Below are positions 1 to 64,000 of a DNA stretch of 64,000 nt, piece after piece. Both the position numbers and the translations under genes were made by a program. This DNA is from Armillaria gallica (taxonomy: Eukaryota > Basidiomycota > Agaricomycetes > Agaricales > Physalacriaceae). The first letter of the stretch is position 1; each line of letters opens with the position of its first letter. The stretch lies in NCBI GenBank assembly GCA_037576215.1, contig JBANDB010000014.1, positions 1,922,001 through 1,986,000 on the forward strand, written 5' to 3'. The notes under the pieces are model-generated. The model was not told where the DNA came from. It did not search any database and worked only from the letters and a program-made list of their open reading frames with translations.

Positions 1-171
1 TCAGGCCTTTATATCAAGTGTACAATTAGTTTACTTTATAATGTTCCGATGTTTAGTTTGTTAAGTTATGAATCATGATCCGGCCCGACATGAAAGTCTG
101 AGCCGCCACCTCCACTACTACTCCTTTAAGTTGCACTGTCATGTAATGTATGTTCTTCCTTCTCCTTTACG

Positions 172-1640
172 ATGACTTCTCGCGCCTTCAAGTACCCGCC
201 TTTGCGACAATGTCGACGCTACTACAGACGGGCGCCCCCAGCATCGTCGGCAGAAATTAGCCAATTGCTGGATCGTTATGATGCTGCTTCACCGCCGTCA
301 CCTCTAAACCTGTCTCAACTGATATCCTTTGGTCGGCCATTGACTTCAGAATCCGTTCTCCAGTCGAGCCAGTTCGTGTTATCCAAAATACCCAGGGGCC
401 TCGCATTCCGTATTCATTCGTTGGAGACGTTGCCATTCATTGTTGGCACCAATCCGTTCATAGCGAGTACTCTGAACGCCCACCGCGAAAGCTTCCAATT
501 TCTCGCAAATTACCCCATTCCAAAGACCATCGAAGACAATGCAGTCCTTGCAGAGGAGCTGAAGATGTTGGTGGAGAGCCACGCGAATGATATTCCCACA
601 ATGGCCAAGGGGTGCGTCTAACGTTCTTGCTCTTGAAGGCGGCTTGCTTATCCTTATCCATGAAACAGGTTTCAGGAATGCTCTCGATATCTGTCACCGA
701 CTCAAGTCAGTCATTTCCTCGACGGCGCCATTCGAAACCGGATATCAGTGCGGCTGATGGCAGAGCAGCATATCGCTTTGTCAGACGCGCTCAAAAGCCA
801 GAATCATACCAGCCAAGTAGGAGTTATTGATGCAACGTGTTCTCCTGCGGACATGATTCGCAGCTGCGGTTCTTTTGTCAAAGAGCTATGTGAAGCAACA
901 TTAGGCTCAAGTCCATCTATTTCAATTAACGGAGTCGTCGATGCCACCTTCCCGTAAGTATTATGCTTCTAATTGTTTGCGTCCTCATTAATGTTCTCCC
1001 AGTTACGTGCCCGTGCATCTGGAGTATATATTAACAGAGATCCTAAAGAACTCCTTCCGCGCGACGGTCGAACACTATAGCAGGCAATCTCAATCCTCCA
1101 AAGCTCTCCCTCCCGTTGTCATCACTCTATCCCCTCCGCCAGCTGCACCAGCTCCAGGTCCGAAGTATTTTTCTGTGCGAATCCGCGACCAAGGAGGCGG
1201 GATATCTCCTACAAACATGCTACGTATATTCTCATACGCGTTTACCACCGCCGGAAGAAACGCAGATGAAGACGATAGTGGCGGCGGACCATATGCTGCA
1301 CAATACATCGGAGGTAGCGCTGCCATTGGGGATTCAAATGGTGAAGGCAGTCTCTTCGGTGAGATAACTAAGAAAGGCCTACAAACGGGTATGGGAACCA
1401 TTGCAGGCCTGGGCTATGGTTTGCCGATGAGTAAGCTATACGCCAAGTGAGTGTACGTGTGGAAAGATGTATCTAAACTCAAGAATTCCTTCATTTAGGT
1501 ATTTCGGTGGTACGCTGGACTTGAAATCACTGGAAGGATGGGGTGAGCCACAATGTTGGCCCGCTCTTGAATTATTTGCTGACGCATCACTAGGTAGCGA
1601 TGTCTTTTTGAAGCTTCGATGCCTGGACGAGTCGATTTAG
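172..1640 (+). CDS. Mitochondrial pyruvate/branched-chain ketoacid dehydrogenase kinase
   Basis: Five exons (172-611, 669-953, 1003-1446, 1499-1542, 1594-1640) join to 1260 bp, 419 aa, in one frame. The protein belongs to the mitochondrial PDK/BCKDK family, histidine-kinase-like serine kinases that switch off the E1 subunit of 2-oxoacid dehydrogenase complexes. Visible are the RNRISVRLMAEQHIAL region, the N-box EILKNSFRA, the G1 box DQGGGISP followed by IFSYAFTTA, and the G2 box GLGYGLPMSKLYA-KYFGG continuing into GWGSDVFLKL. The Arg-rich N-terminus (first ~20 residues with no acidic residue) fits a mitochondrial presequence. Length and motif order match full-length fungal kinases, so the gene looks intact. 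Whether the substrate is pyruvate dehydrogenase or the branched-chain complex (yeast Pkp1 or Pkp2 type) cannot be decided by eye. Confidence 0.93.
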
Positions 1641-2047
1641 ATTGGCAATGTTCCGAGCGGGGGCCGTATGTGTTTTCGTATGATGAGTATCTCAGTTACA
1701 GCTACCTGTATACATCAATATTTGTTCAAATCACCTGGCTGTTTGCGTCCTAAGGTTTTGTGATATAACTACTACACTCTGTTAACTCGTGACGAACAAG
1801 CCTATTTCTAAGAGCTCCGAAGTCCTTCCTTTCTTTGCTAAGAAGTAGGGTTGTAAATCCCGAATCAGATGCCAGTGGGCTTCGTCAAAGTCAATGTCGC
1901 TGGCCTTGAAATCGTAATGTAATCGGAAAGAGCCGACTAGCTATAAGGCCTGGATTAGCCACGAGAGCACAATCTATTCCTTCAGTCCCGAAACAACTCC
2001 TGCAGACACAAAGTAAACGACGTTTACTCATCCGACAATGGCCACTA
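1641..2047. other. Intergenic, no gene seen
   Basis: Between the kinase stop and the next start I see no sustained coding frame. It should hold the kinase 3' UTR and the promoter of the following small gene. Confidence 0.6.
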
Positions 2048-2530
2048 ATGGTGAACATCCAGATGTCTTCTGATACGACAGCGGTACCCATTATAGTCGC
2101 CCAGTATTCCCTTCGAATCCATCCACGAAGGACTGAGCACTGGAGCCTCGCGATCTTGTACTCCCTGAATGAAGTCGAAATCCACGAAGTACAAGGAATG
2201 TTGGATACCTTTCACTACGAAACCTTCCGGAAGAGCACTAGCTTCCTGCGATCCGTAACGCTGTGCGGAGGGTGTCATGTCGGCAGCATTCCCTACAATC
2301 TATTAGATGCCGTACGGAAGGCGTTGAAAGATGTTCCTGTCGTCCGGCACGATGAATCATGGGACTGCCAGACGTGGGTAGTGCATGCGTTGCGCTCGTT
2401 GAGGGACTTTGGGATAATATTTGCGCATATCAATGAGGCAAGGATTCGACAAGAGTTGGCGGAAGATAGGGAGAGGTGGGAGAATGGCGAGGACGCGGTG
2501 TATGAGAGACTGTACGGAGAGTCGAATTAA
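2048..2530 (+). CDS. Small intronless protein of unknown function
   Basis: A 160-aa uninterrupted frame. The N-terminal half contains HWSLAIL and EIHEVQG, the middle has SWDCQTWVVHALRSL, and the C-terminus is charged and helical (INEARIRQELAEDRERWENG). This pattern (an H-W-x-L strand, a WxCQTW segment with a conserved Cys, and a Glu/Arg-rich tail) recurs in small single-domain Agaricomycete proteins without known function, possibly DUF6914; I could not confirm the family. The Cys and the His are suggestive of a papain-like fold but this is speculation. The start may be the ATG at 2048 or the in-frame ATG at 2063. It is tail-to-tail with the phosphotransferase gene, 82 bp away. Confidence 0.7.
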   Translation: MVNIQMSSDTTAVPIIVAQYSLRIHPRRTEHWSLAILYSLNEVEIHEVQGMLDTFHYETFRKSTSFLRSVTLCGGCHVGSIPYNLLDAVRKALKDVPVVRHDESWDCQTWVVHALRSLRDFGIIFAHINEARIRQELAEDRERWENGEDAVYERLYGESN

Positions 2531-2612
2531 GATCAGTCCTGGAGAGTAGTAGCTAGTAAATAAGAGGTCGTGACAAAGGCTGGAAAACACATACACTATA
2601 GTATTATATCTA

Positions 2613-3473
2613 CTACCGAGGAGGACCGGAGATAAGTAAAAGCCTCTCTTCTATTTCGATTTCTTTCTGATACCCAGACAGTAGCAGTTCTTGACCCAAA
2701 GATAACCAGTCATTTTGGGGGGCAACCCAGTAGAACTTTCTGGCCTCCCAATATTCCGGACGCCATGCCGTCTGGCCCCAGTCAACCAGCGCGACGACGG
2801 AGACATCGCCGGGGCCGTCACCATCCACACGGATGAGGACATTGTTGCGGGCGATATCACCGTGTGTCAGGACAATGCGGTGATCGTGTCGCATTTGCTG
2901 TCGAATGTCATCCAGCTGATGCTTGACTTTGGGGCTTTCGTTGGCGTACCATGAAAAAAGAGAGATTCTCCAATCATTGTACTCTTCCTCGTTGGTGAAC
3001 GGGCCGCTGAGCGCATCAATTAATGCCAAGTCCAGGCATGCCTGACCCGACACGGACCCAATCCACCCCACATTACCGGGTTGTTGGACCGCATGCAGCT
3101 GGTCGACATATCCCCGCAGTGTATGCATAACAGTTACTTTCTGGTCATGGGTAAGTGAGCGCCATTTCTTGTCAAGACGGTCGCCCTCGATATACTCCAT
3201 GACCAGGTGTCCGAACTTGTCATCGGAAGCCCAGACATCGTATATCTTCGGTACAGGGATGGAAGTATGTTCTGCGACAAAACGCATGGCCTCTGCCTCG
3301 ACGAACAAGCCGTAAACGGGCGCTGTCTTCGCGACGGTGGATTTCGTAAGGCGCCGGACGTGGTGCTGAATGCGAGGATATAACCGGCGCGCGCGCCTAA
3401 GTAGAAATGGAAAAAGCAATCGTCGAATACGGTTGCAGATCAGGGTGTAGACGCGCTGTAACGGTCCAAACAT
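2613..3473 (-). CDS. Aminoglycoside-phosphotransferase-like (APH) kinase
   Basis: A 286-aa intronless frame of the APH/choline-kinase-like fold (Pfam APH family). The hinge segment HLVMEYIEGDRLDKKW (about residues 89-104), the Brenner loop HGDIARNN (204-211, catalytic Asp206) and the metal-binding DWGQTAWRPEYWE (from Asp231) are all present in the right order and spacing. The N-terminal 60 residues are short and basic, so the first strands of the N-lobe are atypical. Fungal genomes carry many such paralogues; substrates are unknown, and antibiotic resistance should not be inferred. The small gene ending at 2530 is convergent with it. The CGGGCCGGACT sequence at 3504-3514 lies 31 bp before its ATG. 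Confidence 0.85.
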   Translation of the reverse strand: MFGPLQRVYTLICNRIRRLLFPFLLRRARRLYPRIQHHVRRLTKSTVAKTAPVYGLFVEAEAMRFVAEHTSIPVPKIYDVWASDDKFGHLVMEYIEGDRLDKKWRSLTHDQKVTVMHTLRGYVDQLHAVQQPGNVGWIGSVSGQACLDLALIDALSGPFTNEEEYNDWRISLFSWYANESPKVKHQLDDIRQQMRHDHRIVLTHGDIARNNVLIRVDGDGPGDVSVVALVDWGQTAWRPEYWEARKFYWVAPQNDWLSLGQELLLSGYQKEIEIEERLLLISGPPR

Positions 3474-3989
3474 TGTGACTGGAAGATGAGACTACCGGAC
3501 AATCGGGCCGGACTCTTTCACCGCCAGAAATTGGATCCGCTCTTCAACTTCTGCGGCACCGAGGCAATACAGCTACTGGAAAATTTCGGGATTTTACCTG
3601 AATAATTAGGCCGTGGCTCAATAATCGGCGCGCTTTTCTATTCAGGGACCACGTCGGGTAATTGAACGACCTCACTTCCTTCGGAGAATTTCTCGAACTG
3701 GGCGGAACTATTTAGCGGATTCTATATTGTGAACGGGGTTTTTACAACAAGGTGGTTGTAGTATATTAATCGGGTTTGAATAATCTTGTTACTGGCATTT
3801 AACAGGGATTTAACTTTTACCCTGGATAGGTCAGTGATAGGTCATTCTTTGAAACCGGGAACCCGGAGCGAGCAGGAAAAAAAATAACCTAAAAGTGGTG
3901 CGACACCAAAATGGTACAAGGGCCGTGTACGGTGTCTCATAAAATTGTCAACTCTTAACACCTAGTCTTCACCCCGAACCCAGTCCCCC
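3474..3989. other. Divergent intergenic region between APH kinase and ERG3-like gene
   Basis: No coding frame was recognised. This is the shared upstream region of two divergently transcribed genes. It holds a CGGGCCGGACT motif near the APH start. Confidence 0.55.
3504..3514. promoter_or_regulatory. CGGGCCGGACT motif matching the regulator promoters downstream
   Basis: Eleven bases identical to the core of the 14-mer found before each of the three Zn2Cys6 genes at 30-35 kb (CGG-N2-CGG followed by ACT). It lies 31 bp upstream of the APH-kinase ATG and 475 bp upstream of the ERG3-like ATG. It may be a binding site or a chance match. Confidence 0.3.
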
Positions 3990-4996
3990 ATGGATTTGGT
4001 CCTAAACACTGCCGACAGTCTAATACTGGACAAAGTCTGGGCGCATATTTTCCCACTCTTGAATACATCCAGTGCATCTCACGTATATGGAGATTGGGAC
4101 CCAATATTATTGGCTACCCCGATTTCATCGTGGCCGCGCGACTACCCTCCTCGCCAAATCATCTCTCTGACTCTGTTGACCCTGCTTGGTGTCCACGTTC
4201 TCTATTTCACGTTCTCATGGCTGTCGTACACCTTCATCTTCAACCACGACATGATGCATCATCCTCAGTTCCTTCCCAACCAAGTTCGACTTGAGATCAT
4301 TACCAGCCTCAAGGCACTCCCCGCTATGATTCTTCTCACTGTGCCGTTGTTCCAGGCAGAGGTGATGGGTTATAGCAAACTGTATGACGGCCTTGATACT
4401 TACGGCTGGACGTACTTATTCGTCAGCATCCCAATGTCGGTTCTTATTTTACTTGTCTTTTCTCGCGCGATCCTAACAGGTCGACAGGTTTCTTTTGTTC
4501 ACCGACTACAGCATCTATTGGATACATAGGTGGTTGCATATACCAATCGTATACAAAATGCTGCACAAGCCTCACCATAAATGGATCAGTATGTTGTCCG
4601 TACCTCCAACTACTTTCAAAATTCTGACTATACCCAACAGTTCCAACTCCGTGGTCTGCATATGCATTCCACCCTGTCGACGGTTATCTCCAGTCAATTC
4701 CCTACCATCTGTTCGTCTTTATCTTTCCTCTCCATCGAGTCGTGTATCTCAGCCTTTTCGTGATCGTGAATGTATGGACCATTCTCATCCACGATTCCGA
4801 CATGATCACCGGCCATCCTCTCGAGACCGTTATCAATGGACCGGCTCATCACACTTTACACCATCTGTATTTTACTGTTAATTACGGTCAGTACTTTACC
4901 TGGGCAGATAAGATGGGCGGGTCTTACCGGCAACCGAAAAAAGAGCTTGACCCGCTACTAGAAGTGAAATTACGGGGAAGGAGGAAGGAGCAGTGA
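3990..4996 (+). CDS. ERG3: C-5 sterol desaturase (fatty acid hydroxylase superfamily)
   Basis: Three exons (3990-4435, 4488-4588, 4641-4996) give 903 bp, 300 aa. The integral ER membrane enzyme introduces the C-5 double bond in ergosterol synthesis, using a di-iron centre. The family landmarks are visible in order: LPNQVRLEI after the first membrane pair, His box HRWLH, His box HKPHHKW, then [14 protein letters not shown], the loop FPLHRVVYL, and the third box [14 protein letters not shown] followed by [16 protein letters not shown]. The protein is slightly shorter than yeast Erg3 at the N-terminus, which fits a basidiomycete paralogue. The first intron has a weak donor (GTCGGT) and its boundaries are the least certain part. 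No break was seen. Confidence 0.92.
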
Positions 4997-5449
4997 TTAA
5001 AATTTCAGAAGAGTCACAGGCTTGATGTAATACTTCTCCAGGTATTCTGTAGGATGTACAGAAAGCGTATACAAATTTTGAAAGTTTGACCATAAAAAGC
5101 GGTTGAGTAGCCAGTACTATAGATATATCGGCCAATCATTCTGTGGCGGTGGGTCCTTGTACCAGGCACATTGAAGGTTTCGCTAGGTGGCTTGTAGAGG
5201 CCCAGAGGTGTGCAAGATCAGCAGATGGCGTGATCGCGATCTTTGGCATCAATTCGACTTCCGACCCTGATTAGGAATGCGTAATTTCGTCTTTCAATCG
5301 ACTTCTTTTCCTTTATCTTTTCTACAATATCTTTTCTATCCCCGCATGCGCCCTGGCTTCCTTCATAACACTAGGATATGCGTCCACGACATCAAGCCAT
5401 TAGGGCGTTGGCCAAAGGAAGGGTTTAGCAGCAAACCTCTGTACTCCGT
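4997..5449. other. Convergent intergenic region, no gene seen
   Basis: This lies between the 3' ends of the sterol desaturase (+) and the acyltransferase (-). Only short random frames are present. Confidence 0.55.
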
Positions 5450-6740
5450 CTAGTACAACATTGCTGCCTGGAAGAAACGTTCTCGCCTGAGCACAAAGTA
5501 CACTGCTCTTTTATGGGGTAGCTCGAATTCCTGTGCATTGTGATCAGCCGCGCGGTCTGCACAAGATACCGAAGACATACTCTGTTAAACTCTTGAGGCA
5601 GGTACGCGATAAGGCGAGGGATAATAGGCAGATCAGCGCGGGGCTCGCCAACGACGACCTCTGTCCTGGGTTCGCGAAGGAAGCACATATGCTTCATCGA
5701 AGTCATGATAGCGGTGACTGCAATTGTAGGGTCAGAAAATGACGAAGAATCTATGGGGCGGGTAGCTTACATCGCTGCCTGCCTCTGAATTTCTCTTCAC
5801 CGACGAGAAGGTGAGTACCTTGATCGTAGTCTCCCAGTCCACCAACATATGTTCCCATAGGGTCCTCTTTTACCCACGACATTTCGCCGTAACCTGCTGC
5901 TTCTCCGTTCCAAGATACAATGAACCCCATTATATGCAGGTCAGCCAGTCGATCCTTGAGGTATGCGCGATGATGCTCATCGTCACCTTTCTCTCTCCAG
6001 CCAACGTTCACACGATCGGAATTCTGCCAGCGTGTGTAGGCCTCGAAATGTGCAGGGTTCGATGCATCGATATGGGTGAATGTGAGGAGTTCACCCAGAC
6101 AGGCGATATATCGAGAATATATCACGGCTCCTGGTGCTGGTTTCGGTGGCCGAAGAGGATGTGTGGTCAAGACGTGAGGGCCACGGGTGAAAGACTGCAC
6201 GTAAGGAAAAAGTGATGGCAGCGGAGCCAGCGTCGGTGATGGGACAGGATCGCGCAGCCAGGATAATCCATGGGGTGCACCCGCACTCTGCCAGAACGCT
6301 GGACGAGAGAGAAGGAGAGTTGTTGGATTGGAGGCATCTGGTATATATCCCAGGCCGGTGTGAGTGAAGTAGTTCTGTAACTCGCCGGCATTGGATAATT
6401 TCTCATCAATCACCACAGGGACAACGTCCTCCTCATTCCTTCGTAGCCACAACGCGTAAACGGAGACCCAAAGGTCTCGTGTCGTCACCGGAGTCGTGCT
6501 CGAGATCAGCAGGACCGCTTCCGACACTGCCCGATCATCATTGACGATGCCGTACGGACTGACTCGCACAACACGCTCTTGCGGTGCAAAAGTGATCACA
6601 GAATTGTCGCTGGTAACAGCGATTGTCCCTTCTGTGTCCACACTATTCACCGAAGACCCATCCGGGAGCTTGAAAGTCTGTTCAGCTGGTGCGACGAAGC
6701 GCTCGGCGCGGTATCCAACAGGCGTTGTGGTAGAAGACAT
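5450..6740 (-). CDS. Siderophore N5-hydroxyornithine acyltransferase (SidF/Fer5/AlcB type)
   Basis: Three exons on the minus strand (6740-5771, 5717-5581, 5530-5450) sum to 1188 bp, 395 aa. The C-terminal 170 residues are an IucA/AlcB-type GNAT acyltransferase domain (Acyltransf_8): FTHIDASNP, WQNSDRVNVGW, MGFIVSWNGEAAGYGEMSW, the acyl-CoA loop VGEEKFRGRQR, and DPRTEVVVGEPRAD followed by FELPHKRAVYF near the C-terminus. Enzymes of this family transfer an acyl group such as acetyl, anhydromevalonyl or methylglutaconyl to N5-hydroxyornithine for hydroxamate siderophores (known for SidF, SidL, Ustilago Fer5). The N-terminal half is the divergent non-catalytic GNAT fold. It is divergent to an enoyl-CoA hydratase gene, with four ATCWGATAA sites between them. 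Which acyl group is used is inferred only from that neighbour. Confidence 0.87.
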
Positions 6741-6814
6741 AAGATAGGATCGATACAGGAGATATTTGACGTCGCTTTATGGTCCACGGTTGGGATTCGG
6801 AGGAGAATATGGAA

Positions 6815-6844
6815 ATCTGATAAGATTTCGGAACAATCTGATAA
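6815..6844. promoter_or_regulatory. Two ATCTGATAA iron-GATA sites
   Basis: ATCTGATAA occurs at 6815-6823 and again at 6836-6844, a centre spacing of 21 bp (two helical turns). ATCWGATAA is the extended site of the fungal iron-responsive GATA repressors (SreA/SRE1/Urbs1/Fep1 group). The pair lies 75-104 bp upstream of the acyltransferase ATG. Confidence 0.75.
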
Positions 6845-7300
6845 GATGCCGCGTTCACTATGGCCCGAAGTTACTGGAAAACGTACGTGAATTTCTCAAT
6901 CTCTGGATTTCAGTAAATAACTATGCGCGCCGCAGCATGTTTATTCATCACTGCGATTGAAAATTCCCAGCATTCATATCTAGATATAACTTCACCGTGG
7001 CCACAGAAAACACAGAACAGTACGCGGACGCCGGACGGCCTTTCAAAGTCTCAACGGTGATAGTGAATGGCGCCATCATGTGGTGCCAATTGCTGACAAT
7101 TTGAATATTTCGTTTCACTACCTGGAGACTCGCAAAACAGATGGCTTTCACCGGCGTCGCAAAACCGAATCATCGAGAATATAGCTGAACTTGTGCTAGG
7201 CGCCAGCCACGCCTAACCGATAAACTCGATTAACGTACAATTGGCTGGTTTGAGTGGGCCAAGGAACTTAGAAAGGCCAAGGTGCGTGATTACGGATGTA

Positions 7301-7358
7301 ATCAGATAAGATGTCTTCTGATGAGATCAATGTTTCGTTCTAGAATCTAATCAGATAA
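7301..7358. promoter_or_regulatory. Two ATCAGATAA iron-GATA sites
   Basis: ATCAGATAA occurs at 7301-7309 and 7350-7358, both perfect matches to ATCWGATAA on the plus strand. They lie 150-206 bp before the most likely hydratase ATG at 7507 (about 50-110 bp before the upstream ATG at 7409). Together with the pair at 6815-6844 they bracket the divergent promoter. Confidence 0.75.
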
Positions 7359-7506
7359 GGATCTGTCCGACAGAAGCCCAATCAAAGGCCGTCAGTGCGC
7401 GGTTCAAAATGTCCTGTCGCGTTCTGCTTTGGGGTCGATCTTTGCTTTGGTCTACCCCTCCGTTTACTCAATCCACAAAGAGAATCCTCCTAAAAATTTC
7501 GACGAA

Positions 7507-8575
7507 ATGCCCAGCGAGCCCACTCCTCAAGCTTACTTCCACAAAGTCCCTAATCTCAAGGGCGTGTACTGCATCGCACTGAACAGACCGAAATCGAAGA
7601 ATGCAATCAGTGTCCAGATGCTTCAGGTGTGCAGCCACGCCTTTTTTTATATGCAATACCGAAGGGTACTGCTAGGACATCGAGAACGCTATCCAACAGG
7701 CAGTCGAAGAACCATCGTATGTTGGATTTTCTTTCACAAGATAATGTCTAATGTGTCTGCTAGTCTTAACGTGCTCATATTCTACTCTTCCACTCCGGGT
7801 TCCTTCTGCGCAGGCGCGGACCTCATCGAACGGCGCTCCATGAATGAAGATCAAGTCCGCGACTTTCTTTCTCAACTTCGTCTAGTTTTCAGCAGCATCG
7901 ACCGCCTCATGTTCCCCACCATCTGCGCTATAGATGGTCCTGCGCTTGGGGAGGTCTGGAGCTTGCACTGACGTGCGATTTTCGTATATGTGGTGCGGCT
8001 CAAATGTCATAGTTCTTAGTTTCATAAAGATGATGTTTTTCGCAGCCCGAGATGTGACCAAGATCAGCTTCCCCGAAGTTCGCCTGGGGATTATACCAGG
8101 CGCTGGAGGTACACAGCGTGCTCCGCGCCTGATTGGGATGACCAAAGCGAAGGAGCTCATCTTTACGGGTCGTTCGCTCACCGCTTCCGATGCGCTGGAG
8201 TTGGGTGAGTGCCTGCCGAGCCGAAAGCAGAGAATCAAATATTGAAATGACAATGCTTGGCAGGTCTCGTCGATTACCTTGCGGATTCATCTTCTACTGC
8301 CTATGAAAGGGCACTGAAGCTAGCTGAAGAGATGGCACACAGTGGTGAGTGTCTCTCCCTTATGTTTGGGTGTCAAGGACTGAAGTTCTACATGCATAGC
8401 ACCATTGGCTCTACGTGCCGCAAAGACAGCTATTTCTCGATCCTGTGAACTGCCACTAGAGTCCGCGCTCGACCATGAACGCCTGTGCTATGAGCCTCTA
8501 TTAGACACACAAGATCGCTTGGAAGCCCTAGATGCATTCAAAGAAAAGAGGTCCCCGGTTTTCATTGGAAAGTAA
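7507..8575 (+). pseudogene. Enoyl-CoA hydratase/isomerase with a one-base frameshift
   Basis: Six exons (7507-7626, 7676-7716, 7764-7992, 8046-8204, 8264-8344, 8400-8575) spell a complete crotonase-fold protein: LNRPKSKNAIS, the oxyanion segment GSFCAGADL, CAIDGPALG, then SFPEVRLGIIPGAGGTQR and TGRSLTASDALELGLVDYL. It resembles methylglutaconyl-CoA hydratases. The exons sum to 806 bp, one short of a multiple of three. The shift sits in the G run at 7948-7951, exactly where the family reads ALGGGLELAL; without the base the frame stops at 7969-7971. It is either a recent null allele or a homopolymer sequencing error. A different frame from the ATG at 7409 has presequence-like character, so the N-terminus is uncertain. 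It is divergent to a siderophore acyltransferase, which suggests a Fer4/SidH-like role; ordinary leucine or fatty-acid catabolism is the alternative. Confidence 0.85.
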
Positions 8576-8863
8576 TGATAGCTCCAATGTCTGCCTTCCC
8601 AATCCAAATTTGAAAGACAACGGTGTATCTTTCGAGAATGTTCCGTTGGTCGAGTTCGATGAACGACGTAGGAAGATATTGACATAGGTATCTGTCGTTG
8701 CCGCTCGGACGGTATGCCGAGTTCAGTAAGGCGCGCTGCAAGCTCTTTTCAATACTGTCAAAGTTCGGTGTTCACAGTTTTGAGGATAAATTCATCCACG
8801 GTATGATAAGAAGGTAAATTCTCTATAATTCAGTCTCTTAAACATTCTAAGGTTTACTAGTGT

Positions 8864-9949
8864 CTAGCGAAGTCTAGCGATTTCCATATTGTTACCGTTT
8901 CGCCCATACTTGGCCACTCCCCACACTGCCTGTCCTTCTCCTACTGCCTTGATGACCGTCGGACATTCGTATATCTGCCAGAACGTCTCAGCCATACCAT
9001 TCGACATCTTGTTCTTTTCCCTATAAGCTGGAACCTCCCTCATCAACTCTTTGTGCGCACGCCTCAATTTATGAAACGGCACTTGACTGTTTAAATGATG
9101 TGTCGTATGGAGACCGTCGCTGAGAGGATGGATCCACCACCGGTGCAGAATACCATCGTTGGTGCGTGAATTACCGAAGCTCCTAGTCATATCCATACCA
9201 AGGTGTTCTCCCACCTCGGACCAATAACGCGTTATGTTGAGTACCCCAAACCATGGGACGACATAGTACAACGCGAATCCGAACCATTTGTCGGAAAGGT
9301 GCACCGTCGTCAGTACGGTGACCCAATAGATAACCTTCCACGGGTAGGAAGCGGGGCTCGTCCAGAACTCTGTGAAAAGAGTGACGACGTACTCATAGTG
9401 CAGCCATCCCGAGAATGGGAGGCCAAACATGAGCCAGGAGAAACGAGCAGCGCTCAGGCGTTCTTCTCCGATAAATCCAATATACTGGAGTCGCACGACG
9501 TCGGCATCACGGACGGGGTCACCGAGGTACTTATGGTGCTCCAAGTGTAGGGTACGGAAGACCTTGAGCAAACGGAAGACAGGGAAGGCGTAAAGGAATT
9601 CGGTGTACTCGTGGGCGCGGGGATTAGTGAAAAGGTTGTTGTGCGCCGCCTCATGAACGAGGTGCTCCATCGCACGCATACGGGAGGAAATGATGATGAC
9701 CGCAGGAATGTAAGTTGACCACCACACGCGCGTATCGGAATAACACGACGCGACATGTTCGCACATCCAGACGCAGACAGCAAAGACGACGTAGTTGTTA
9801 AGGATGGCAAGAGCACCCTTAACATTGTCGCGAGCTTTATGTCGCGTAGTTATGATGAGCGCCTCCCTGAACGCTTTCGTCTCGTCATCTGGTGTCAGGC
9901 TGACGTGCGCATCTCTGGTTTCTGAGCCGTTTGGCCTAGTGAGTCCCAT
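8864..9949 (-). CDS. Membrane fatty acid desaturase, intronless
   Basis: A 361-aa frame of the membrane fatty-acid desaturase superfamily. The three His clusters are present: HEAAHNN (about 99-105), HLEHH (135-139) and HTTHH (281-285), with four to six hydrophobic spans between them (for example residues 45-63 and 83-95). These His residues bind the di-iron centre that, with O2, introduces a double bond or a hydroxyl group. No cytochrome b5 domain is fused. The spacing, with a short N-terminus and an H-x3-H first box, is closer to the bacterial-like FADS1 group than to the OLE1 delta-9 enzymes. It lacks introns although nearly every neighbour has several, which could reflect retroposition or horizontal transfer. 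The substrate is unknown. Confidence 0.88.
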   Translation of the reverse strand: MGLTRPNGSETRDAHVSLTPDDETKAFREALIITTRHKARDNVKGALAILNNYVVFAVCVWMCEHVASCYSDTRVWWSTYIPAVIIISSRMRAMEHLVHEAAHNNLFTNPRAHEYTEFLYAFPVFRLLKVFRTLHLEHHKYLGDPVRDADVVRLQYIGFIGEERLSAARFSWLMFGLPFSGWLHYEYVVTLFTEFWTSPASYPWKVIYWVTVLTTVHLSDKWFGFALYYVVPWFGVLNITRYWSEVGEHLGMDMTRSFGNSRTNDGILHRWWIHPLSDGLHTTHHLNSQVPFHKLRRAHKELMREVPAYREKNKMSNGMAETFWQIYECPTVIKAVGEGQAVWGVAKYGRNGNNMEIARLR

Positions 9950-11317
9950 TGTTGTGGAGAATTGGGCTATACTGAAATTTTAGGCATTTCTAAGCGCACT
10001 TTTATATTCTGTATGGCCGTGGTATGCCGTCTCGTATTACTGGATATCGACAGGCTTTCTAAGTATCCCCGTGAGGAAAGCCCAACGGTATGTGGTATCC
10101 TTTGATCTAATAATGATGCGAGTAAGTTTTACTGTAACAGCACACCCTGTATCTATTTGCTTATGGTATGCTTCTCAGGCAGACTGAGCTGGTTTTACTT
10201 CAGACTGAAGCTCCAGACGACTACACGTGCGCTCGGAACGTCGCGGCCCCGCTATGATCGAATGGAACGTCAGATAGCCCTTACCCAAACCCTAAAGATA
10301 CCCCATCTGTGTACGAATTTTCCGACCTCGACGAGATCTGTAAGCCAGAGGGACTCGACATCGTAAGCGCAGCTATTTTATAATTTAAACCAGTCTGATC
10401 GCTTTGTATTCACGTGGGTTGTAATTCGCTCTCAGGAAGATGGTCATCTTTTGGAGTCCTTTCAGGCCCGGCCTATGACGCTGACGAATTGGCGGACTGA
10501 AGCTTGAAGCATAGGCTCGTAGTCACTTGAAGGTCCGGGCAAGCCGAGGGAGGACCGAAGTCCCGAAATCTATATTGCGATACCTTTCGAAGGTCGCAAA
10601 TATTACGTATCCGCGTACTCGTCGGTCCTGTAAGTATGACTACCGCTCTGAAGAGCTTGATATTGTTCCGAAGGTCCGCATGTCTTGATATCCTTCTTGC
10701 AGGCAAGGGGAGCGCGCAGACAGTGCTGGTTTCCTCAAGAAAATACGAGGTCATACGAAGAATATCCCGAGGCATGTTAATCCTGACTGATGTGGAGACG
10801 GAGACGTCCTCACAAACAACTATTAGCATAGGCACAAATACGATAACTTGTTCTCGAATGTTGCTCGCAATCAATGATACGCGAATCGGAGGATCGATTT
10901 TGCCACAGTGGCGACGAGTTACTTACGGGTGTCAAGGTTCGTTGGCGCTGCCGCCGCGTGGATGATATTTTCTTTGAAACATTTTCGAAGTTTCACAGCG
11001 GAAGTCACCTTTCTTGGCCAACTTATGAGAGCAGTGGTAGTTCATCACCATTGTTCAACTTAGGTGATTCATTATGAGCGCCAGCTTGCTGCGGCCCTGA
11101 GCTACTTATTGGTTCTACGAGAGCCCGAGTCGTGTGAAGCATACTTTTGTGAGAGCGTCAACATTCTGGGGAAACCATGGGGGCGATCGGCAAGCAGATC
11201 CGACGAGTCATCAACTTGTCCATCAATCCAAGAAATATCCTGACTAATACCCATTTCATTTTTCTCGCAGGTATCGTTTGACCGAATTGTGAATTTTCTC
11301 TGCGTTGTCCATCGTAG
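9950..11317. other. Mostly unassigned; possible N-terminal exon(s) of the transporter
   Basis: There is no confident gene. The stretch 10279-10362 reads as SPYPNPKDTPSVYEFSDL and a few more residues, ending at a good donor (GTAAGC). Low-complexity Pro/Ser/Asp sequence like this is typical of the disordered cytosolic N-terminus of the long fungal SulP proteins, so it may be an upstream exon of the gene annotated from 11318. The rest shows only short frames. Confidence 0.3.
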
Positions 11318-14123
11318 ATGGAGGTTGTCAGGTCTCGTTCAGCACGATGGATTTCGAACACTCCCGGACGATTATACCGTGCTCTTCCATCTGTGGTGCT
11401 CGGCACTTTATTCAATGTCCTTGATACCGGTATGAACTTGGCCATCCAAAATCTCGCTAGTGGAGCTCATCTTCCTGCTCTAGTGTCCACAGGGTTGCTC
11501 ATATTTCCGTCTGAGGAGGGCTCAAACGGAGTCTTTCAAGCCTTGCAAATACAGGGTCTGTCAATGTATATTATGAGGTATGCGCTACATCTCGTGTAAA
11601 AAATTTCGTCTCATTCTGTATATCAAGCACAATCCTGTCACAGGTAGCCATGACATTAGGCGGTTCGCGCTTTCCAGGAGCTCTGGGAGCAATGCTCATC
11701 GAAATACTGCCGTTTCTGAGAGGCATTGGCAGCGATATCCGCGATCTTCTTGGTCCCGACAACCCTTCTTTAGTCCCGACAGTCTTTGCCGCATATGCAA
11801 TGTCCAGTTTTCTGATTGGTTTTGCCTTCATCATTTTAGGACTACTCAAGTTGGGAAATCTTGTATGTCTAATTTGATTGCTGTTTCAACCATGGTCCTT
11901 ACAGGACACACGAAGGTCGCTTATTTCCCTCAGACTGTCCTTACGGGCGCTATCGGTGCTATCGGACTTTCATTGTTTATCCTCGGGCTAGGGCTCATGC
12001 TTCCACCATCCTCACCGGCGCTTACACTTTCCTCAGCTGGCTCCGTCCTGTTCAATTCCTCACACCTTCCGCTCCTTGTGGCTTCATTCTTTCCCGCACT
12101 TATCTTGTCGGTGTCTACACGATCTCAGCTCATCAATCGCTGGACGCGTGGTATGGTGCAGAACGCTTACTATGTGCCCTGTTACCTGTTTTCCATTCCA
12201 TTAATCTTTTGGATCATAATCGGGGCACTGCATTGTCCTAGAGACACCCTTGTGGCCAATGGTTGGCTCTTTAGAGTTGACGCATCGGCAACACGTGGAA
12301 GCGGCATTGGGACTGCGTGGATCTATTGGCGAGAGTTTGATTTCTCCAAGGTCGAATGGTGGGCGATGAAAAATGCGATTGAAAATATTGTGCTTTTGGT
12401 CGTGATTGGCGTCTTGAATCTGCCCATATATGTCCCTGCACTGGCATTCAGTTTGAACGTGCCTTACGATATGAACCACGAATTTTTCGGTCAAGGCGCC
12501 GCCAACATCCTGGCAGGAATAGCGGGAACGGCCCCCAACATCTTGGTTGGTCGCTAGTTGTATTGTGATCTATTATTTCTCTGATTTGCTGAGTTAGCAA
12601 TATTCCTATTCGGTTTTCTTCACTCGCGCCAACGGTGGCCGTTTCGAAGCAGCTCTTGTAACACTGTTTACCTTCGTCTTGTTTCTTACCTCGGGGCTCC
12701 TCCTTCCGTACGTTCCGACTGTGTTAGCATCGGCCCTGGTTCTTTTTCTCGGTATCGAGCTCCTTCTTGAGGCTGTATGGGAGTCTGCCAAGACTCTGCT
12801 TTGGCTCGAATGGAGTATCGTTGTGGGAACTCTGATGGCATGCACATTTTTAGGCTTCGCGGAAGGATTTGGTGTTGGAATTGGGGCTGCCATAGTCGTC
12901 TATTTTGTGTATGGGGTCGTCGACTCGGTAAGTCTCTTGAAAGCTGTCTTTATGGACTGGCGCTTATTTCCCTTGAATAGCGTGCACGCGTTATGAAATG
13001 GGAGGAATGGAACGAAACACATATGCACCAGAGTCAAGAACAAGAACAACACACACCTACGCATCGTATTTCCCCGCTCAATCACACCCCTTCGGCGGCT
13101 TACCCGCTTACGAACGTCACTCTTACCGACATCGAGACCGGCGGATCCTTGGAGAAGAATTATGCCGAGTGCTTGCTACGAGACATCAACGTGCGCGTTG
13201 TGGTTCTCTCAGGATATGTTTGTAGGTCGATTCATCATTCGCCTGAAAATACCTCTCATAAGGCATATTCGAAGGTTTTGCAACCATCCCATCTCTAGAA
13301 AACCAGCTTCTCGACACGAAGACGCAACTGGCATTCATTATTGTTGATTTGTCGACGGTTCACCGCCTTGAGACTGCTGCCGCGCAATGCTTTCAGCGCG
13401 CGGTGCGTGATTTAGCGCCCCGATCTACAGTTTTGGTACTCTGCGGAATCCAGAAAGGCTCCGGAGCCCACGCAGACTTTGACCGAGCTGGAGTAGACTT
13501 AACTTTCGACTACGAGAAGGGAGGAGTGGCGCCGGAAAGGGGTATCCTCTCATTTAGGACACGCGGAGACGCGTTGACTTGGTGTGAACGCCAGAGTGAG
13601 GTCGTGCTAGAAAAAAGTATCTCTTGGCGACTCTCCTTATTGAAACCTGAAGCTAATATTCCTCTGAAGACGTCATTGGACCAATGCCTCATGCCGATGT
13701 ATATCGCAAGTTCTGTAAACTATTTGACTTTGACTTGGGGACTTTGCTTGAGAACGGTAGGGTTACCGATGACAGCTCAGAGTCCATTGACACTGTTCCA
13801 CCTCCCGTAAATGATATCAATGCCTTTATCAGCATGGGCGCACATCTGAAATGTTATGCTCCTGGACAGAGCATCGCGCATACAAGTGAGTTTTGTCTGC
13901 AATCATTGTAGAATGCTTCTGAGAAGTCTTGAATGCAGGTGATATCGATCGTATCGTCTTCTTTGTCGAAGGACATGCCAATGTCATACATATAAACCAT
14001 CAACGCGCCCTTCCTTCCGTCGTTTCTATTGATGCTGCCAGAAGAAAGCTTTCGATTCATGAAACGACGGGTATGGTCACATTTTCGGCCAGTTCCGGGG
14101 CCGAAGACCTTATCTTCTGGTGA
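11318..14123 (+). CDS. SulP-family transporter with STAS and cNMP-binding-like domain
   Basis: Nine exons (11318-11429, 11484-11593, 11644-11862, 11916-12545, 12598-12927, 12981-13221, 13263-13616, 13670-13885, 13939-14123) give 2397 bp, 798 aa. Order: SulP membrane domain beginning at LPSVVLGTLFNVLD, with GGSRFPGALGAMLIE and FFTRANGGRFEA; a STAS domain (FATIPSLENQLLDTK, IIVDLSTVHRLETAAA); then a partial cyclic-nucleotide-binding-like fold (FISMGAHLKCYAPGQSI, IVFFVEGHANVIHIN). This arrangement is that of yeast YGR125W (vacuolar Vsb1, basic amino acid uptake) rather than plasma-membrane sulfate permeases. The C-terminal domain stops early, about 60 residues after the GHANVI strand, so either the last exon is missed or the domain is truncated. 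The true start is probably upstream because relatives have a long cytosolic N-terminus. Confidence 0.85.
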
Positions 14124-14416
14124 TATACTGGATTGCGATGAGAGAAAACGGTCCAGGTCTTGGCTCGGTCGCAGTGTGTTACCGTAGAGCTTGACGTTAC
14201 ATCGAGTAGCGTGTTAACTAGATGGGCACATGATAGAGCTAAAATGGAAGACCAATAGCAGATAGAAAAGACGGTCATCATAGATATACTAGCATTTTTT
14301 TTTACTGTAGACAGCTAGAAATTCAGACGGAGTGCAAGTCAAGCAAAAGTCGCCGGATTCCGGACCGATTGTGCCGCTCGCTTTTTGTCCTTTACCACGA
14401 CTCGGACTCGAACAGA

Positions 14417-15502
14417 ATGGCCGACGATGAGTTAGGACTGGATTCCATGTTTCCTGTACGTTGTCTTCTAAGAAACGCCACGACATCCTCCGACGCCTGC
14501 TATAGGAGCCCCCTCGGCCACCAACTCCAGATCCAACGTTCTCCATCTACAAACGTGAAAAGGCGTCTGGCTCAGTAGATGATTGGTCTGAATTAAGTAT
14601 CAGATTAGTTGGGACGCATCCATTATGGGGGCATCACTTGTAAGTACGTAGAGCTTTGACGCACTTCTGGTGACAGTCTCATCTCATCTAAATCTAGATG
14701 GAATTCTGCCCGCTCAATAGCAGCATACTTGGATAATCATCCAGATCTATACGTCGATGGTTCTGTGCTCGAATTAGGCGCAGGTGGTGGGCTACCTTCC
14801 ATTGTCACTGCCAATAATGGTGCGGAAAAGGTGCGTTCTGTCCACTGTCCTGCGATGGTGTTTATATCTTGATAAAAATAGGTCATTTTGACTGATTATC
14901 CGGACGCGGACCTGATAAAAAACATGGAGTTCAACGTCGATAAGAATGTACTACCATCTTGCAAGCAGCATGTTTCCGTGCAGGTGTGCATTGCGTATTG
15001 AACCATTTCATACAACAATGCTTATGACTCGCAGGGCTTCATCTGGGGCACATCAGTTCAGCCTCTCTTATCTTCGTTGTCGAACACGAATGGCTTTAAT
15101 CTCATAATCCTCTCAGATCTAATCTTTAACCATTCCCAGGTACGTCCATTTAGAATCGAAGAATTTCGAGTCACCGCGCCCTGAACCATTATACAGCATG
15201 ATGCCCTGCTGAATACTTGCGAACAAGTGTTACTGCCTCACGGGCCTCAAAGTACACCGTCAGTGCTAGTTTTCTACACTCACCATCGACCACATCTCGC
15301 AAATCGGGACATGGAATTCTTTACGGAGGCGCAGAGCAGAGGATGGCACTGCGAAGAGATTCTCACGCAGAAATTTGAGGTATGTCTCTTGCCCAACATC
15401 AGAAAAATTTTCATAAGTTTTTTTTAGCCCATGTTTCCCGATGACCCGGGTGAAGAAGAAATCAGAGCGACTGTCCATGGCTGGAAGCTGACTCGCCTAT
15501 AA
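14417..15502 (+). CDS. EFM7: Protein N-terminal and lysine methyltransferase EFM7 (Nnt1)
   Basis: Seven exons (14417-14455, 14506-14639, 14698-14830, 14882-14983, 15035-15139, 15197-15379, 15428-15502) sum to 771 bp, 256 aa. It is a seven-beta-strand methyltransferase. The motifs of the Efm7/Nnt1 group are all present: GTHPLWGHHLWNSAR, the SAM-binding VLELGAGGGLPS, VILTDYPDADLIKNM, IILSDLIFNHSQHDALL and VLVFYTHHRPHLANRD, ending in VHGWKLTRL. In yeast this enzyme methylates the N-terminus and Lys3 of elongation factor 1A; the same role is inferred here. Length and ends match the family and no break was seen. Confidence 0.93.
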
Positions 15503-18253
15503 CGCATGTTCCGTACGCTAAACCGCTGTTCGAAGACCATTCTGCGTGTTGGGCACGCATCTTCTCATAGAGAATGGCCAAGGCTCGCGAAGATTGCATT
15601 CAAAGCAAAGGTGTATACATATCTCCATGGATCCATGGCTCTTGCTTCATTGTCTCTCGCTACATCTTCTCTCGGTTACAATAAACTTCGAAAAAAATCG
15701 CGGCCTTACGAAAATCGCGGTTTTCGAGACCTGTCACTTCTTGTAACGCGTAGAAGGCTGGGAACACCATGCCAAGTTTCTGGAGTCTCTACATTTACGG
15801 AACACTAGCCGTGCTCCCAAGCCTTATGGATTTTTTCTATCGCTTACTTTTTCAGACAGACATGAAGATCAAGTTTTTACTCCAAAATGATCCTATACTA
15901 AGAATACTTTTCCTTCAACGCATTTGTAAGGTCTTGGGCGAAGATCGCTACCTCGGCTCGTCACGCCATGTTCGTTTTAGCCCCGCGACACTACAAATCA
16001 ATTGGGCTTTCCCTCGTTTCCCATGGCATGTCACGGTGGCGTGTGCTGTCTCCGCGAGTTTCCCACTGACATCGTAAGAAGCCGTCTGTCCATGGTTTAT
16101 GTACTAATTTTTCCTGTCTGAATTAGGTCAATCAATCATGCTAATGATCAACGGAATACGCATATATGCGAAGCGACTAGGGCAAGCGTTAGTTAAGCAC
16201 TCGATAAATCCCTCAACGTAGAATGTGAGGCGTGCCTTCATCGAATAGCCTCCAGATCTGAGGCCTCAATCGCCAATTCTGAGTTCATGGCCTTTCAAGT
16301 TTCGAGCGTGAGACGATAGATTTGTTTGACATTTCAGAAAGGTAAGTTTATAGATGTTAATTAAAAATCAGACATCTGTCTTCTTCTGACAAGCCGGCTC
16401 GAGTTTGTGTACAGCGAATTTCCTCAGCAAGCTCAATGCGGTATCTCTGAAAGGATTTGGCTATTGTTTCTTTCCGTCCCGACAGTGATGACAGCTCTAA
16501 AACTCTGACCAACGGAGAAATGAAGTCGGTGTTGGTCAATGCCATCGATGACCACGGGGAAGAACTGTTGAACGGCGATTCTGCCCGTATTTTTTTTCTG
16601 ATAAAAATATCTATAAGAGCGAGACCCATGGTGCATCCTGGTTAGACCACTCGCCATCAGTATCACCCTACTTTCAGTATGTCTCCGACACTATTACTAG
16701 GAATGCATCTACCACTAGCAGCGGATATCGGACTATTCGCTTGGGACCGCCGCTGGCTAAACGACCTCGGGGCAGGATCTAAATCGACAGACTTTGTCTG
16801 CATGTCGGGGTCACTATACCTGTTCCATTCGCTACCATTGCTCCCGAGGAGAACTCATTCTTTGCGACTACGGCTACGCAGGCGCGCGACAGCTTTGAAT
16901 TCGTCGTCGGGCGAAACAGCGGTCTTCGATAGTGCTTGGTTACCAGCCTCAATTTCGACGTCCTTCGAGTAATTTTGACATATGCGCAGGGGACAGCTAG
17001 ACACTCCCGAATGTCTAAGCATCGCAAATTGTCGGCCGCTCTTTGAACTTGCGTTTTTTGGGCTTCACCGACGTCGCTCTGTTAACGAGGACGCGGACGC
17101 CGTTAGAATGTCAAACTCTGGACTACGGCGAACAAGAGCGAAGTCTTTAAACTGGTCTCGAGTAGCGATTGCTCTGTTTCTGGTTTACTTGCTGGTTGCT
17201 CTTGGTCCTCGATTGACCACATTCGCCGCTTCATTACCACCTTGGCCCTGCAGCCGCAGTGTGAACGCACGTAAGTATGCGTCATGAATCCTAAGAGCGC
17301 GCTAGTGCCAATCTCGCATGATTTCAAAGTATGCCGGAATGGCGTGTTTAACATTCCCACAATTGGAAAGCGTGCAACATTCATTTAATATGATTTATCC
17401 GAGGATCCCGCGTTACATACAGCCTGTGTCACAGCTGTTTCAGCTTCGTTTTAACCCTCATCGACTTGGATTGCCTACAATGTGCGGTTACCTGTACACT
17501 ATCAAGTGTACTCGAGTTATGGTAGGCTAGTTCTGACTCGCGAGCTCCTTCCGAGTGGTTCATAAATATTGGACGGACTTACCCGGCGGACGTATTGCGT
17601 TGTACATATTAGCGTATGATAACCGGATGGACATTGACGGCGCCGACGTAGGGCCTCGGAACGCACCAATGTCAAAGCTTCTCTTCTAGTAGCTATTTTG
17701 CGCCGCCGGCAAGACCTCCTTACTCCGCTTAAAACTAACTGCAGGGTACTCGTGCGACTACTACTACTACTCGCGAGTTGCATGCAGATGCCTTATAGTT
17801 ACCCCCTCAGTTCTGAATCCTTTTTACTTCGTATGTAGTTTGCCCGGCGTACTACACGTATATTCAATTGAAAGGAGGCAAATTAAGTAGTGATAAGATC
17901 AGTGCAGCTGATAATAATCCCGTTATTATGCAATTTGCTCCACAACGTTGTTGACGCACTCCCTGATCCTCGTCTGTGCGGCTGGCTGGTGTATTCTGGG
18001 ATTTGTTCTGTCCGGCTCCTGCGCCTAGGTCTTTTCGTCCTAATTTACAGCATGGAACACCTGCCAAGTGGCTTACGAAATACGGACCATCAGGAACAGC
18101 TGACCCTAAGATGATCTCGAGCAAATCTCGAGCCAAGTTTGTGACCGGTCAATCTTGTCCGAACTTTTTTCGTTGCGAGGCATGCTCTCTGCTCTATAGC
18201 TCTGCGATTTACTGGGATTCACTCTTTTGTACACGATCCTTACCTCTTGACCA
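15503..18253. other. Long region without a recognisable gene
   Basis: Apart from the possible exons at 16457-17287, listed separately, I see only short frames in all six readings and no repeat or transposon ends. It lies between EFM7 and the amylase and includes the amylase promoter. Confidence 0.45.
16457..17287 (+). other. Possible multi-exon gene of unknown function
   Basis: Successive plus-strand segments in different frames have coding-like composition: SDSDDSSKTLTNGEMKSVLV (around 16490-16550), HGASWLDHSPSVSPYFQYVS (16630-16690), VGVTIPVPFATIAPEENSFF (16803-16862) and a hydrophobic span VAIALFLVYLLVALG (about 17166-17210). Joined by short introns they could form a protein with one membrane helix. 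I could not connect them convincingly and do not recognise the family. Chance frames remain possible. Confidence 0.25.
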
Positions 18254-20188
18254 ATGCGTCTGCACTGGCCTCTCACTCTCCTTCCGCTTGTCCTTCCTCA
18301 TGCCTTCGCTGCTACCGCTGACCAGTGGAGGGGTAGAAGTATATACCAGTGCGCGATATCTGTCTTTTCCTAGCAGCACGGTGCTCATTACTTCTAGAAT
18401 AATAACTGACCGTTTCGCTCTTGTGGACGGTGCCAACCTCGATGCCTGCAATCCTGGTGACCAGGACTACTGTGGAGGCACCTGGAATACGTGCGTGCTG
18501 TCATCTATTCGGTTGTCCCGCCTTTCCCTAATCTTCCCCCAAGCCTCCGAAATAAACTCGACTACATCCAGAATGCGGGTTTCACTGCAAGTGAGTCTAG
18601 ATTCGCAGTCTACATGGCATAGCCTGACCGCCTTGTAGTATGGATATCGCCAGTGAACCAAAACTACGAAGGCGATAGAACCGCCTATGGATACCCCTAC
18701 CACGGCTACTGGATCGCCGATATTACCCAGTTGAACGACCGCTTTGGAACCGAAGACGATCTAAAGGCACTCATCGCTGACTTGCACGCCAGGGACATGT
18801 ATCTGATGGTCGACGTAGTCGTCAATAATGTTGTAAGTGTAAACTACTCGTGTCTCGAGACCCGCCTACACGTTGTAAACAGATGGCTACCTCCACCACC
18901 CCCGACTACTCAGGTTACATGTTCAAAGACTCCTCGTACTACCATCCGTACTGCCCAATTGATTGGGGCAACACTACGTCCGAGCAACATTGCTGGCTCG
19001 GTGACGAGAAGGTCACACTGCCTGATCTTGATACCACTAACCCCACAGTGGTTTCAGGATATACCGACTGGATCAAGAAGTTTGTTCAAGAATATGATAT
19101 TGATGGGCTTCGAATCGATGCCGCGAAGCACGTCGACATGGAATTTTGGCCGCAATTTTGCGGTAGTGCAGGTAAAAGATGCATCATTCATTCATCATGT
19201 GATCAAAAGATCTTATGTTTTTTTTCTCTTCACGGCAGGCGTATTTTGCATGGGTGAAGTGTTCGGTGGCATTGATGTAGAACCGGTTGCCCAATATCAG
19301 GGGCCACAGGGTCTCGATTCCGTGCTCAACTTCCCCCTGCAGTCAGCACTTCTGGCCGCATTCCAGATACCTGGCGCCCTCAATGTGACTGCCCTCGCCG
19401 ACGTCTTTGACCAGAGCAAAAAATTGTACGCTGATACGACTCTACTGGGCAACTTTTTGGAGAACCAGGACGTCTCACGGTGGGCGAATCTCAGCGTGGA
19501 CCCGCAAACCATGTAGTAAGTGACTCTTATTGCCACCGGAGTCCATCTGATGGTATTTTCCAGCAATGCCATGACGTTCACATTCATGTCTGATGGCATT
19601 CCTATCGTATACTATGGTCAAGAACAACACTTCTCTGGAAGTGGTGATCCATATAATCGAGAACCCCTTTGGCCTTCTGGATATCAGCAGACAGACGCCT
19701 ATACTATCATCCAGAAACTCAATTCCGCGCGCAATTTTCTTGTCTCCAATGCCTCACAGACTGATTGGCTTACATCGGAGACAGAGATTCTCACCCAGTC
19801 ACCCCACGGCATCGCTATTATGAAAGGACCTGTTATCACCATTCTCACGAACATCGGATCACCAGCACAGAATGGGACGAATATTGCAGTCGTAACACCC
19901 TATGACAGCGAGACTGCCTTCTTCGATATATTTGATTGCGATCAATGGGTCGTAGGGAGTGGAGGATCCTTGGATGTTGAGTACACGAAAGGCGGCAGGC
20001 CGGTCGTGTTGGTGAGGTCTGATGTGTTGGAGCTGTCGGACATTTGTACCGACCAAGTGGGTGTCGGTATCGTCCATGCGGCCGGCGCCAGTGCAGCATC
20101 TACGTCGAATGGTGCCAGGGTAGGCATCCCACAGCTGGCATGGTGGTGGGCGGCGTTGATACTGTCAACATTCTGGTTGTGGACATAA
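18254..20188 (+). CDS. Secreted, GPI-anchored GH13 alpha-amylase
   Basis: Seven exons (18254-18348, 18398-18490, 18544-18590, 18639-18832, 18883-19171, 19239-19515, 19564-20188) give 1620 bp, 539 aa. A signal peptide (LTLLPLVLPHAFA) precedes mature AADQWRGRSIYQ. The GH13 barrel shows QIITDRFA, GFTAIWISPVNQN, region I DVVVNNV, region II GLRIDAAKHV (nucleophile Asp), region III GEVFGG (acid/base Glu) and region IV FLENQDVSR. This is the fungal Taka-amylase type, which cleaves internal alpha-1,4 bonds of starch. After the C-terminal beta domain come a Ser/Ala/Gly segment and a terminal hydrophobic tail (LAWWWAALILSTFWLWT) ending at the stop, which predicts GPI anchoring to membrane or wall. Such anchored amylases are often linked to alpha-glucan wall metabolism. 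It appears intact. Confidence 0.93.
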
Positions 20189-20543
20189 CGGACTGAGTGT
20201 TTATCGACTCTAATTCTGGACGGAGGAACTCTGGATTTTATTCTCTCTTCGACTGTGGTTGTATTTTTCCCTTTGTCAATAGTTGCCTGTCAATACCGCC
20301 TCTTGTATATTACCTCTCGACCTGTTTGTCAAATATAATAACCAGGTATTCCTCCTCTTGTATTTGAATTCCTTTTGGCGGTGCGGGGCGACGCGTGGAT
20401 TGGTATCGAATGTTGCCTTTTCGGGACGGCCAGTTCGCTCCCGTTCGCTCGAAATCCTGTATTGCATTATTACCACAATCGGCATCGCCTTCGACGTTGC
20501 CAACGCCTGGCGTGCTTCCTGTCTAGCTTGACCTCTTACTGCC
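20189..20543. other. Intergenic, no gene seen
   Basis: Amylase 3' UTR and Hook promoter; no coding frame was recognised. Confidence 0.55.
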
Positions 20544-23500
20544 ATGTCCGAGCCGGCAAGGACAGGCAGAGAGCTCGACGCCTTTTTCAACTTTTTCGCT
20601 ACTTTCTCCTTGTCTCGACCAGTCGCGACCGCTGCCGACCTCAGCGATGGCGCGCCCTTGTTCGAGATTCTCTCGTTGGTGTATGTATCGCTCTACTGGC
20701 GCACAGAATTTCCATTTTACCCTATGCCACAGTGACGCCGACTACTTCCGCCAATCCTCACAACAACCGGCATTATCAGAGAACTGGATTCTACGCTTTA
20801 GCGCCCTGAAACGGCTGTATCGACTAATAACACAGTATTTCTCGGATGTCCTACAGAAACCGACAAGCAGTCTCGACGTGCCTAACCTTTCGACAATGGC
20901 CAAGGATCATGACATTACTGCGACCCTCATTATGTGTCGGTTGACCATTGCCATCGGTGTGCAGTGTGAGAGGAACAAGGAGTTTATTGAGAAGATACAG
21001 GGTCTGAGCGAAGTAGACCAACACACACTTATGAAGGCCATCGAGCAGGTGCGTGATAGCCGCCGATCTACAGAGAAGTGCTAACAGGGAATAGGTGATG
21101 ACCCGTATATCGAACAGCCCCGACGGCCTTGAGCAATCGGAAACCAGTGTAACCGAGTGCGTTGCTTCCACATTCAAATCGATCCATTCCTCAACTACCA
21201 TCTCCTTAGAGACGACCACTATTATCGAATTCAGTCAGAACGGAGTCAAATTTTGTCCGAGAAAGAGACATTAGAGAAGGTGTACCAAACTCTGCTTGAC
21301 GAGCACCGTGTGTTGCAAACCAACTATGATGATGTTGTCTCAGAAAAGGATGACATGCAAGCACGACTGCGAGAAGCAAGACATGATGCAGAGTCACGGC
21401 GGAACGACAAGGCGGATGGTATGATGAGGGCTGAAATAGACAGGCTTCGTGCTGAGTTGTACGTGATCTTTTTCGATGACGTTGATCTCTTATTAATTGT
21501 ATGTAAAGACAGAAGAGCGAAGACAACCTGGCTGTTGCAGAAACAGAGCTGGACAGGCTGACCACGTTTGTGACCGACCTCACGAAGAAGCTGGAAGAAC
21601 TGCAGATAAAGGCGGACGAAACAGACCGGCTAAAGGATCAGGTGGATGAGTGCGCTTAGGTTCTTGAGAGAGAGGATGCTTGCTGATGATATTCAAAGGT
21701 ACAAACATGCGTCGGACAAGTTGAGGAAGACCGAGAATGTAATGGAAAAGTACAAGAAGAAGCTGCAAGAGGGAGCAGACCTCCGTTTACAGCTCAAGGT
21801 CAGTCATTATCCCCGGTCATTTGATACTACAGGAATAACCCTTACTGCGTAGAATCTCGAACGCGAAAATGCCGATTTGATCAATACGAACGCGACACTG
21901 GAGGAAGAGAATCGAAAAGCCTCCACATATAAGCCTCTGTTAGACTCTTATAAAACGCAGGTATCGGAATTAGAGGCGAAAGTATCTGCACGGGCACAAG
22001 AGATCAACACGCTCGCATTTGAGCTGGAACAGGCCAAGGAGAAGGTCAAGAGGCAAGAGAGGGAGAGGGAAAAGGATCAGGAGACACTGGATTTATATCA
22101 GGAACGAGTTCGGGAGCTGGAGCTGTCTTCACATCGACCTGTTGCTAAGCCTGAGCGGAAGGAAACCTCTGACAGTTCGTTTACAGAAGCTGAGCTGCTG
22201 GAAACTGTCATTGGCGAAGACGATGTTGATCAGGGGTTGGGAGGAGAGCTAGACGACGCAATTACGGGGACGACAATGACGGACCTGAAGTTGCAGATAC
22301 GGAAGCTGAAGCGAGAGCTCGAAGGTGTGAGGAAGAACGAGGCCGATGCCAGTCGAGTTCTGGTGCTCGAAAACCTATTAGAGGACGCCAACAGGATGAA
22401 GGCGCGATATGAGAGCGATTACTTGGCTGCTCATCGCGAGAAACTAATGTTGCAGCGAGACCTAGAGGACATTCGGAGTGGAAAGTCTATGGGCGATGGG
22501 TATGTTCTTTGCTTGTTTCTTTCCTTCTTCGGGTACTATTAATTTTATTTGATATAGTGCCGAGGCTGCCATCGCTCTTCGCCAAACGCTAAATGAAACT
22601 GTAGAACAGCTGGATGTTTTGCGTAAGGAGTTCGCTGAGCTCGAAGTCAAACTCGAGACTCAGAGTAGGGAGCTCACTATTGCGAAGTCTGATCGTCAGT
22701 CACATTTCGCCTCTTCTCTTGCTACTTATCTACCTACATACCTACCGTTGATATCTGACTGAAATTGGTCTTATTCAGTCACCCTTGTGAACAAGGACCA
22801 ACTCGACATACTCGCGACCCTACGAGACTCTGTTAACGAAGACAAGGTGGCCCTCGAAGCAGATGTCCAGCGGCTACAGAAGCAGAATAAAGAGCTCGCT
22901 GATAAGAACCGCATGCAGCTGGAGCAGGTCAATGCGCTCCTGCTTGAGAAAGTCACTTTACAGAGCGAGGGAATCGGCCAGAGGGAGAAGATGCTACAGC
23001 GCGAACGTGACTTTGGGTGAGTTCTTTTTTTAGCGCCACGGGAGACGTTGACGTGACTTACGAGATTCGATGAAACGCAGGGACCTTCGTGCGTCGTTAT
23101 CTGGCAAGGATCTCCCGGATGACATCAAGTCTCGTCTACTCGCACTGCATGAGGAGAACGTTACATTAAAAGAGTCATTCAAGACCTCGCAAGAGAAGCT
23201 GCAGAAAGCCAGGCAATTTATCAAAGAGCAGGACAGGCTGTTCAAGGAAGAGCATGCTTCCAAGGCAGGGTCATCCTCGGTAACATTATGTGCTGTTATC
23301 AGTTGAACACAAGCTCACAACCGCATTAGGGAACGTTCGAAGAAGCCGAGGCAAGCTTCCGGTCCCAAATCAAGATCTTGGAGGAAGACCTCGCTCGTCA
23401 GAAAGTAAATATTTACCTTTTTAGGCTCGTCGAGGACGACTAACGGACCTTCTTTAGCACCTAATGCAGGATATGACACGTCGATACCGGCGAGAACAAG

Positions 23501-23693
23501 ATCTCATGATGAGTTCGCTGCATGCCATGGGTATGAAGACAGCTCGTTCCCACCTTGCCGCGCCGCAGAAGTCTCGACCCGAGTCTACAAGCTGGCTCAG
23601 CAATCAGCGGGCACAAGTACGCACACTTTGCTTCTCGCGCTTGAATAATAGCTGACAGGACTGACGTAGCGAAACCCTGTACTACAGCGTTGA
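20544..23693 (+). CDS. Hook-family dynein adaptor for early endosomes
   Basis: Thirteen exons (20544-20680, 20733-21048, 21095-21156, 21210-21458, 21509-21649, 21699-21798, 21853-22499, 22558-22694, 22779-23016, 23081-23279, 23330-23404, 23458-23616, 23670-23693) total 2484 bp, 827 aa. Residues about 1-170 form the helical Hook domain (ELDAFFNFFATF, LFEILSLVDADYFR, NWILRFSALKRLYRLI, LIMCRLTIAI). The rest is coiled coil, with the diagnostic YKHASDKLRKTENVMEKYKK block and a Gly/Asp-rich break near the middle. Hook proteins (HookA in Aspergillus, Hok1 in Ustilago) link dynein/dynactin, and kinesin-3, to early endosomes. The C-terminal cargo region (DMTRRYRREQDLMMSSLHAM) resembles other fungal Hooks. 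All splice phases agree. Confidence 0.92.
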
Positions 23694-24564
23694 TCATCGC
23701 GCCGTGACACTCTCCTTACTATAGTGGAACCTTATTCTTTCAAGCATCTAGTTGTATACCCTTCTACATATAATTGTACCCCGTCGATGTATTTACGACC
23801 ATTCATTGTTGTCTAGATTTGTTTTCGAAGACGCTTTGGCAACCCCGTTAAGTCTCCCGGCTTGTGGACGTTGTCCCGATGTTCGATCGCCAGTGGTTGT
23901 CGTGTGTACAGTGTCAAGAAACCGCCTCTTTCATCAGACCGAGCCCTCATTCTCATCACTATTTCGGATGATTCTCAATATACTTAAGCATCAGACCAAC
24001 TGCCGACTGTGATACAGTGATTTGGGCCAACCGACGCGGACCGATGTCCACTTCGAGGAACAATTCTATCTGTTGAGATGCACCTTTAGCACTTGTTCGT
24101 CTGCAGCATCGTATCTGCAGCTGTCAGTCAGTTATCAACCTCCCAAACACCTGGGTTCCCTGCCCATCGGTTGGTGACATTTCAGTCACCCTTCCGGCCT
24201 CCCTCCCATTAGTAGGTTCTCTCTTCGCTCAGCCGGAAACTCACCTTCAAACCCCAAGATACAGAGTATCTTGGTCACTCACCTCACTTGCTTGATCCGT
24301 CCGACTGTCGCCACTTAAGTAGCTTGGCCGTTAACTTGCGTAGTTAACAGTTCTTATATCTGTGAATTAATGCAGGCGCGCTTTGGCCATGCCAGGAAAC
24401 CAGACGGGATCAAAGGCGTTGATGTCCATTACAAACTGTCCAAGAAAAGAGAAAGACGTGATACATGACGAACATGAATACAAAGAAATGAAGGTTACAT
24501 AGCCTCTGCTCCCGCAGCGCAGAGACCACAACCTATGCATTCCAGACACGCTATTGAGAATAGG
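23694..24564. other. Convergent intergenic region, no gene seen
   Basis: This lies between the 3' ends of Hook (+) and the three-pass membrane protein (-). Short frames only. Confidence 0.55.
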
Positions 24565-25174
24565 TTAGTTCAAATGAGCCCTAGGCATAGAAACGAAGCC
24601 CACCAAGGCCACCACAGCAAGCGCACAAATAACAAGGACAGCAGCATGGATTCTCAAACGCCCCTGATCTGTCTGTCAGACGATCGGAATCAGGTGAAAG
24701 CGATGTGAATTATGACCTTTGCAACACCAGAAACTCAAGCATATCTAGCTCAGTGTTAGGCAGGACAAAGAAGGTGAACAAAAGGCAAGCTTACACCCAG
24801 TATGACTACGACGAGGAGACCGACAAATACAACGATGAGGTATACTGTCGCAGCACGATTGGTTCCGCGGCACCAGGTTGAAAGCATAGCAACTCACGCT
24901 TATTGTCAACAAATGCACCACTGCCTGTCGATGATCCAGCATCGTTCACCTGCCGCGAGAAAAGCGAATGTCCACTCGTAATGTCGAATGGCGACAGCAG
25001 CAACACGCCAACCAGGGCCAAAAAAGCGAGGACGACGGGGATAAGGAGCTGGCGAAGACGGGCAATGTGGCAGTGACGGTGACACGGGGCGTTGGCTTCT
25101 TCGTCTGCGAGGGGGAGATTGTAGACGTCCATTACCTCTGGGCGAGGTTGGGAGGTGACGGGATTTTTTTCCAT
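24565..25174 (-). CDS. Three-pass membrane protein of unknown function
   Basis: Four minus-strand exons (25174-24898, 24844-24795, 24744-24717, 24668-24565) sum to 459 bp, 152 aa. A polar cytosolic N-terminus of about 45 residues is followed by hydrophobic spans LLIPVVLAFLALVGVLLL, LIVVFVGLLVVVILGICL and LVICALAVVALVGFV. A Cys pair (WCCKD) follows the second span. The N-terminus carries His/Cys (CHRHCHIARLR). I do not recognise the family. Clean splice sites with compatible phases in a short gene argue that it is real. Confidence 0.7.
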
Positions 25175-25428
25175 GGTTGGTGGTGGTTGGATTCAGAGGT
25201 GGAAGGGGAAATGGAAATTAAATACGGCAACGGTGGTATAAGAGATGGTTACGGGATAATCGCAGCTGTCGGAAGTTGCTATACCGTTAGTTCGTTCGTT
25301 GCTGCGCAAAGCTGTTTTGGGCTGTGCAACAGTACTTCCCCGAACAAGACCGAGCATTTCTTACTATGAAGCGTATATATTCGCATGGGTACATAAATCA
25401 TTTAATGATCACCAAGCATGACGCAACA

Positions 25429-26046
25429 ATGTCTCTCCGACCTCCATTCACCTTGCAAACCGCTTTGAAGAAGGTCAAGGTCGCCCAGGACCTCTGGAAT
25501 ACCAGATCACCTGCCAAGGTTGCTCTCGCTTACACCCCTGATACCATATGGAGGAACCGCGACAAGTTTGTCCAAGGCAGGCCCGCAGTAGAAGAGTTTC
25601 TGCAGGCCAAGTGGGAAAAGGAGCACCATTATGTGTGAGCAAGTGCTTGGCGTGCACCGGTTTGATCATCTACATCTGTTGTAGGCTAAGGAAAGAGTTG
25701 TTCGCTTTCACGGACAACAAGATCGCAGTTCAAGTACCTTTCTCTTCCACTCAAACTCCGCCGTGGTACTCATCTTTGGGTACAGTTTTTCTACGAATGG
25801 AACAAGAAACCGGATGCGACGGGCCAGTGGTTCAGGACGTATGGCCTTGAGGCATGTCCCCATCGTCTCCTTACGCAGTAGTTGTTGGCTGACAGATTTT
25901 AATTGTAGGATTGGACATTCGAAGAGTCGGGCCTGATGAGGAAACGCATGATGAGCGGCAACGACGTACCCATCACACCTGGGGACCGCTGGTTCAAGGA
26001 AGGCGTAGACATCGAATCCGTCGAGATTGGAGAAGCACATTTATAA
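25429..26046 (+). CDS. SnoaL/NTF2-like protein (DUF1348)
   Basis: Four exons (25429-25634, 25685-25733, 25786-25851, 25909-26046) give 459 bp, 152 aa. The cone-shaped NTF2-like family DUF1348 is recognised by [65 protein letters not shown] and [20 protein letters not shown], which span the whole domain. Function is unknown in fungi; bacterial relatives are small isomerase- or hydrolase-like proteins. The third intron (25852-25908) begins with GC rather than GT (GAG/GCATGT), an accepted minor donor. The start was set at the ATG of MSLRPPF, as in relatives; in-frame ATGs exist upstream. Confidence 0.88.
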
Positions 26047-28094
26047 GGTAGCTACCACAATGCGATGTTCCCCTACATATCTTCAACATCCCTATTACTC
26101 AGTACGAGATATGAAAACAATGCGGGCGACTCGTGGTCATGTATCAATTTAGCTCCCATAAAATGAGAACGTGCGTGTAGGTCATATAACGCCGTCCAGA
26201 GTGTTGAGGAGCAGTAGGTGGATAATCAAGCGCGGTAAGAAAAAGAGGATCTTATATTGAAGCTCTGTCGATATATGTGAGTGAAAACTATGGGCAAGGG
26301 AAGAAAGAAGACCTACACCTAGGCTACACGAGGTGCGTCGTACGTGTGTCCTTCGTTCACTACGTGTCTTTATGGTGCAATGCCCGCCAAGACTTGATAA
26401 GATGGAACGATGGAATTACTATTGCTCTGATGAATGGACGCCCTTCCGTAAAAGAAAAGAGGAAGGACGCCAAAGTGAAAAGAGAGCTTGGTCGAGGGTT
26501 TAAAAAAATCACAGAGAGAAAATCTGCACCAACGAGGTCAACAAAATGCAACACGAGGGAACGAGAGAACTCCGCACCACACAGTAAGCTCAGTCAACAG
26601 TGAGCAAGCAGGAGAGAAAATAATATGGCATTCCGTCGATGTGGTTTGAGGCGAAGAAAAAAAAAAAGTCGGCGCTTCCTTCCTTATATGTCCACCTCCC
26701 AGTGAGCTGAACAAAATACAAAACTGTTTAGACGATTACCTAAAGTGATCAACTCAAACAGCGACTTAGTAACGCTCAAGCAGACAATCCCCTCGCCTTT
26801 TACTAGGGGATTCCGTGGGCGTTGCTAGCGCAAGTCGCATATCCCAATTTTTCAGCCCTCAGCTCGACCTGAGATTTCTTTACAGCGTTTCTATTTTTGC
26901 TCCGTCGTATTTTAGTATTCATAATTTCATAGTCAAATAGTTTTTTTCCCAGTGCGACTTTGGGGGCTTGGGCCTACATTCCCTAAGTCCTTAGCATTGA
27001 GCGCTACCAAGGATTAAGATATCATGTTTCGCGATGTTCAATTAACTTCAACAATAGCCTGCCTATCGCTATAGTTTCTACTACAAGACACTTGTGTAGT
27101 ATCATGCAATGATTCAAGATATTCTTTGCAGAATTGCCGATGCGATTTCTGGGGCTTGAGAGATGAAACTGGGGTTCGTACCTGGCCTTGCAGGGGCCAC
27201 TAGGCGCTGCGTGTCCCTAGTTCTTCGAAGCGACGCGTTAGCCGCATATGCGAGGTCCGTCCATGGCAATTGGGGGGAAATTAAAATCAGAGCTCGAAGA
27301 AAAGAGTTTCAGTTCATCGCATGATAGAAGCAGCAAGGGGGAGGGAAGGGACAGATGGCATTCAACAGGACCGTTCGACGACCAAGCAAGTACTATAGAA
27401 CTCCTTGTTACATTGAAAAGATCGAGAGGGCACAGAAGGGAGAAAAGTGCTGGCTGTTCCTGACGGTTGAAGTGCGTACCCAGCCGGTCAGCCTCCTACG
27501 TATCTCAGCCAGAACTTTTTTGCGCTTCCTTCCAACATCCGACATTACTAGTCTACTAGTCGCATGGAATGATTCATTAAGCGCAACCTCGGAGATTCCC
27601 TGCCTTGATACATCGCCGAGGTAATAAGCTGCACCATACTAGATGGTTTCAAAAGCTGTTTGTTTCGAGCTGTTTCCCCGTCGGCTGGATGTGGCTACCT
27701 ATTTTTTGTGGTACCTTTATGCTGTTACCGGTTAAGTGCGGGAGCAGGAGACTCGGTGGAGTTTAGAAGATTGATTGTCGATGAGATTCCACGAAGTTCG
27801 CGTGAATGAAGACAGTGTGCACGTAGAATACCAACAGAAATTGCCGAATGGAGAGAACGGTGCACAAGGCAGTGTCAGGACGGAACTACAGCTTGAAGGG
27901 ATATCTGTGATCTTAATCTGCTAGTAAGTAGTGGAGCACTGGTGAGCGCAGTGGAAGCAAGCTGCGAGCGTCATGGCGGTGATAGTGACGTCATGCTTGG
28001 CTCCAGTATTTTTCCTTATAACCTCCCACCATCACTCCTCCTCCATACTCCTGCTCTTCACGACCTCCCACGACCACCAGAGACACGAATTATT
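26047..28094. other. Two-kilobase region without a recognisable gene
   Basis: A few short frames with no family resemblance or splice support. The only structured element noticed is the hairpin at 26761-26838. Confidence 0.5.
26761..26838. repeat. 78-bp nested inverted repeat (hairpin)
   Basis: Three nested stems: GCGACTT (26761-26767) with AAGTCGC at the end; AGTAACGC with GCGTTGCT (one mismatch); and inner ATCCCCT with AGGGGAT around an 11-base loop. It has the length of a tRNA but lacks a T-loop GTTCGA and D-loop consensus, so it is not called a tRNA. It could be a structured RNA, or a remnant of a miniature transposon. Confidence 0.5.
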
Positions 28095-28820
28095 ATGCCC
28101 GCCTCTGCCGCCATCCCCGGCCTCTTCTGCTGCTTTGCTGCCACCGTTTTACTCGTCATCGTGAGTAGCGTGTTCAATTTCCAACATTTGCCCTGTTCCA
28201 ACGCGTTCGTCAGGTTTCCGTGTCTGTACCAACGTGGAACTCTGTGTATTTCCTCAGGGCTGGCGTAGGGAGCTCAGCGACACGTTTTGGTGTATTTGGA
28301 TTCACCGGCTCGCCCATCGCCATCGGATACGACTTTAACACTGCTGGCTTCAAGTGCGTGATCTAACCCATGTTCTACACGCATATGCTGATTCACTGTA
28401 CAGTTCTGGCAGTCTAAACACAACAGTTATCTCCAATCTAACAAAGACTCTCATCCTCCATCCAATAGGTAAAATTCATCCAATTCCATCCCGGCTTTCA
28501 TTGACCACCATCCAGCTGCCGGCCTTGCTGGTCTCGCATTCCTCTTCGGTATATGCGGCGCCAGTTATCATCGCGCAGGGACCGTCCTCATGTCTCTCCT
28601 CGCGGCTCTAGCCACCCTCGTGACCCTTGTCGCGTGGGTCATAGACATGGTCCTCTTTGGCATCGCTCGCAACCATTTCCGCAACCAGAACGTTTCTGCC
28701 CAGTACGGAAATGCTTGCTGGCTAACGCTCGGCGCCCTCGTCGCGCTCCTTCTTGCGTTCTGCGCGAGCGCCTGTGGCGTCTTTGGAAGCTATCGCAAAA
28801 AGCGTAAGGAAACCTATTAA
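28095..28820 (+). CDS. RIM9: Rim9/PalI-type pH-response membrane protein (SUR7/PalI family)
   Basis: Four exons (28095-28160, 28214-28353, 28404-28468, 28516-28820) give 576 bp, 191 aa. Four membrane spans: IPGLFCCFAATVLLVIVSVS at the N-terminus, AAGLAGLAFLFGICGA, SLLAALATLVTLVAWVIDMV and WLTLGALVALLLAFCASAC. A luminal loop (VPTWNSVYFLRAG, FGFTGSPIAIGYDF) separates spans 1 and 2, and the tail is short and basic. This topology, VAWVIDMVLF in span 3 and R-N-H-F after it are those of PalI/Rim9, which helps place the Rim21 (PalH) alkaline-pH sensor at the plasma membrane. The tail is much shorter than that of Aspergillus PalI, as in yeast Rim9. Confidence 0.87.
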
Positions 28821-29229
28821 ATCAATAGGTCCTTTTACCCGTTATTCAATCGCGAAACACGGAGATTTTTATATACATTTTTAGTGCTGGATTGATATAG
28901 CACATTTAATCATCCCTTCGTATGCTTACTGTATCATTATCTGCAAATGCTAAGCCGTATTGGCACCCGAAACCTCGCGCTAAAATTGTTCAACCTTCGT
29001 CGCACTCCGTCTCAAGCCCTGGATAAGAACTGCTTGGACTCACGAGTAACGCTTGATGAAGGGACAAAGAAGGCATGCTTACATGAACTGTCATGATGTT
29101 GTTCATTTACGAGGCCTAGTGGAATCGAGATTTACCCCAGACGGATTCGTCAGTTAGAACTCAGCAATGGAAAGGTAGATAGATCCATACAAGGCCCCTG
29201 CATGGACGCGTCTTCGACTATCAAGTACC
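28821..29229. other. Intergenic, no gene seen
   Basis: Rim9 3' region up to the target-site duplication of the transposon. No coding frame was recognised. Confidence 0.55.
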
Positions 29230-29237
29230 TTGCTTTA

Positions 29238-30218
29238 TAGGGTTCCGTGAGAAACCCACCAATTCTAAACATCGTGTTTATAACATGGTTTCAAACATGT
29301 TTCAAACATATTTGAAACCGAAGGGGTCAAAACGACTATGTTTACAATTGTTAATAATTTCAAATGTGTAAGGAATATTCCGGGAGGCGAAAATTGAACG
29401 ATTTCCTGCTTTATTAGCCACTTGTGCGCAATGGATGCTCCGAAGTCCCTGCAAGAACAGCTAAATTGGCTCTGCACCCTTCTAGAACACCTCCCACAGG
29501 CTGATTCTCTTCCTGACACCTCAGACTCGTCGAAAACGCTGTATCCATTCACGAAATTTTCGGTATCTGCAGATCTGATTGAGAGAACCGGGGACGAGCT
29601 TGGTGGAGTGAACGAAACCTTCAAAGGAATACTCACGTTCCACGCGTGAGTCTTATTTAAAGCAATACGAGCTAGAATGCCATTTACAATGTATCCATTA
29701 GCTAGAAGGGAAAGTGGTAAAGGAACGTCGTCGTCCAGTGGTGCGATTCCGTGACATGACCAAGGATTTATCTCCTGAAGGAGCAGTCGATGACAGAGAC
29801 TCAGAAAGTGGAGAAGAATCAGATGAAGACACCCTGGACTTTGACACTGAACCCGAGATTATGGGTGAGCGAGGTTGTGATTGACAAGGTCATTGATCTG
29901 GATGCTGACATTTTGCGGGACTTCTTATCGGAGGCGGAAAAGGTATCTGTTGCGAACAAGGTCCAGTCAACCTCTCAAAAGACCTCAGAGACAACAGGTG
30001 GAGTTCTGAAGGCCGTAGATTGGGCGTGGTAGCTCTGTGATATATCTTACCAAGATATATGTTATAAACATCGTATATAATACATTCTAAACAGGTTTAT
30101 AACATACTTTACCAACAGGTTTGAAACAGATTTGAAACCTCGGTTTAAAATCGCCCAATTAGGAAGGATGTTTATAACCTGTTTTAAACACGCACCCATA
30201 ATTGTTTACGGAACCCTA
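29238..30218. mobile_element. Non-autonomous hAT-like DNA transposon (981 bp)
   Basis: The element begins TAGGGTTCCGT and ends ACGGAACCCTA, perfect 11-bp terminal inverted repeats that fit the hAT end consensus (YARNG). It is flanked by an exact 8-bp duplication TTGCTTTA at 29230-29237 and 30219-30226, the hAT target-site length. Both subterminal regions are packed with variants of GTTTGAAAC and TTTATAACA (29277-29330; 30058-30190), as expected for transposase binding. No transposase or hATC dimerisation domain is encoded, so mobilisation must be in trans. Confidence 0.85.
29422..30032 (+). other. Unidentified coding-like segments inside the hAT-like element
   Basis: Segment 1 (29422-29645) reads MDAPKSLQEQLNWLCTLLEH and onward. 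Segment 2 (29701-29862) has LEGKVVKERRRPVVRF and an acidic stretch. Segment 3 ends AVDWAW at 30032. The pieces look coding but do not join cleanly: the donor at 29646 and the acceptor near 29700 have incompatible phases, and segments 2 and 3 differ by one frame. It may be a degenerate element protein or a captured host gene fragment. Not a recognised family. Confidence 0.35.
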
Positions 30219-30226
30219 TTGCTTTA

Positions 30227-30544
30227 CTAACCTTGAAAATATTATCAATGAATATGAATCTGTTTTGCATTCTCCAACTTCTAAGCTGTCCGTTCTGAAG
30301 CTACTTGCATGGTTTTATGCGCACCCTGCCACATCAGTCTGGAAATCAAGCCGCGGTCATTGGTGCCTACCTCTTCCCTGAGAATTTATCAAAAAACGAC
30401 AATCGGTTGAATGATTGACACTTCGGAGATTAGCGCACGCCACGGGCCGGACTTCTCATTACATGTCGAAGGCTGTGCACTTGGGCATTGGCTGGCCGAT
30501 CGTTGTTAACTGTGCTTTCACGACCAGCATCACAACTGTACAAC
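30227..30544. other. Upstream region of the first Zn2Cys6 gene
   Basis: No coding frame; it contains the promoter 14-mer at 30442-30455. Confidence 0.5.
30442..30455 (+). promoter_or_regulatory. ACGGGCCGGACTTC promoter element, copy 1
   Basis: The 14-mer ends 89 bp before the ATG at 30545. It contains CGG-N2-CGG, the triplet arrangement bound by Zn2Cys6 dimers. Identical copies precede the two paralogous genes. Confidence 0.6.
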
Positions 30545-31833
30545 ATGGCACCAATTCGCCCACATCATAAGACACGAAGCGGATGTAAAACATGCAAGCA
30601 ACGCAAAGTTAAGGTGAATGCTCCCCCAGTCCTTTGTTCAGCTGCTAACGCTGAAATGATTTGCAGTGCAATGAAGATTTTCCCATATGCAAGAACTGCA
30701 CCAAGAGAGGGATAGAATGTTCCTGGAGTAATCCTAGCACAAAACATGGATCAACAGCTCTGGCACGGTCCGTGCTGGTCGACCAATCAAGTTCCCTCTC
30801 CACAGTACCGAGGTGGACCGGCACAGGTTCCTCCGACCTCTTGACGCTGGAATTAATGCACCACTACTCCACCTCCACTTCATACTCTCTCGCTTCAGAT
30901 CCCGGCGCTTCGGGAGTCTGGAGAACCATCATTCCAAAAATGGCCTTTGACCCGCACAATCAGTGTCTCCTTCACGCCATTCTCGCTTTTTCTGCTCTTC
31001 ATATCTACAGCACCGATTCAACGTCCCCTTTCGTGGATCGGTACGCCTCGGCTGCAAGCGCCTATTATTACCGGGCGAAGAGAAGCTTGCACATGGCAGA
31101 CACGGAGGAGACTGCAGATGTAAACGCCGTCCTCATTGCATTGTCTCTCGTCGCGCGATACGAATTTGCTACATCGACCGTAGCATTCCCTCACTTGGCA
31201 GGTGATTGGTATATCACCATCCGCTCAATCCGTCGTAACATTCATGAAAAGAACCGGTCACAGCTCCAGATCGCTGTTCTGCGTTCGTTCATAGCTGCTA
31301 TGGCACCGTCACTTCTATCCACCCCTTTGAAGGAACAGTTCCCATCATCCTTGCGGACACTCCTTAGCACAGCCCACCCAGCTCCAGACGTTGAGGAGTT
31401 GCACGACGTGTCGGTACGCACCGCCTATGAGGATTCGATATCTTTCCTGGAGCGTGCGTGGAGAGCTTCGTTCAACGAATGTGTCGGCATATGGTGGTAT
31501 ATAATGCCCAATACGTTCTTTCGTTTATTGACAGAGGGGAGACCCCGTGCTCTCATCATATTGGCGCACTACTGTGTTATGATGAAGCACGTCACTCAGG
31601 ATGGCCCCTGGTGGGCGAAGAAGCAGTGGGGAACTGAAGCAACGAGGATCGTCTCTATGCTTGACTCGCAATGGGCACCATGGTTAGAATGGCTCTTGAG
31701 TCAGCTGGATGACGTGCATGATACCCAGCATTTGGATTTCACAGGCGCAGATTTTCTGGATTGGTTGGACGGGGCATCGATGCAGGAGACGGTATTGGGA
31801 CAGCCTAGTTTGCACTCCACTGCCGAAAGATAA
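30545..31833 (+). CDS. UPC2-like Zn2Cys6 transcription factor, copy 1
   Basis: Two exons (30545-30613, 30667-31833) give 411 aa. The N-terminal binuclear zinc cluster CKTCKQRKVKC-x5-CKNCTKRGIEC is split by the intron between the third Lys and Cys, as in the other copies. The body is a fungal-specific TF region of the sterol-uptake-control (Upc2-like) type found in Agaricomycetes: LLTLELMHHYSTS, VWRTIIPKMAFD, CLLHAILAFSALH, ALIILAHYCVMMKH and GPWWAKKQWG. The zinc cluster has N where D is usual (KCNED), and all six Cys are intact. Members of this family activate genes in response to sterol or lipid status; here that is inference. It is the first of three tandem paralogues interleaved with RTA1-like exporters. 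Confidence 0.9.
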
Positions 31834-31937
31834 TATTTTTGTATATATACGCCACAACTGGAGATTCGAAGTAAGTTTGCCACAGGAATCTAACCTCATT
31901 TAGTGGTCGGAACATAGCAGGAAGTACACTGTGCGAA

Positions 31938-31951
31938 ACGGGCCGGACTTC
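31938..31951 (+). promoter_or_regulatory. ACGGGCCGGACTTC promoter element, copy 2
   Basis: Identical to copies 1 and 3; it ends 67 bp before the ATG of the second, broken regulator copy at 32019. Confidence 0.6.
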
Positions 31952-32018
31952 GCGCGTAAAGGAGGTCGATCGTTGACTCGAAATTGCTTTCAACACCACC
32001 AACATCATACTACACAAC

Positions 32019-33321
32019 ATGGCACCAATTCGTCCACACCATAAGACGCGCAGTGGATGCAAAACGTGTAAACAACGTAAAGTCAAGGTATCTACTCCGT
32101 CAGCCCTCAAATTGTTCAACTGACGCTAACGTTGAAATGATATGCAGTGCGATGAAGATTTTCCCACATGCAAGAACTGCACCAGGAGAGGATAGAGTGC
32201 GTCTGGGGTCATGCCTCAAAACACGACGCAAAACGGCCCGGGGATCCATGCTAGTCGAGCAATCCAGTTTGAACGAAAACCCCCTCTCCAAATGGCCTGT
32301 CGCAGATTCATCATCCGACCTGTTGACGCTGGAATTAATGCACCACTATTCCACATCTGCTTCTTCCACTCTCTCTTCGGATCCTGGCGCGGCAGCGATC
32401 TGGAGAAGTACCATTCCAAAAATGGCCTTTGATCCCCAAAACCACTGTCTCCTCCATGCCATTCTCGCTTTCTCTGCTCTCCATATTCACCGCGTGGACT
32501 CCACGTCCCCTTTCGTCGATCGTTACGCTGTAACCGCAAGCGCTTATTATTACCAGGCCAAACTCAGCGTACACTTGGCAGACACGGAGGAGACAGCAGA
32601 CATCAACGCCGTCCTCGTCGCGTTATCTCTTATCGCGCGGTACGAATTCGCCGCCTCAGCTGAAGTATTCCCTTACTCCAGCGATTGGTATATCACTATC
32701 CGCGCCATCCGCCGTAACATTGAAAAGAACCGGACGCAGCTCCAGAACAGTGTTCTACATTCGTTCATAGCTGCATTGGCACCGACACGTCTATCCACGC
32801 CTCTGGATGATCAGTTTCCATCATACTTGTCGACACTCCTAAGCACAACACATCCGGCGCCAGACGTCGAGGAGTTGCGCGACGGGTCGGTGCGTGCCGC
32901 CTATGAGGATTCGATATATTTTCTGGAGCGATCGTGGAGGTCATCTTTTAATCGATGCGTGGGTATATGGTGGTACATGATGCCAACTACGTTTTTTCGT
33001 TTACTGGCAGAGGAGAGACCCCGCGCACTCATCATATTGGCGCACTACTGTGCTATGATGAAGCGCGTAACTCAGGATGGCCCCTGGTGGGTGAAGAAAC
33101 AATGGGGTAACGAGGCTGCGAGGATCGTCTCTATGCTTGATGATGCCCAATGGGCACCGTGGTTAGGGTGGATCTTCAGTCAGTTGGATGAAGTGCCACA
33201 TAATAGGCACGCTCTGGATTTTTCAGGTGCAGATCTTCTGAATTGGTTCAACGGGCCATTAACACAGGGGGCGATTATAGGACAAACTCTTTCTAGTTTT
33301 CACCACGGTACCGAAAGATAG
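32019..33321 (+). pseudogene. UPC2-like Zn2Cys6 transcription factor, copy 2, frameshifted
   Basis: A tandem paralogue of the gene at 30545, with the same exon layout (exon 1 32019-32087, exon 2 from 32148). The first five zinc-binding Cys are present, but a missing G in AGAGGATAG (copy 1 has AGAGGGATAG) puts a TAG at 32193-32195 just before the sixth Cys. Downstream, from about 32245 to 33321, the body is open in yet another frame (LLTLELMHHYSTSASS, CLLHAILAFSALHIHR, GPWWVKKQWG), so at least one more shift lies at about 32220-32245. The body is otherwise complete and highly similar to copy 1. It may be a recent pseudogene, a source of a Zn-cluster-less protein from an internal ATG (32250), or an assembly error. 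Confidence 0.8.
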
Positions 33322-33424
33322 TACTTTTGTATCTATATATACGAATTGTATACCATTTAAAAGATGAAGAGTCCCGTAAAAAAGTCTATATGGTAGATGG
33401 CCACATATAGTCCCTAAACGTATT

Positions 33425-34564
33425 CTAGTATTCTCGTACGGCCGAGTAATGCAGTGGAACAGTGCTCGCGACTTCTTCACGGTTGCGACTTCCCATTCTA
33501 TACTCCTCGTTATCTCGTAAGTAATCGCTAGGATGGTAGATGTTGAACAGAGTGACGACCCCAGCCATAAGAACTGAATCGAAAATGTAGAGCCACTGTC
33601 ATTAGTTCAGAACGAATATTCAGACTGGAAACGAGAATGTTACTCACCACTTCACTCCTCATAAGGTAACCATCATTTCCTCCAGCGTACTCTACGACTC
33701 GGAAGACGGATCGCACCATGATCATGGTGCTCGCGGCATAGAGGGCATACATGAAGATTCTCCAACTATTCTTCTCGATGACGATGGGAACCACTCGCAT
33801 ACGATAGTGAAAGACGGCAGACACGAGGATGAACCCTCCAAACCATACTATCTGGACAACCAGTCCGATGATAATGACGGTCTGGCCAAGATTGACATCG
33901 CTCTGATCCTTAGCCTTCGCCAGGAGGCCCCCACCTGTGAACTGTCGGTTTTACTCCTCAATGAAGGCCAAGTAAACTCACCGCCGGATTGCATAAGGAA
34001 ACTCAGGACATCACCGGCGACGAAAAACTTGGTGAGCCAATTGATACGTATGAGAGAGAACCGTTCGGCGTGGAGCTTGCGTATTAGCCGTCCGAGTACG
34101 ACATATATCGACGCGGCCTTTAGAAGAATTGAAAAACTATCCAGTGAAATATGAAGACGAGAAAGGCGCACAAACAGAGCCGGAGCTACTAAAAGCAGAA
34201 CGGACTGCACAACATAGGGTCCCACCGCTGTGATGTTATTGTGCGACACGATTCGACCGATATATCCTATGCCCTCCACTACAAAAGCATCAGTGACCCG
34301 AGACGATGCGACGGTAAATCAACGCGACTTACTTAGTCCACCGACGACCATAGCGGAGAAATACCAGGATCGGCCCCGGTAATTCTTCCAAGCCAGAAAC
34401 ATAGTCAAAGCAAGGAATATCACTGCGAATATACCGGCAGCTACGACACTGGGCGTGTACCTGTAGAAGAAACATATTAGTGTTAGCTTGATTTCTATGG
34501 CGAAGAGGGTGTGCAGTCACCGATAAAGCTTGAAGCCGGCGAACGTAGTGTTGGAGTCGCTCAT
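33425..34564 (-). CDS. RTA1-like lipid-translocating exporter, copy a
   Basis: Six minus-strand exons (34564-34521, 34460-34333, 34278-34172, 34117-33982, 33934-33648, 33595-33425) sum to 873 bp, 290 aa. It is a seven-span protein of the fungal RTA1 family (Rta1/Rsb1/Pug1). Diagnostic stretches: YTPSVVAAGIFAVIF, MEGIGYIGRI, LLLVAPALF-AASIYVVLGR, LTKFFVAGDVLSFLMQSGGGG, VQIVWFGGF, RSVFRVVEYAGGNDGYL and the end WLYIFDSVLMAGVVTLFNIYHPS. Known relatives export long-chain bases or confer resistance to sterol analogues and other lipids. Its start is divergent to the third regulator gene, with a 596-bp shared promoter. CGG-N3-CGG repeats lie about 100 bp upstream. Intact. Confidence 0.9.
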
Positions 34565-34662
34565 GATACAGAAAAGCCACCAGGACTAAAAAGAAAGAGA
34601 GTACGACCATGGCGTGTAGAACGCGTTCAGAAATATAGCGAACGCGCACTCGGATTCGAGTT

Positions 34663-34683
34663 CGGACTCGGACTCGGACTCGG
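34663..34683. promoter_or_regulatory. CGG-N3-CGG direct repeats before RTA1-like copy a
   Basis: Four CGG triplets separated by ACT, 99 bp upstream of the exporter ATG, preceded by degenerate TCGGAT/TCGAGT hexamers. The regular spacing fits direct-repeat Zn2Cys6 sites; a simple hexanucleotide microsatellite is the alternative. Confidence 0.5.
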
Positions 34684-35057
34684 ATATGACGACATCGCTA
34701 GTTTTTCATCCATTTTGGTGCACTCGGAGGCAAAAACGCTGCGTTTCGCTGTGAATTTGATTTTCGTGTTGAAAGCAAAAAGACAAGAGGACAGCACTGT
34801 TATTGTCGTGGGAACATTTGCCTCTTCAAGTTACGGCAAAGTTACGGTCCACAGAACTACAGAAGCAGGCCAAGATGCACAGATATAGAAGACCTGTCTC
34901 GAAGCATCTGGAGGATTTCCTCACCGATTGAGTAGCTATTCAGGTCTCTCATAGACATGAAAACGATACATACTTGTTCAGGGACTGAGTACTGAGAGAC
35001 GAAGTACTTAGTACTTATCCAACCGAAATGGGAACTTTGCCCAGCTTCGCCAAGGCT

Positions 35058-35071
35058 ACGGGCCGGACTTC
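35058..35071 (+). promoter_or_regulatory. ACGGGCCGGACTTC promoter element, copy 3
   Basis: It ends 89 bp before the ATG of regulator copy 3 at 35161, the same distance as copy 1. Confidence 0.6.
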
Positions 35072-35160
35072 CGTGTTAAGGCGGTGCTTAGTAACCCGGT
35101 ACAATTTGAAGGAGTCGCTATACAACACTTTTCGACTCACATACTGATACAGCATTTCCT

Positions 35161-36433
35161 ATGCCACCAATTCGCCCCCACAATAAGACACGAACTGGAT
35201 GCAAAACATGCAAACAACGCAAAGTTAAGGTGAGTGCTCCACCAGCCCTGGTTGAGTTGATGTTTAAATTGGACTTAGTGCGACGAAGAACTTCCCGTGT
35301 GCAAGAACTGTACAAGAAGAGGAGTAGACTGTATCTGGATCAACGATACTCCGCAACTTGAACATGATTCAGCAGCGCCAGGGGTATCTACCCAGACTGC
35401 ATCAAGTTCATATGAAAATCCCCCTTCCACAATATCGAGGTGTACTGGCGAAATCTCATTTAATATGCTGGATCTCCAACTGCTGCACCACTATGTTACC
35501 GCTACTTCGTGCTCCCTTTCTTCTGATCCCGCCACGGCAAGCGTATGGAGGAATACCGTCCCCAGACTCGCGTTTGACGTCAGAAACCAATGTCTCCTCC
35601 ACGCTATCCTCGCGCTGTCGGCGCTCCATGCTCACCATGATGACCCCACTGCAAGCCAGTACGCCATAGCCGCGAGCGCCCACCATTTGCAGGCGAAAAC
35701 GGGGGTGCATAAGGCAGACGTGGATGCGAAGGCGGATATCGATGCCGTCTTTATCACCTTGGCTCTCGTTGCGCTTTATGAATTCGCTACGTCATCCACA
35801 GTCACCTCGTACTCGAGCGACCGGCAAATCACGTTTCGTGCTATCCCTCCCAAGGTTGCGAAAAACTGGACGCGGCTTCGGGGTGGCGTTCTGCGTCCGC
35901 TGTTCGTCACCCTGGCGCCAACAATCGAATCTACACCCCTTGAAGGGCAATTCCCATCATCACTGTCGACTCTTTTGAGCACGATGCACTCACCACCGGA
36001 GATTGAGGAGCTGTACGACGTATCGGTGTACGCGGCATATGAAGATTCGATCCACTTCTTAGAGATATCATGGAAAGTGTCATTCGAGAAAGGCTACTGT
36101 ATGCGTGCGTCATGCCTGTGGTGGTCAAAGGTATCAAATACGTTCATTCGCCTATTGATGGAGCGGAGACCGCGAGCACTCATTATCTTGGCGCATTACT
36201 GCGTTATGATGAAGCGGGTGGCGATGGATGGCCCGTGGTGGGCGAGAAAGCAGTGGGGCAATGAGGCAGCAAGGATTCTGACTTCGCTTGATGCTCGATG
36301 GACGCCCTGGATAGGATGGCTTTCGAATCAGTTGGACGCGCCATGTGAGAACCAAACATTTGACATCACGGGTACGGATTTCATGAATTGGTTGAGCGAG
36401 ACGGGGTCATTAGAGCAGGAGGGTATCATATGA
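35161..36433 (+). CDS. UPC2-like Zn2Cys6 transcription factor, copy 3
   Basis: Two exons (35161-35229, 35279-36433), 407 aa. The zinc cluster CKTCKQRKVKC-x5-CKNCTRRGVDC is complete with the same intron position as its paralogues. The body keeps LLHHYVTATS, VWRNTVPRLAFD, CLLHAILALSALHAHH, ALIILAHYCVMMKR and GPWWARKQWGNEAARIL. It is clearly more diverged from copies 1 and 2 than these are from each other, so it is an older duplicate. It is divergent to exporter copy a and convergent with exporter copy b (118 bp between stops). A repeat of its last bases and 3' flank occurs at 41129, next to exporter copy c. Confidence 0.9.
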
Positions 36434-36551
36434 CGCCTAGAATATATCTTAGTCTGTAATATATCACTGATAAATACAACTTTTCTATAACTAGCAGCCG
36501 TGCAATGTCCAAATCTAATAAGTATTTTAACCCCTCCTGCATAACTGTAGA

Positions 36552-37701
36552 TTAACGACCACTTCGTAAGTCAGAATAGGGATGCAAAGAAACTGTGTTC
36601 GCATGGTCTTCGCCAAGCATGCTGCGTTCTTCGCGTTCCCCCATGGCGTACTGCTCGTGGTCTCTTATATATGAACTCGGGTGGAAGATATTGAAAAGAA
36701 TGATAACTTGAGCCATAAGAAGCCCATCAAACATATAAATCCACTGCTACTGTGTCAGAGCCATTTTTCAGAGGAGCGATCAGTGAACAATTCACCTTTT
36801 CAGTTCGTATGAAATACCCATCATTTCCTTGTGCGAACTCTATGACTCGGAATACCGATCGCACCAGGATCATGTTGCTCGCACCATAGAGCATAAACAT
36901 GAACCTTCTCCAGTTCGTTTGTTCCGTTATAGTGGGGACCATTCGCATACGATAATGGAACACGCCAGCGACGAAGACGAAGCCCCCAAACCATATTATT
37001 TGGGCGACCAATCCGACGATGATAACGACCTGACCAATCTTCATCATGTTGTCATCATTGGCGTTTGCCATGATGCCTCCACCTGTGTAGCGTCAACATT
37101 AGTTCTCCGGGAGAGTAAAGTTGGCTGACCTCCAGATTGTAAAAGAAAGCTTATGACGTCGCCAAGGACGAAAAACTTGGTGAGCCAATTAATACGTATG
37201 AGAGAGAAGCGTTCGGCATGAAGCATGCGAATTATTCTCCCTAATACGACGTATATAGCGGCGGCCTTGTAGAAGTCAATATCAGATTTAGTTTTGGAAC
37301 TATGCTCGGAGAGACTCACAAATAGAGCGGGAGCCACCAATAGGAGAAGCGTTTGCATAACGTACGGACCAAGAGACTTAGGGTTGCTGTGTGACAGAAG
37401 TCGACCGATGTATCCAATACCTTCCACTGTGAACATGGTTAGCAGCATTAAAAGGTTTCAGCGAGCTGGACAACTCAACTGAGTCCACCAACAACCATGG
37501 CAGAAAAATACCAGGATCGAGTCTTAATTATCCTCCAAGCTTGGATGATAGAAGACAGAAAGAATATGACGGCAAATATCACAGCGGCGACGGCGCTGGG
37601 TGTGTAGCTGTAGTAAAAGGGCTCTTCATGAGTAGCGTGCAAATATGACGAAAAGAAGTACTATACTGATAAAGTTCGAAAGTGTTATCAGAGTCGCTCA
37701 T
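36552..37701 (-). CDS. RTA1-like lipid-translocating exporter, copy b
   Basis: Six minus-strand exons (37701-37667, 37607-37480, 37426-37320, 37265-37130, 37082-36796, 36743-36552) sum to 885 bp, 294 aa. The four middle exons have exactly the lengths of copy a (128, 107, 136, 287), showing common origin. Family features: YTPSAVAAVIFAVIFFLSSI, EGIGYIGRLLSHSN, LLLLVAPALF-AAAIYVVLGR, NWLTKFFVLGDVISFLLQSG, VFRVIEFAQGNDGYFIR and IYMFDGLLMAQVIILFNIFH. Seven predicted spans with a polar C-terminal tail (MGEREERSMLGEDHANTV). It is convergent with regulator copy 3. CGGACTCGGACTCG lies 108 bp upstream of its ATG. Intact; the cargo is unknown. Confidence 0.9.
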
Positions 37702-37808
37702 AGCTCAAAGAATAAGGAGGAATAGTACTTGAAGGAGAGGAGAGAAAATATGATAGAGGCGCACAGAATCCATCCATTGATATAGCGCCGCGCACTCGAA
37801 CTCGTATT

Positions 37809-37822
37809 CGGACTCGGACTCG
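37809..37822. promoter_or_regulatory. CGG-N3-CGG repeats before RTA1-like copy b
   Basis: CGGACTCGGACTCG, two full hexamers and a partial third, 108 bp upstream of the exporter ATG; the same position as in copies a and c. Confidence 0.45.
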
Positions 37823-38857
37823 CATTTCTTTGGCTTCTTCACTCGAACATAGCCCAGTGTCAGGGACAATGTATTTGTTGGCTGTGATCTTGATATAATA
37901 TACGTGACTCACCGGACGGAGAAAGGGAGTTTTAGTTTTTGCGAAATTAGCTGCGGTATAGTCTCGTTAACTTCCTGTGTGGAGATCGGAAATATATAGC
38001 TTGCCACCTAATGAGTTGTCAAGCTGTCAGCCTGTAAAAATATGATTAACGCTTTGACCGAATCTTGAAGTGGCTGTGTTCCTCCAGCCTGCCCTAAGCT
38101 CTTCACTCGCAACCTCATGCGGCACGTCCAGCTTGCCTATATCTCCAAGTACTGTCCGGGTTCAATCCTGTGCGGAAGAAGGACCGGAGATGTTGGATTA
38201 CCAAATTTGGAATTATCTCAAGTTCTCTATTTGCTCTCGGACAACATTTTCCGTACTGTCATCAATATTTCGCGTTCATTGATTCACGGCCGCTCACATG
38301 TTCATTCTTTCGATTCTGTGATGGGTGATGGCGTGTACTTAGTATCAGGTGTCTACCTTCGTATGGTCCTTACATCTTATGTCTTCTTCCTATTCGTCTA
38401 CTCCGATGGAATGTCAGACCGTAGACCACAGCACACAGCCATCCTCTCGCCGTCACGAAAGGCGGCTTAAGCCGTAACGTTATGGGCAAAGATCTTGTAA
38501 TATCTCCGGTTTCTCTCCCCGATTCGTGCTAGCAGCTTGAAGTGTACCAACGAAGAAGAATATATTTTTAATACTGTATCGGAGATCACTTCGCTCTGCA
38601 ATGATGTCCGGACTCCGTTCTTGCGACGAATCTTCTTGACTGTCAGGCCGATGTCTTGTTTGCCGAATGGATGGTCCTGGGGCTAGCCATCTGGTAGTCC
38701 ATTCGCTCTACAAGAGACTTGTTGATTTACGACTTTACAGCCGTCCTATTCCATACCGGTAAAAGTTTGCATTGTCCTGGTCAATCTCATTGAAAATTTC
38801 CCGACAGGTCTTGAGGGAATTCACCTCGGAAGGACTGCCACTCAGTTTGATCCCTTC
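37823..38857. other. Intergenic between RTA1-like copy b and the HET gene
   Basis: No convincing gene; scattered short frames around 38117-38470. The first 300 bp are shared with the region upstream of RTA1-like copy c. Confidence 0.45.
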
Positions 38858-40898
38858 ATGATGGGCACGCCGCTGAGCACGGAAAACAGCGGCACCGAGC
38901 ATACCGTAAAGTCTCGTGATGCGGCAACGGATTGCATTGCAGCACATCATAACAAACCATCATTCTCAATGCATAGCGACGGCGTGGAAAATTTGTCGCA
39001 ATCTACCTCGGATAGCTTTTTTGAAGACGAAGGGACTAGCTCACCAACGTTGAGTAAAGATGGGGGTCGTTTTGACTTTGACGAAAACCTGCCGAAGAGA
39101 GTAAGCAAACGCAAAGGCGAGTTAAAGGAGTCACTAAAGGGTAGTTCTACAGGGAAAGGATGTTGAATCCCGTTATGAAAATCTTCCCGAGGTCACACTA
39201 TCCGCATTTGACGAGACAGGCAGAAAGGAAGATGACATCAAGGTTATCAAGCAACGTCGATTTACTGGCAGGAAGCCCGTCATCTCATCGCATTGTGCAA
39301 ATCAAAGTTGCTCTGAACTCACCATCGATGATGTCCTAGGGCAGCTTAATGTCATCCTTGGGACGACATACCCTCTGAATGATGCGATGGTCTCCTTGTT
39401 GAAATCACTCATGGACAAACACCCAGACTTTGGGACGGTATTCGCATACGTACGGCCATTGTGGTATGACGACCTGTCATCGATTGAAGAGGAGCTGCAC
39501 GACCGGGAGGAGGAAGATCGGAGAATGCGAGAGAAAGCATTGGAGGGCGACATCATCAAGGACAACGAGGTCCGGCCTCGTCGAGTGTTCGATCTGTACA
39601 GCTATCGTGCCGTGCCGTGGTGGGTGGCTGCTATGCTGATAGGACTTCCTCGCGCAGTGTCACACGCATGGATGGACACGAAGGATAGAGAATCGGTCTG
39701 GACACACATCAATGGAAAACAGTGGCCAGTTATTCTTCCCTCGGGTATCGACCCACGCCTACTTCGCAATGAGTGGCTCAATGAAGGGTGTCAATACGTC
39801 TGGGTAGATGTGTTCTGCCTCCGACAAGAGGGAGGTCTGAGAGAGGACCTGCGCGTCGAGGAATGGAAGCTGGACGTACCCATGATTGGGTTCGTGTATG
39901 GGGCACCAGCGAGACTAGTCTGGAATGCTGGTCCCATCATCTGCTATTTGAGTGGTTTGGGGCGGCCGCTGAGTAGCAATGTCGACATGACAAGCGACAG
40001 GAGCTGGTTTCGGCGGGCATGGACACTTCAGGAAACAAGTACAGACTGCGTTATTGCAGGACTGACTGATGAAGAGACTACAGAACAGCTTGAGTATCTG
40101 CAAGCCGATATTCAGAATGCCGTGCCGCCTCTCGCTGGACTCTCGGTTTTCACCACCATCCCCTCTTCACTTGTGATGCGAGTGCTTTCTGATATGCAAA
40201 AGCGCGCATCGAGCTATCCAATTGATCGTATTGCCGGACTCGCCTATATATTTCAGGGTTCCCAAGTCCCGGCATACTATAAATCATACACGGAGGAGGA
40301 AGCCTGGTTGAAACTTTGGAGAGTGTCGAGCTTGGAGTGCCGTGCTCAGATATTCTTCTTTTTTCCTCAGCCCGGACGCGGTGAGCAGAAATGGTGTCCT
40401 ACTTGGGAGCAGGTCTTGTCTGAGGAACTTCCGGTTGTGGAATGTGATCCTACCGAGAAGTGGTACGGCCGCGTTTACTATGAAGAGGAGGGCCCCGGCC
40501 GCCCTTTCGCCTTCAGGGGCCACTGCATCAAAGATGGCCATGTGTGTGGATTAGCCAAGGAGGACCCTTCAGTGCGTGTGAGAAGTGGAGAGCTCTGAAT
40601 CACCGACGGCTCAGGGACAACACATACATTCCGCATTTCTGCAAACCACCAATACCCTATACCCGAGGATTCGTATGAGCTATGGGGTACCTCTGGCCAA
40701 GGGTCGACTTGGACTTCGTTCCGGGAACCCAGAGCTCTCCTGAAGTACTGGGTACTTGGGTACCGCCAAGGGACCAAGTTCGAGAAGTTTTCGATATTTC
40801 AGATAACTGAAGAAGATGAAAGGCAACGTCTGATAAAATCGGGACTGGTGGAGGGTATGAACACTGAAGGCGAGCGACTTCGAACTGACCTCTGTTGA
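38858..40898 (+). pseudogene. HET-domain (heterokaryon incompatibility-like) protein with internal TGA
   Basis: Two exons (38858-39100, 39153-40898). The frame encodes a disordered N-terminus, then the Agaricomycete HET-domain core: RAVPWWVAAMLIGLPRAVSH, NGKQWPVILPSGIDPRLLRN, EGCQYVWVDVFCLRQEGG, WFRRAWTLQE, YPIDRIAGLAYIF, CPTWEQ. HET proteins trigger cell death on non-self fusion in filamentous fungi. A TGA at 40596-40598 ends a 562-aa product, but the same frame stays open for exactly 100 more codons (40599-40898). These read as the family's C-terminus: HTFRISANHQYPIPEDSYEL, KYWVLGYRQGTKFEKFSIF, then TGA. The stop is thus a point nonsense change in an otherwise intact gene, with no shift. 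It could be a null or shortened allele, or a readthrough site. Confidence 0.85.
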
Positions 40899-41128
40899 TG
40901 TATACTGCCGTCGTAATGGTCTTGTTACAACTGTATTTTTTGCCTACTTAGATTTAATGTGCTTAGTCACTCCTGAACGAAAACCTCGTGCATGAGGAAT
41001 CTGAAAAAGAAACGGCGCTGTTCTCCCGATATCCTGCGAGGTGACTTCTCGTCTTTGTGGAATATCTCCAGTCGCGCTCTCTTAATTTGCAGGTAAGAAT
41101 TTCTGGCTGACGTGGAGTTGTGGGGGTA
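40899..41128. other. Intergenic, no gene seen
   Basis: Between the HET gene and the duplication boundary near 41129; no coding frame was recognised. Confidence 0.5.
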
Positions 41129-41266
41129 TAAGAACATTATATGACGCCTAGAATAAATATCTTAGGCTGTAATACATCATAAATATAATAAGTCTTCTAT
41201 GAATAGTAGCCGTTCAATGTCCAAGTCTAATAGATGTAGTCCCATTCCATAACTATAGATTAAAGA

Positions 41267-42420
41267 TTAAAGACCTCTTCGTGGGTCAGAATAGGGATGC
41301 GGCGCGACTGTGGTCGCGTGCTCTTCGTCATGTACACGGGTGGCCTTTTCTTCGCGCTCTCCCATCGTATACTGCTCATCAACTCGTAGGTAGGAACTCG
41401 GATGGAAGATATTGAAAAGAGTGATAACTCCAGCCATAAGAACTGAATCGAAAACGTATATCCACTACAACCGCGTCAGATCCATTTTCTACAAGAGTAA
41501 TCAACGAAGAACTTACAACTTCGCTCCGCATGAAATATCCATCATTCCCTTGTGCGAACTCTATGACCCGGAATATCGATCGCACCAGGATCAGGGTACT
41601 TGCGGCATAGAGAACATGCATGAGCCTTCTCCAATTCGTCCTTTCTGTCACGGTAGGGACCACCCGCATACGATAATGGAACACGCCAGCCACGAAGATG
41701 AAGCCTCCAAACCACAATATTTGGACGAGCAGTCCAATAACGATGACATACTGACCGGTCTTCATCGAGTTGTGACCATTACTGCTTGCCATAATGCCTC
41801 CACCTGTGTAGCGTCAGCATTAGTCCTCCACGAGAGTAAAGTTAACTGACCCCCAGATTGTAAAAGAAAGCTTATGACGTCGCCAAGGACGAAGAACTTG
41901 GTGAGCCAATTAATACGTATGAGAGAGAAGCGTTCGGCATGGAGCATGCGTATTATTCGCCCTAATACGACGTATATAGCTGCGGCCTTGTAGAAGTCAA
42001 TATCAGATTTGGGTTTGAAACTGCACTCCGAGGAGGGACTCACAAATAGAGCGGGAGCCACTAATAGGAGAAGCGTCTGCATAATATACGGACCAAGAGT
42101 TTTGGGATTGCTGTGCGACATAATGCGGCCGATATATCCAATACCTTCCACTAGTAGGACAGTAGTTAGCAACGTTGAAACTTAGGAGATTCAATGAATA
42201 GGTCAACTCAACTGAGTCCACCGATGATCATGGCAGAAAAATACCAGGACCGCGTCTTGACTGTCCTCCAAGCCTGAAATAAAGTAGATAGGAAAAATAT
42301 GACGGCAAATATCGCAGCAGCGATAATACTGGGCGTGTAACTGTGGAGGGAAGTCTTCGTAAGTGGCGTACAATGATGATGAAAAGAAGTACCATACCGA
42401 TAGAGTTCATAGTCGCTCAT
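41267..42420 (-). CDS. RTA1-like lipid-translocating exporter, copy c
   Basis: Six minus-strand exons (42420-42398, 42340-42213, 42150-42044, 41986-41851, 41803-41517, 41464-41267) sum to 879 bp, 292 aa. The middle exon lengths are identical to those of copies a and b. It is much closer in sequence to copy b than to a (LLLVAPALF-AAAIYVVLGR, NWLTKFFVLGDVISFLLQSG, VFRVIEFAQGNDGYFMR), as expected from the local segmental duplication. C-terminus IYVFDSVLMAGVITLFNIFH and a charged tail. Four CGG-N3-CGG repeats lie 97 bp before its ATG. Unlike copies a and b, it has no complete regulator gene next to it. Intact. Confidence 0.9.
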
Positions 42421-42516
42421 AGTGTAGAAAAGTTCTAGGATTAGAAGGCGGGGTAGAGAAAATATGGTAGAGGTGCATTGAACACGCCCATTGATATAAC
42501 GACGCGCACTCGCACT

Positions 42517-42543
42517 CGGATTCGGATTCGGATTCGGACTCGG
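42517..42543. promoter_or_regulatory. CGG-N3-CGG repeats before RTA1-like copy c
   Basis: Five CGG triplets spaced by ATT or ACT, 97 bp upstream of the exporter ATG. The spacer bases have changed while CGG is kept, which hints at selection on the triplets. Confidence 0.5.
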
Positions 42544-43698
42544 ATGTCTTATCACTTGTACATAGCCCCCTGCACCCCTACACCATTATATTCGCGCTGA
42601 AGACATAGGCGCGAGTATATGGAATAGCCTCTTGGAATATGCGTAACGGAAGAGGACAAGCACGGTTCTTGCGGAATTCGCCCCCCAAGTAAGAGTGGAC
42701 CTGAATACAGCCTTTGCTATAATGTCAACTGCGGCATAGTCTCGTTACCATCACGCATTTGGCGCTATGGATAAACATCTTGGGATATAGAAGGAGCTGG
42801 CACAAGACTTGTTGTGGTACTCGCTCGAGTTACTGAGGTTCCGCCGAACCATGTGGCTGTGTTCCAGCAGCCTGCCTGCCTGCCTGCCCTAAGGTGATCG
42901 ATGGTCTAGGTTCAATTGACATTGTTAATCATCATCTTATTTATTTATACACGACAGTGTCAGCGACGTCGTGTCGTACAGTACTGATACTGGCTAGTAT
43001 ATCTACATACTAATACATCCCAACACAATCAAGATCTCGCGTTCGTTAGTCACATTCACGCAGCTACATCCTCTGTACGTCCGACTGAAATTTTTCCGGC
43101 TTTGTAACATGCCTCGGCAGGGAAGGCGCGTCTTTGATATCACTATGTTCTTCTGCGTCTCGTCCGAGTTACATTTTATGTCAAGACATAGCACCAATTA
43201 CGTCTATCCTCTTATTGTCATAAAACACTACTCAAGTCGTGGCGTCAATTTCCAACATCTCCCCCAAGTTCTCGCCAGCAATGTACCGGGGGGGGGATGC
43301 TGCGTGTTATTCTACAATATTTGTGTCGCCTCCGGAAGCTCACCGCAAAGTAGAATGGCACATGCAACGAGTAGTGGTATAGTCCTAGTCCTGTGCCTTC
43401 GCGTTTTTGCTCATAACAAAGCGCATTGCGGGTTAATACCAATATAGACCCTTATCAACAACCTCTCTCGAAGATTGTTTCACAGTAACTCTACTTTACC
43501 CGATCTACATTCTTGCGATGAAGCCTTTTTTGACCATCAGGCAGATGATGGCGTACATGCATAAGATGACCCATCGGGAGTACATCATGAAATGCGATAA
43601 CGACCAGGGCAGAGCCTATAAAGTAGCCTATTTGTTGCCGAGGGTACCAAGTACGGTCGTCGCTTATTGGTCTGCAGCCACGGTCCTATAGGGTGATA

Positions 43699-43942
43699 AT
43701 GAGGCGCCTTTCTTTGGTGTTACTTGCATGCTTGCGGCTCCTGTACTCGCACTCCCGTCGGTATTCGTTGTATGAAATTGTGTCGGAGCCTTTACGATCA
43801 CACAGCGCCCAATTCAATGGGCTTGAATCCCGGCTGCCGAGACCTCTGTCTGGATTGCTGTTACCCGGAGCTAGTCGAGGCTTTCAAAGACGCGACGACA
43901 TCTGTGGAGCCGGTAGTAGAGAACTTGACAGGCGTGTTGTAA
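43699..43942 (+). CDS. Possible small cysteine-rich protein (doubtful)
   Basis: The ATG at 43699 starts a hydrophobic leader (MRRLSLVLLACLRLLY). A second frame ending at 43942 has eight Cys in about 50 residues (CMKLCRSLY, GCRDLCLDCCYPELVEAF). A short intron or frame change would be needed to join them and none is clear. Secretion and family are unproven. Confidence 0.2.
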
Positions 43943-44418
43943 GATTGTGGAGAAGGTCCTCCAATAATAGCATACCTACCCTTATATACTGACTTTCATA
44001 CCCTCGTTACTTTTCGGCAATTGGGCAAACGTAAGGCCAGCATTTGAACATCCACCAAAACTGAATGATCAGACAAATTCCTGAGATCCACTTGGGCGTA
44101 ACTTTCTTCCCTACGCATACTATGCACTACGGTGAAGTATCTCGAGAATGATAGCGAGACGTATAGTTATGGGTGGCGTCCAAATGACATACAAACAACA
44201 TGGATGCGATGTTATACGTATACATCAACTAGGGGTAATTGGAGCGGGTGTATATGAAGCAGGTACTACGAGTGTCATGGGCCACATGTAAATACCTGAA
44301 CGGGGGAAATGAGCGGAAATGAAGGGACAGGCATAAAATACTTTGTAAGAGTAGCTGAAAATTGGTATAAGGTCAATAGAATGTGTCCAACCAGAAAAAT
44401 GTCAGTCCTCGCGGCTCT

Positions 44419-45193
44419 CTAAACAGTCACCAATCCAAGGATGGCGCCAATTGCACCCAAGCCAAATCCAACGGAGGTCTTCAGAGTGGATGCAGCATTG
44501 CCCGAAGCAGAAGCAGAAGCGGAGGAGGAAGCCGCAGAGGCAGAGGCAGCAGCGAGGGAACCGGTGGCGCTTTCGACAGCGGCAGAAGTGGATGGGTAAG
44601 CAGCTCCTAGAGCCTTGATTTCGAATGGCTCCGACGCAGCGTACACCTATCAATACCCGTTAGACTCGTTTCGGACGACAAATGTAAACAATTAGACTCA
44701 CTTGACTGCTGTTAAGAGGGTTCGCAAGCTGGAGAATGTACCCAGTAGCTGCAGGCATGCTAACTTGCTGTTGCGTCAGGACCTTGGAGCAATCATAGTT
44801 CGGCTCGATAGCGACACTAGGAATGGCGGTGAGGCAGGAAGGTCTCCAATGAGGGTGAGATACCTACATGGCCAGCGCAGAAGCGAGAACGCTGGTGTCC
44901 GGGTTCGTAATCCTAGATAGCCAGTCAAACCCCGCCATGTCGAACGATACTGAGCAACCTGACTCACAGGATAGTGAACTCAGAATACGGGGAGTCATTG
45001 CAGGACCATGCGATAACGTTTGTCGACTGTGCAACTGGATAAAGGAAGGGGATCAGAAAAGGCGACAGAGAAGAAAAACCGCCAACTTACCCCACCAGAT
45101 GTCAGAACTGGGCGAGGTGACCTTCAGATCCGCAAATACAGCTCCGAAGAGAGCAGAAGCTGTAGCAAGGACGGTGAAAAGACGAGATGCCAT
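44419..45193 (-). CDS. Kre9/Knh1-type GPI-anchored cell-wall protein
   Basis: Five minus-strand exons (45193-45091, 45034-44968, 44912-44868, 44816-44702, 44646-44419) sum to 558 bp, 185 aa. A signal peptide (LFTVLATASALFGAVFA) precedes a Kre9/Knh1-like N-terminal Ig-type domain: LKVTSPSSDIWWVAQSTN, VIAWSCNDSPYSEFTIL, VAIEPNYDCSKVL, TGYILQLANPLNSSQVYAAS, EPFEIKALG. A Ser/Ala-rich linker and a C-terminal hydrophobic tail (VGFGLGAIGAILGLVTV) complete the GPI signal. Many Agaricomycete paralogues of this design exist. A role in beta-1,6-glucan or wall organisation is inferred from the family name only. Intact. Confidence 0.88.
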
Positions 45194-46394
45194 GGCAAGT
45201 TTTGAGGGAGGAAAGGCAACAGCTGGGCAACACAAGGACAACGTTGACGACCGTGGAAGAGAAGCGAAAAGAAGAGTGCCTAGCCATGAGACCGAGCCGG
45301 GGTTAGCCGGGCCTTCTTGACATTTCGCCGTGACACTCGATGCGCTGAGACAGTTCGGCGAATCGAATCCGTTTCATTCTGCCCGTCGACTATGTATATG
45401 CTGTTGAAGGGCGACCTCGTTGTTGTGGAAATACCGCGCCCGGTGCGGTCATCGTTGTCCAGGATTCACGGCGCATGACAATGGTCGGAAAATGGACGTT
45501 GAAGAGGGAGATGGTGAGTGAGTATCGTCTTATCGTAGACGACTGGAATGCTCATGGATGTGCAAAGGAAGGAGAGAAAAGTTGCGGCGCAGTCGCGAGC
45601 TGCCTAGCTGCGCAACTAGTACAGTTTCAAATACGTACCCTGTATCCCGCCTTGACCTGGACTTGCAAAATAATCAAACTCTTCATTGTCGGTCGAGCGC
45701 GCGATTATCTACAATGCCTGTGCGGGGACGCGCGACCTCAAAACTACAAGCCGATGTACAGGATTTCTCCTACCAAAGGAGTTGGTATCCATTTATTTAT
45801 GATCCCCGGTATACTGTTAAAGATCCCGAGCTTGGCTTTGTTGAAGAATCAGAAGATATCTCACCCATCTTACTACGCTCCTATATATGGGACGCGATGC
45901 CCATACCCAGCCATGCCCTCACGCATCCTCCGCAGCAAAGCTGAAATGATGTCCGGGATAAGAATTGCGGTACTTTGCCAGTTCTTATTTTTCGGGTACT
46001 GTATCTGACTCTGCAACCATATTGTACAAAAGGCGCCTGACAAAGGATAGCCATAGTGGTATGGAACAATGGTTTAATCTATCGAAAATTTCTACAAAAT
46101 ACACATTTCTCATCACCCTCCGAAGCCTCGCACAGCTTAAAGCTCGAACCTAATGTGCAATACATCTGACCAACGGGAACATTGCTATAGGTAAACCTGA
46201 AAAGCACAGCACGGGACGTCAGGGACACCTATGACCCCACTTACACCCTCCTATAGCAACAATGCGAATCTGATTGCCTTCCAATTCTCTTGGGCAGGCA
46301 ATGATATTCTTGCGCGTGGATCCTTCTGCGGATCGTGGGTTTTCATTCCACATATAAGCCTCTCGGACCCGAAGGAAGGCCACCTTTTTCCGGT
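45194..46394. other. Region without a confident gene
   Basis: Overlapping frames at 45475-46008 and 45558-45944 compete and neither resembles a family. A segment around 45770-45870 (DPRYTVKDPELGFVEESED) has coding-like composition but no support on either side. Confidence 0.4.
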
Positions 46395-47856
46395 ATGAGC
46401 AGTCTTACTCCCATGCTGACGCGTCCCAGTCACGAGGCAGCGCTGTATTCCCTTGGTCCTTGGGTAAGTCATTTTCCCCCTACACGCAGTCATTCACTAA
46501 TGTACGCAGCTCGTTGGAATGTCTATAGATATGCTTCTGCAGGGGGCTCTTTTTACCCAAGTCAGTCCTTCTCAACTGTTGACGATCCATGATTCACAAG
46601 TAATCAAGTTTGCGAATTATTTCACTTGGTACAGCTCTACTGATGGGTACAAGCTCACCCTATCTGTGGCAATTCTTGCGCTTATCACTACCCTCAAGTC
46701 TGTCCAGGTGTGCTTGCTGCCTTGCCATGTATCGTCTGGGCACGTTAATGAAGCTTTGCTAGGCATTGTTAGTATACGCATTCTAGACCCAAGCACCAAC
46801 TGACACCTAGGTAATAGTGCCATTGTATGGACGCAGCAAATAACCCACTTCTACAACTTGCAAAGCGCACTTAACATGAGCTTTTCTGTCTGGTATCAAA
46901 TAGGCACGTGTACCACTTCCTCAGCACCTTTTTCCCTATTCACCGACCTTTCTGCGTCCAGGAAACCCTTTGATGGTGTCGCTTATCTCCCTTTATGTGC
47001 AATCCTACTTTTGCTACCGCCTCTACGTGGTGTCCAAGAGGTGGTGGATAGTTACGCCCGTATTAGTCTTGTATCTGTTCTCCGTGGGATCGGTCGCTGT
47101 TGCGGTACTGTTCCGTCGTGAATCCGACGTTGGCCTTCTACTGACAAGACGTTATGGGCCTTAGACCTACTATATTACACGTTCTGATCCGAAACTGGGA
47201 CGTTGGCGTAAGTCGTGTTGCTTCTGTATCCAAACTGAAGATTTCTTACGCTTCATCTAGTTGCAGTACATTATGCCACAATATTCGGTACGCAAAGTCA
47301 CATCTCAACGCTTTTGTCATGATTATCACCATTGTGTTCATTTCAGCAAGCGATGTTATGCTCGCCGGCACTACAGCGTATTTTCTCCTTAAAACAAGAA
47401 AGCTTGTATTGCCCCAGTATGCCCCATACTGTTTCAGCGCCGATTTCTGCTCATTCCGTTTTTTCAGCACTACAGGTGTGATCAATTCCCTAATCCGACT
47501 CACCTTCCAGACCGCTACACCAGCAGTGATATGGTAAATTTCTCGTTTTCTTCCATGGCTTGGACACTAATTTACTTCGTCTCATTAGTACGACATTTAA
47601 CCTAGTATTCACCTACCTTCCAGGTCCCTACGACAAGGGCGTATCCAGCGCCTTCATACAGGCCCTCCCCAAGATATACGCAGTCAGTATGATGTGGACA
47701 CTCAATGCACGGAGGGCCATCATGCGCGAGCCCTCTCCGATGTTCGCCAGCGGGGATTTCCGCATAACTGAAGGGACTGACTCGTTCATACATGGAAATC
47801 CAAGGAGACGTTTGACGACTGGAGACATTCAGGTTTGCATTTTGTTGATGAGCTAA
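46395..47856 (+). CDS. DUF6534-type multi-pass membrane protein
   Basis: Multiple exons, not all joined with certainty. Visible are the N-terminus MSSLTPMLTRPSHEAALYSL; LVGMSIDMLLQGALFTQ; YKLTLSVAILALITTLKSVQ; SLYVQSYFCYRLYVVSKRWW; AFVMIITIVFISASDVML; INSLIRLTFQTATPAV; CTTFNLVFTYLP; LPKIYAVSMMWTLNARRAIM. This order, above all VQSYFCYRLYVVSKRW and the K-x-Y-x3-x-LNARR end, is that of the seven-span DUF6534 family, expanded in mushrooms and of unknown function. Compared with the second copy it lacks four bases near 47791 (CATACATGG against CATTCATGCATGG), which changes the C-terminus and ends it at 47856. Its 3' part lies in the tandem-repeat unit. Confidence 0.6.
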
Positions 47857-48607
47857 TCCCCGCTGACCTTGATTTGGGTGCAGTTTGCTACCATCCAGTA
47901 CTCGGACTCGGACTCGGAGTCTCAGATTCTGCATATGCTGTCCACAGTTCTGGACGATGATGACATTCCTAAAAGGCCCTAACGACTACTTGCTTAACGT
48001 ACTGATGATAGACCCGGCCAATATTGTTATGATTACTTTGAGGACGGTTCTTGGATCGACTTATGGAATCTTGAAGATACAGAATTTGGTGACGTTATTC
48101 TAGATTATGGAGAACTCAATGTACCTCTAACATAGGTACGTGATATTGACCTGTTTTCGGCTCTAAGTTCACGTGGGTAGGGACGCTAGAGCAATTCGCC
48201 GAAAAGTTAACTGCGTGCTGTCCATCATTCGAACCTCGCACATGACGCTACTATGGGAACTTGCTTGTCCTGAATGCTTACAAGAGAGGGGAAAATCAAG
48301 CAGTGGTTCGACTGATCGGAGCAAAAGATACGCTGAACCTAATTAGTCGCAAAGAAACTAACGGGACCATAGCTAAACGACGAAAGGATTTATAATGTAA
48401 GTTGCATGAAGACCGTTTTTTTGGAAGGCAGACGGGCGGAGCTTGCCGACAACGACCTCAATGGTCAAGATGCAACAGTGAATTCCAGAAGCAATGGCCA
48501 CCGCACGTTATGAAGATAGCTTCAACTCTGGTGAACTTTAAGACGCATGGAACCTGACATGGTCGCGATGATTCTCTATGAAACCACCAGTGACACGACT
48601 TTATTTC
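47857..48607. other. Convergent spacer between DUF6534 and P450, no gene seen
   Basis: Contains CGG-ACT repeats (47903-47919) like those at the RTA1 promoters, here 3' of a gene. The same spacer is present in unit 2 (53160-53866) with small indels. Confidence 0.45.
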
Positions 48608-50748
48608 TCATGAAAACCTTTCCTCATTGATAAGATCCAATGCCTTCCTGCTTCTAGCCTGGATCGTACACTTGAACGGAGTCGGATGGCTGCAGAAGAG
48701 TGAAGATAGAGCGCATTCAGAGGTGATACTTTGAAACTCGATATGAGTTTCATACCTGATAGTCCCCGCTGTATGCTCTGTGTCCGGTTCGAAAACAACG
48801 CCGTTTTCAGAATACTTTGAAATGTCGAAGACCGCTAACACCATAGCACAGGACATGAAAACCGAGGCGTCAGCTAGCACTCTCCCTGAATCCCGAGTCA
48901 GCTCGGGTCATGAAAACAGGTCCAACGAGACGTACCAGGGCAAATTCTGTTTAAATCATAATCAATCAAGATATGAACTCTCGATCGTATCAACAAAAAC
49001 ACCCACCGACGACCAAATCCGAACACCATTTTGTAGGGATCGAGTTCGGCTTCCTTCATTTCCGTCCGGATAAATCTGTCAGGATTGAACTTGAACGGTT
49101 CATTGTATACCGTAGGATCGTGGAGCATTTTCCTATGAACGACACAAGAAAAAGATTAGACAAGGTCTTTAACGTCGTCCATGTCCCCATACCAAATGTT
49201 GGCCAAAATCAAGGAACCCTTTGGGATGAGATAACCAGATTGAACAACATCCTCGGTAACGCGATGAGGAATGCCTAGGCGCAAAAAGTAGTGAGTATTC
49301 GGATGAGAAAGTAGATATATATTGAATACTGACCTGTTGGTCCTACGTTGTGCCATCGGGTGACTTCAAGAACTAGAGCATTGATATACGGCAGGCGTTC
49401 TCGGTCGTCAAATCGGGGTAACCTATCATCGCCGATCACGGCATCGATCTCTGCCTGTGCCTTTGCCTGAACTTCGGGGTAGAGAAGCATTGCTTTGAAG
49501 AAAGCGTAAACGGATGCAACGGTCTAATCCACTGTCAGACCAAGCTTTGAAAGAGGAAACCAAGAACGTACAGTATCGGCACCACCTGTAGGGAGCGAAT
49601 GAGGTTCCGGACAGCTTTGATTAAAGAGTGATTCACGTACCAGCGTATAGGGATCCTGCAAGCCATTTGATATCAAATTCTTCTTCAACACCCACTCCGC
49701 CTTCAAGCTGGCTCGATGTGAGAGAAAGACGAGCCTTTCCATCGGCCTATTCACCTTTGAGAGACAACTTGGTATAAGGGGTTAATCCACTGACCATTTC
49801 CTGCTTTACATAGTTATGTGGCCGTTCCACGAAATCATTTAGTGTTGAAGCCCATTCTCGAGCGGTCCGTTTGAATCCAGCTCCAGGAAACCATTCCGGA
49901 ATGTGACGTACTAAAGTAAGGCATTTCTCAGTTTCGAAGGGAACGAGAGGGTGAATCAAGACCTACAGATCGGAATAAGATTGACCAAAAAGCCACCGGG
50001 AGCAGTCGAAAGAGAAAATTGATCCATAGCCTCTTCGGCTAGATTCACAAATGGATCGTTCTCTTCTTGTATCGCATATCCATGCGAGATTTGCAATATA
50101 ATGGCTCCTGCAGTTCTTACGCGTCGATCATCAGCATCAGTACTGACAGAGAAAGGTGAAAGTAACATACTTTCGGATATGCGCTGAGAGTTCTTCAGGT
50201 TTAGCAGAGATTCTCTTTAGGAAACGATGGGTCTCAAACTCCACCATCGGTAAAAACGACTTCATAGTCGCGTTGTTACCGAAAAGCTGATGCGCCAGTC
50301 GACGGAAGTTACGGAATCGAGGACCATAAGACATAAGACCTAGTGAATTCTTCCACCCGATGAGCTCACCACCCATCGCGATAAGTGGCCTATCCGAGGA
50401 AATGGAGCTTTTCTTGTCCAATAGGGTCATTGCCATCTGAACAGAGTTTACCACGACCATCCGCTGTCCAAGGATGGAAACGGATGTGATGTCGCCTTGG
50501 GATGTACTGTGAGTAGAATGGACACCTTTTGACTAAGTAGACACTGTACCGTATTTCTCCCCCCATTTAGCGAAGGTAAGCCATTCCTTCTGAGAGGGCA
50601 TGTCGAGAAGGTTCCCGATTAACGGTAGTCCTCTGGGGCCAGGAGGGAATTGGGTAGTAATACGACGGTTTCGGCGGAAGAGGTGCCAAGCAAAAATTAA
50701 ACCGACAAGGGTAATAGAAATATCAAGAGTGCGGATGGAGCTAAACAT
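48608..50748 (-). CDS. Cytochrome P450 monooxygenase, tandem copy 1
   Basis: Twelve minus-strand exons, about 500 aa. The N-terminal anchor (TLDISITLVGLIFAWHLF) is followed by the hinge PPGPRGLPLIGNL. Then ALVLEVTRWHNV carries the K-helix ExxR; the I-helix motif GGADTT is spread over a tiny exon (near 49580); FNPDRF is the PERF-type motif; FGFGRR-ICPG is the heme-binding Cys loop, split by an intron (48897-48955 region); the end is HPTPFKCTIQARS. All splice joins I traced keep the frame, so the gene looks functional. It is a microsomal class II enzyme of the family often named O-methylsterigmatocystin oxidoreductase-like in basidiomycetes; the substrate is unknown. Copy 2 at 53867-56006 is nearly identical. 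Confidence 0.9.
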
Positions 50749-51530
50749 TTTGGAGGGTTGGATGGCTGCTTGAGACCGAGAAAGATGTTCGAGCTTTCTT
50801 ATACGCACTGGCTAGTCTTAAAAAAGAAAATGTCCGTGTTTTCCGCCAGCCGAGAATGATGTATCAGCATACCATAGCAGGAACAAGTTCGCATGGGGAG
50901 CGTCTGGATCCTAACTTAACGCTGAACGGGACCGCACGGCTCCGAGTCATGCGAGATCCTTCTACATTTTACGAGGCTATGTTTCGTCGACCGTGATGGG
51001 AGAGGGCCAGCCTGAGCTTGCCAAAGTTCGAGCGAGAGATAGGGCAATGCGATGCGTAAAAAGGCGTAGAGCCACGGTCTCTATTCGTAAAAACATGACC
51101 TGAGTCGGAGCAAATCAGGTGCCGGTTTAGTCAGAGCGAGCCTACTGACTGAGAGTGAGGAAATTTTGGCGGGAGTGCTTACTGTACTATGTTCAAGGTC
51201 AAAATTGGCACATGCACAGCCACAAACTTCGTCATCTACGCCGGACAACCGTGTCAGCCCGTGTATCAGGGGGCTCCAGAGGCCTATCGACAGCTTGCTT
51301 CATATATATATACACCAAGCTAAGACTGCGTATATACGTGTCTGATACTCAGAATCTATGAAAGATGATCGTGAACCTGGATAGATGAACTGAATCTGGA
51401 GAAACCAAGATACAAAGTATCTTGGGGGTTTGGCCCGTTTGGGGGATGATTACCCCGCTTGTGAAGGAGACAACTTCCGAAAGAGAGGGAAGTTGGGAAG
51501 GGTGACCAAGCGTCATCAACTGATAAAGCA
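50749..51530. other. P450 upstream region and repeat-unit tail
   Basis: No gene; shared with 56007-56765 of unit 2. It must hold the P450 promoter. Confidence 0.5.
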
Positions 51531-52207
51531 CCTCACTGATACGGACATGCCCCCGCAAGGTACAGCTTCTCAGCCCTAGCATAGACAACGTGAATATTCT
51601 AATGGAAATTATATTACACACAGACCGAACCGCAATCTTAGGTGGTGCCAGGGTGCAAGTACATCGGTGTTTTCTCCACCACCTGGCACGCGTCGAACAC
51701 AAATCTGGCTAGGCGTGGGACCAAATCCGGATAGGAGAGTAGAGAGTGGAAAAGAGAAATGGGTGACGAACTGGCGTGGCGCAAGGCGGGGAAATCTTTC
51801 CATACATCCCTGAGAAAAGCCACCAGCAACTGATTTAGATCGCCATCTGTGCATACAAAAAGCACATGGATCTCGTCCTCGACATCGTCGCGACACAGTC
51901 GACACAGCCGAAACGCCCTGGGGGCGTGTATTGAGGAGTCTCGCATCTTCACCCATCTTCCACGTTCAACACCAAGTCCATGGCTCGCTGTCATCAGTCT
52001 CGTTAGGGCGATACGATGATCGCGTATGCGTGTAAGGAGGTAAGACCTGAAGATCAAAGGATCTGATGACCTTTGACCGCTTCTCAGACGTTCCCATCGA
52101 CCGTCCATCAGCTGTAAGCGTGATGATGAAGAGATCTGTGCTAGCGCCCATTCCCTCGCCTTTTCGTGGACCGCATTAATCAAAAAGTCAACATGGTCCG
52201 GGTTGAG
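51531..52207 (-). mobile_element. 3' fragment of a LINE-type non-LTR retrotransposon
   Basis: A minus-strand frame (52183-51638) encodes the C-terminal end of a non-LTR reverse transcriptase with the zf-RVT-like zinc motif: ALTRLMTASHGLGVERGRW, CRLCRDDVEDEIHVLFVC, then LARFVFDACQVVEKTPMYL. The limits come from comparison with unit 2, where the flanks GATAAAGCA and AGACCCAGGTGTTCGGGAG are nearly adjacent (56762-56790). The inserted length (about 680 bp) equals the difference between the two unit lengths. It is 5'-truncated, as usual for LINE insertions. Confidence 0.8.
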
Positions 52208-52301
52208 TAGACCCAGGTGTTCGGGAGATTCTTCCTTCCTTCAACTGGCCAACCGCGAGATGCGTGATGCGACAGACAAATGAACCCAAACACGCCTGTA
52301 T

Positions 52302-53159
52302 TGGTCTTGTATCTGTTCTCCGTGGGATCGGTCGCTGTTGCGGTATTGTTCCGTCGTGAATCCGACGTTTGCCTTCTACTGACAAGACGTTATGGGCCTT
52401 AGACCTACTATATTACACATTCTGATCCGAAACTGAAGAATTCTTACGCTTCATCTAGTTGCAGTACATTATGCCACAATATTCGGTACGCAAAGTCACA
52501 TCTCAGCGCTTTTGTCATGATTATCACCATTGTGTTCATTTCAGCTAGCGATGTTATGCTCGCCGGCACTACAGCGTATTTTCTCCTCAAAACAAGAATG
52601 GTTGTTTTGCCCCAGTATGTCCCATACTGTTTCAGCATCGATTTCTGCTCATTCCGTTTTTCAGCACTACAGGTGTGATCAATGCCCTAATTCGACTCAC
52701 CTTCCAGACCGCTACGCCGGCAGTGATATGGTAAATTTCTCGTTTTCTTCTATGGCGCCGTTGGACACTAATTTACATCGTCTCATTAGTACGGCATTTA
52801 ACCTGGTATTCACCTACCTTCCAGGTCCCTACGACAAGGGCATATCCAGCGCCTTCATACAGGCCCTCCCCAAGGTATACGCAGTCAGTAGGATGTGGGC
52901 ACTCAATGCACGGAGGGCCATCATGCGCGAGCCCTCTCCGATGTTCGCAAGCGGGGCTTTCCGCATAACTGAAGGCACCGACTCGTTCATTCATGCATGG
53001 AAATCCAAGGAGACGTTTGACGACTGGAGACATTCCGGTTTGCATTTTGTTGATGAGCCAATCCCTGCTGACCTTGATTTGGGTGCAGTTTGCTACCATC
53101 CAGTACTCGGACTCGGAGTCTCAGATTCTGAATATGCTGACCACAGTTCTGGACGATGA
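52302..53159 (+). pseudogene. 5'-truncated copy of the DUF6534 gene
   Basis: Lacks everything before the VLYLFSVGSV span of the parent because the duplication breakpoint falls inside the gene. It keeps ISASDVMLAGTTAYFLL and a long frame (52530-53159) with FVFTYLPGPYDKG-type sequence, LNARRAIMREPSPMFASGAF and HAWKSKETFDDWRHSG. The C-terminal frame here is longer than in the parent gene because of four extra bases (GCAT) near 52996. With no start and no promoter of its own it is probably non-functional. Confidence 0.75.
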
Positions 53160-53866
53160 TGGCATTCCTAAAAGGCCCTAACGGCGGCTTGCTTAACGTA
53201 CTGATGATAGACCCGGCCAATATATTATGATTATCTTGATGACGGCTCTTGGATCGACTTATAGTATATGGAACCTTAAATGCGAAGATACAGAATTTGG
53301 TGACGTTATTCTAGATTATGGAGAACTCGATGTAAGTACCTTTAACATAGGTACGCGATACTGACCTGTTTTCGGCTCTAAGTTCACGTGGGTAGGGACG
53401 CTAGAGCAATTCGCCGAAAAGTTAACCGCGTGCTGTCCATCATTCGAACCTCGCACATGACGCTACTATGGCCATTACGCTCACCCGGATATACCACCTA
53501 TATAATACTCAGTGAAATGCCTGAGCATTTGTCCTGAATGCTTACAAGAGAGGGAAAAATCAAGCAGCGGTTCGACTTATCGGAGCAAAAGATACGCTGA
53601 ACCTAATTAGTCGCAAAGAAACTAACGGGACCACAGCTAAACGACGAAAGGATTTATAATGTAAGTTGAATGAAGACCATTTTTTTAGAAGGCAGACGGG
53701 CGGAGCTTGCTGACAACCTCAATGGTCAAGATGCAACAGTGAATTCCAGAAGCAATGGCCACCGCACGTTATGAAGATAGCTTCACCTCTGGTGAACAAA
53801 GACGCACGGAACCTGACATGGTCGCGATGATTCTCTATGAAACCACCAGTGATACAACTTTATTTA
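53160..53866. other. Spacer of unit 2, no gene seen
   Basis: Counterpart of 47857-48607, with a short insertion near 53476-53525 absent from unit 1. Confidence 0.5.
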
Positions 53867-56006
53867 TCATGAAAACCTTTCCTCATTGATAAGATCCAAT
53901 GCCTTCCTGCTTCTAGCCTGGATCGTACACTTGAACGGAGTCGGATGGCTGCAGAAGAGTGAAGATAGAGCACATTCAGAGGTGATACTTTGAAACTCGA
54001 TATGAGTTTCATACCTGATAGTCCCCGCTGTATGCTCTGTGTCCGGTTCGAAAACAACGCCGTTTTCAGAATACTTTGAAATGTCGAAGACTGCTAACAC
54101 CATAGCACAGGACATGAAAACCGAGGCGTCAGCTAGCACTCTCCCTGAATCCCGAGTCAGCCTGGATCATGGAAATAGGTCTAACGAGACGTACCAGGGC
54201 AAATTCTGTTTTAATCATAATCAATCAAGATATGAACTCTCGATCGTATCAACAAAAACACCCACCGACGACCAAATCCGAAAACCATTTTGTAGGGATC
54301 GAGTTCGGCTTCCTTCATTTCCGTTCGGATAAATCTGTCAGGATTGAACTTGAACGGTTCATTGTATACCGTAGGATCGTGGAGCATTTTCCTATGAACG
54401 ACACAAGCAAGGGTTAGACAAGGTCTTTAACGTCGTCCATGTCCCCATACCAAATGTTGGCCAAAATCAAGGAACCCTTGGGGATGAAATAACCAGATTG
54501 AACAACATCCTCGGTAACGCAATGAGGAATGCCTAGGCGCCAAAAAGTGGTGAGTATTCGGATGAGAAAGTAGATATATATTGAATACTGACCTGTTGGT
54601 ACTACGTTGTGCCATCGAGTGACTTCAAGAACTAGAGCATTGATATACGGCAGGCGCTCTCGGTCGTCAAATCGGGGTAACCTATCATCGCCGATCACGG
54701 CGTCGATCTCTGCCTGTGCCTTTGCCTGAATTTCGGGGTAGAGAAGCATTGCTTTGAAGAAAGCGTAAACGGATGCAACGGTCTAATCCACTGTCAGACC
54801 AAGTTTTGAAAGAGGAAACCAAAAACATACAGTATCGGCACCACCTGTAGGAAGCGAATGAGGTTCCGGACAGCTTTGATTAAAGAGTGATTCACGTACC
54901 AGCGTATAGGGATCCTGCAAGCCATTTGATATCAAATTCTTCTTCAACACCCACTCCGCCTTCAAGCTGGCTCGATGTGAGAGAAAGATGAGCCTTTCCA
55001 TCGGCCTATTCACCTTTGAGAGATAACTTGGTATAATGGTTAATCCACTGACCATTTCCTGCTTTACATAGTTATGTGGCCGTTCCACGAAATCATTTAG
55101 TGTTGAAGCCCATTCTCGAGCGGTCCGTTTGAATCCAGCTCCAGGAAACCATTCCGGAATGTGACGTACTAAAGTATGGCATTTCTCAGTTTCGAAGGGA
55201 ACGAGAGGGTGAATCAAGACCTACAGATCGGAATAAGATTGACCAAAAATCCACCGGGAGCAGTCGAAAGAGAAAATTGATCCACAGCCTCTTCGGCTAG
55301 ATTCACAAATGGATCGTTCTCTTCTTGTATCGCATATCCATGCGAGATTTGCAATATAATGGCTCCTGCAGTTCTTACGCGTCGATCATCAGCATCAGTA
55401 CTGACAGAGAAAGGTGAAAGTAACATACTTTCGGACATGCGCTGAGAGTTCTTCGGGTTTAGCAGAGATTCTCTTTAGGAAACGATGGGTCTCAAACTCC
55501 ACCATCGGTAAAAACGACTTCATGGTCGCGTTGTTACCGAAAAGCTGATGCGCCAGTCGACGGAAGTTACGGAATCGAGGACCATAAGACATAAGACCTA
55601 GTGCATTCTTCCACCCGATAAGCTCACCACCCATCGCGATAAGTGGCCTATCCGAGGAAATGGAGCTTTTCTTGTCCAGTAGGGTCATTGCCATCTGAAC
55701 AGAGTTTACCACGACCATCCGCTGCCCAAGGATGGAAACGGATGTGATGTCGCCTTGGGATATACTGTGAGTAGAATGGACACCTTTTGACTAAGTAGAC
55801 ACTGTACCGTATTTCTCCCCCCATTTAGCGAAGGTAAGCCATTCCTTCTGAGAGGGCATGTCGAGAAGGTTCCCGATTAACGGTAGTCCTCGGGGACCAG
55901 GAGGGAATTGGGTAGTAATACGACGGTTTCGGCGGAAGAGGTGCCAAGCAAAAATTAAACCGACAAGGGTAATAGAAATATCAAGAGTGCGGATGGAGCC
56001 AATCAT
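53867..56006 (-). CDS. Cytochrome P450 monooxygenase, tandem copy 2
   Basis: Near-identical duplicate of the P450 at 48608-50748, with the same exon-intron layout. The start is MIGSIRTLDISITL instead of MFSSIRTLDISITL. The hinge PPGPRGLPLIGNL, ExxR (EVTRW), GGADT, FGFGRR and the C-terminal FKCTIQARSRKALDLI are unchanged. Seen differences are single substitutions such as E/K and V/G exchanges (RWHNVVPTG here, RWHNVGPTG in copy 1) and intron indels. No stop or shift was found, so both copies could be expressed. Short divergence implies a recent duplication or gene conversion. Confidence 0.9.
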
Positions 56007-56860
56007 TTTGGAGGGTTGGATGGCTGCTTGAGACCGAGAAAGAGGTTCGAGCTTTCTTATACACACTGGCTAGTCTTAAAAAAAGAAAAATTCCGTGTTT
56101 TCCGCCAGCCGAGAATGATATATCAACATACCATAGCAGGAACAAGTTCGCATGTGGAGCGTCTGGATCCTAACTTAACGCTGAACGGTACTACACGGCT
56201 CCGAGTCACGCGAGATCCTTCTACATTTTACGAGGCTATGTTTCGTCGACCGTGATGGGAGAGGGCCAGCCTGAGCTTGCCAAAGTTGGAGCGAGAGATG
56301 GGGTAATGCACGCGTAAAAAGGCGCAGAGCCACGGTCTCTACTCGTCAAAACATGACCTGAGTCGGAGCAAATTAGGTGCGGGGTTAGTCAGAGCGAACC
56401 TACTGACTCAGAGTGAGGAAATTTTGGCGCTAGTGCTTTGTTCAAGGTCAAAATTGGTACATGCACAGCCACAAACTTCCTCATCTCATCATTACACCTT
56501 CAGGCACGCCGGACAATTTGAAGCCCGTGTCAACCCGTGTATCAGGGGGCTCCAGAGGCCTATCGACAGCTTGCTTCATATACACCAAGCTAAGACTGCG
56601 TATATACGTGTCTGATATCTAGAATCAATCGTGAATCTGGATAGATGAACTGAATCTGGAGAAACCAAGATACAAAGTATCTCGGGATGATCTCGCTTGT
56701 GAAGGAGACAACTTCCGAAAGAGAGGAAAGTTGGGAAGGGTGACCACGCGTCATCAAGTGATAAAGCAGGAGACCCAGGTGTTCGGGAGATTCTTCCTTC
56801 CTTCAACTGGCCAACCGCGAGAGCGTGATGCGGCAGACAAATGAACCCAAACACGCCTGT
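56007..56860. other. P450 copy 2 upstream region and repeat-unit tail
   Basis: No gene; counterpart of the unit 1 tail. It shows the empty site of the LINE insertion near 56765. Confidence 0.5.
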
Positions 56861-56970
56861 ATTGGTCTTGTATCTGTTCTCCGTGGGATCGGTCGCTATT
56901 GCGATATTGTTCCGTCGTGAATCCGACGTTTGCCTTCTACTGACAAGACGTTCAAATGGGCCTTAGACCT
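56861..56970. repeat. Tandem duplication unit 3, truncated by the copia element
   Basis: The first about 110 bp of the repeat unit (TCTTGTATCTGTTCTCCGTG onward to GGGCCTTAGACCT), then the LTR begins at 56971. The unit does not resume after the 3' LTR. Confidence 0.85.
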
Positions 56971-57196
56971 TGTTGACCGGTACTGGTCCTTTGCATTGTT
57001 TGTCAGCTCGATGTTTGGCTACGGCCTCTCTACGTACCCATAGCTCGGACTTTGCCCTTCTTGCTCCTCAGTCGTCTTTCACATCCTTGACGTTCTGAGG
57101 AGGTATGCCCTGTTCATTTTTCCTACCTACGTACACTCACTAATACTACTTCGTAGTCTGATTCGTGTCCTGTGTCGCTAGGTCTGCTGGTCAGCA
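56971..57196 (+). repeat. 5' LTR of the copia element
   Basis: 226 bp, starting TGTTGACC and ending GGTCAGCA (short inverted ends, TG...CA). It is followed directly by GGTTATGGGTTTC, which resembles the complement of the initiator-Met tRNA anticodon arm, so priming by a half-tRNA as in Drosophila copia is likely (inference). Confidence 0.85.
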
Positions 57197-57414
57197 GGTT
57201 ATGGGTTTCTCTTGACCCACCTATCTCGCGACTGTCCAATCGCCACGTCACCAACTTCATTTTTCCACTTGTCCACAGGTCGTCCAGCCTGTTCCTCACA
57301 TCCATATCCTGACCGACACGTCCCACCGTCTTGCGTGTTTTGGTTTCCCCTCTGCACCCAGACACAACGCCGATCAATTATTTCGGATCAATATCATAAT
57401 ACTTCCGTGGAACT

Positions 57415-60400
57415 ATGTCAGATCAAGGCAACTTCCATAACCTCGTCCAGGGTCTGAACAACATTCTCGGTTCATCCTCATCTCACGACAGGAATCAAGA
57501 CAGCACGAATACACATCAGGTAACATCGACGTCTGCCACGTTTCCTCGGTCTGCCCCAGACATAACACATTGGCCTTCAAATTTTCCTTCTACGTATGCT
57601 TTTTACCCTACAATTTCTGATCCAAACATGAACCCTTACAATGACCCGTCAAACTTCCAAATGCAATACCATCCACCCCATTACATACCGAACAATCAAC
57701 AACATTTTCTTCCTTTTCCATCTCTTCAATCTACTGATATCAATTCTCAGCAGAACGGCGTGGAAGGCAATTTAGATACAAATCTCCTCAACTGTCCCCT
57801 CCCTCCTTTACCTACAAACGCTCCTCCACCTCCGCCTCCTGTACCCCCCCCACCTCCCTTACCACATCGTCCTCCTCCCCCTCCCATTCCCAACCGACAA
57901 ATTCCTCCTGTACCCCCACCTGTCCCTCCTAATATACCTCTACCACCTGTCTTCCACCAAAACATCCCCACCGCCCCTCCCACATACACGTACCTACCAC
58001 AACCAGTTTACATACAGCCGACCATGCCGCATATGCCAAATTTTCAATTCTACAATCAAAATCAACAACCGTTTTACCCATATATACATACAAACCAACC
58101 GTCTCTAGATACATCTTTTCCGCAAACTTCTCATATACCTGAACTAAAAACAAGGGCTGACTGGGGACCATGGCAACTCAGTGTTATGAATGTGCTAATG
58201 TCTAGGCTACTTAACACGCACATCTGCGATCCTCCAGCACCTAACGTCCCACGAGATCTGTTCAACACGCCGTCATATCCCCCTGCATTACCACAGAATC
58301 CGACGCCACAACAATACAATGAATGGATTACGTGGAACAAGAGGGATGCAGTCGCATATGGAGTAATAACAGCTCGCCTATCAAGGCAAATTCTAGGCAT
58401 GGTCCCTGTACAGAATGATCCCACCACTGGAGTACGCTGTACAGCACGAGAAGCTTATCACTCCCTCCGCCGTCGCTATGGGGGTGGAAACCTCCAATAC
58501 GCCATCCTAGAACACCGTCGCATCTCCACCACTCCTTGCATATCAATAAGCGCCATTCCTACATTTGTCCAAAACTGGATGAATCTTGTACAGACCTTGA
58601 AGTGCACGGAAGGCTACCCCCTTTCTTATGCAACCCTCAGCGTCGACATCACCAACATGCTGCCATCCCAATTCTCTGAGATGCGCTGCAAGGTGATCAC
58701 AGATCTCAGGAACCCCACGCTATTCTCGAATGTAACGTTTGATGACCTCCTCTCAGACATCTTAGACCAAGCAAACGGCATGCTCCTCAACCGAGAACTT
58801 ACGAACTCTTTCCGCAACCCAAAGATGTCTCCAAAGCCTCGACCCCAATGTGGCAACCCCAAATGTCCCAACCCCATTGGACACACGACGGCAAACTGCT
58901 GGAACGAGGGTGGCGACGACCCAGGAGGAAAAGAAAGATACAATGAGAGGAAAACCAAAACCCCTGCTCGTGCGAACCTTGCCTCATCCGAACTCACTAC
59001 AGAACACGATGATTCTAACACTGCTGAGAATACCGATACAAATACCGTCGAATGTAGTGAATCCCCCGAGATAAATGATGACATCTTTTACTCATACCCA
59101 TCGTCTTCTCCTGAGAGCATTGAACCCAGAGCGAATGCACTTCTCGAACTCCGCGAATCTGATCCCAAAGCCTACTTCTCTGCAATTCGCATCTTCAAGG
59201 GCCTACTCGATTCAGGAATGACTCATCATATTATCAGAGATTGATCCCTATTCCACACGTATGATGAAGCTGGTGCTATCCCTGTGACAACTTGAACCGC
59301 AAATTGCGGTACACTAGAAACCAAAGCACTAGGCGAAACGAGATTCACAGTAGACATCGATGGCAGGACAACCACTGTCGTTCTATGTGAATGCTTACAT
59401 GCCCCTGGAGCTCCAATCAACCTCATTTCGGTCAGTGCTCTGACCGAAAACGGAATGTTCATCGGTTTTGGGAAGAACAAAACCACTTGCTACTTCCCCA
59501 AATACCACAAAACACTCTCTGGCCTATTGTTCCAAGCCAACGTCGTAGGCCGACTATCTTTTCTCAGCTGCAACTTCATCGTTCCATCCCCCGAATCTCC
59601 GTCTGCATTCGCAATGCTACCCACCTTCCAGAAACCTGAATACGATGCATATTTGTGGCACTGCAGGGCTGGACACCCGAGCCAGGAGACCACAAAACGA
59701 CTAGTATCTGGTAAATCCAGGGTAACGGGCATTAAATGGAACGGAGAATCACCTCATGAGTTTTGCCCTTCCTGTATCATCGGAAAACGCCAACAGAGCC
59801 CTTACGATCACAATGCACATCGCGAAGCCAACCCCCTTGGTCTACTGCATATGGACACATGTGGACCCATGCCCGTGAAAACCCCGCAAAAACAGGAGCA
59901 CTTTGTAGCAATTCTGGACGATTGCACAACGTACAATGATACCAAACTCCTTGTTAAGCGAAACCATGTTTGCGGCGAATTCAAAGACACACAGGCGAGG
60001 TGGGAGAACCAGACTGAACATAAAGTCAAAAAGGTCAGATGTGATGGCGCGAAGGAACTCACCAAAGGGGACCTCAAAAGACATTTCAAAGACTCGGGTA
60101 TTGAACTACAGGTGACTGCCCCCTATGCACACCAGCAGAATGGGAAAGCCGAACGCTTCATAAGAACACTTGAAGACGACGCTCAAACCTTGATCGCCGA
60201 CTCCGGCCTCCCAATGTCATTCTGGGGTGACGCAGTATTGACAGCTGCATATACCAGATGTAGGATCCCTACTTCAACTCTCCCTGATGGCAAGACCCCA
60301 TATGAGGCTTTCCACCACAAGGTCCCTGACCTATCACACCTACGTCGATGGGGGTGTCAATGTTTTGCAGCTATTCCCCCTGAACTCCGCTCTAAGGCTG

Positions 60401-62493
60401 GCCCCCGCAGATTCGAGGCGATCTTCGTGGGCTATGAGGAAGGACGAATCGGATGGCGTGTATGAGACCTACAAGGAAAATACCACTTCTCACGCGACGT
60501 CGAATTTAACGAAAACACTCCTGGCCGACTGAGCAACAAACGTAAATCAGCTGTTGACATTGCAATCAAATCAAATATCCAAACTGAAGACGCAGACGAA
60601 TGCTCCACCGATGACCCCAGACCCAAACGCAACATACGGCCCACTGAAAAAATGAACCTCCTGCCACAGGGCCAGAAACTAGGGTCAATCCTACCTCGCC
60701 TGCAGACTGCTGATGCCTCCGTTGCTTTTGCCTCGTTCTTTCTAGCTGAGATGATTGACGAATCATCTAACCTAGATGAATTTATTCCATCCCAACCCTA
60801 TGCTATGCTCACCACCTCTGCAATGAAATTGTCCAAGCCACGCACCTGGGATACTACCAAACCCCCTCTTTCCTACAAGGAAGCCATGGCCCGGCCTGAT
60901 TGCGCACTGTGGCAAGTTGCAATTGACGCCGAATACAAGAACCTTGTAGACAAAGAAGTCATAGTCGAGAGCTTCCTTCCCCATGGAAAGAAAGCCATCG
61001 GTGCACGCTGGACATTCACAAAAAAGTCACACCCTGTCGTTCTCGAGAAGGCCAGACTCGTCGCTCAGGGATTCGCCCAATGCCCCGACGATTATGGAGA
61101 AACGTATGCTCCTGTTGCAAAAATTGTCAGCGTCCGGATCACCCTCACCTTAGCTGCGAAAGATGACCTTGAGCTATTCACCTTCGATGTCAAAGCTGCT
61201 TTCTTGAATGCGCCTCTGAACCAAGAAGTCTACATAAAGCAGATACCAGGATTCCCCCTCTCTGATCCAAAGAAAGTCCTCCGCCTCCAGAAGGCCCTGT
61301 ACGGCCTCAAACAGTCGTCAAACGAGTGGTTCAAAACCCTCTGTTCCACACTGGAATCAATCGGACTCGAAAGTTGCATCGTCGATCCCGCCGTGTTCTA
61401 TGGTTGCTGGTCTAGCCCTCCAGATCGCAGCATACCCATGCCAGAGAATGGCGATGACTTATTCATCATCATCCCTGTGCACGTAGATGACGGTCTATCT
61501 GCATCGAATTCTGCGCCCCTCTATCACTGGATCATCGGTCAGATGAACAAGAGGTTCAAAGTAAATGATCTTGGTCCTGCGGATGTATTCCTCGGAATCA
61601 AAATCGAGCACGATCGAAGCAAACGTCTCTTGTGGATTTCACAACAAGAATACATTGAAGATCTGCTGCAATCCTATGACCTTGAAGATGTTAATCCAAC
61701 CTCTGTCCCACTATACAAAAAGCTCCAAGCATACCAATCATCTGCCAATACCCTCCCCGACGTCTCCGATGCTAATCTCAAGCACTACTTCCAAAGACTT
61801 AATGGCCAATTACTCTACCCTGCCGTATGCACACGTCCTGATATTTCGTTCACATCCGCTGCTCTTGGACAATTCAATGCCAACCCAACTCGAGCCGTTA
61901 CACTCGCTGCGAAAGGTGTACTCCGGTACCTAGCAGGTACACGAGACCTCGCTCTGCAGTATGGGGGTGCCAACGCATCTGAGACCACCGCTCATCTTGA
62001 TGTTGATCCCATGAATATCGCATTCACCGACGCCGACTGGGCCACTGATGAATCAGACAGAAAAAGCTTCTCGGGATACGCCATATACATATTTGGTGGC
62101 CTCATATCATGGTCGAGCTGCAAGCAGAAGTCAACCTCGCTCTCATCCACAGAATCTGAGTACATGGCCCTCACACACCTTATGAAAGAAGTATTATGGA
62201 TCAAACTCTTCTTACAAGCTCTCTCTCTCCCCATGCCCAAACCTTTCCCCTTGCTATGCGACAATGACAGCTGCTTGACGATCGCTAATTCTCAATCCAA
62301 CTCTCCCCGCTTAAAACACGTTGACATCAGATATCATTTCATAAGAGAACAAATCAGAAACGGCACCTTTTCTACCCATTGGATTCCCACACGTTCCATG
62401 ACCGCCGACATCATGACGAAGCCACTCCCAGTCATCCTCCACAAGTCCCATATCACTGGGCTAGGACTCGTTTCGCGGTCACATCTTCGCTGA
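57415..62493 (+). pseudogene. Copia gag-pol polyprotein with three in-frame TGA codons
   Basis: One reading frame of 1693 codons. Gag: Pro-rich N-terminal third (57780-57990), then a CX4CX5HX4C knuckle (CGNPKCPNPIGHTTANC). Protease: LDSGMTHHIIRD. GAG-pre-integrase: WHCRAGHPSQETT. Integrase core: HMDTCGPMPVKTPQKQE, CDGAKEL and APYAHQQNGKAER. Reverse transcriptase: ALWQVAIDAEYKNL, TFDVKAAFLNAPLNQEVY and VHVDDG (the YVDD position). RNase H: FTDADWATD, STESEYMAL and KHVDIRYHFIREQI. TGA codons at 59242-59244, 59293-59295 and 60463-60465 interrupt protease and pol; no shift was seen. At the third, relatives have an Arg codon (GWRV-R-DLQGKYHFSRDV), so CGA to TGA is the likely change. As it stands the element cannot make full Pol without readthrough. 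Confidence 0.9.
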
Positions 62494-62501
62494 TGGGGGT
62501 G

Positions 62502-62714
62502 TGTTGACCGGTACTGGTCCTTTGCATTGTTTGTCAGCTCGATGTTTGGCTACGGCCTCTCTACGTACCCATAGCTCGGACTTTGCCCTTCTTGCTCCTC
62601 AGTCGTCTTTCACATCCTTGACGTTCTGAGGAGGTATGCCCTGTTCATTTTTCCTACCTACGTACACTCACTAATACTACTTCGTAGTCTGATTCGTGTC
62701 CTGTGTCGCTAGGT
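62502..62714 (+). repeat. 3' LTR of the copia element, truncated
   Basis: Identical to the 5' LTR over the 213 bp compared, then breaks off at CGCTAGGT before the terminal GGTCAGCA. Confidence 0.85.
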
Positions 62715-62721
62715 AAAATAA

Positions 62722-62754
62722 AGTCGTCTTTCACATCCTTGACGTTCTGAGGAG
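62722..62754 (+). repeat. Extra LTR fragment
   Basis: AGTCGTCTTTCACATCCTTG and 13 further bases repeat an internal LTR segment just after the truncated 3' LTR, joined by AAAATAA. This indicates a rearranged or nested LTR remnant. Confidence 0.75.
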
Positions 62755-64000
62755 CATCAGCAATCTCACAAACGGTATAGAGGGTATAGGAACCATGCGG
62801 CTATAGCACTCTATACCCTATAACACGGTATAGGGCTATAAGGGACATGCGTGTTTTCTATAACCATTTTCATAGGGCTACGGTCGTCCTATACCAACTC
62901 ATACCAACCAAACTTAGTCCTATGCAGGCAGCTCCACTAGGAATTTCTCGTCATTCAATCGTGGAGACCAATGCAGTAGAAGACATTTAATGATTATAAT
63001 ATTAGCCGTCTGTGTACGAATTAGATACATCTAAGGCATACCCGCTATTTACTCCCCCTCCAACATAAACGCATATTCCGACAACCGTAACGTCTCAGAA
63101 CGGAAGGTTTACTGGTGTATCTAGTTCAACAATATCACCTAGCATAGTGTAAGTACATGGTTGCACATTGCGAAATGACAACTCACATTAGAGATGCAGA
63201 GTAAAAGAAGGGAAGGGAAAAGAAGGCGCAGCAATGAGCAAACGATCCTGCGGTGGGCGAAGTCAGCATTGATCCTATGGTGAGAGGTGCTATGCACGCG
63301 CCAAAACTACTCCATCCCATCTAGCCCGACCGCGAGACCGGGGATGATCGCCATATTCGCGAACGCTACCAACATCTCCTGCTATCTGTGCCTATTGTCC
63401 TTCAGGCGCTCCCCAAGTCCAGTATCCATATTGTCCACACAGCTTCCTGTCCAAGTTAGTGTACCACGGAGTAAAACCCGAGCGCATGGGAACCCGCAAA
63501 GAAAAGAGGGAGGGAACTGAGAACTGTTGCGTAGCGCCAGATTTGGGATATCGAGGATATTGTCCAATGTTGATGAGGCCGCACAATAAGACCCTATGGA
63601 TAGTTCGCATAGCTTGGAAGAGCAAGAATAAAAGATGACTAGCTGAAGTGCCAGATATTGTACGGATGGGAGAGTAGGAAGGGGATGGAAGTGGGAGAAG
63701 AAGAATGAGCGAAACGAAAATCAGCGCAAAGTTCAACTTACACGTGACCACATGACGTGATTGTGCACGGGCCACCTCCATTTGGGGACGGCGTGCTCGA
63801 TGCGCTCTTGGCTCCAGTCTTTTATTCCGTTTGGGATAACCTTCAACTATATAATCCTAGCTATTTTATATCACTCTCCTGTGTTTGAAGTGTTACAATG
63901 ACCTCTTTACATGTGTTTGATGGAGCCTGTCCATAGATGTATAGTGGTATAGGTGCTATAGATGCTATAGATTGCGAATACATGCAAAATTCCCTATACC
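62755..64000. other. Repeat-rich non-coding region at the window edge
   Basis: No gene was recognised; frames around 63287-63781 are short and unlike any family. TATAGGG/CTATACC-type words cluster at 62776-62895 and again at 63938-64000 in opposite orientation, possibly the ends of a transposon that continues past the window. Confidence 0.5.

What the first reader, a model, noticed from the sequence alone, without database searches (positions are those of the whole stretch)
5450..8575. Divergent siderophore pair with four perfect iron-GATA sites
A SidF/Fer5-type hydroxyornithine acyltransferase and an enoyl-CoA hydratase are divergent, and the 766-bp gap holds ATCTGATAA twice and ATCAGATAA twice, the extended ATCWGATAA site of SreA/Sre1/Urbs1-type iron repressors. 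Four 9-base perfect matches on one strand in 766 bp are far above chance. In Ustilago, Fer4 (hydratase) and Fer5 (acylase) make the acyl group of ferrichrome A, so this pair may mark a methylglutaconyl-type siderophore branch in a mushroom, without the synthetase gene in view.
Basis: partly seen in the sequence, partly recalled or inferred. Interest (0 to 1): 0.8.

Follow-up and report, generated by a model that had tools for sequence, protein, structure and literature searches.

The report
Iron-controlled siderophore gene pair in Armillaria
Two back-to-back genes in a honey mushroom (Armillaria) look like the part of an iron-scavenging pathway that makes and attaches the side chains of ferrichrome A, and they carry the same iron-switch-like DNA sites as other genes of the pathway that lie elsewhere in the genome.

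Summary
The 766-bp gap (6741-7506) between two divergent genes holds four perfect ATCWGATAA sites, the only four in the 64-kb window: one pair 75-104 bp upstream of the acyltransferase ATG, one 149-206 bp upstream of the hydratase ATG. Nearest proteins make the genome Armillaria.

The acyltransferase is 63% identical to Ato1 of the Omphalotus ferrichrome A cluster. The hydratase is of the methylglutaconyl-CoA hydratase (AUH) family: not the mitochondrial enzyme but a separate old paralogue without presequence, apparently on one contig with the acyltransferase in three other Agaricomycetes.

The missing parts exist elsewhere: a ferrichrome-type NRPS (two allelic copies), an ornithine monooxygenase, and an SreA/Urbs1-type repressor. 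Tight direct pairs of the motif occur at 11 places genome-wide; four are these loci (two of them alleles), a fifth precedes a transporter.

Missed: the assembled hydratase has a one-base frame break in exon 3. The mitochondrial paralogue breaks at the same motif, so I favour an assembly fault over a dead gene. Not tested: product, iron response, repressor binding, orthology to Ustilago Fer4.

The parts
5450..6740 (-). Ato1/Fer5/SidF-type N5-hydroxyornithine acyltransferase, exons 6740-5771, 5717-5581, 5530-5450, 395 aa
   Evidence: model; 96% to an Armillaria mellea protein over the full length, 63% to ATO1_OMPOL; PF13523 on the window's own exon; SidF 7qf6 and Acetyltransf_8, with the relative P0001
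7507..8575 (+). AUH-type (methylglutaconyl-CoA hydratase family) paralogue, exons 7507-7626, 7676-7716, 7764-7992, 8046-8204, 8264-8344, 8400-8575; no presequence; the donor of the third intron (at 7993) is uncertain
   Evidence: model; relatives and trees; N-termini of relatives; human AUH 1hzd
7948..7951 (+). G run in hydratase exon 3 where the reading frame shifts by one as assembled (stop follows at 7969-7971); the relatives looked at read through
6741..7506 (.). 766-bp bidirectional intergenic region
6815..6823 (+). ATCTGATAA iron-GATA-type site (75-83 bp upstream of the acyltransferase ATG)
6836..6844 (+). ATCTGATAA iron-GATA-type site (96-104 bp upstream of the acyltransferase ATG)
7301..7309 (+). 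ATCAGATAA iron-GATA-type site (198-206 bp upstream of the hydratase ATG)
7350..7358 (+). ATCAGATAA iron-GATA-type site (149-157 bp upstream of the hydratase ATG)

Best explanation
This is the acyl-supply and acyl-transfer module of a ferrichrome-A-type siderophore pathway in Armillaria, repressed by iron through an SreA/Urbs1-type GATA factor. Inferred chemistry: the hydratase works in the dehydrating direction on HMG-CoA outside the mitochondrion and yields 3-methylglutaconyl-CoA; the acyltransferase puts that group on N5-hydroxyornithine made by the ornithine monooxygenase (same contig C14, 1.5 Mb away); the NRPS (C6, allele on C16) joins three such units with other amino acids. Inferred control: with iron replete, the two-finger repressor sits on the paired ATCWGATAA sites and shuts the genes; with iron short they are expressed. 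Shown here: gene identities by homology, shared promoter pairs, presence of the repressor gene, separate ancestry of the hydratase from mitochondrial AUH, and absence of a presequence. Not shown: binding, iron response, substrate, product. The frame break in the assembled hydratase is taken, with less certainty, as an assembly fault.
For: Acyltransferase 63% to Ato1 of Omphalotus, whose cluster was described as the ferrichrome A cluster (title of Welzel 2005, seen in the reference list of PMC2644324). Hydratase: its two best solved relatives are 3kqf and human methylglutaconyl-CoA hydratase 1hzd; both crotonase catalytic Glu positions (recalled, not looked up) are kept in the relative P0122 aligned to 1hzd. 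Tree: 16 siderophore-type rows against 26 mitochondrial-type rows, split at 99/98. Presequence-like N-termini in 0 of 17 siderophore-type and 21 of 26 mitochondrial-type proteins. ATCWGATAA pairs also lie 95-162 bp upstream of the NRPS ATG (the same pair in both alleles) and a cluster about 340-410 bp upstream of the monooxygenase ATG (start codons chosen by eye). Genome-wide, direct pairs with 3-64 bp between them occur at 11 places; 4 are these loci, two of them alleles. Repressor candidate with two GATA fingers and CPGDGRCDGTGG...C..C between them. In vivo sites of SreA orthologues in U. maydis and S. pombe fit the motif (PMC2610380, passages).
Against: The hydratase frame is broken as assembled, and a longer form of the same context occurs 46 times genome-wide against 41 for the reversed control, so no blanket loss of that context explains it. 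Six of the 11 pair places are not shown to be siderophore genes (four looked at in 3-kb pieces show no iron gene by eye; two could not be read). The reversed-pattern control was itself frequent for the 3-33 bp gap (135 against 9; for the 34-64 bp gap 2 against 8). The FTR1 iron permease matches lie at none of the pair places. The C9 transporter was not confirmed as a siderophore transporter. In Fistulina the two enzymes are listed on different contigs. No expression or chemical data.
Confidence: 0.76

Rival explanations
1. The pair is a siderophore module, but the acyl group is anhydromevalonyl (fusarinine/coprogen type, as with SidH/SidF of Aspergillus) and not methylglutaconyl.
For: The nearest solved structure of the acyltransferase relative P0001 is SidF, the anhydromevalonyl transacylase. 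Agaricus bisporus is reported to make fusarinine C (PMC8152254, passages).
Against: The hydratase belongs to the methylglutaconyl-CoA hydratase family and the acyltransferase is 63% identical to Ato1 of a ferrichrome A cluster. The NRPS shows five C regions (one under its Pfam cut-off) with T-C repeats at the end, as ferrichrome synthetases do. Neither enzyme ends in a peroxisomal signal by eye, as also reported for basidiomycete SidF homologues and U. maydis Fer4 and Fer5 (PMC3709128, passages).
Confidence: 0.12
2. In this strain the hydratase is a recently dead gene, so the siderophore side chain is no longer made, or comes from mitochondrial methylglutaconyl-CoA or acetyl-CoA. (This can be true together with the siderophore-module reading of the locus.)
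For: One-base frame break in exon 3. Runs of five G or C are not depleted in the assembly pieces read, and the longer context is not rare genome-wide. Indels between the NRPS alleles were few, 11 in about 18 kb.
Against: The rest of the gene is open and 99% identical to that of A. borealis over 267 aligned columns. The mitochondrial AUH gene of the same assembly has the same break at the same motif, which two independent inactivations would hardly give. A shared systematic error would not show in an allele comparison.
Confidence: 0.2
3. The hydratase is just a leucine-catabolism gene that happens to neighbour the acyltransferase, and the motif serves other GATA factors such as nitrogen regulators.
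For: AUH is a catabolic family, the genome has other GATA-finger genes (13 matches in all), and ATCWGATAA also occurs elsewhere (1,744 matches).
Against: A separate mitochondrial-type AUH gene exists in the same genome (C8). Grouping the Armillaria and Desarmillaria hydratases of both kinds together is rejected (p-AU 5.8e-6). The hydratase has its own site pair, apparent linkage recurs in three other genera, and the same kind of pairs stand at the NRPS and monooxygenase.
Confidence: 0.06
4. The four sites are a chance cluster.
For: Four matches in 64 kb are reached in 3 of 100 shuffles.
Against: All four lie in 766 bp (P about 2.4e-9), in two pairs, each near one ATG, and such pairs recur at the other siderophore genes.
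Confidence: 0.01

Closest known systems
Fer4 (enoyl-CoA hydratase) and Fer5 (hydroxyornithine acylase) of the Ustilago maydis ferrichrome A cluster
   Same: Same two enzyme kinds; an SreA/Urbs1-type regulator gene in both; ferrichrome A as likely product
   Different: Here the NRPS and monooxygenase lie elsewhere in the genome; the hydratase is an AUH paralogue whose relation to Fer4 was not testable
Ato1 / Fso1 / Omo1 ferrichrome A cluster of Omphalotus olearius (Welzel 2005, title seen only; cluster make-up recalled)
   Same: Acyltransferase 63% identical; ferrichrome-type NRPS, perhaps with a degenerate third A domain in both (Fso1: PMC2644324, passages)
   Different: Acyltransferase paired with a hydratase and unlinked from the NRPS
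SidF / SidH of Aspergillus fumigatus (anhydromevalonyl supply for TAFC)
   Same: Acyltransferase family; hydratase and acyltransferase used together; SreA motif
   Different: No peroxisomal signal seen here; hydratase of the methylglutaconyl-CoA family; different expected acyl group
Mitochondrial methylglutaconyl-CoA hydratase AUH (human 1hzd; Armillaria P0154, P0184)
   Same: Same family; the mushroom enzymes listed are about 56-62% identical to the window protein
   Different: Separate old clade, no presequence, iron-GATA-type sites in the promoter, next to the acyltransferase
NRPS-dependent siderophore gene cluster of Armillaria (Narh Mensah et al., cited in PMC10700112; original paper not held)
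   Same: Probably the NRPS found here on C6/C16
   Different: The passages read name neither this acyltransferase/hydratase pair nor the motif

Membership tests
Fer5/Ato1/SidF-type hydroxyornithine acyltransferase | Acetyltransf_8 (MbtK/IucB-like) domain over its cut-off | tested here: met
   window's own exon 75.6 bits, cut-off 27; 112 bits for the 96% relative P0001
Fer5/Ato1/SidF-type hydroxyornithine acyltransferase | Closer to characterised siderophore acyltransferases than to others | tested here: inconclusive
   63% to ATO1_OMPOL, 54% over 86% to a fer5-named Thecaphora protein, SidF 7qf6 best solved relative; but no tree against non-siderophore acetyltransferases was built
Methylglutaconyl-CoA hydratase (AUH) family | Sequence similarity to AUH above other crotonases | tested here: met
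   3kqf and human AUH 1hzd are the two best solved relatives; none of the 25 NCBIfam models shown per protein reached its cut-off for four relatives, the mitochondrial AUH P0154 included
Methylglutaconyl-CoA hydratase (AUH) family | Hydratase activity on 3-methylglutaconyl-CoA | not testable with these tools
   needs an enzyme assay
Ustilago Fer4 orthologue | Reciprocal best relation to Fer4 | tested here: inconclusive
   Fer4 sequence not available; no smut protein seen among the 120 best profile hits of 7,994
Ferrichrome A pathway | Ferrichrome-type NRPS and ornithine N5-monooxygenase in the genome | tested here: met
   two A domains matched Pfam, a third seen by eye only, one of five C regions under its cut-off
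Ferrichrome A pathway | Genes clustered with the NRPS | tested here: not met
   NRPS on C6/C16, monooxygenase at C14:431-432 kb, this pair at C14:1.93 Mb
Ferrichrome A pathway | Ferrichrome A made under iron starvation | not testable with these tools
   needs LC-MS
SreA/Urbs1 iron regulon | ATCWGATAA sites in promoters of siderophore genes | tested here: met
SreA/Urbs1 iron regulon | Repressor with two GATA fingers and a cysteine-rich region between them | tested here: met
   C9:1322147-1323394
SreA/Urbs1 iron regulon | Iron-dependent repression and binding | not testable with these tools
   needs RNA-seq and binding assays

The most novel reading that the evidence does not exclude
Mushrooms built their methylglutaconyl-CoA supply for ferrichrome A by an old duplication of the leucine-catabolism hydratase AUH: one copy lost its mitochondrial presequence, came under the iron repressor and next to the acyltransferase, and now runs in reverse on HMG-CoA from the mevalonate pathway, independently of Ustilago Fer4 and Aspergillus SidH.
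Probability: 0.4. Interest if true: 0.6.

Novelty: new member of a known kind. Interest (0 to 1): 0.45.

Why it matters
It proposes the acyl-supply step and the control of the NRPS siderophore route in Armillaria, a genus of mostly plant-pathogenic fungi in which a proteomic study could not conclusively prove expression of the siderophore clusters (PMC12973365, abstract start and passages), and shows a dispersed pathway held together by one cis-motif. If the AUH-duplication reading is right, it is a clear case of a catabolic mitochondrial enzyme re-used in the opposite direction for iron acquisition, tying it to sterol precursors. The tight-pair signature also offers a quick way to propose iron-regulon members in a mushroom genome.

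Tried and rejected
Chance cluster of sites: rejected by genome-wide density and recurrence at other siderophore genes. Recent Armillaria-specific duplication of AUH: rejected (p-AU 5.8e-6). Second, sub-cut-off Acetyltransf_8 hit on C1: read, by eye an ordinary GNAT, not pursued. Condensation hit on C1:4593522 (L031): by eye an amino-adipate-reductase-like protein with a terminal reductase, not the siderophore NRPS. Context-specific sequencing loss: not supported as a blanket effect, so the cause of the frame break stays open. PF06609 search, hoped to confirm the C9 transporter: that gene is not among its four hits, and PF07690 matched below its cut-off, so the siderophore-transporter label rests on resemblance seen by eye. 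FTR1 matches do not sit at pair places. The two unexplained pair places C1:3436935 and C2:1910930 could not be read. Inverted pairs, HapX and the NIS clusters were not searched. Rows dropped: the first tree used 57 of the 120 proteins listed, the second 41 picked. Wheat- and Miscanthus-labelled rows of 434-444 aa (P0135, P0174, P0241), two of which score among the siderophore-type set, were left out of both trees and not explained.
Full report
What is there. The window is contig C14:1922001-1986000 of an 86-Mb, 28-contig genome. Its acyltransferase is 96% identical to an Armillaria mellea protein and its hydratase 99% to one of A. borealis over 267 aligned columns (92% in the listing, where the A. 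borealis model holds an extra stretch), so the genome is taken as Armillaria. The acyltransferase runs 6740 to 5450 on the minus strand in three exons (395 aa); the hydratase 7507 to 8575 on the plus strand in six. The gap of 766 bp holds ATCTGATAA at 6815 and 6836 and ATCAGATAA at 7301 and 7350, the only ATCWGATAA sites in 64 kb. Each gene has its own pair: 75-104 bp upstream of the acyltransferase ATG and 149-206 bp upstream of the hydratase ATG.

Chance. The genome has 1,744 matches on both strands (reversed control 1,329). That gives 0.0155 expected in 766 bp, P of four or more about 2.4e-9, and 0.0003 such stretches expected genome-wide. The count for the window alone is weak evidence (3 of 100 shuffles reach four), and plain HGATAR is not enriched.

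The rest of the pathway. The genome has an ornithine monooxygenase split over exons at C14:431378-432226 (three weaker Lys_Orn_oxgnase matches on C1 and C12 were not pursued), and a large NRPS at C6:113-129 kb with an allelic copy on C16 (97.3% and 99.0% identity over about 9.2 kb each). Pfam on its exons gives A, T, C, A, T, C, then three T-C units, one of whose C matches is under the cut-off. A third A domain gave no Pfam match in the exons given and is seen only by a motif recognised by eye; the third A domain of Omphalotus Fso1 is described as degenerate (PMC2644324, passages). The order fits ferrichrome synthetases. The window locus itself occurs once in the assembly, so the haplotypes are only partly resolved.

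One motif joins the loci. The NRPS has two ATCTGATAA sites 95-162 bp before its ATG, and the same pair is in the C16 allele; the monooxygenase has a cluster of ATCWGATAA about 340-410 bp before its ATG (start codons chosen by eye). Direct pairs with 3-33 bp between them occur at 7 places genome-wide (9 matches), and with 34-64 bp at 6 places (8 matches): 11 different places. Four are the siderophore loci (window, monooxygenase, NRPS, NRPS allele). A fifth, on C9, precedes a protein that I take by eye for a siderophore transporter of the major facilitator kind; PF07690 scored under its cut-off and PF06609 did not list it. Four places (C1:986693, C3:4306605, C3:4943013, C18:405740) show no iron gene by eye in 3-kb pieces, and two (C1:3436935, C2:1910930) could not be read. 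The reversed-pattern control had 135 matches for the shorter gap and 2 for the longer; the excess for the shorter gap is unexplained, perhaps a repeat, and makes that control useless there. FTR1 iron permease matches lie at none of the 11 places.

The repressor. Of 13 GATA-finger matches, those at C9:1322147-1323394 are two fingers of the TPLWRRD type with CPGDGRCDGTGGSSACSGC between them. Two fingers with an interjacent cysteine-rich region are the features given for SreA/Urbs1 orthologues, Cir1 of Cryptococcus lacking the first finger (PMC2610380, passages). A palindromic ATCAGATAA lies about 1.1 kb before the first finger; the gene's start was not determined. The same paper states that in vivo sites of the orthologues at U. 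maydis sid1 and S. pombe str1 and fio1-fip1 comply with ATCWGATAA.

The hydratase. By sequence it is closest among solved structures to 3kqf and to human methylglutaconyl-CoA hydratase. Mushrooms also carry a mitochondrial AUH; the present genome has one on C8. In a tree of 42 rows the siderophore-type set (16 rows, window included) is split from the mitochondrial set (26 rows) at 99/98; the earlier quick tree of 58 rows gave a split of 21 and 37. The rows are a selection (57 of the 120 proteins, then 41), no outgroup was used, and the Peniophora row P0224 is a long branch. Forcing the Armillaria and Desarmillaria rows of both sets together is rejected, p-AU 5.8e-6. None of 17 siderophore-type proteins has a presequence-like start (3 or more R/K and no D/E in the first 25 residues), against 21 of 26 mitochondrial ones. 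By hand from the listings, 11 of the 14 named genera with the siderophore-type hydratase also appear with an acyltransferase of 57% identity or more; the lists are cut at 120, so absences mean little. A profile of the clade showed no smut protein in its best 120 hits, so Ustilago Fer4 is perhaps not a close member, but Fer4 itself was not available.

The frame break. In exon 3 the frame shifts by one in a G run at 7948-7951, and a stop follows at 7969-7971. A. borealis, Desarmillaria, Hymenopellis and an unnamed database protein (P0133) read through. The mitochondrial AUH gene on C8 breaks at the same motif, with the stretch around it otherwise as in A. ostoyae and A. gallica. Two independent losses at one motif are unlikely, so I favour an assembly fault. 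Against this, runs of five G or C are not depleted in the pieces read, the longer context is as frequent as its control (46 against 41), and the NRPS alleles differ by few indels (11 in about 18 kb). I leave it open at about 3 to 1.

How it most likely works. Inferred from Fer4/Fer5 (review PMC10098057, passages): HMG-CoA is turned by the hydratase into methylglutaconyl-CoA (the review's spelling varies), Fer5 puts it on hydroxyornithine, and the NRPS assembles ferrichrome A. Here the missing presequence places the hydratase outside the mitochondrion, where HMG-CoA of the mevalonate pathway is made (recalled). Iron control by the SreA-type factor is inferred from motif and gene presence alone.

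What is known. Armillaria has been reported to hold one NRPS-dependent and two NRPS-independent siderophore clusters (PMC10700112, PMC12973365, passages); the original NRPS paper is not held. Searches for siderophore with enoyl-CoA hydratase, ferrichrome and basidiomycet (6 papers), for methylglutaconyl-CoA hydratase with siderophore (9 papers) and for ferrichrome A with Armillaria (3 papers) listed no paper whose title or abstract start describes this pair; of these 18 listed papers I looked at passages of three (PMC3709128, PMC10098057, PMC7725599). The library leaves out most subscription journals.

Verdict. It is a new member of a known kind (an iron-controlled ferrichrome-A-type module), with a dispersed layout and a dedicated AUH paralogue as its distinctive points.

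Noticed in passing
window 6815, 6836, 7301; NRPS, monooxygenase and repressor loci: Of 29 ATCWGATAA matches printed (both strands counted, so palindromes count twice), 12 are followed by GAT (ATCWGATAAGAT), 3 of 4 in the window; about 1 in 64 would be expected. Perhaps a longer true motif; not tested genome-wide.
   Followed up: partly
L041 about 1328 (C8:3048 kb) and window 7948-7951: Mitochondrial AUH and its siderophore paralogue show the same one-base frame break at the same motif in this assembly.
   Followed up: partly
C6:112-131 kb and C16:1.437-1.457 Mb (L026-L029): The NRPS region is present as two near-identical copies (97-99%), while the window locus occurs once: the assembly is partly haplotype-resolved. 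A GH7-like cellobiohydrolase gene (by eye) lies just downstream.
   Followed up: partly
window 57400-62490: Ty1/copia-type retrotransposon remains (gag_pre-integrase, SH3_retrovirus and RVT_2 over their cut-offs).
   Followed up: no
window 30655-36430: Repeated Fungal_trans_2 / Zn2Cys6 transcription-factor-like frames, followed by a HET-domain frame at 39138-40595.
   Followed up: no
C1:3436935 and C2:1910930: Two further places with tight ATCWGATAA pairs whose genes could not be read; candidates for other members of the iron regulon.
   Followed up: no
P0135, P0174, P0241: Wheat- and Miscanthus-labelled proteins of 434-444 aa rank among the fungal hydratases; contamination, fused domains or something else was not looked into.
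   Followed up: no
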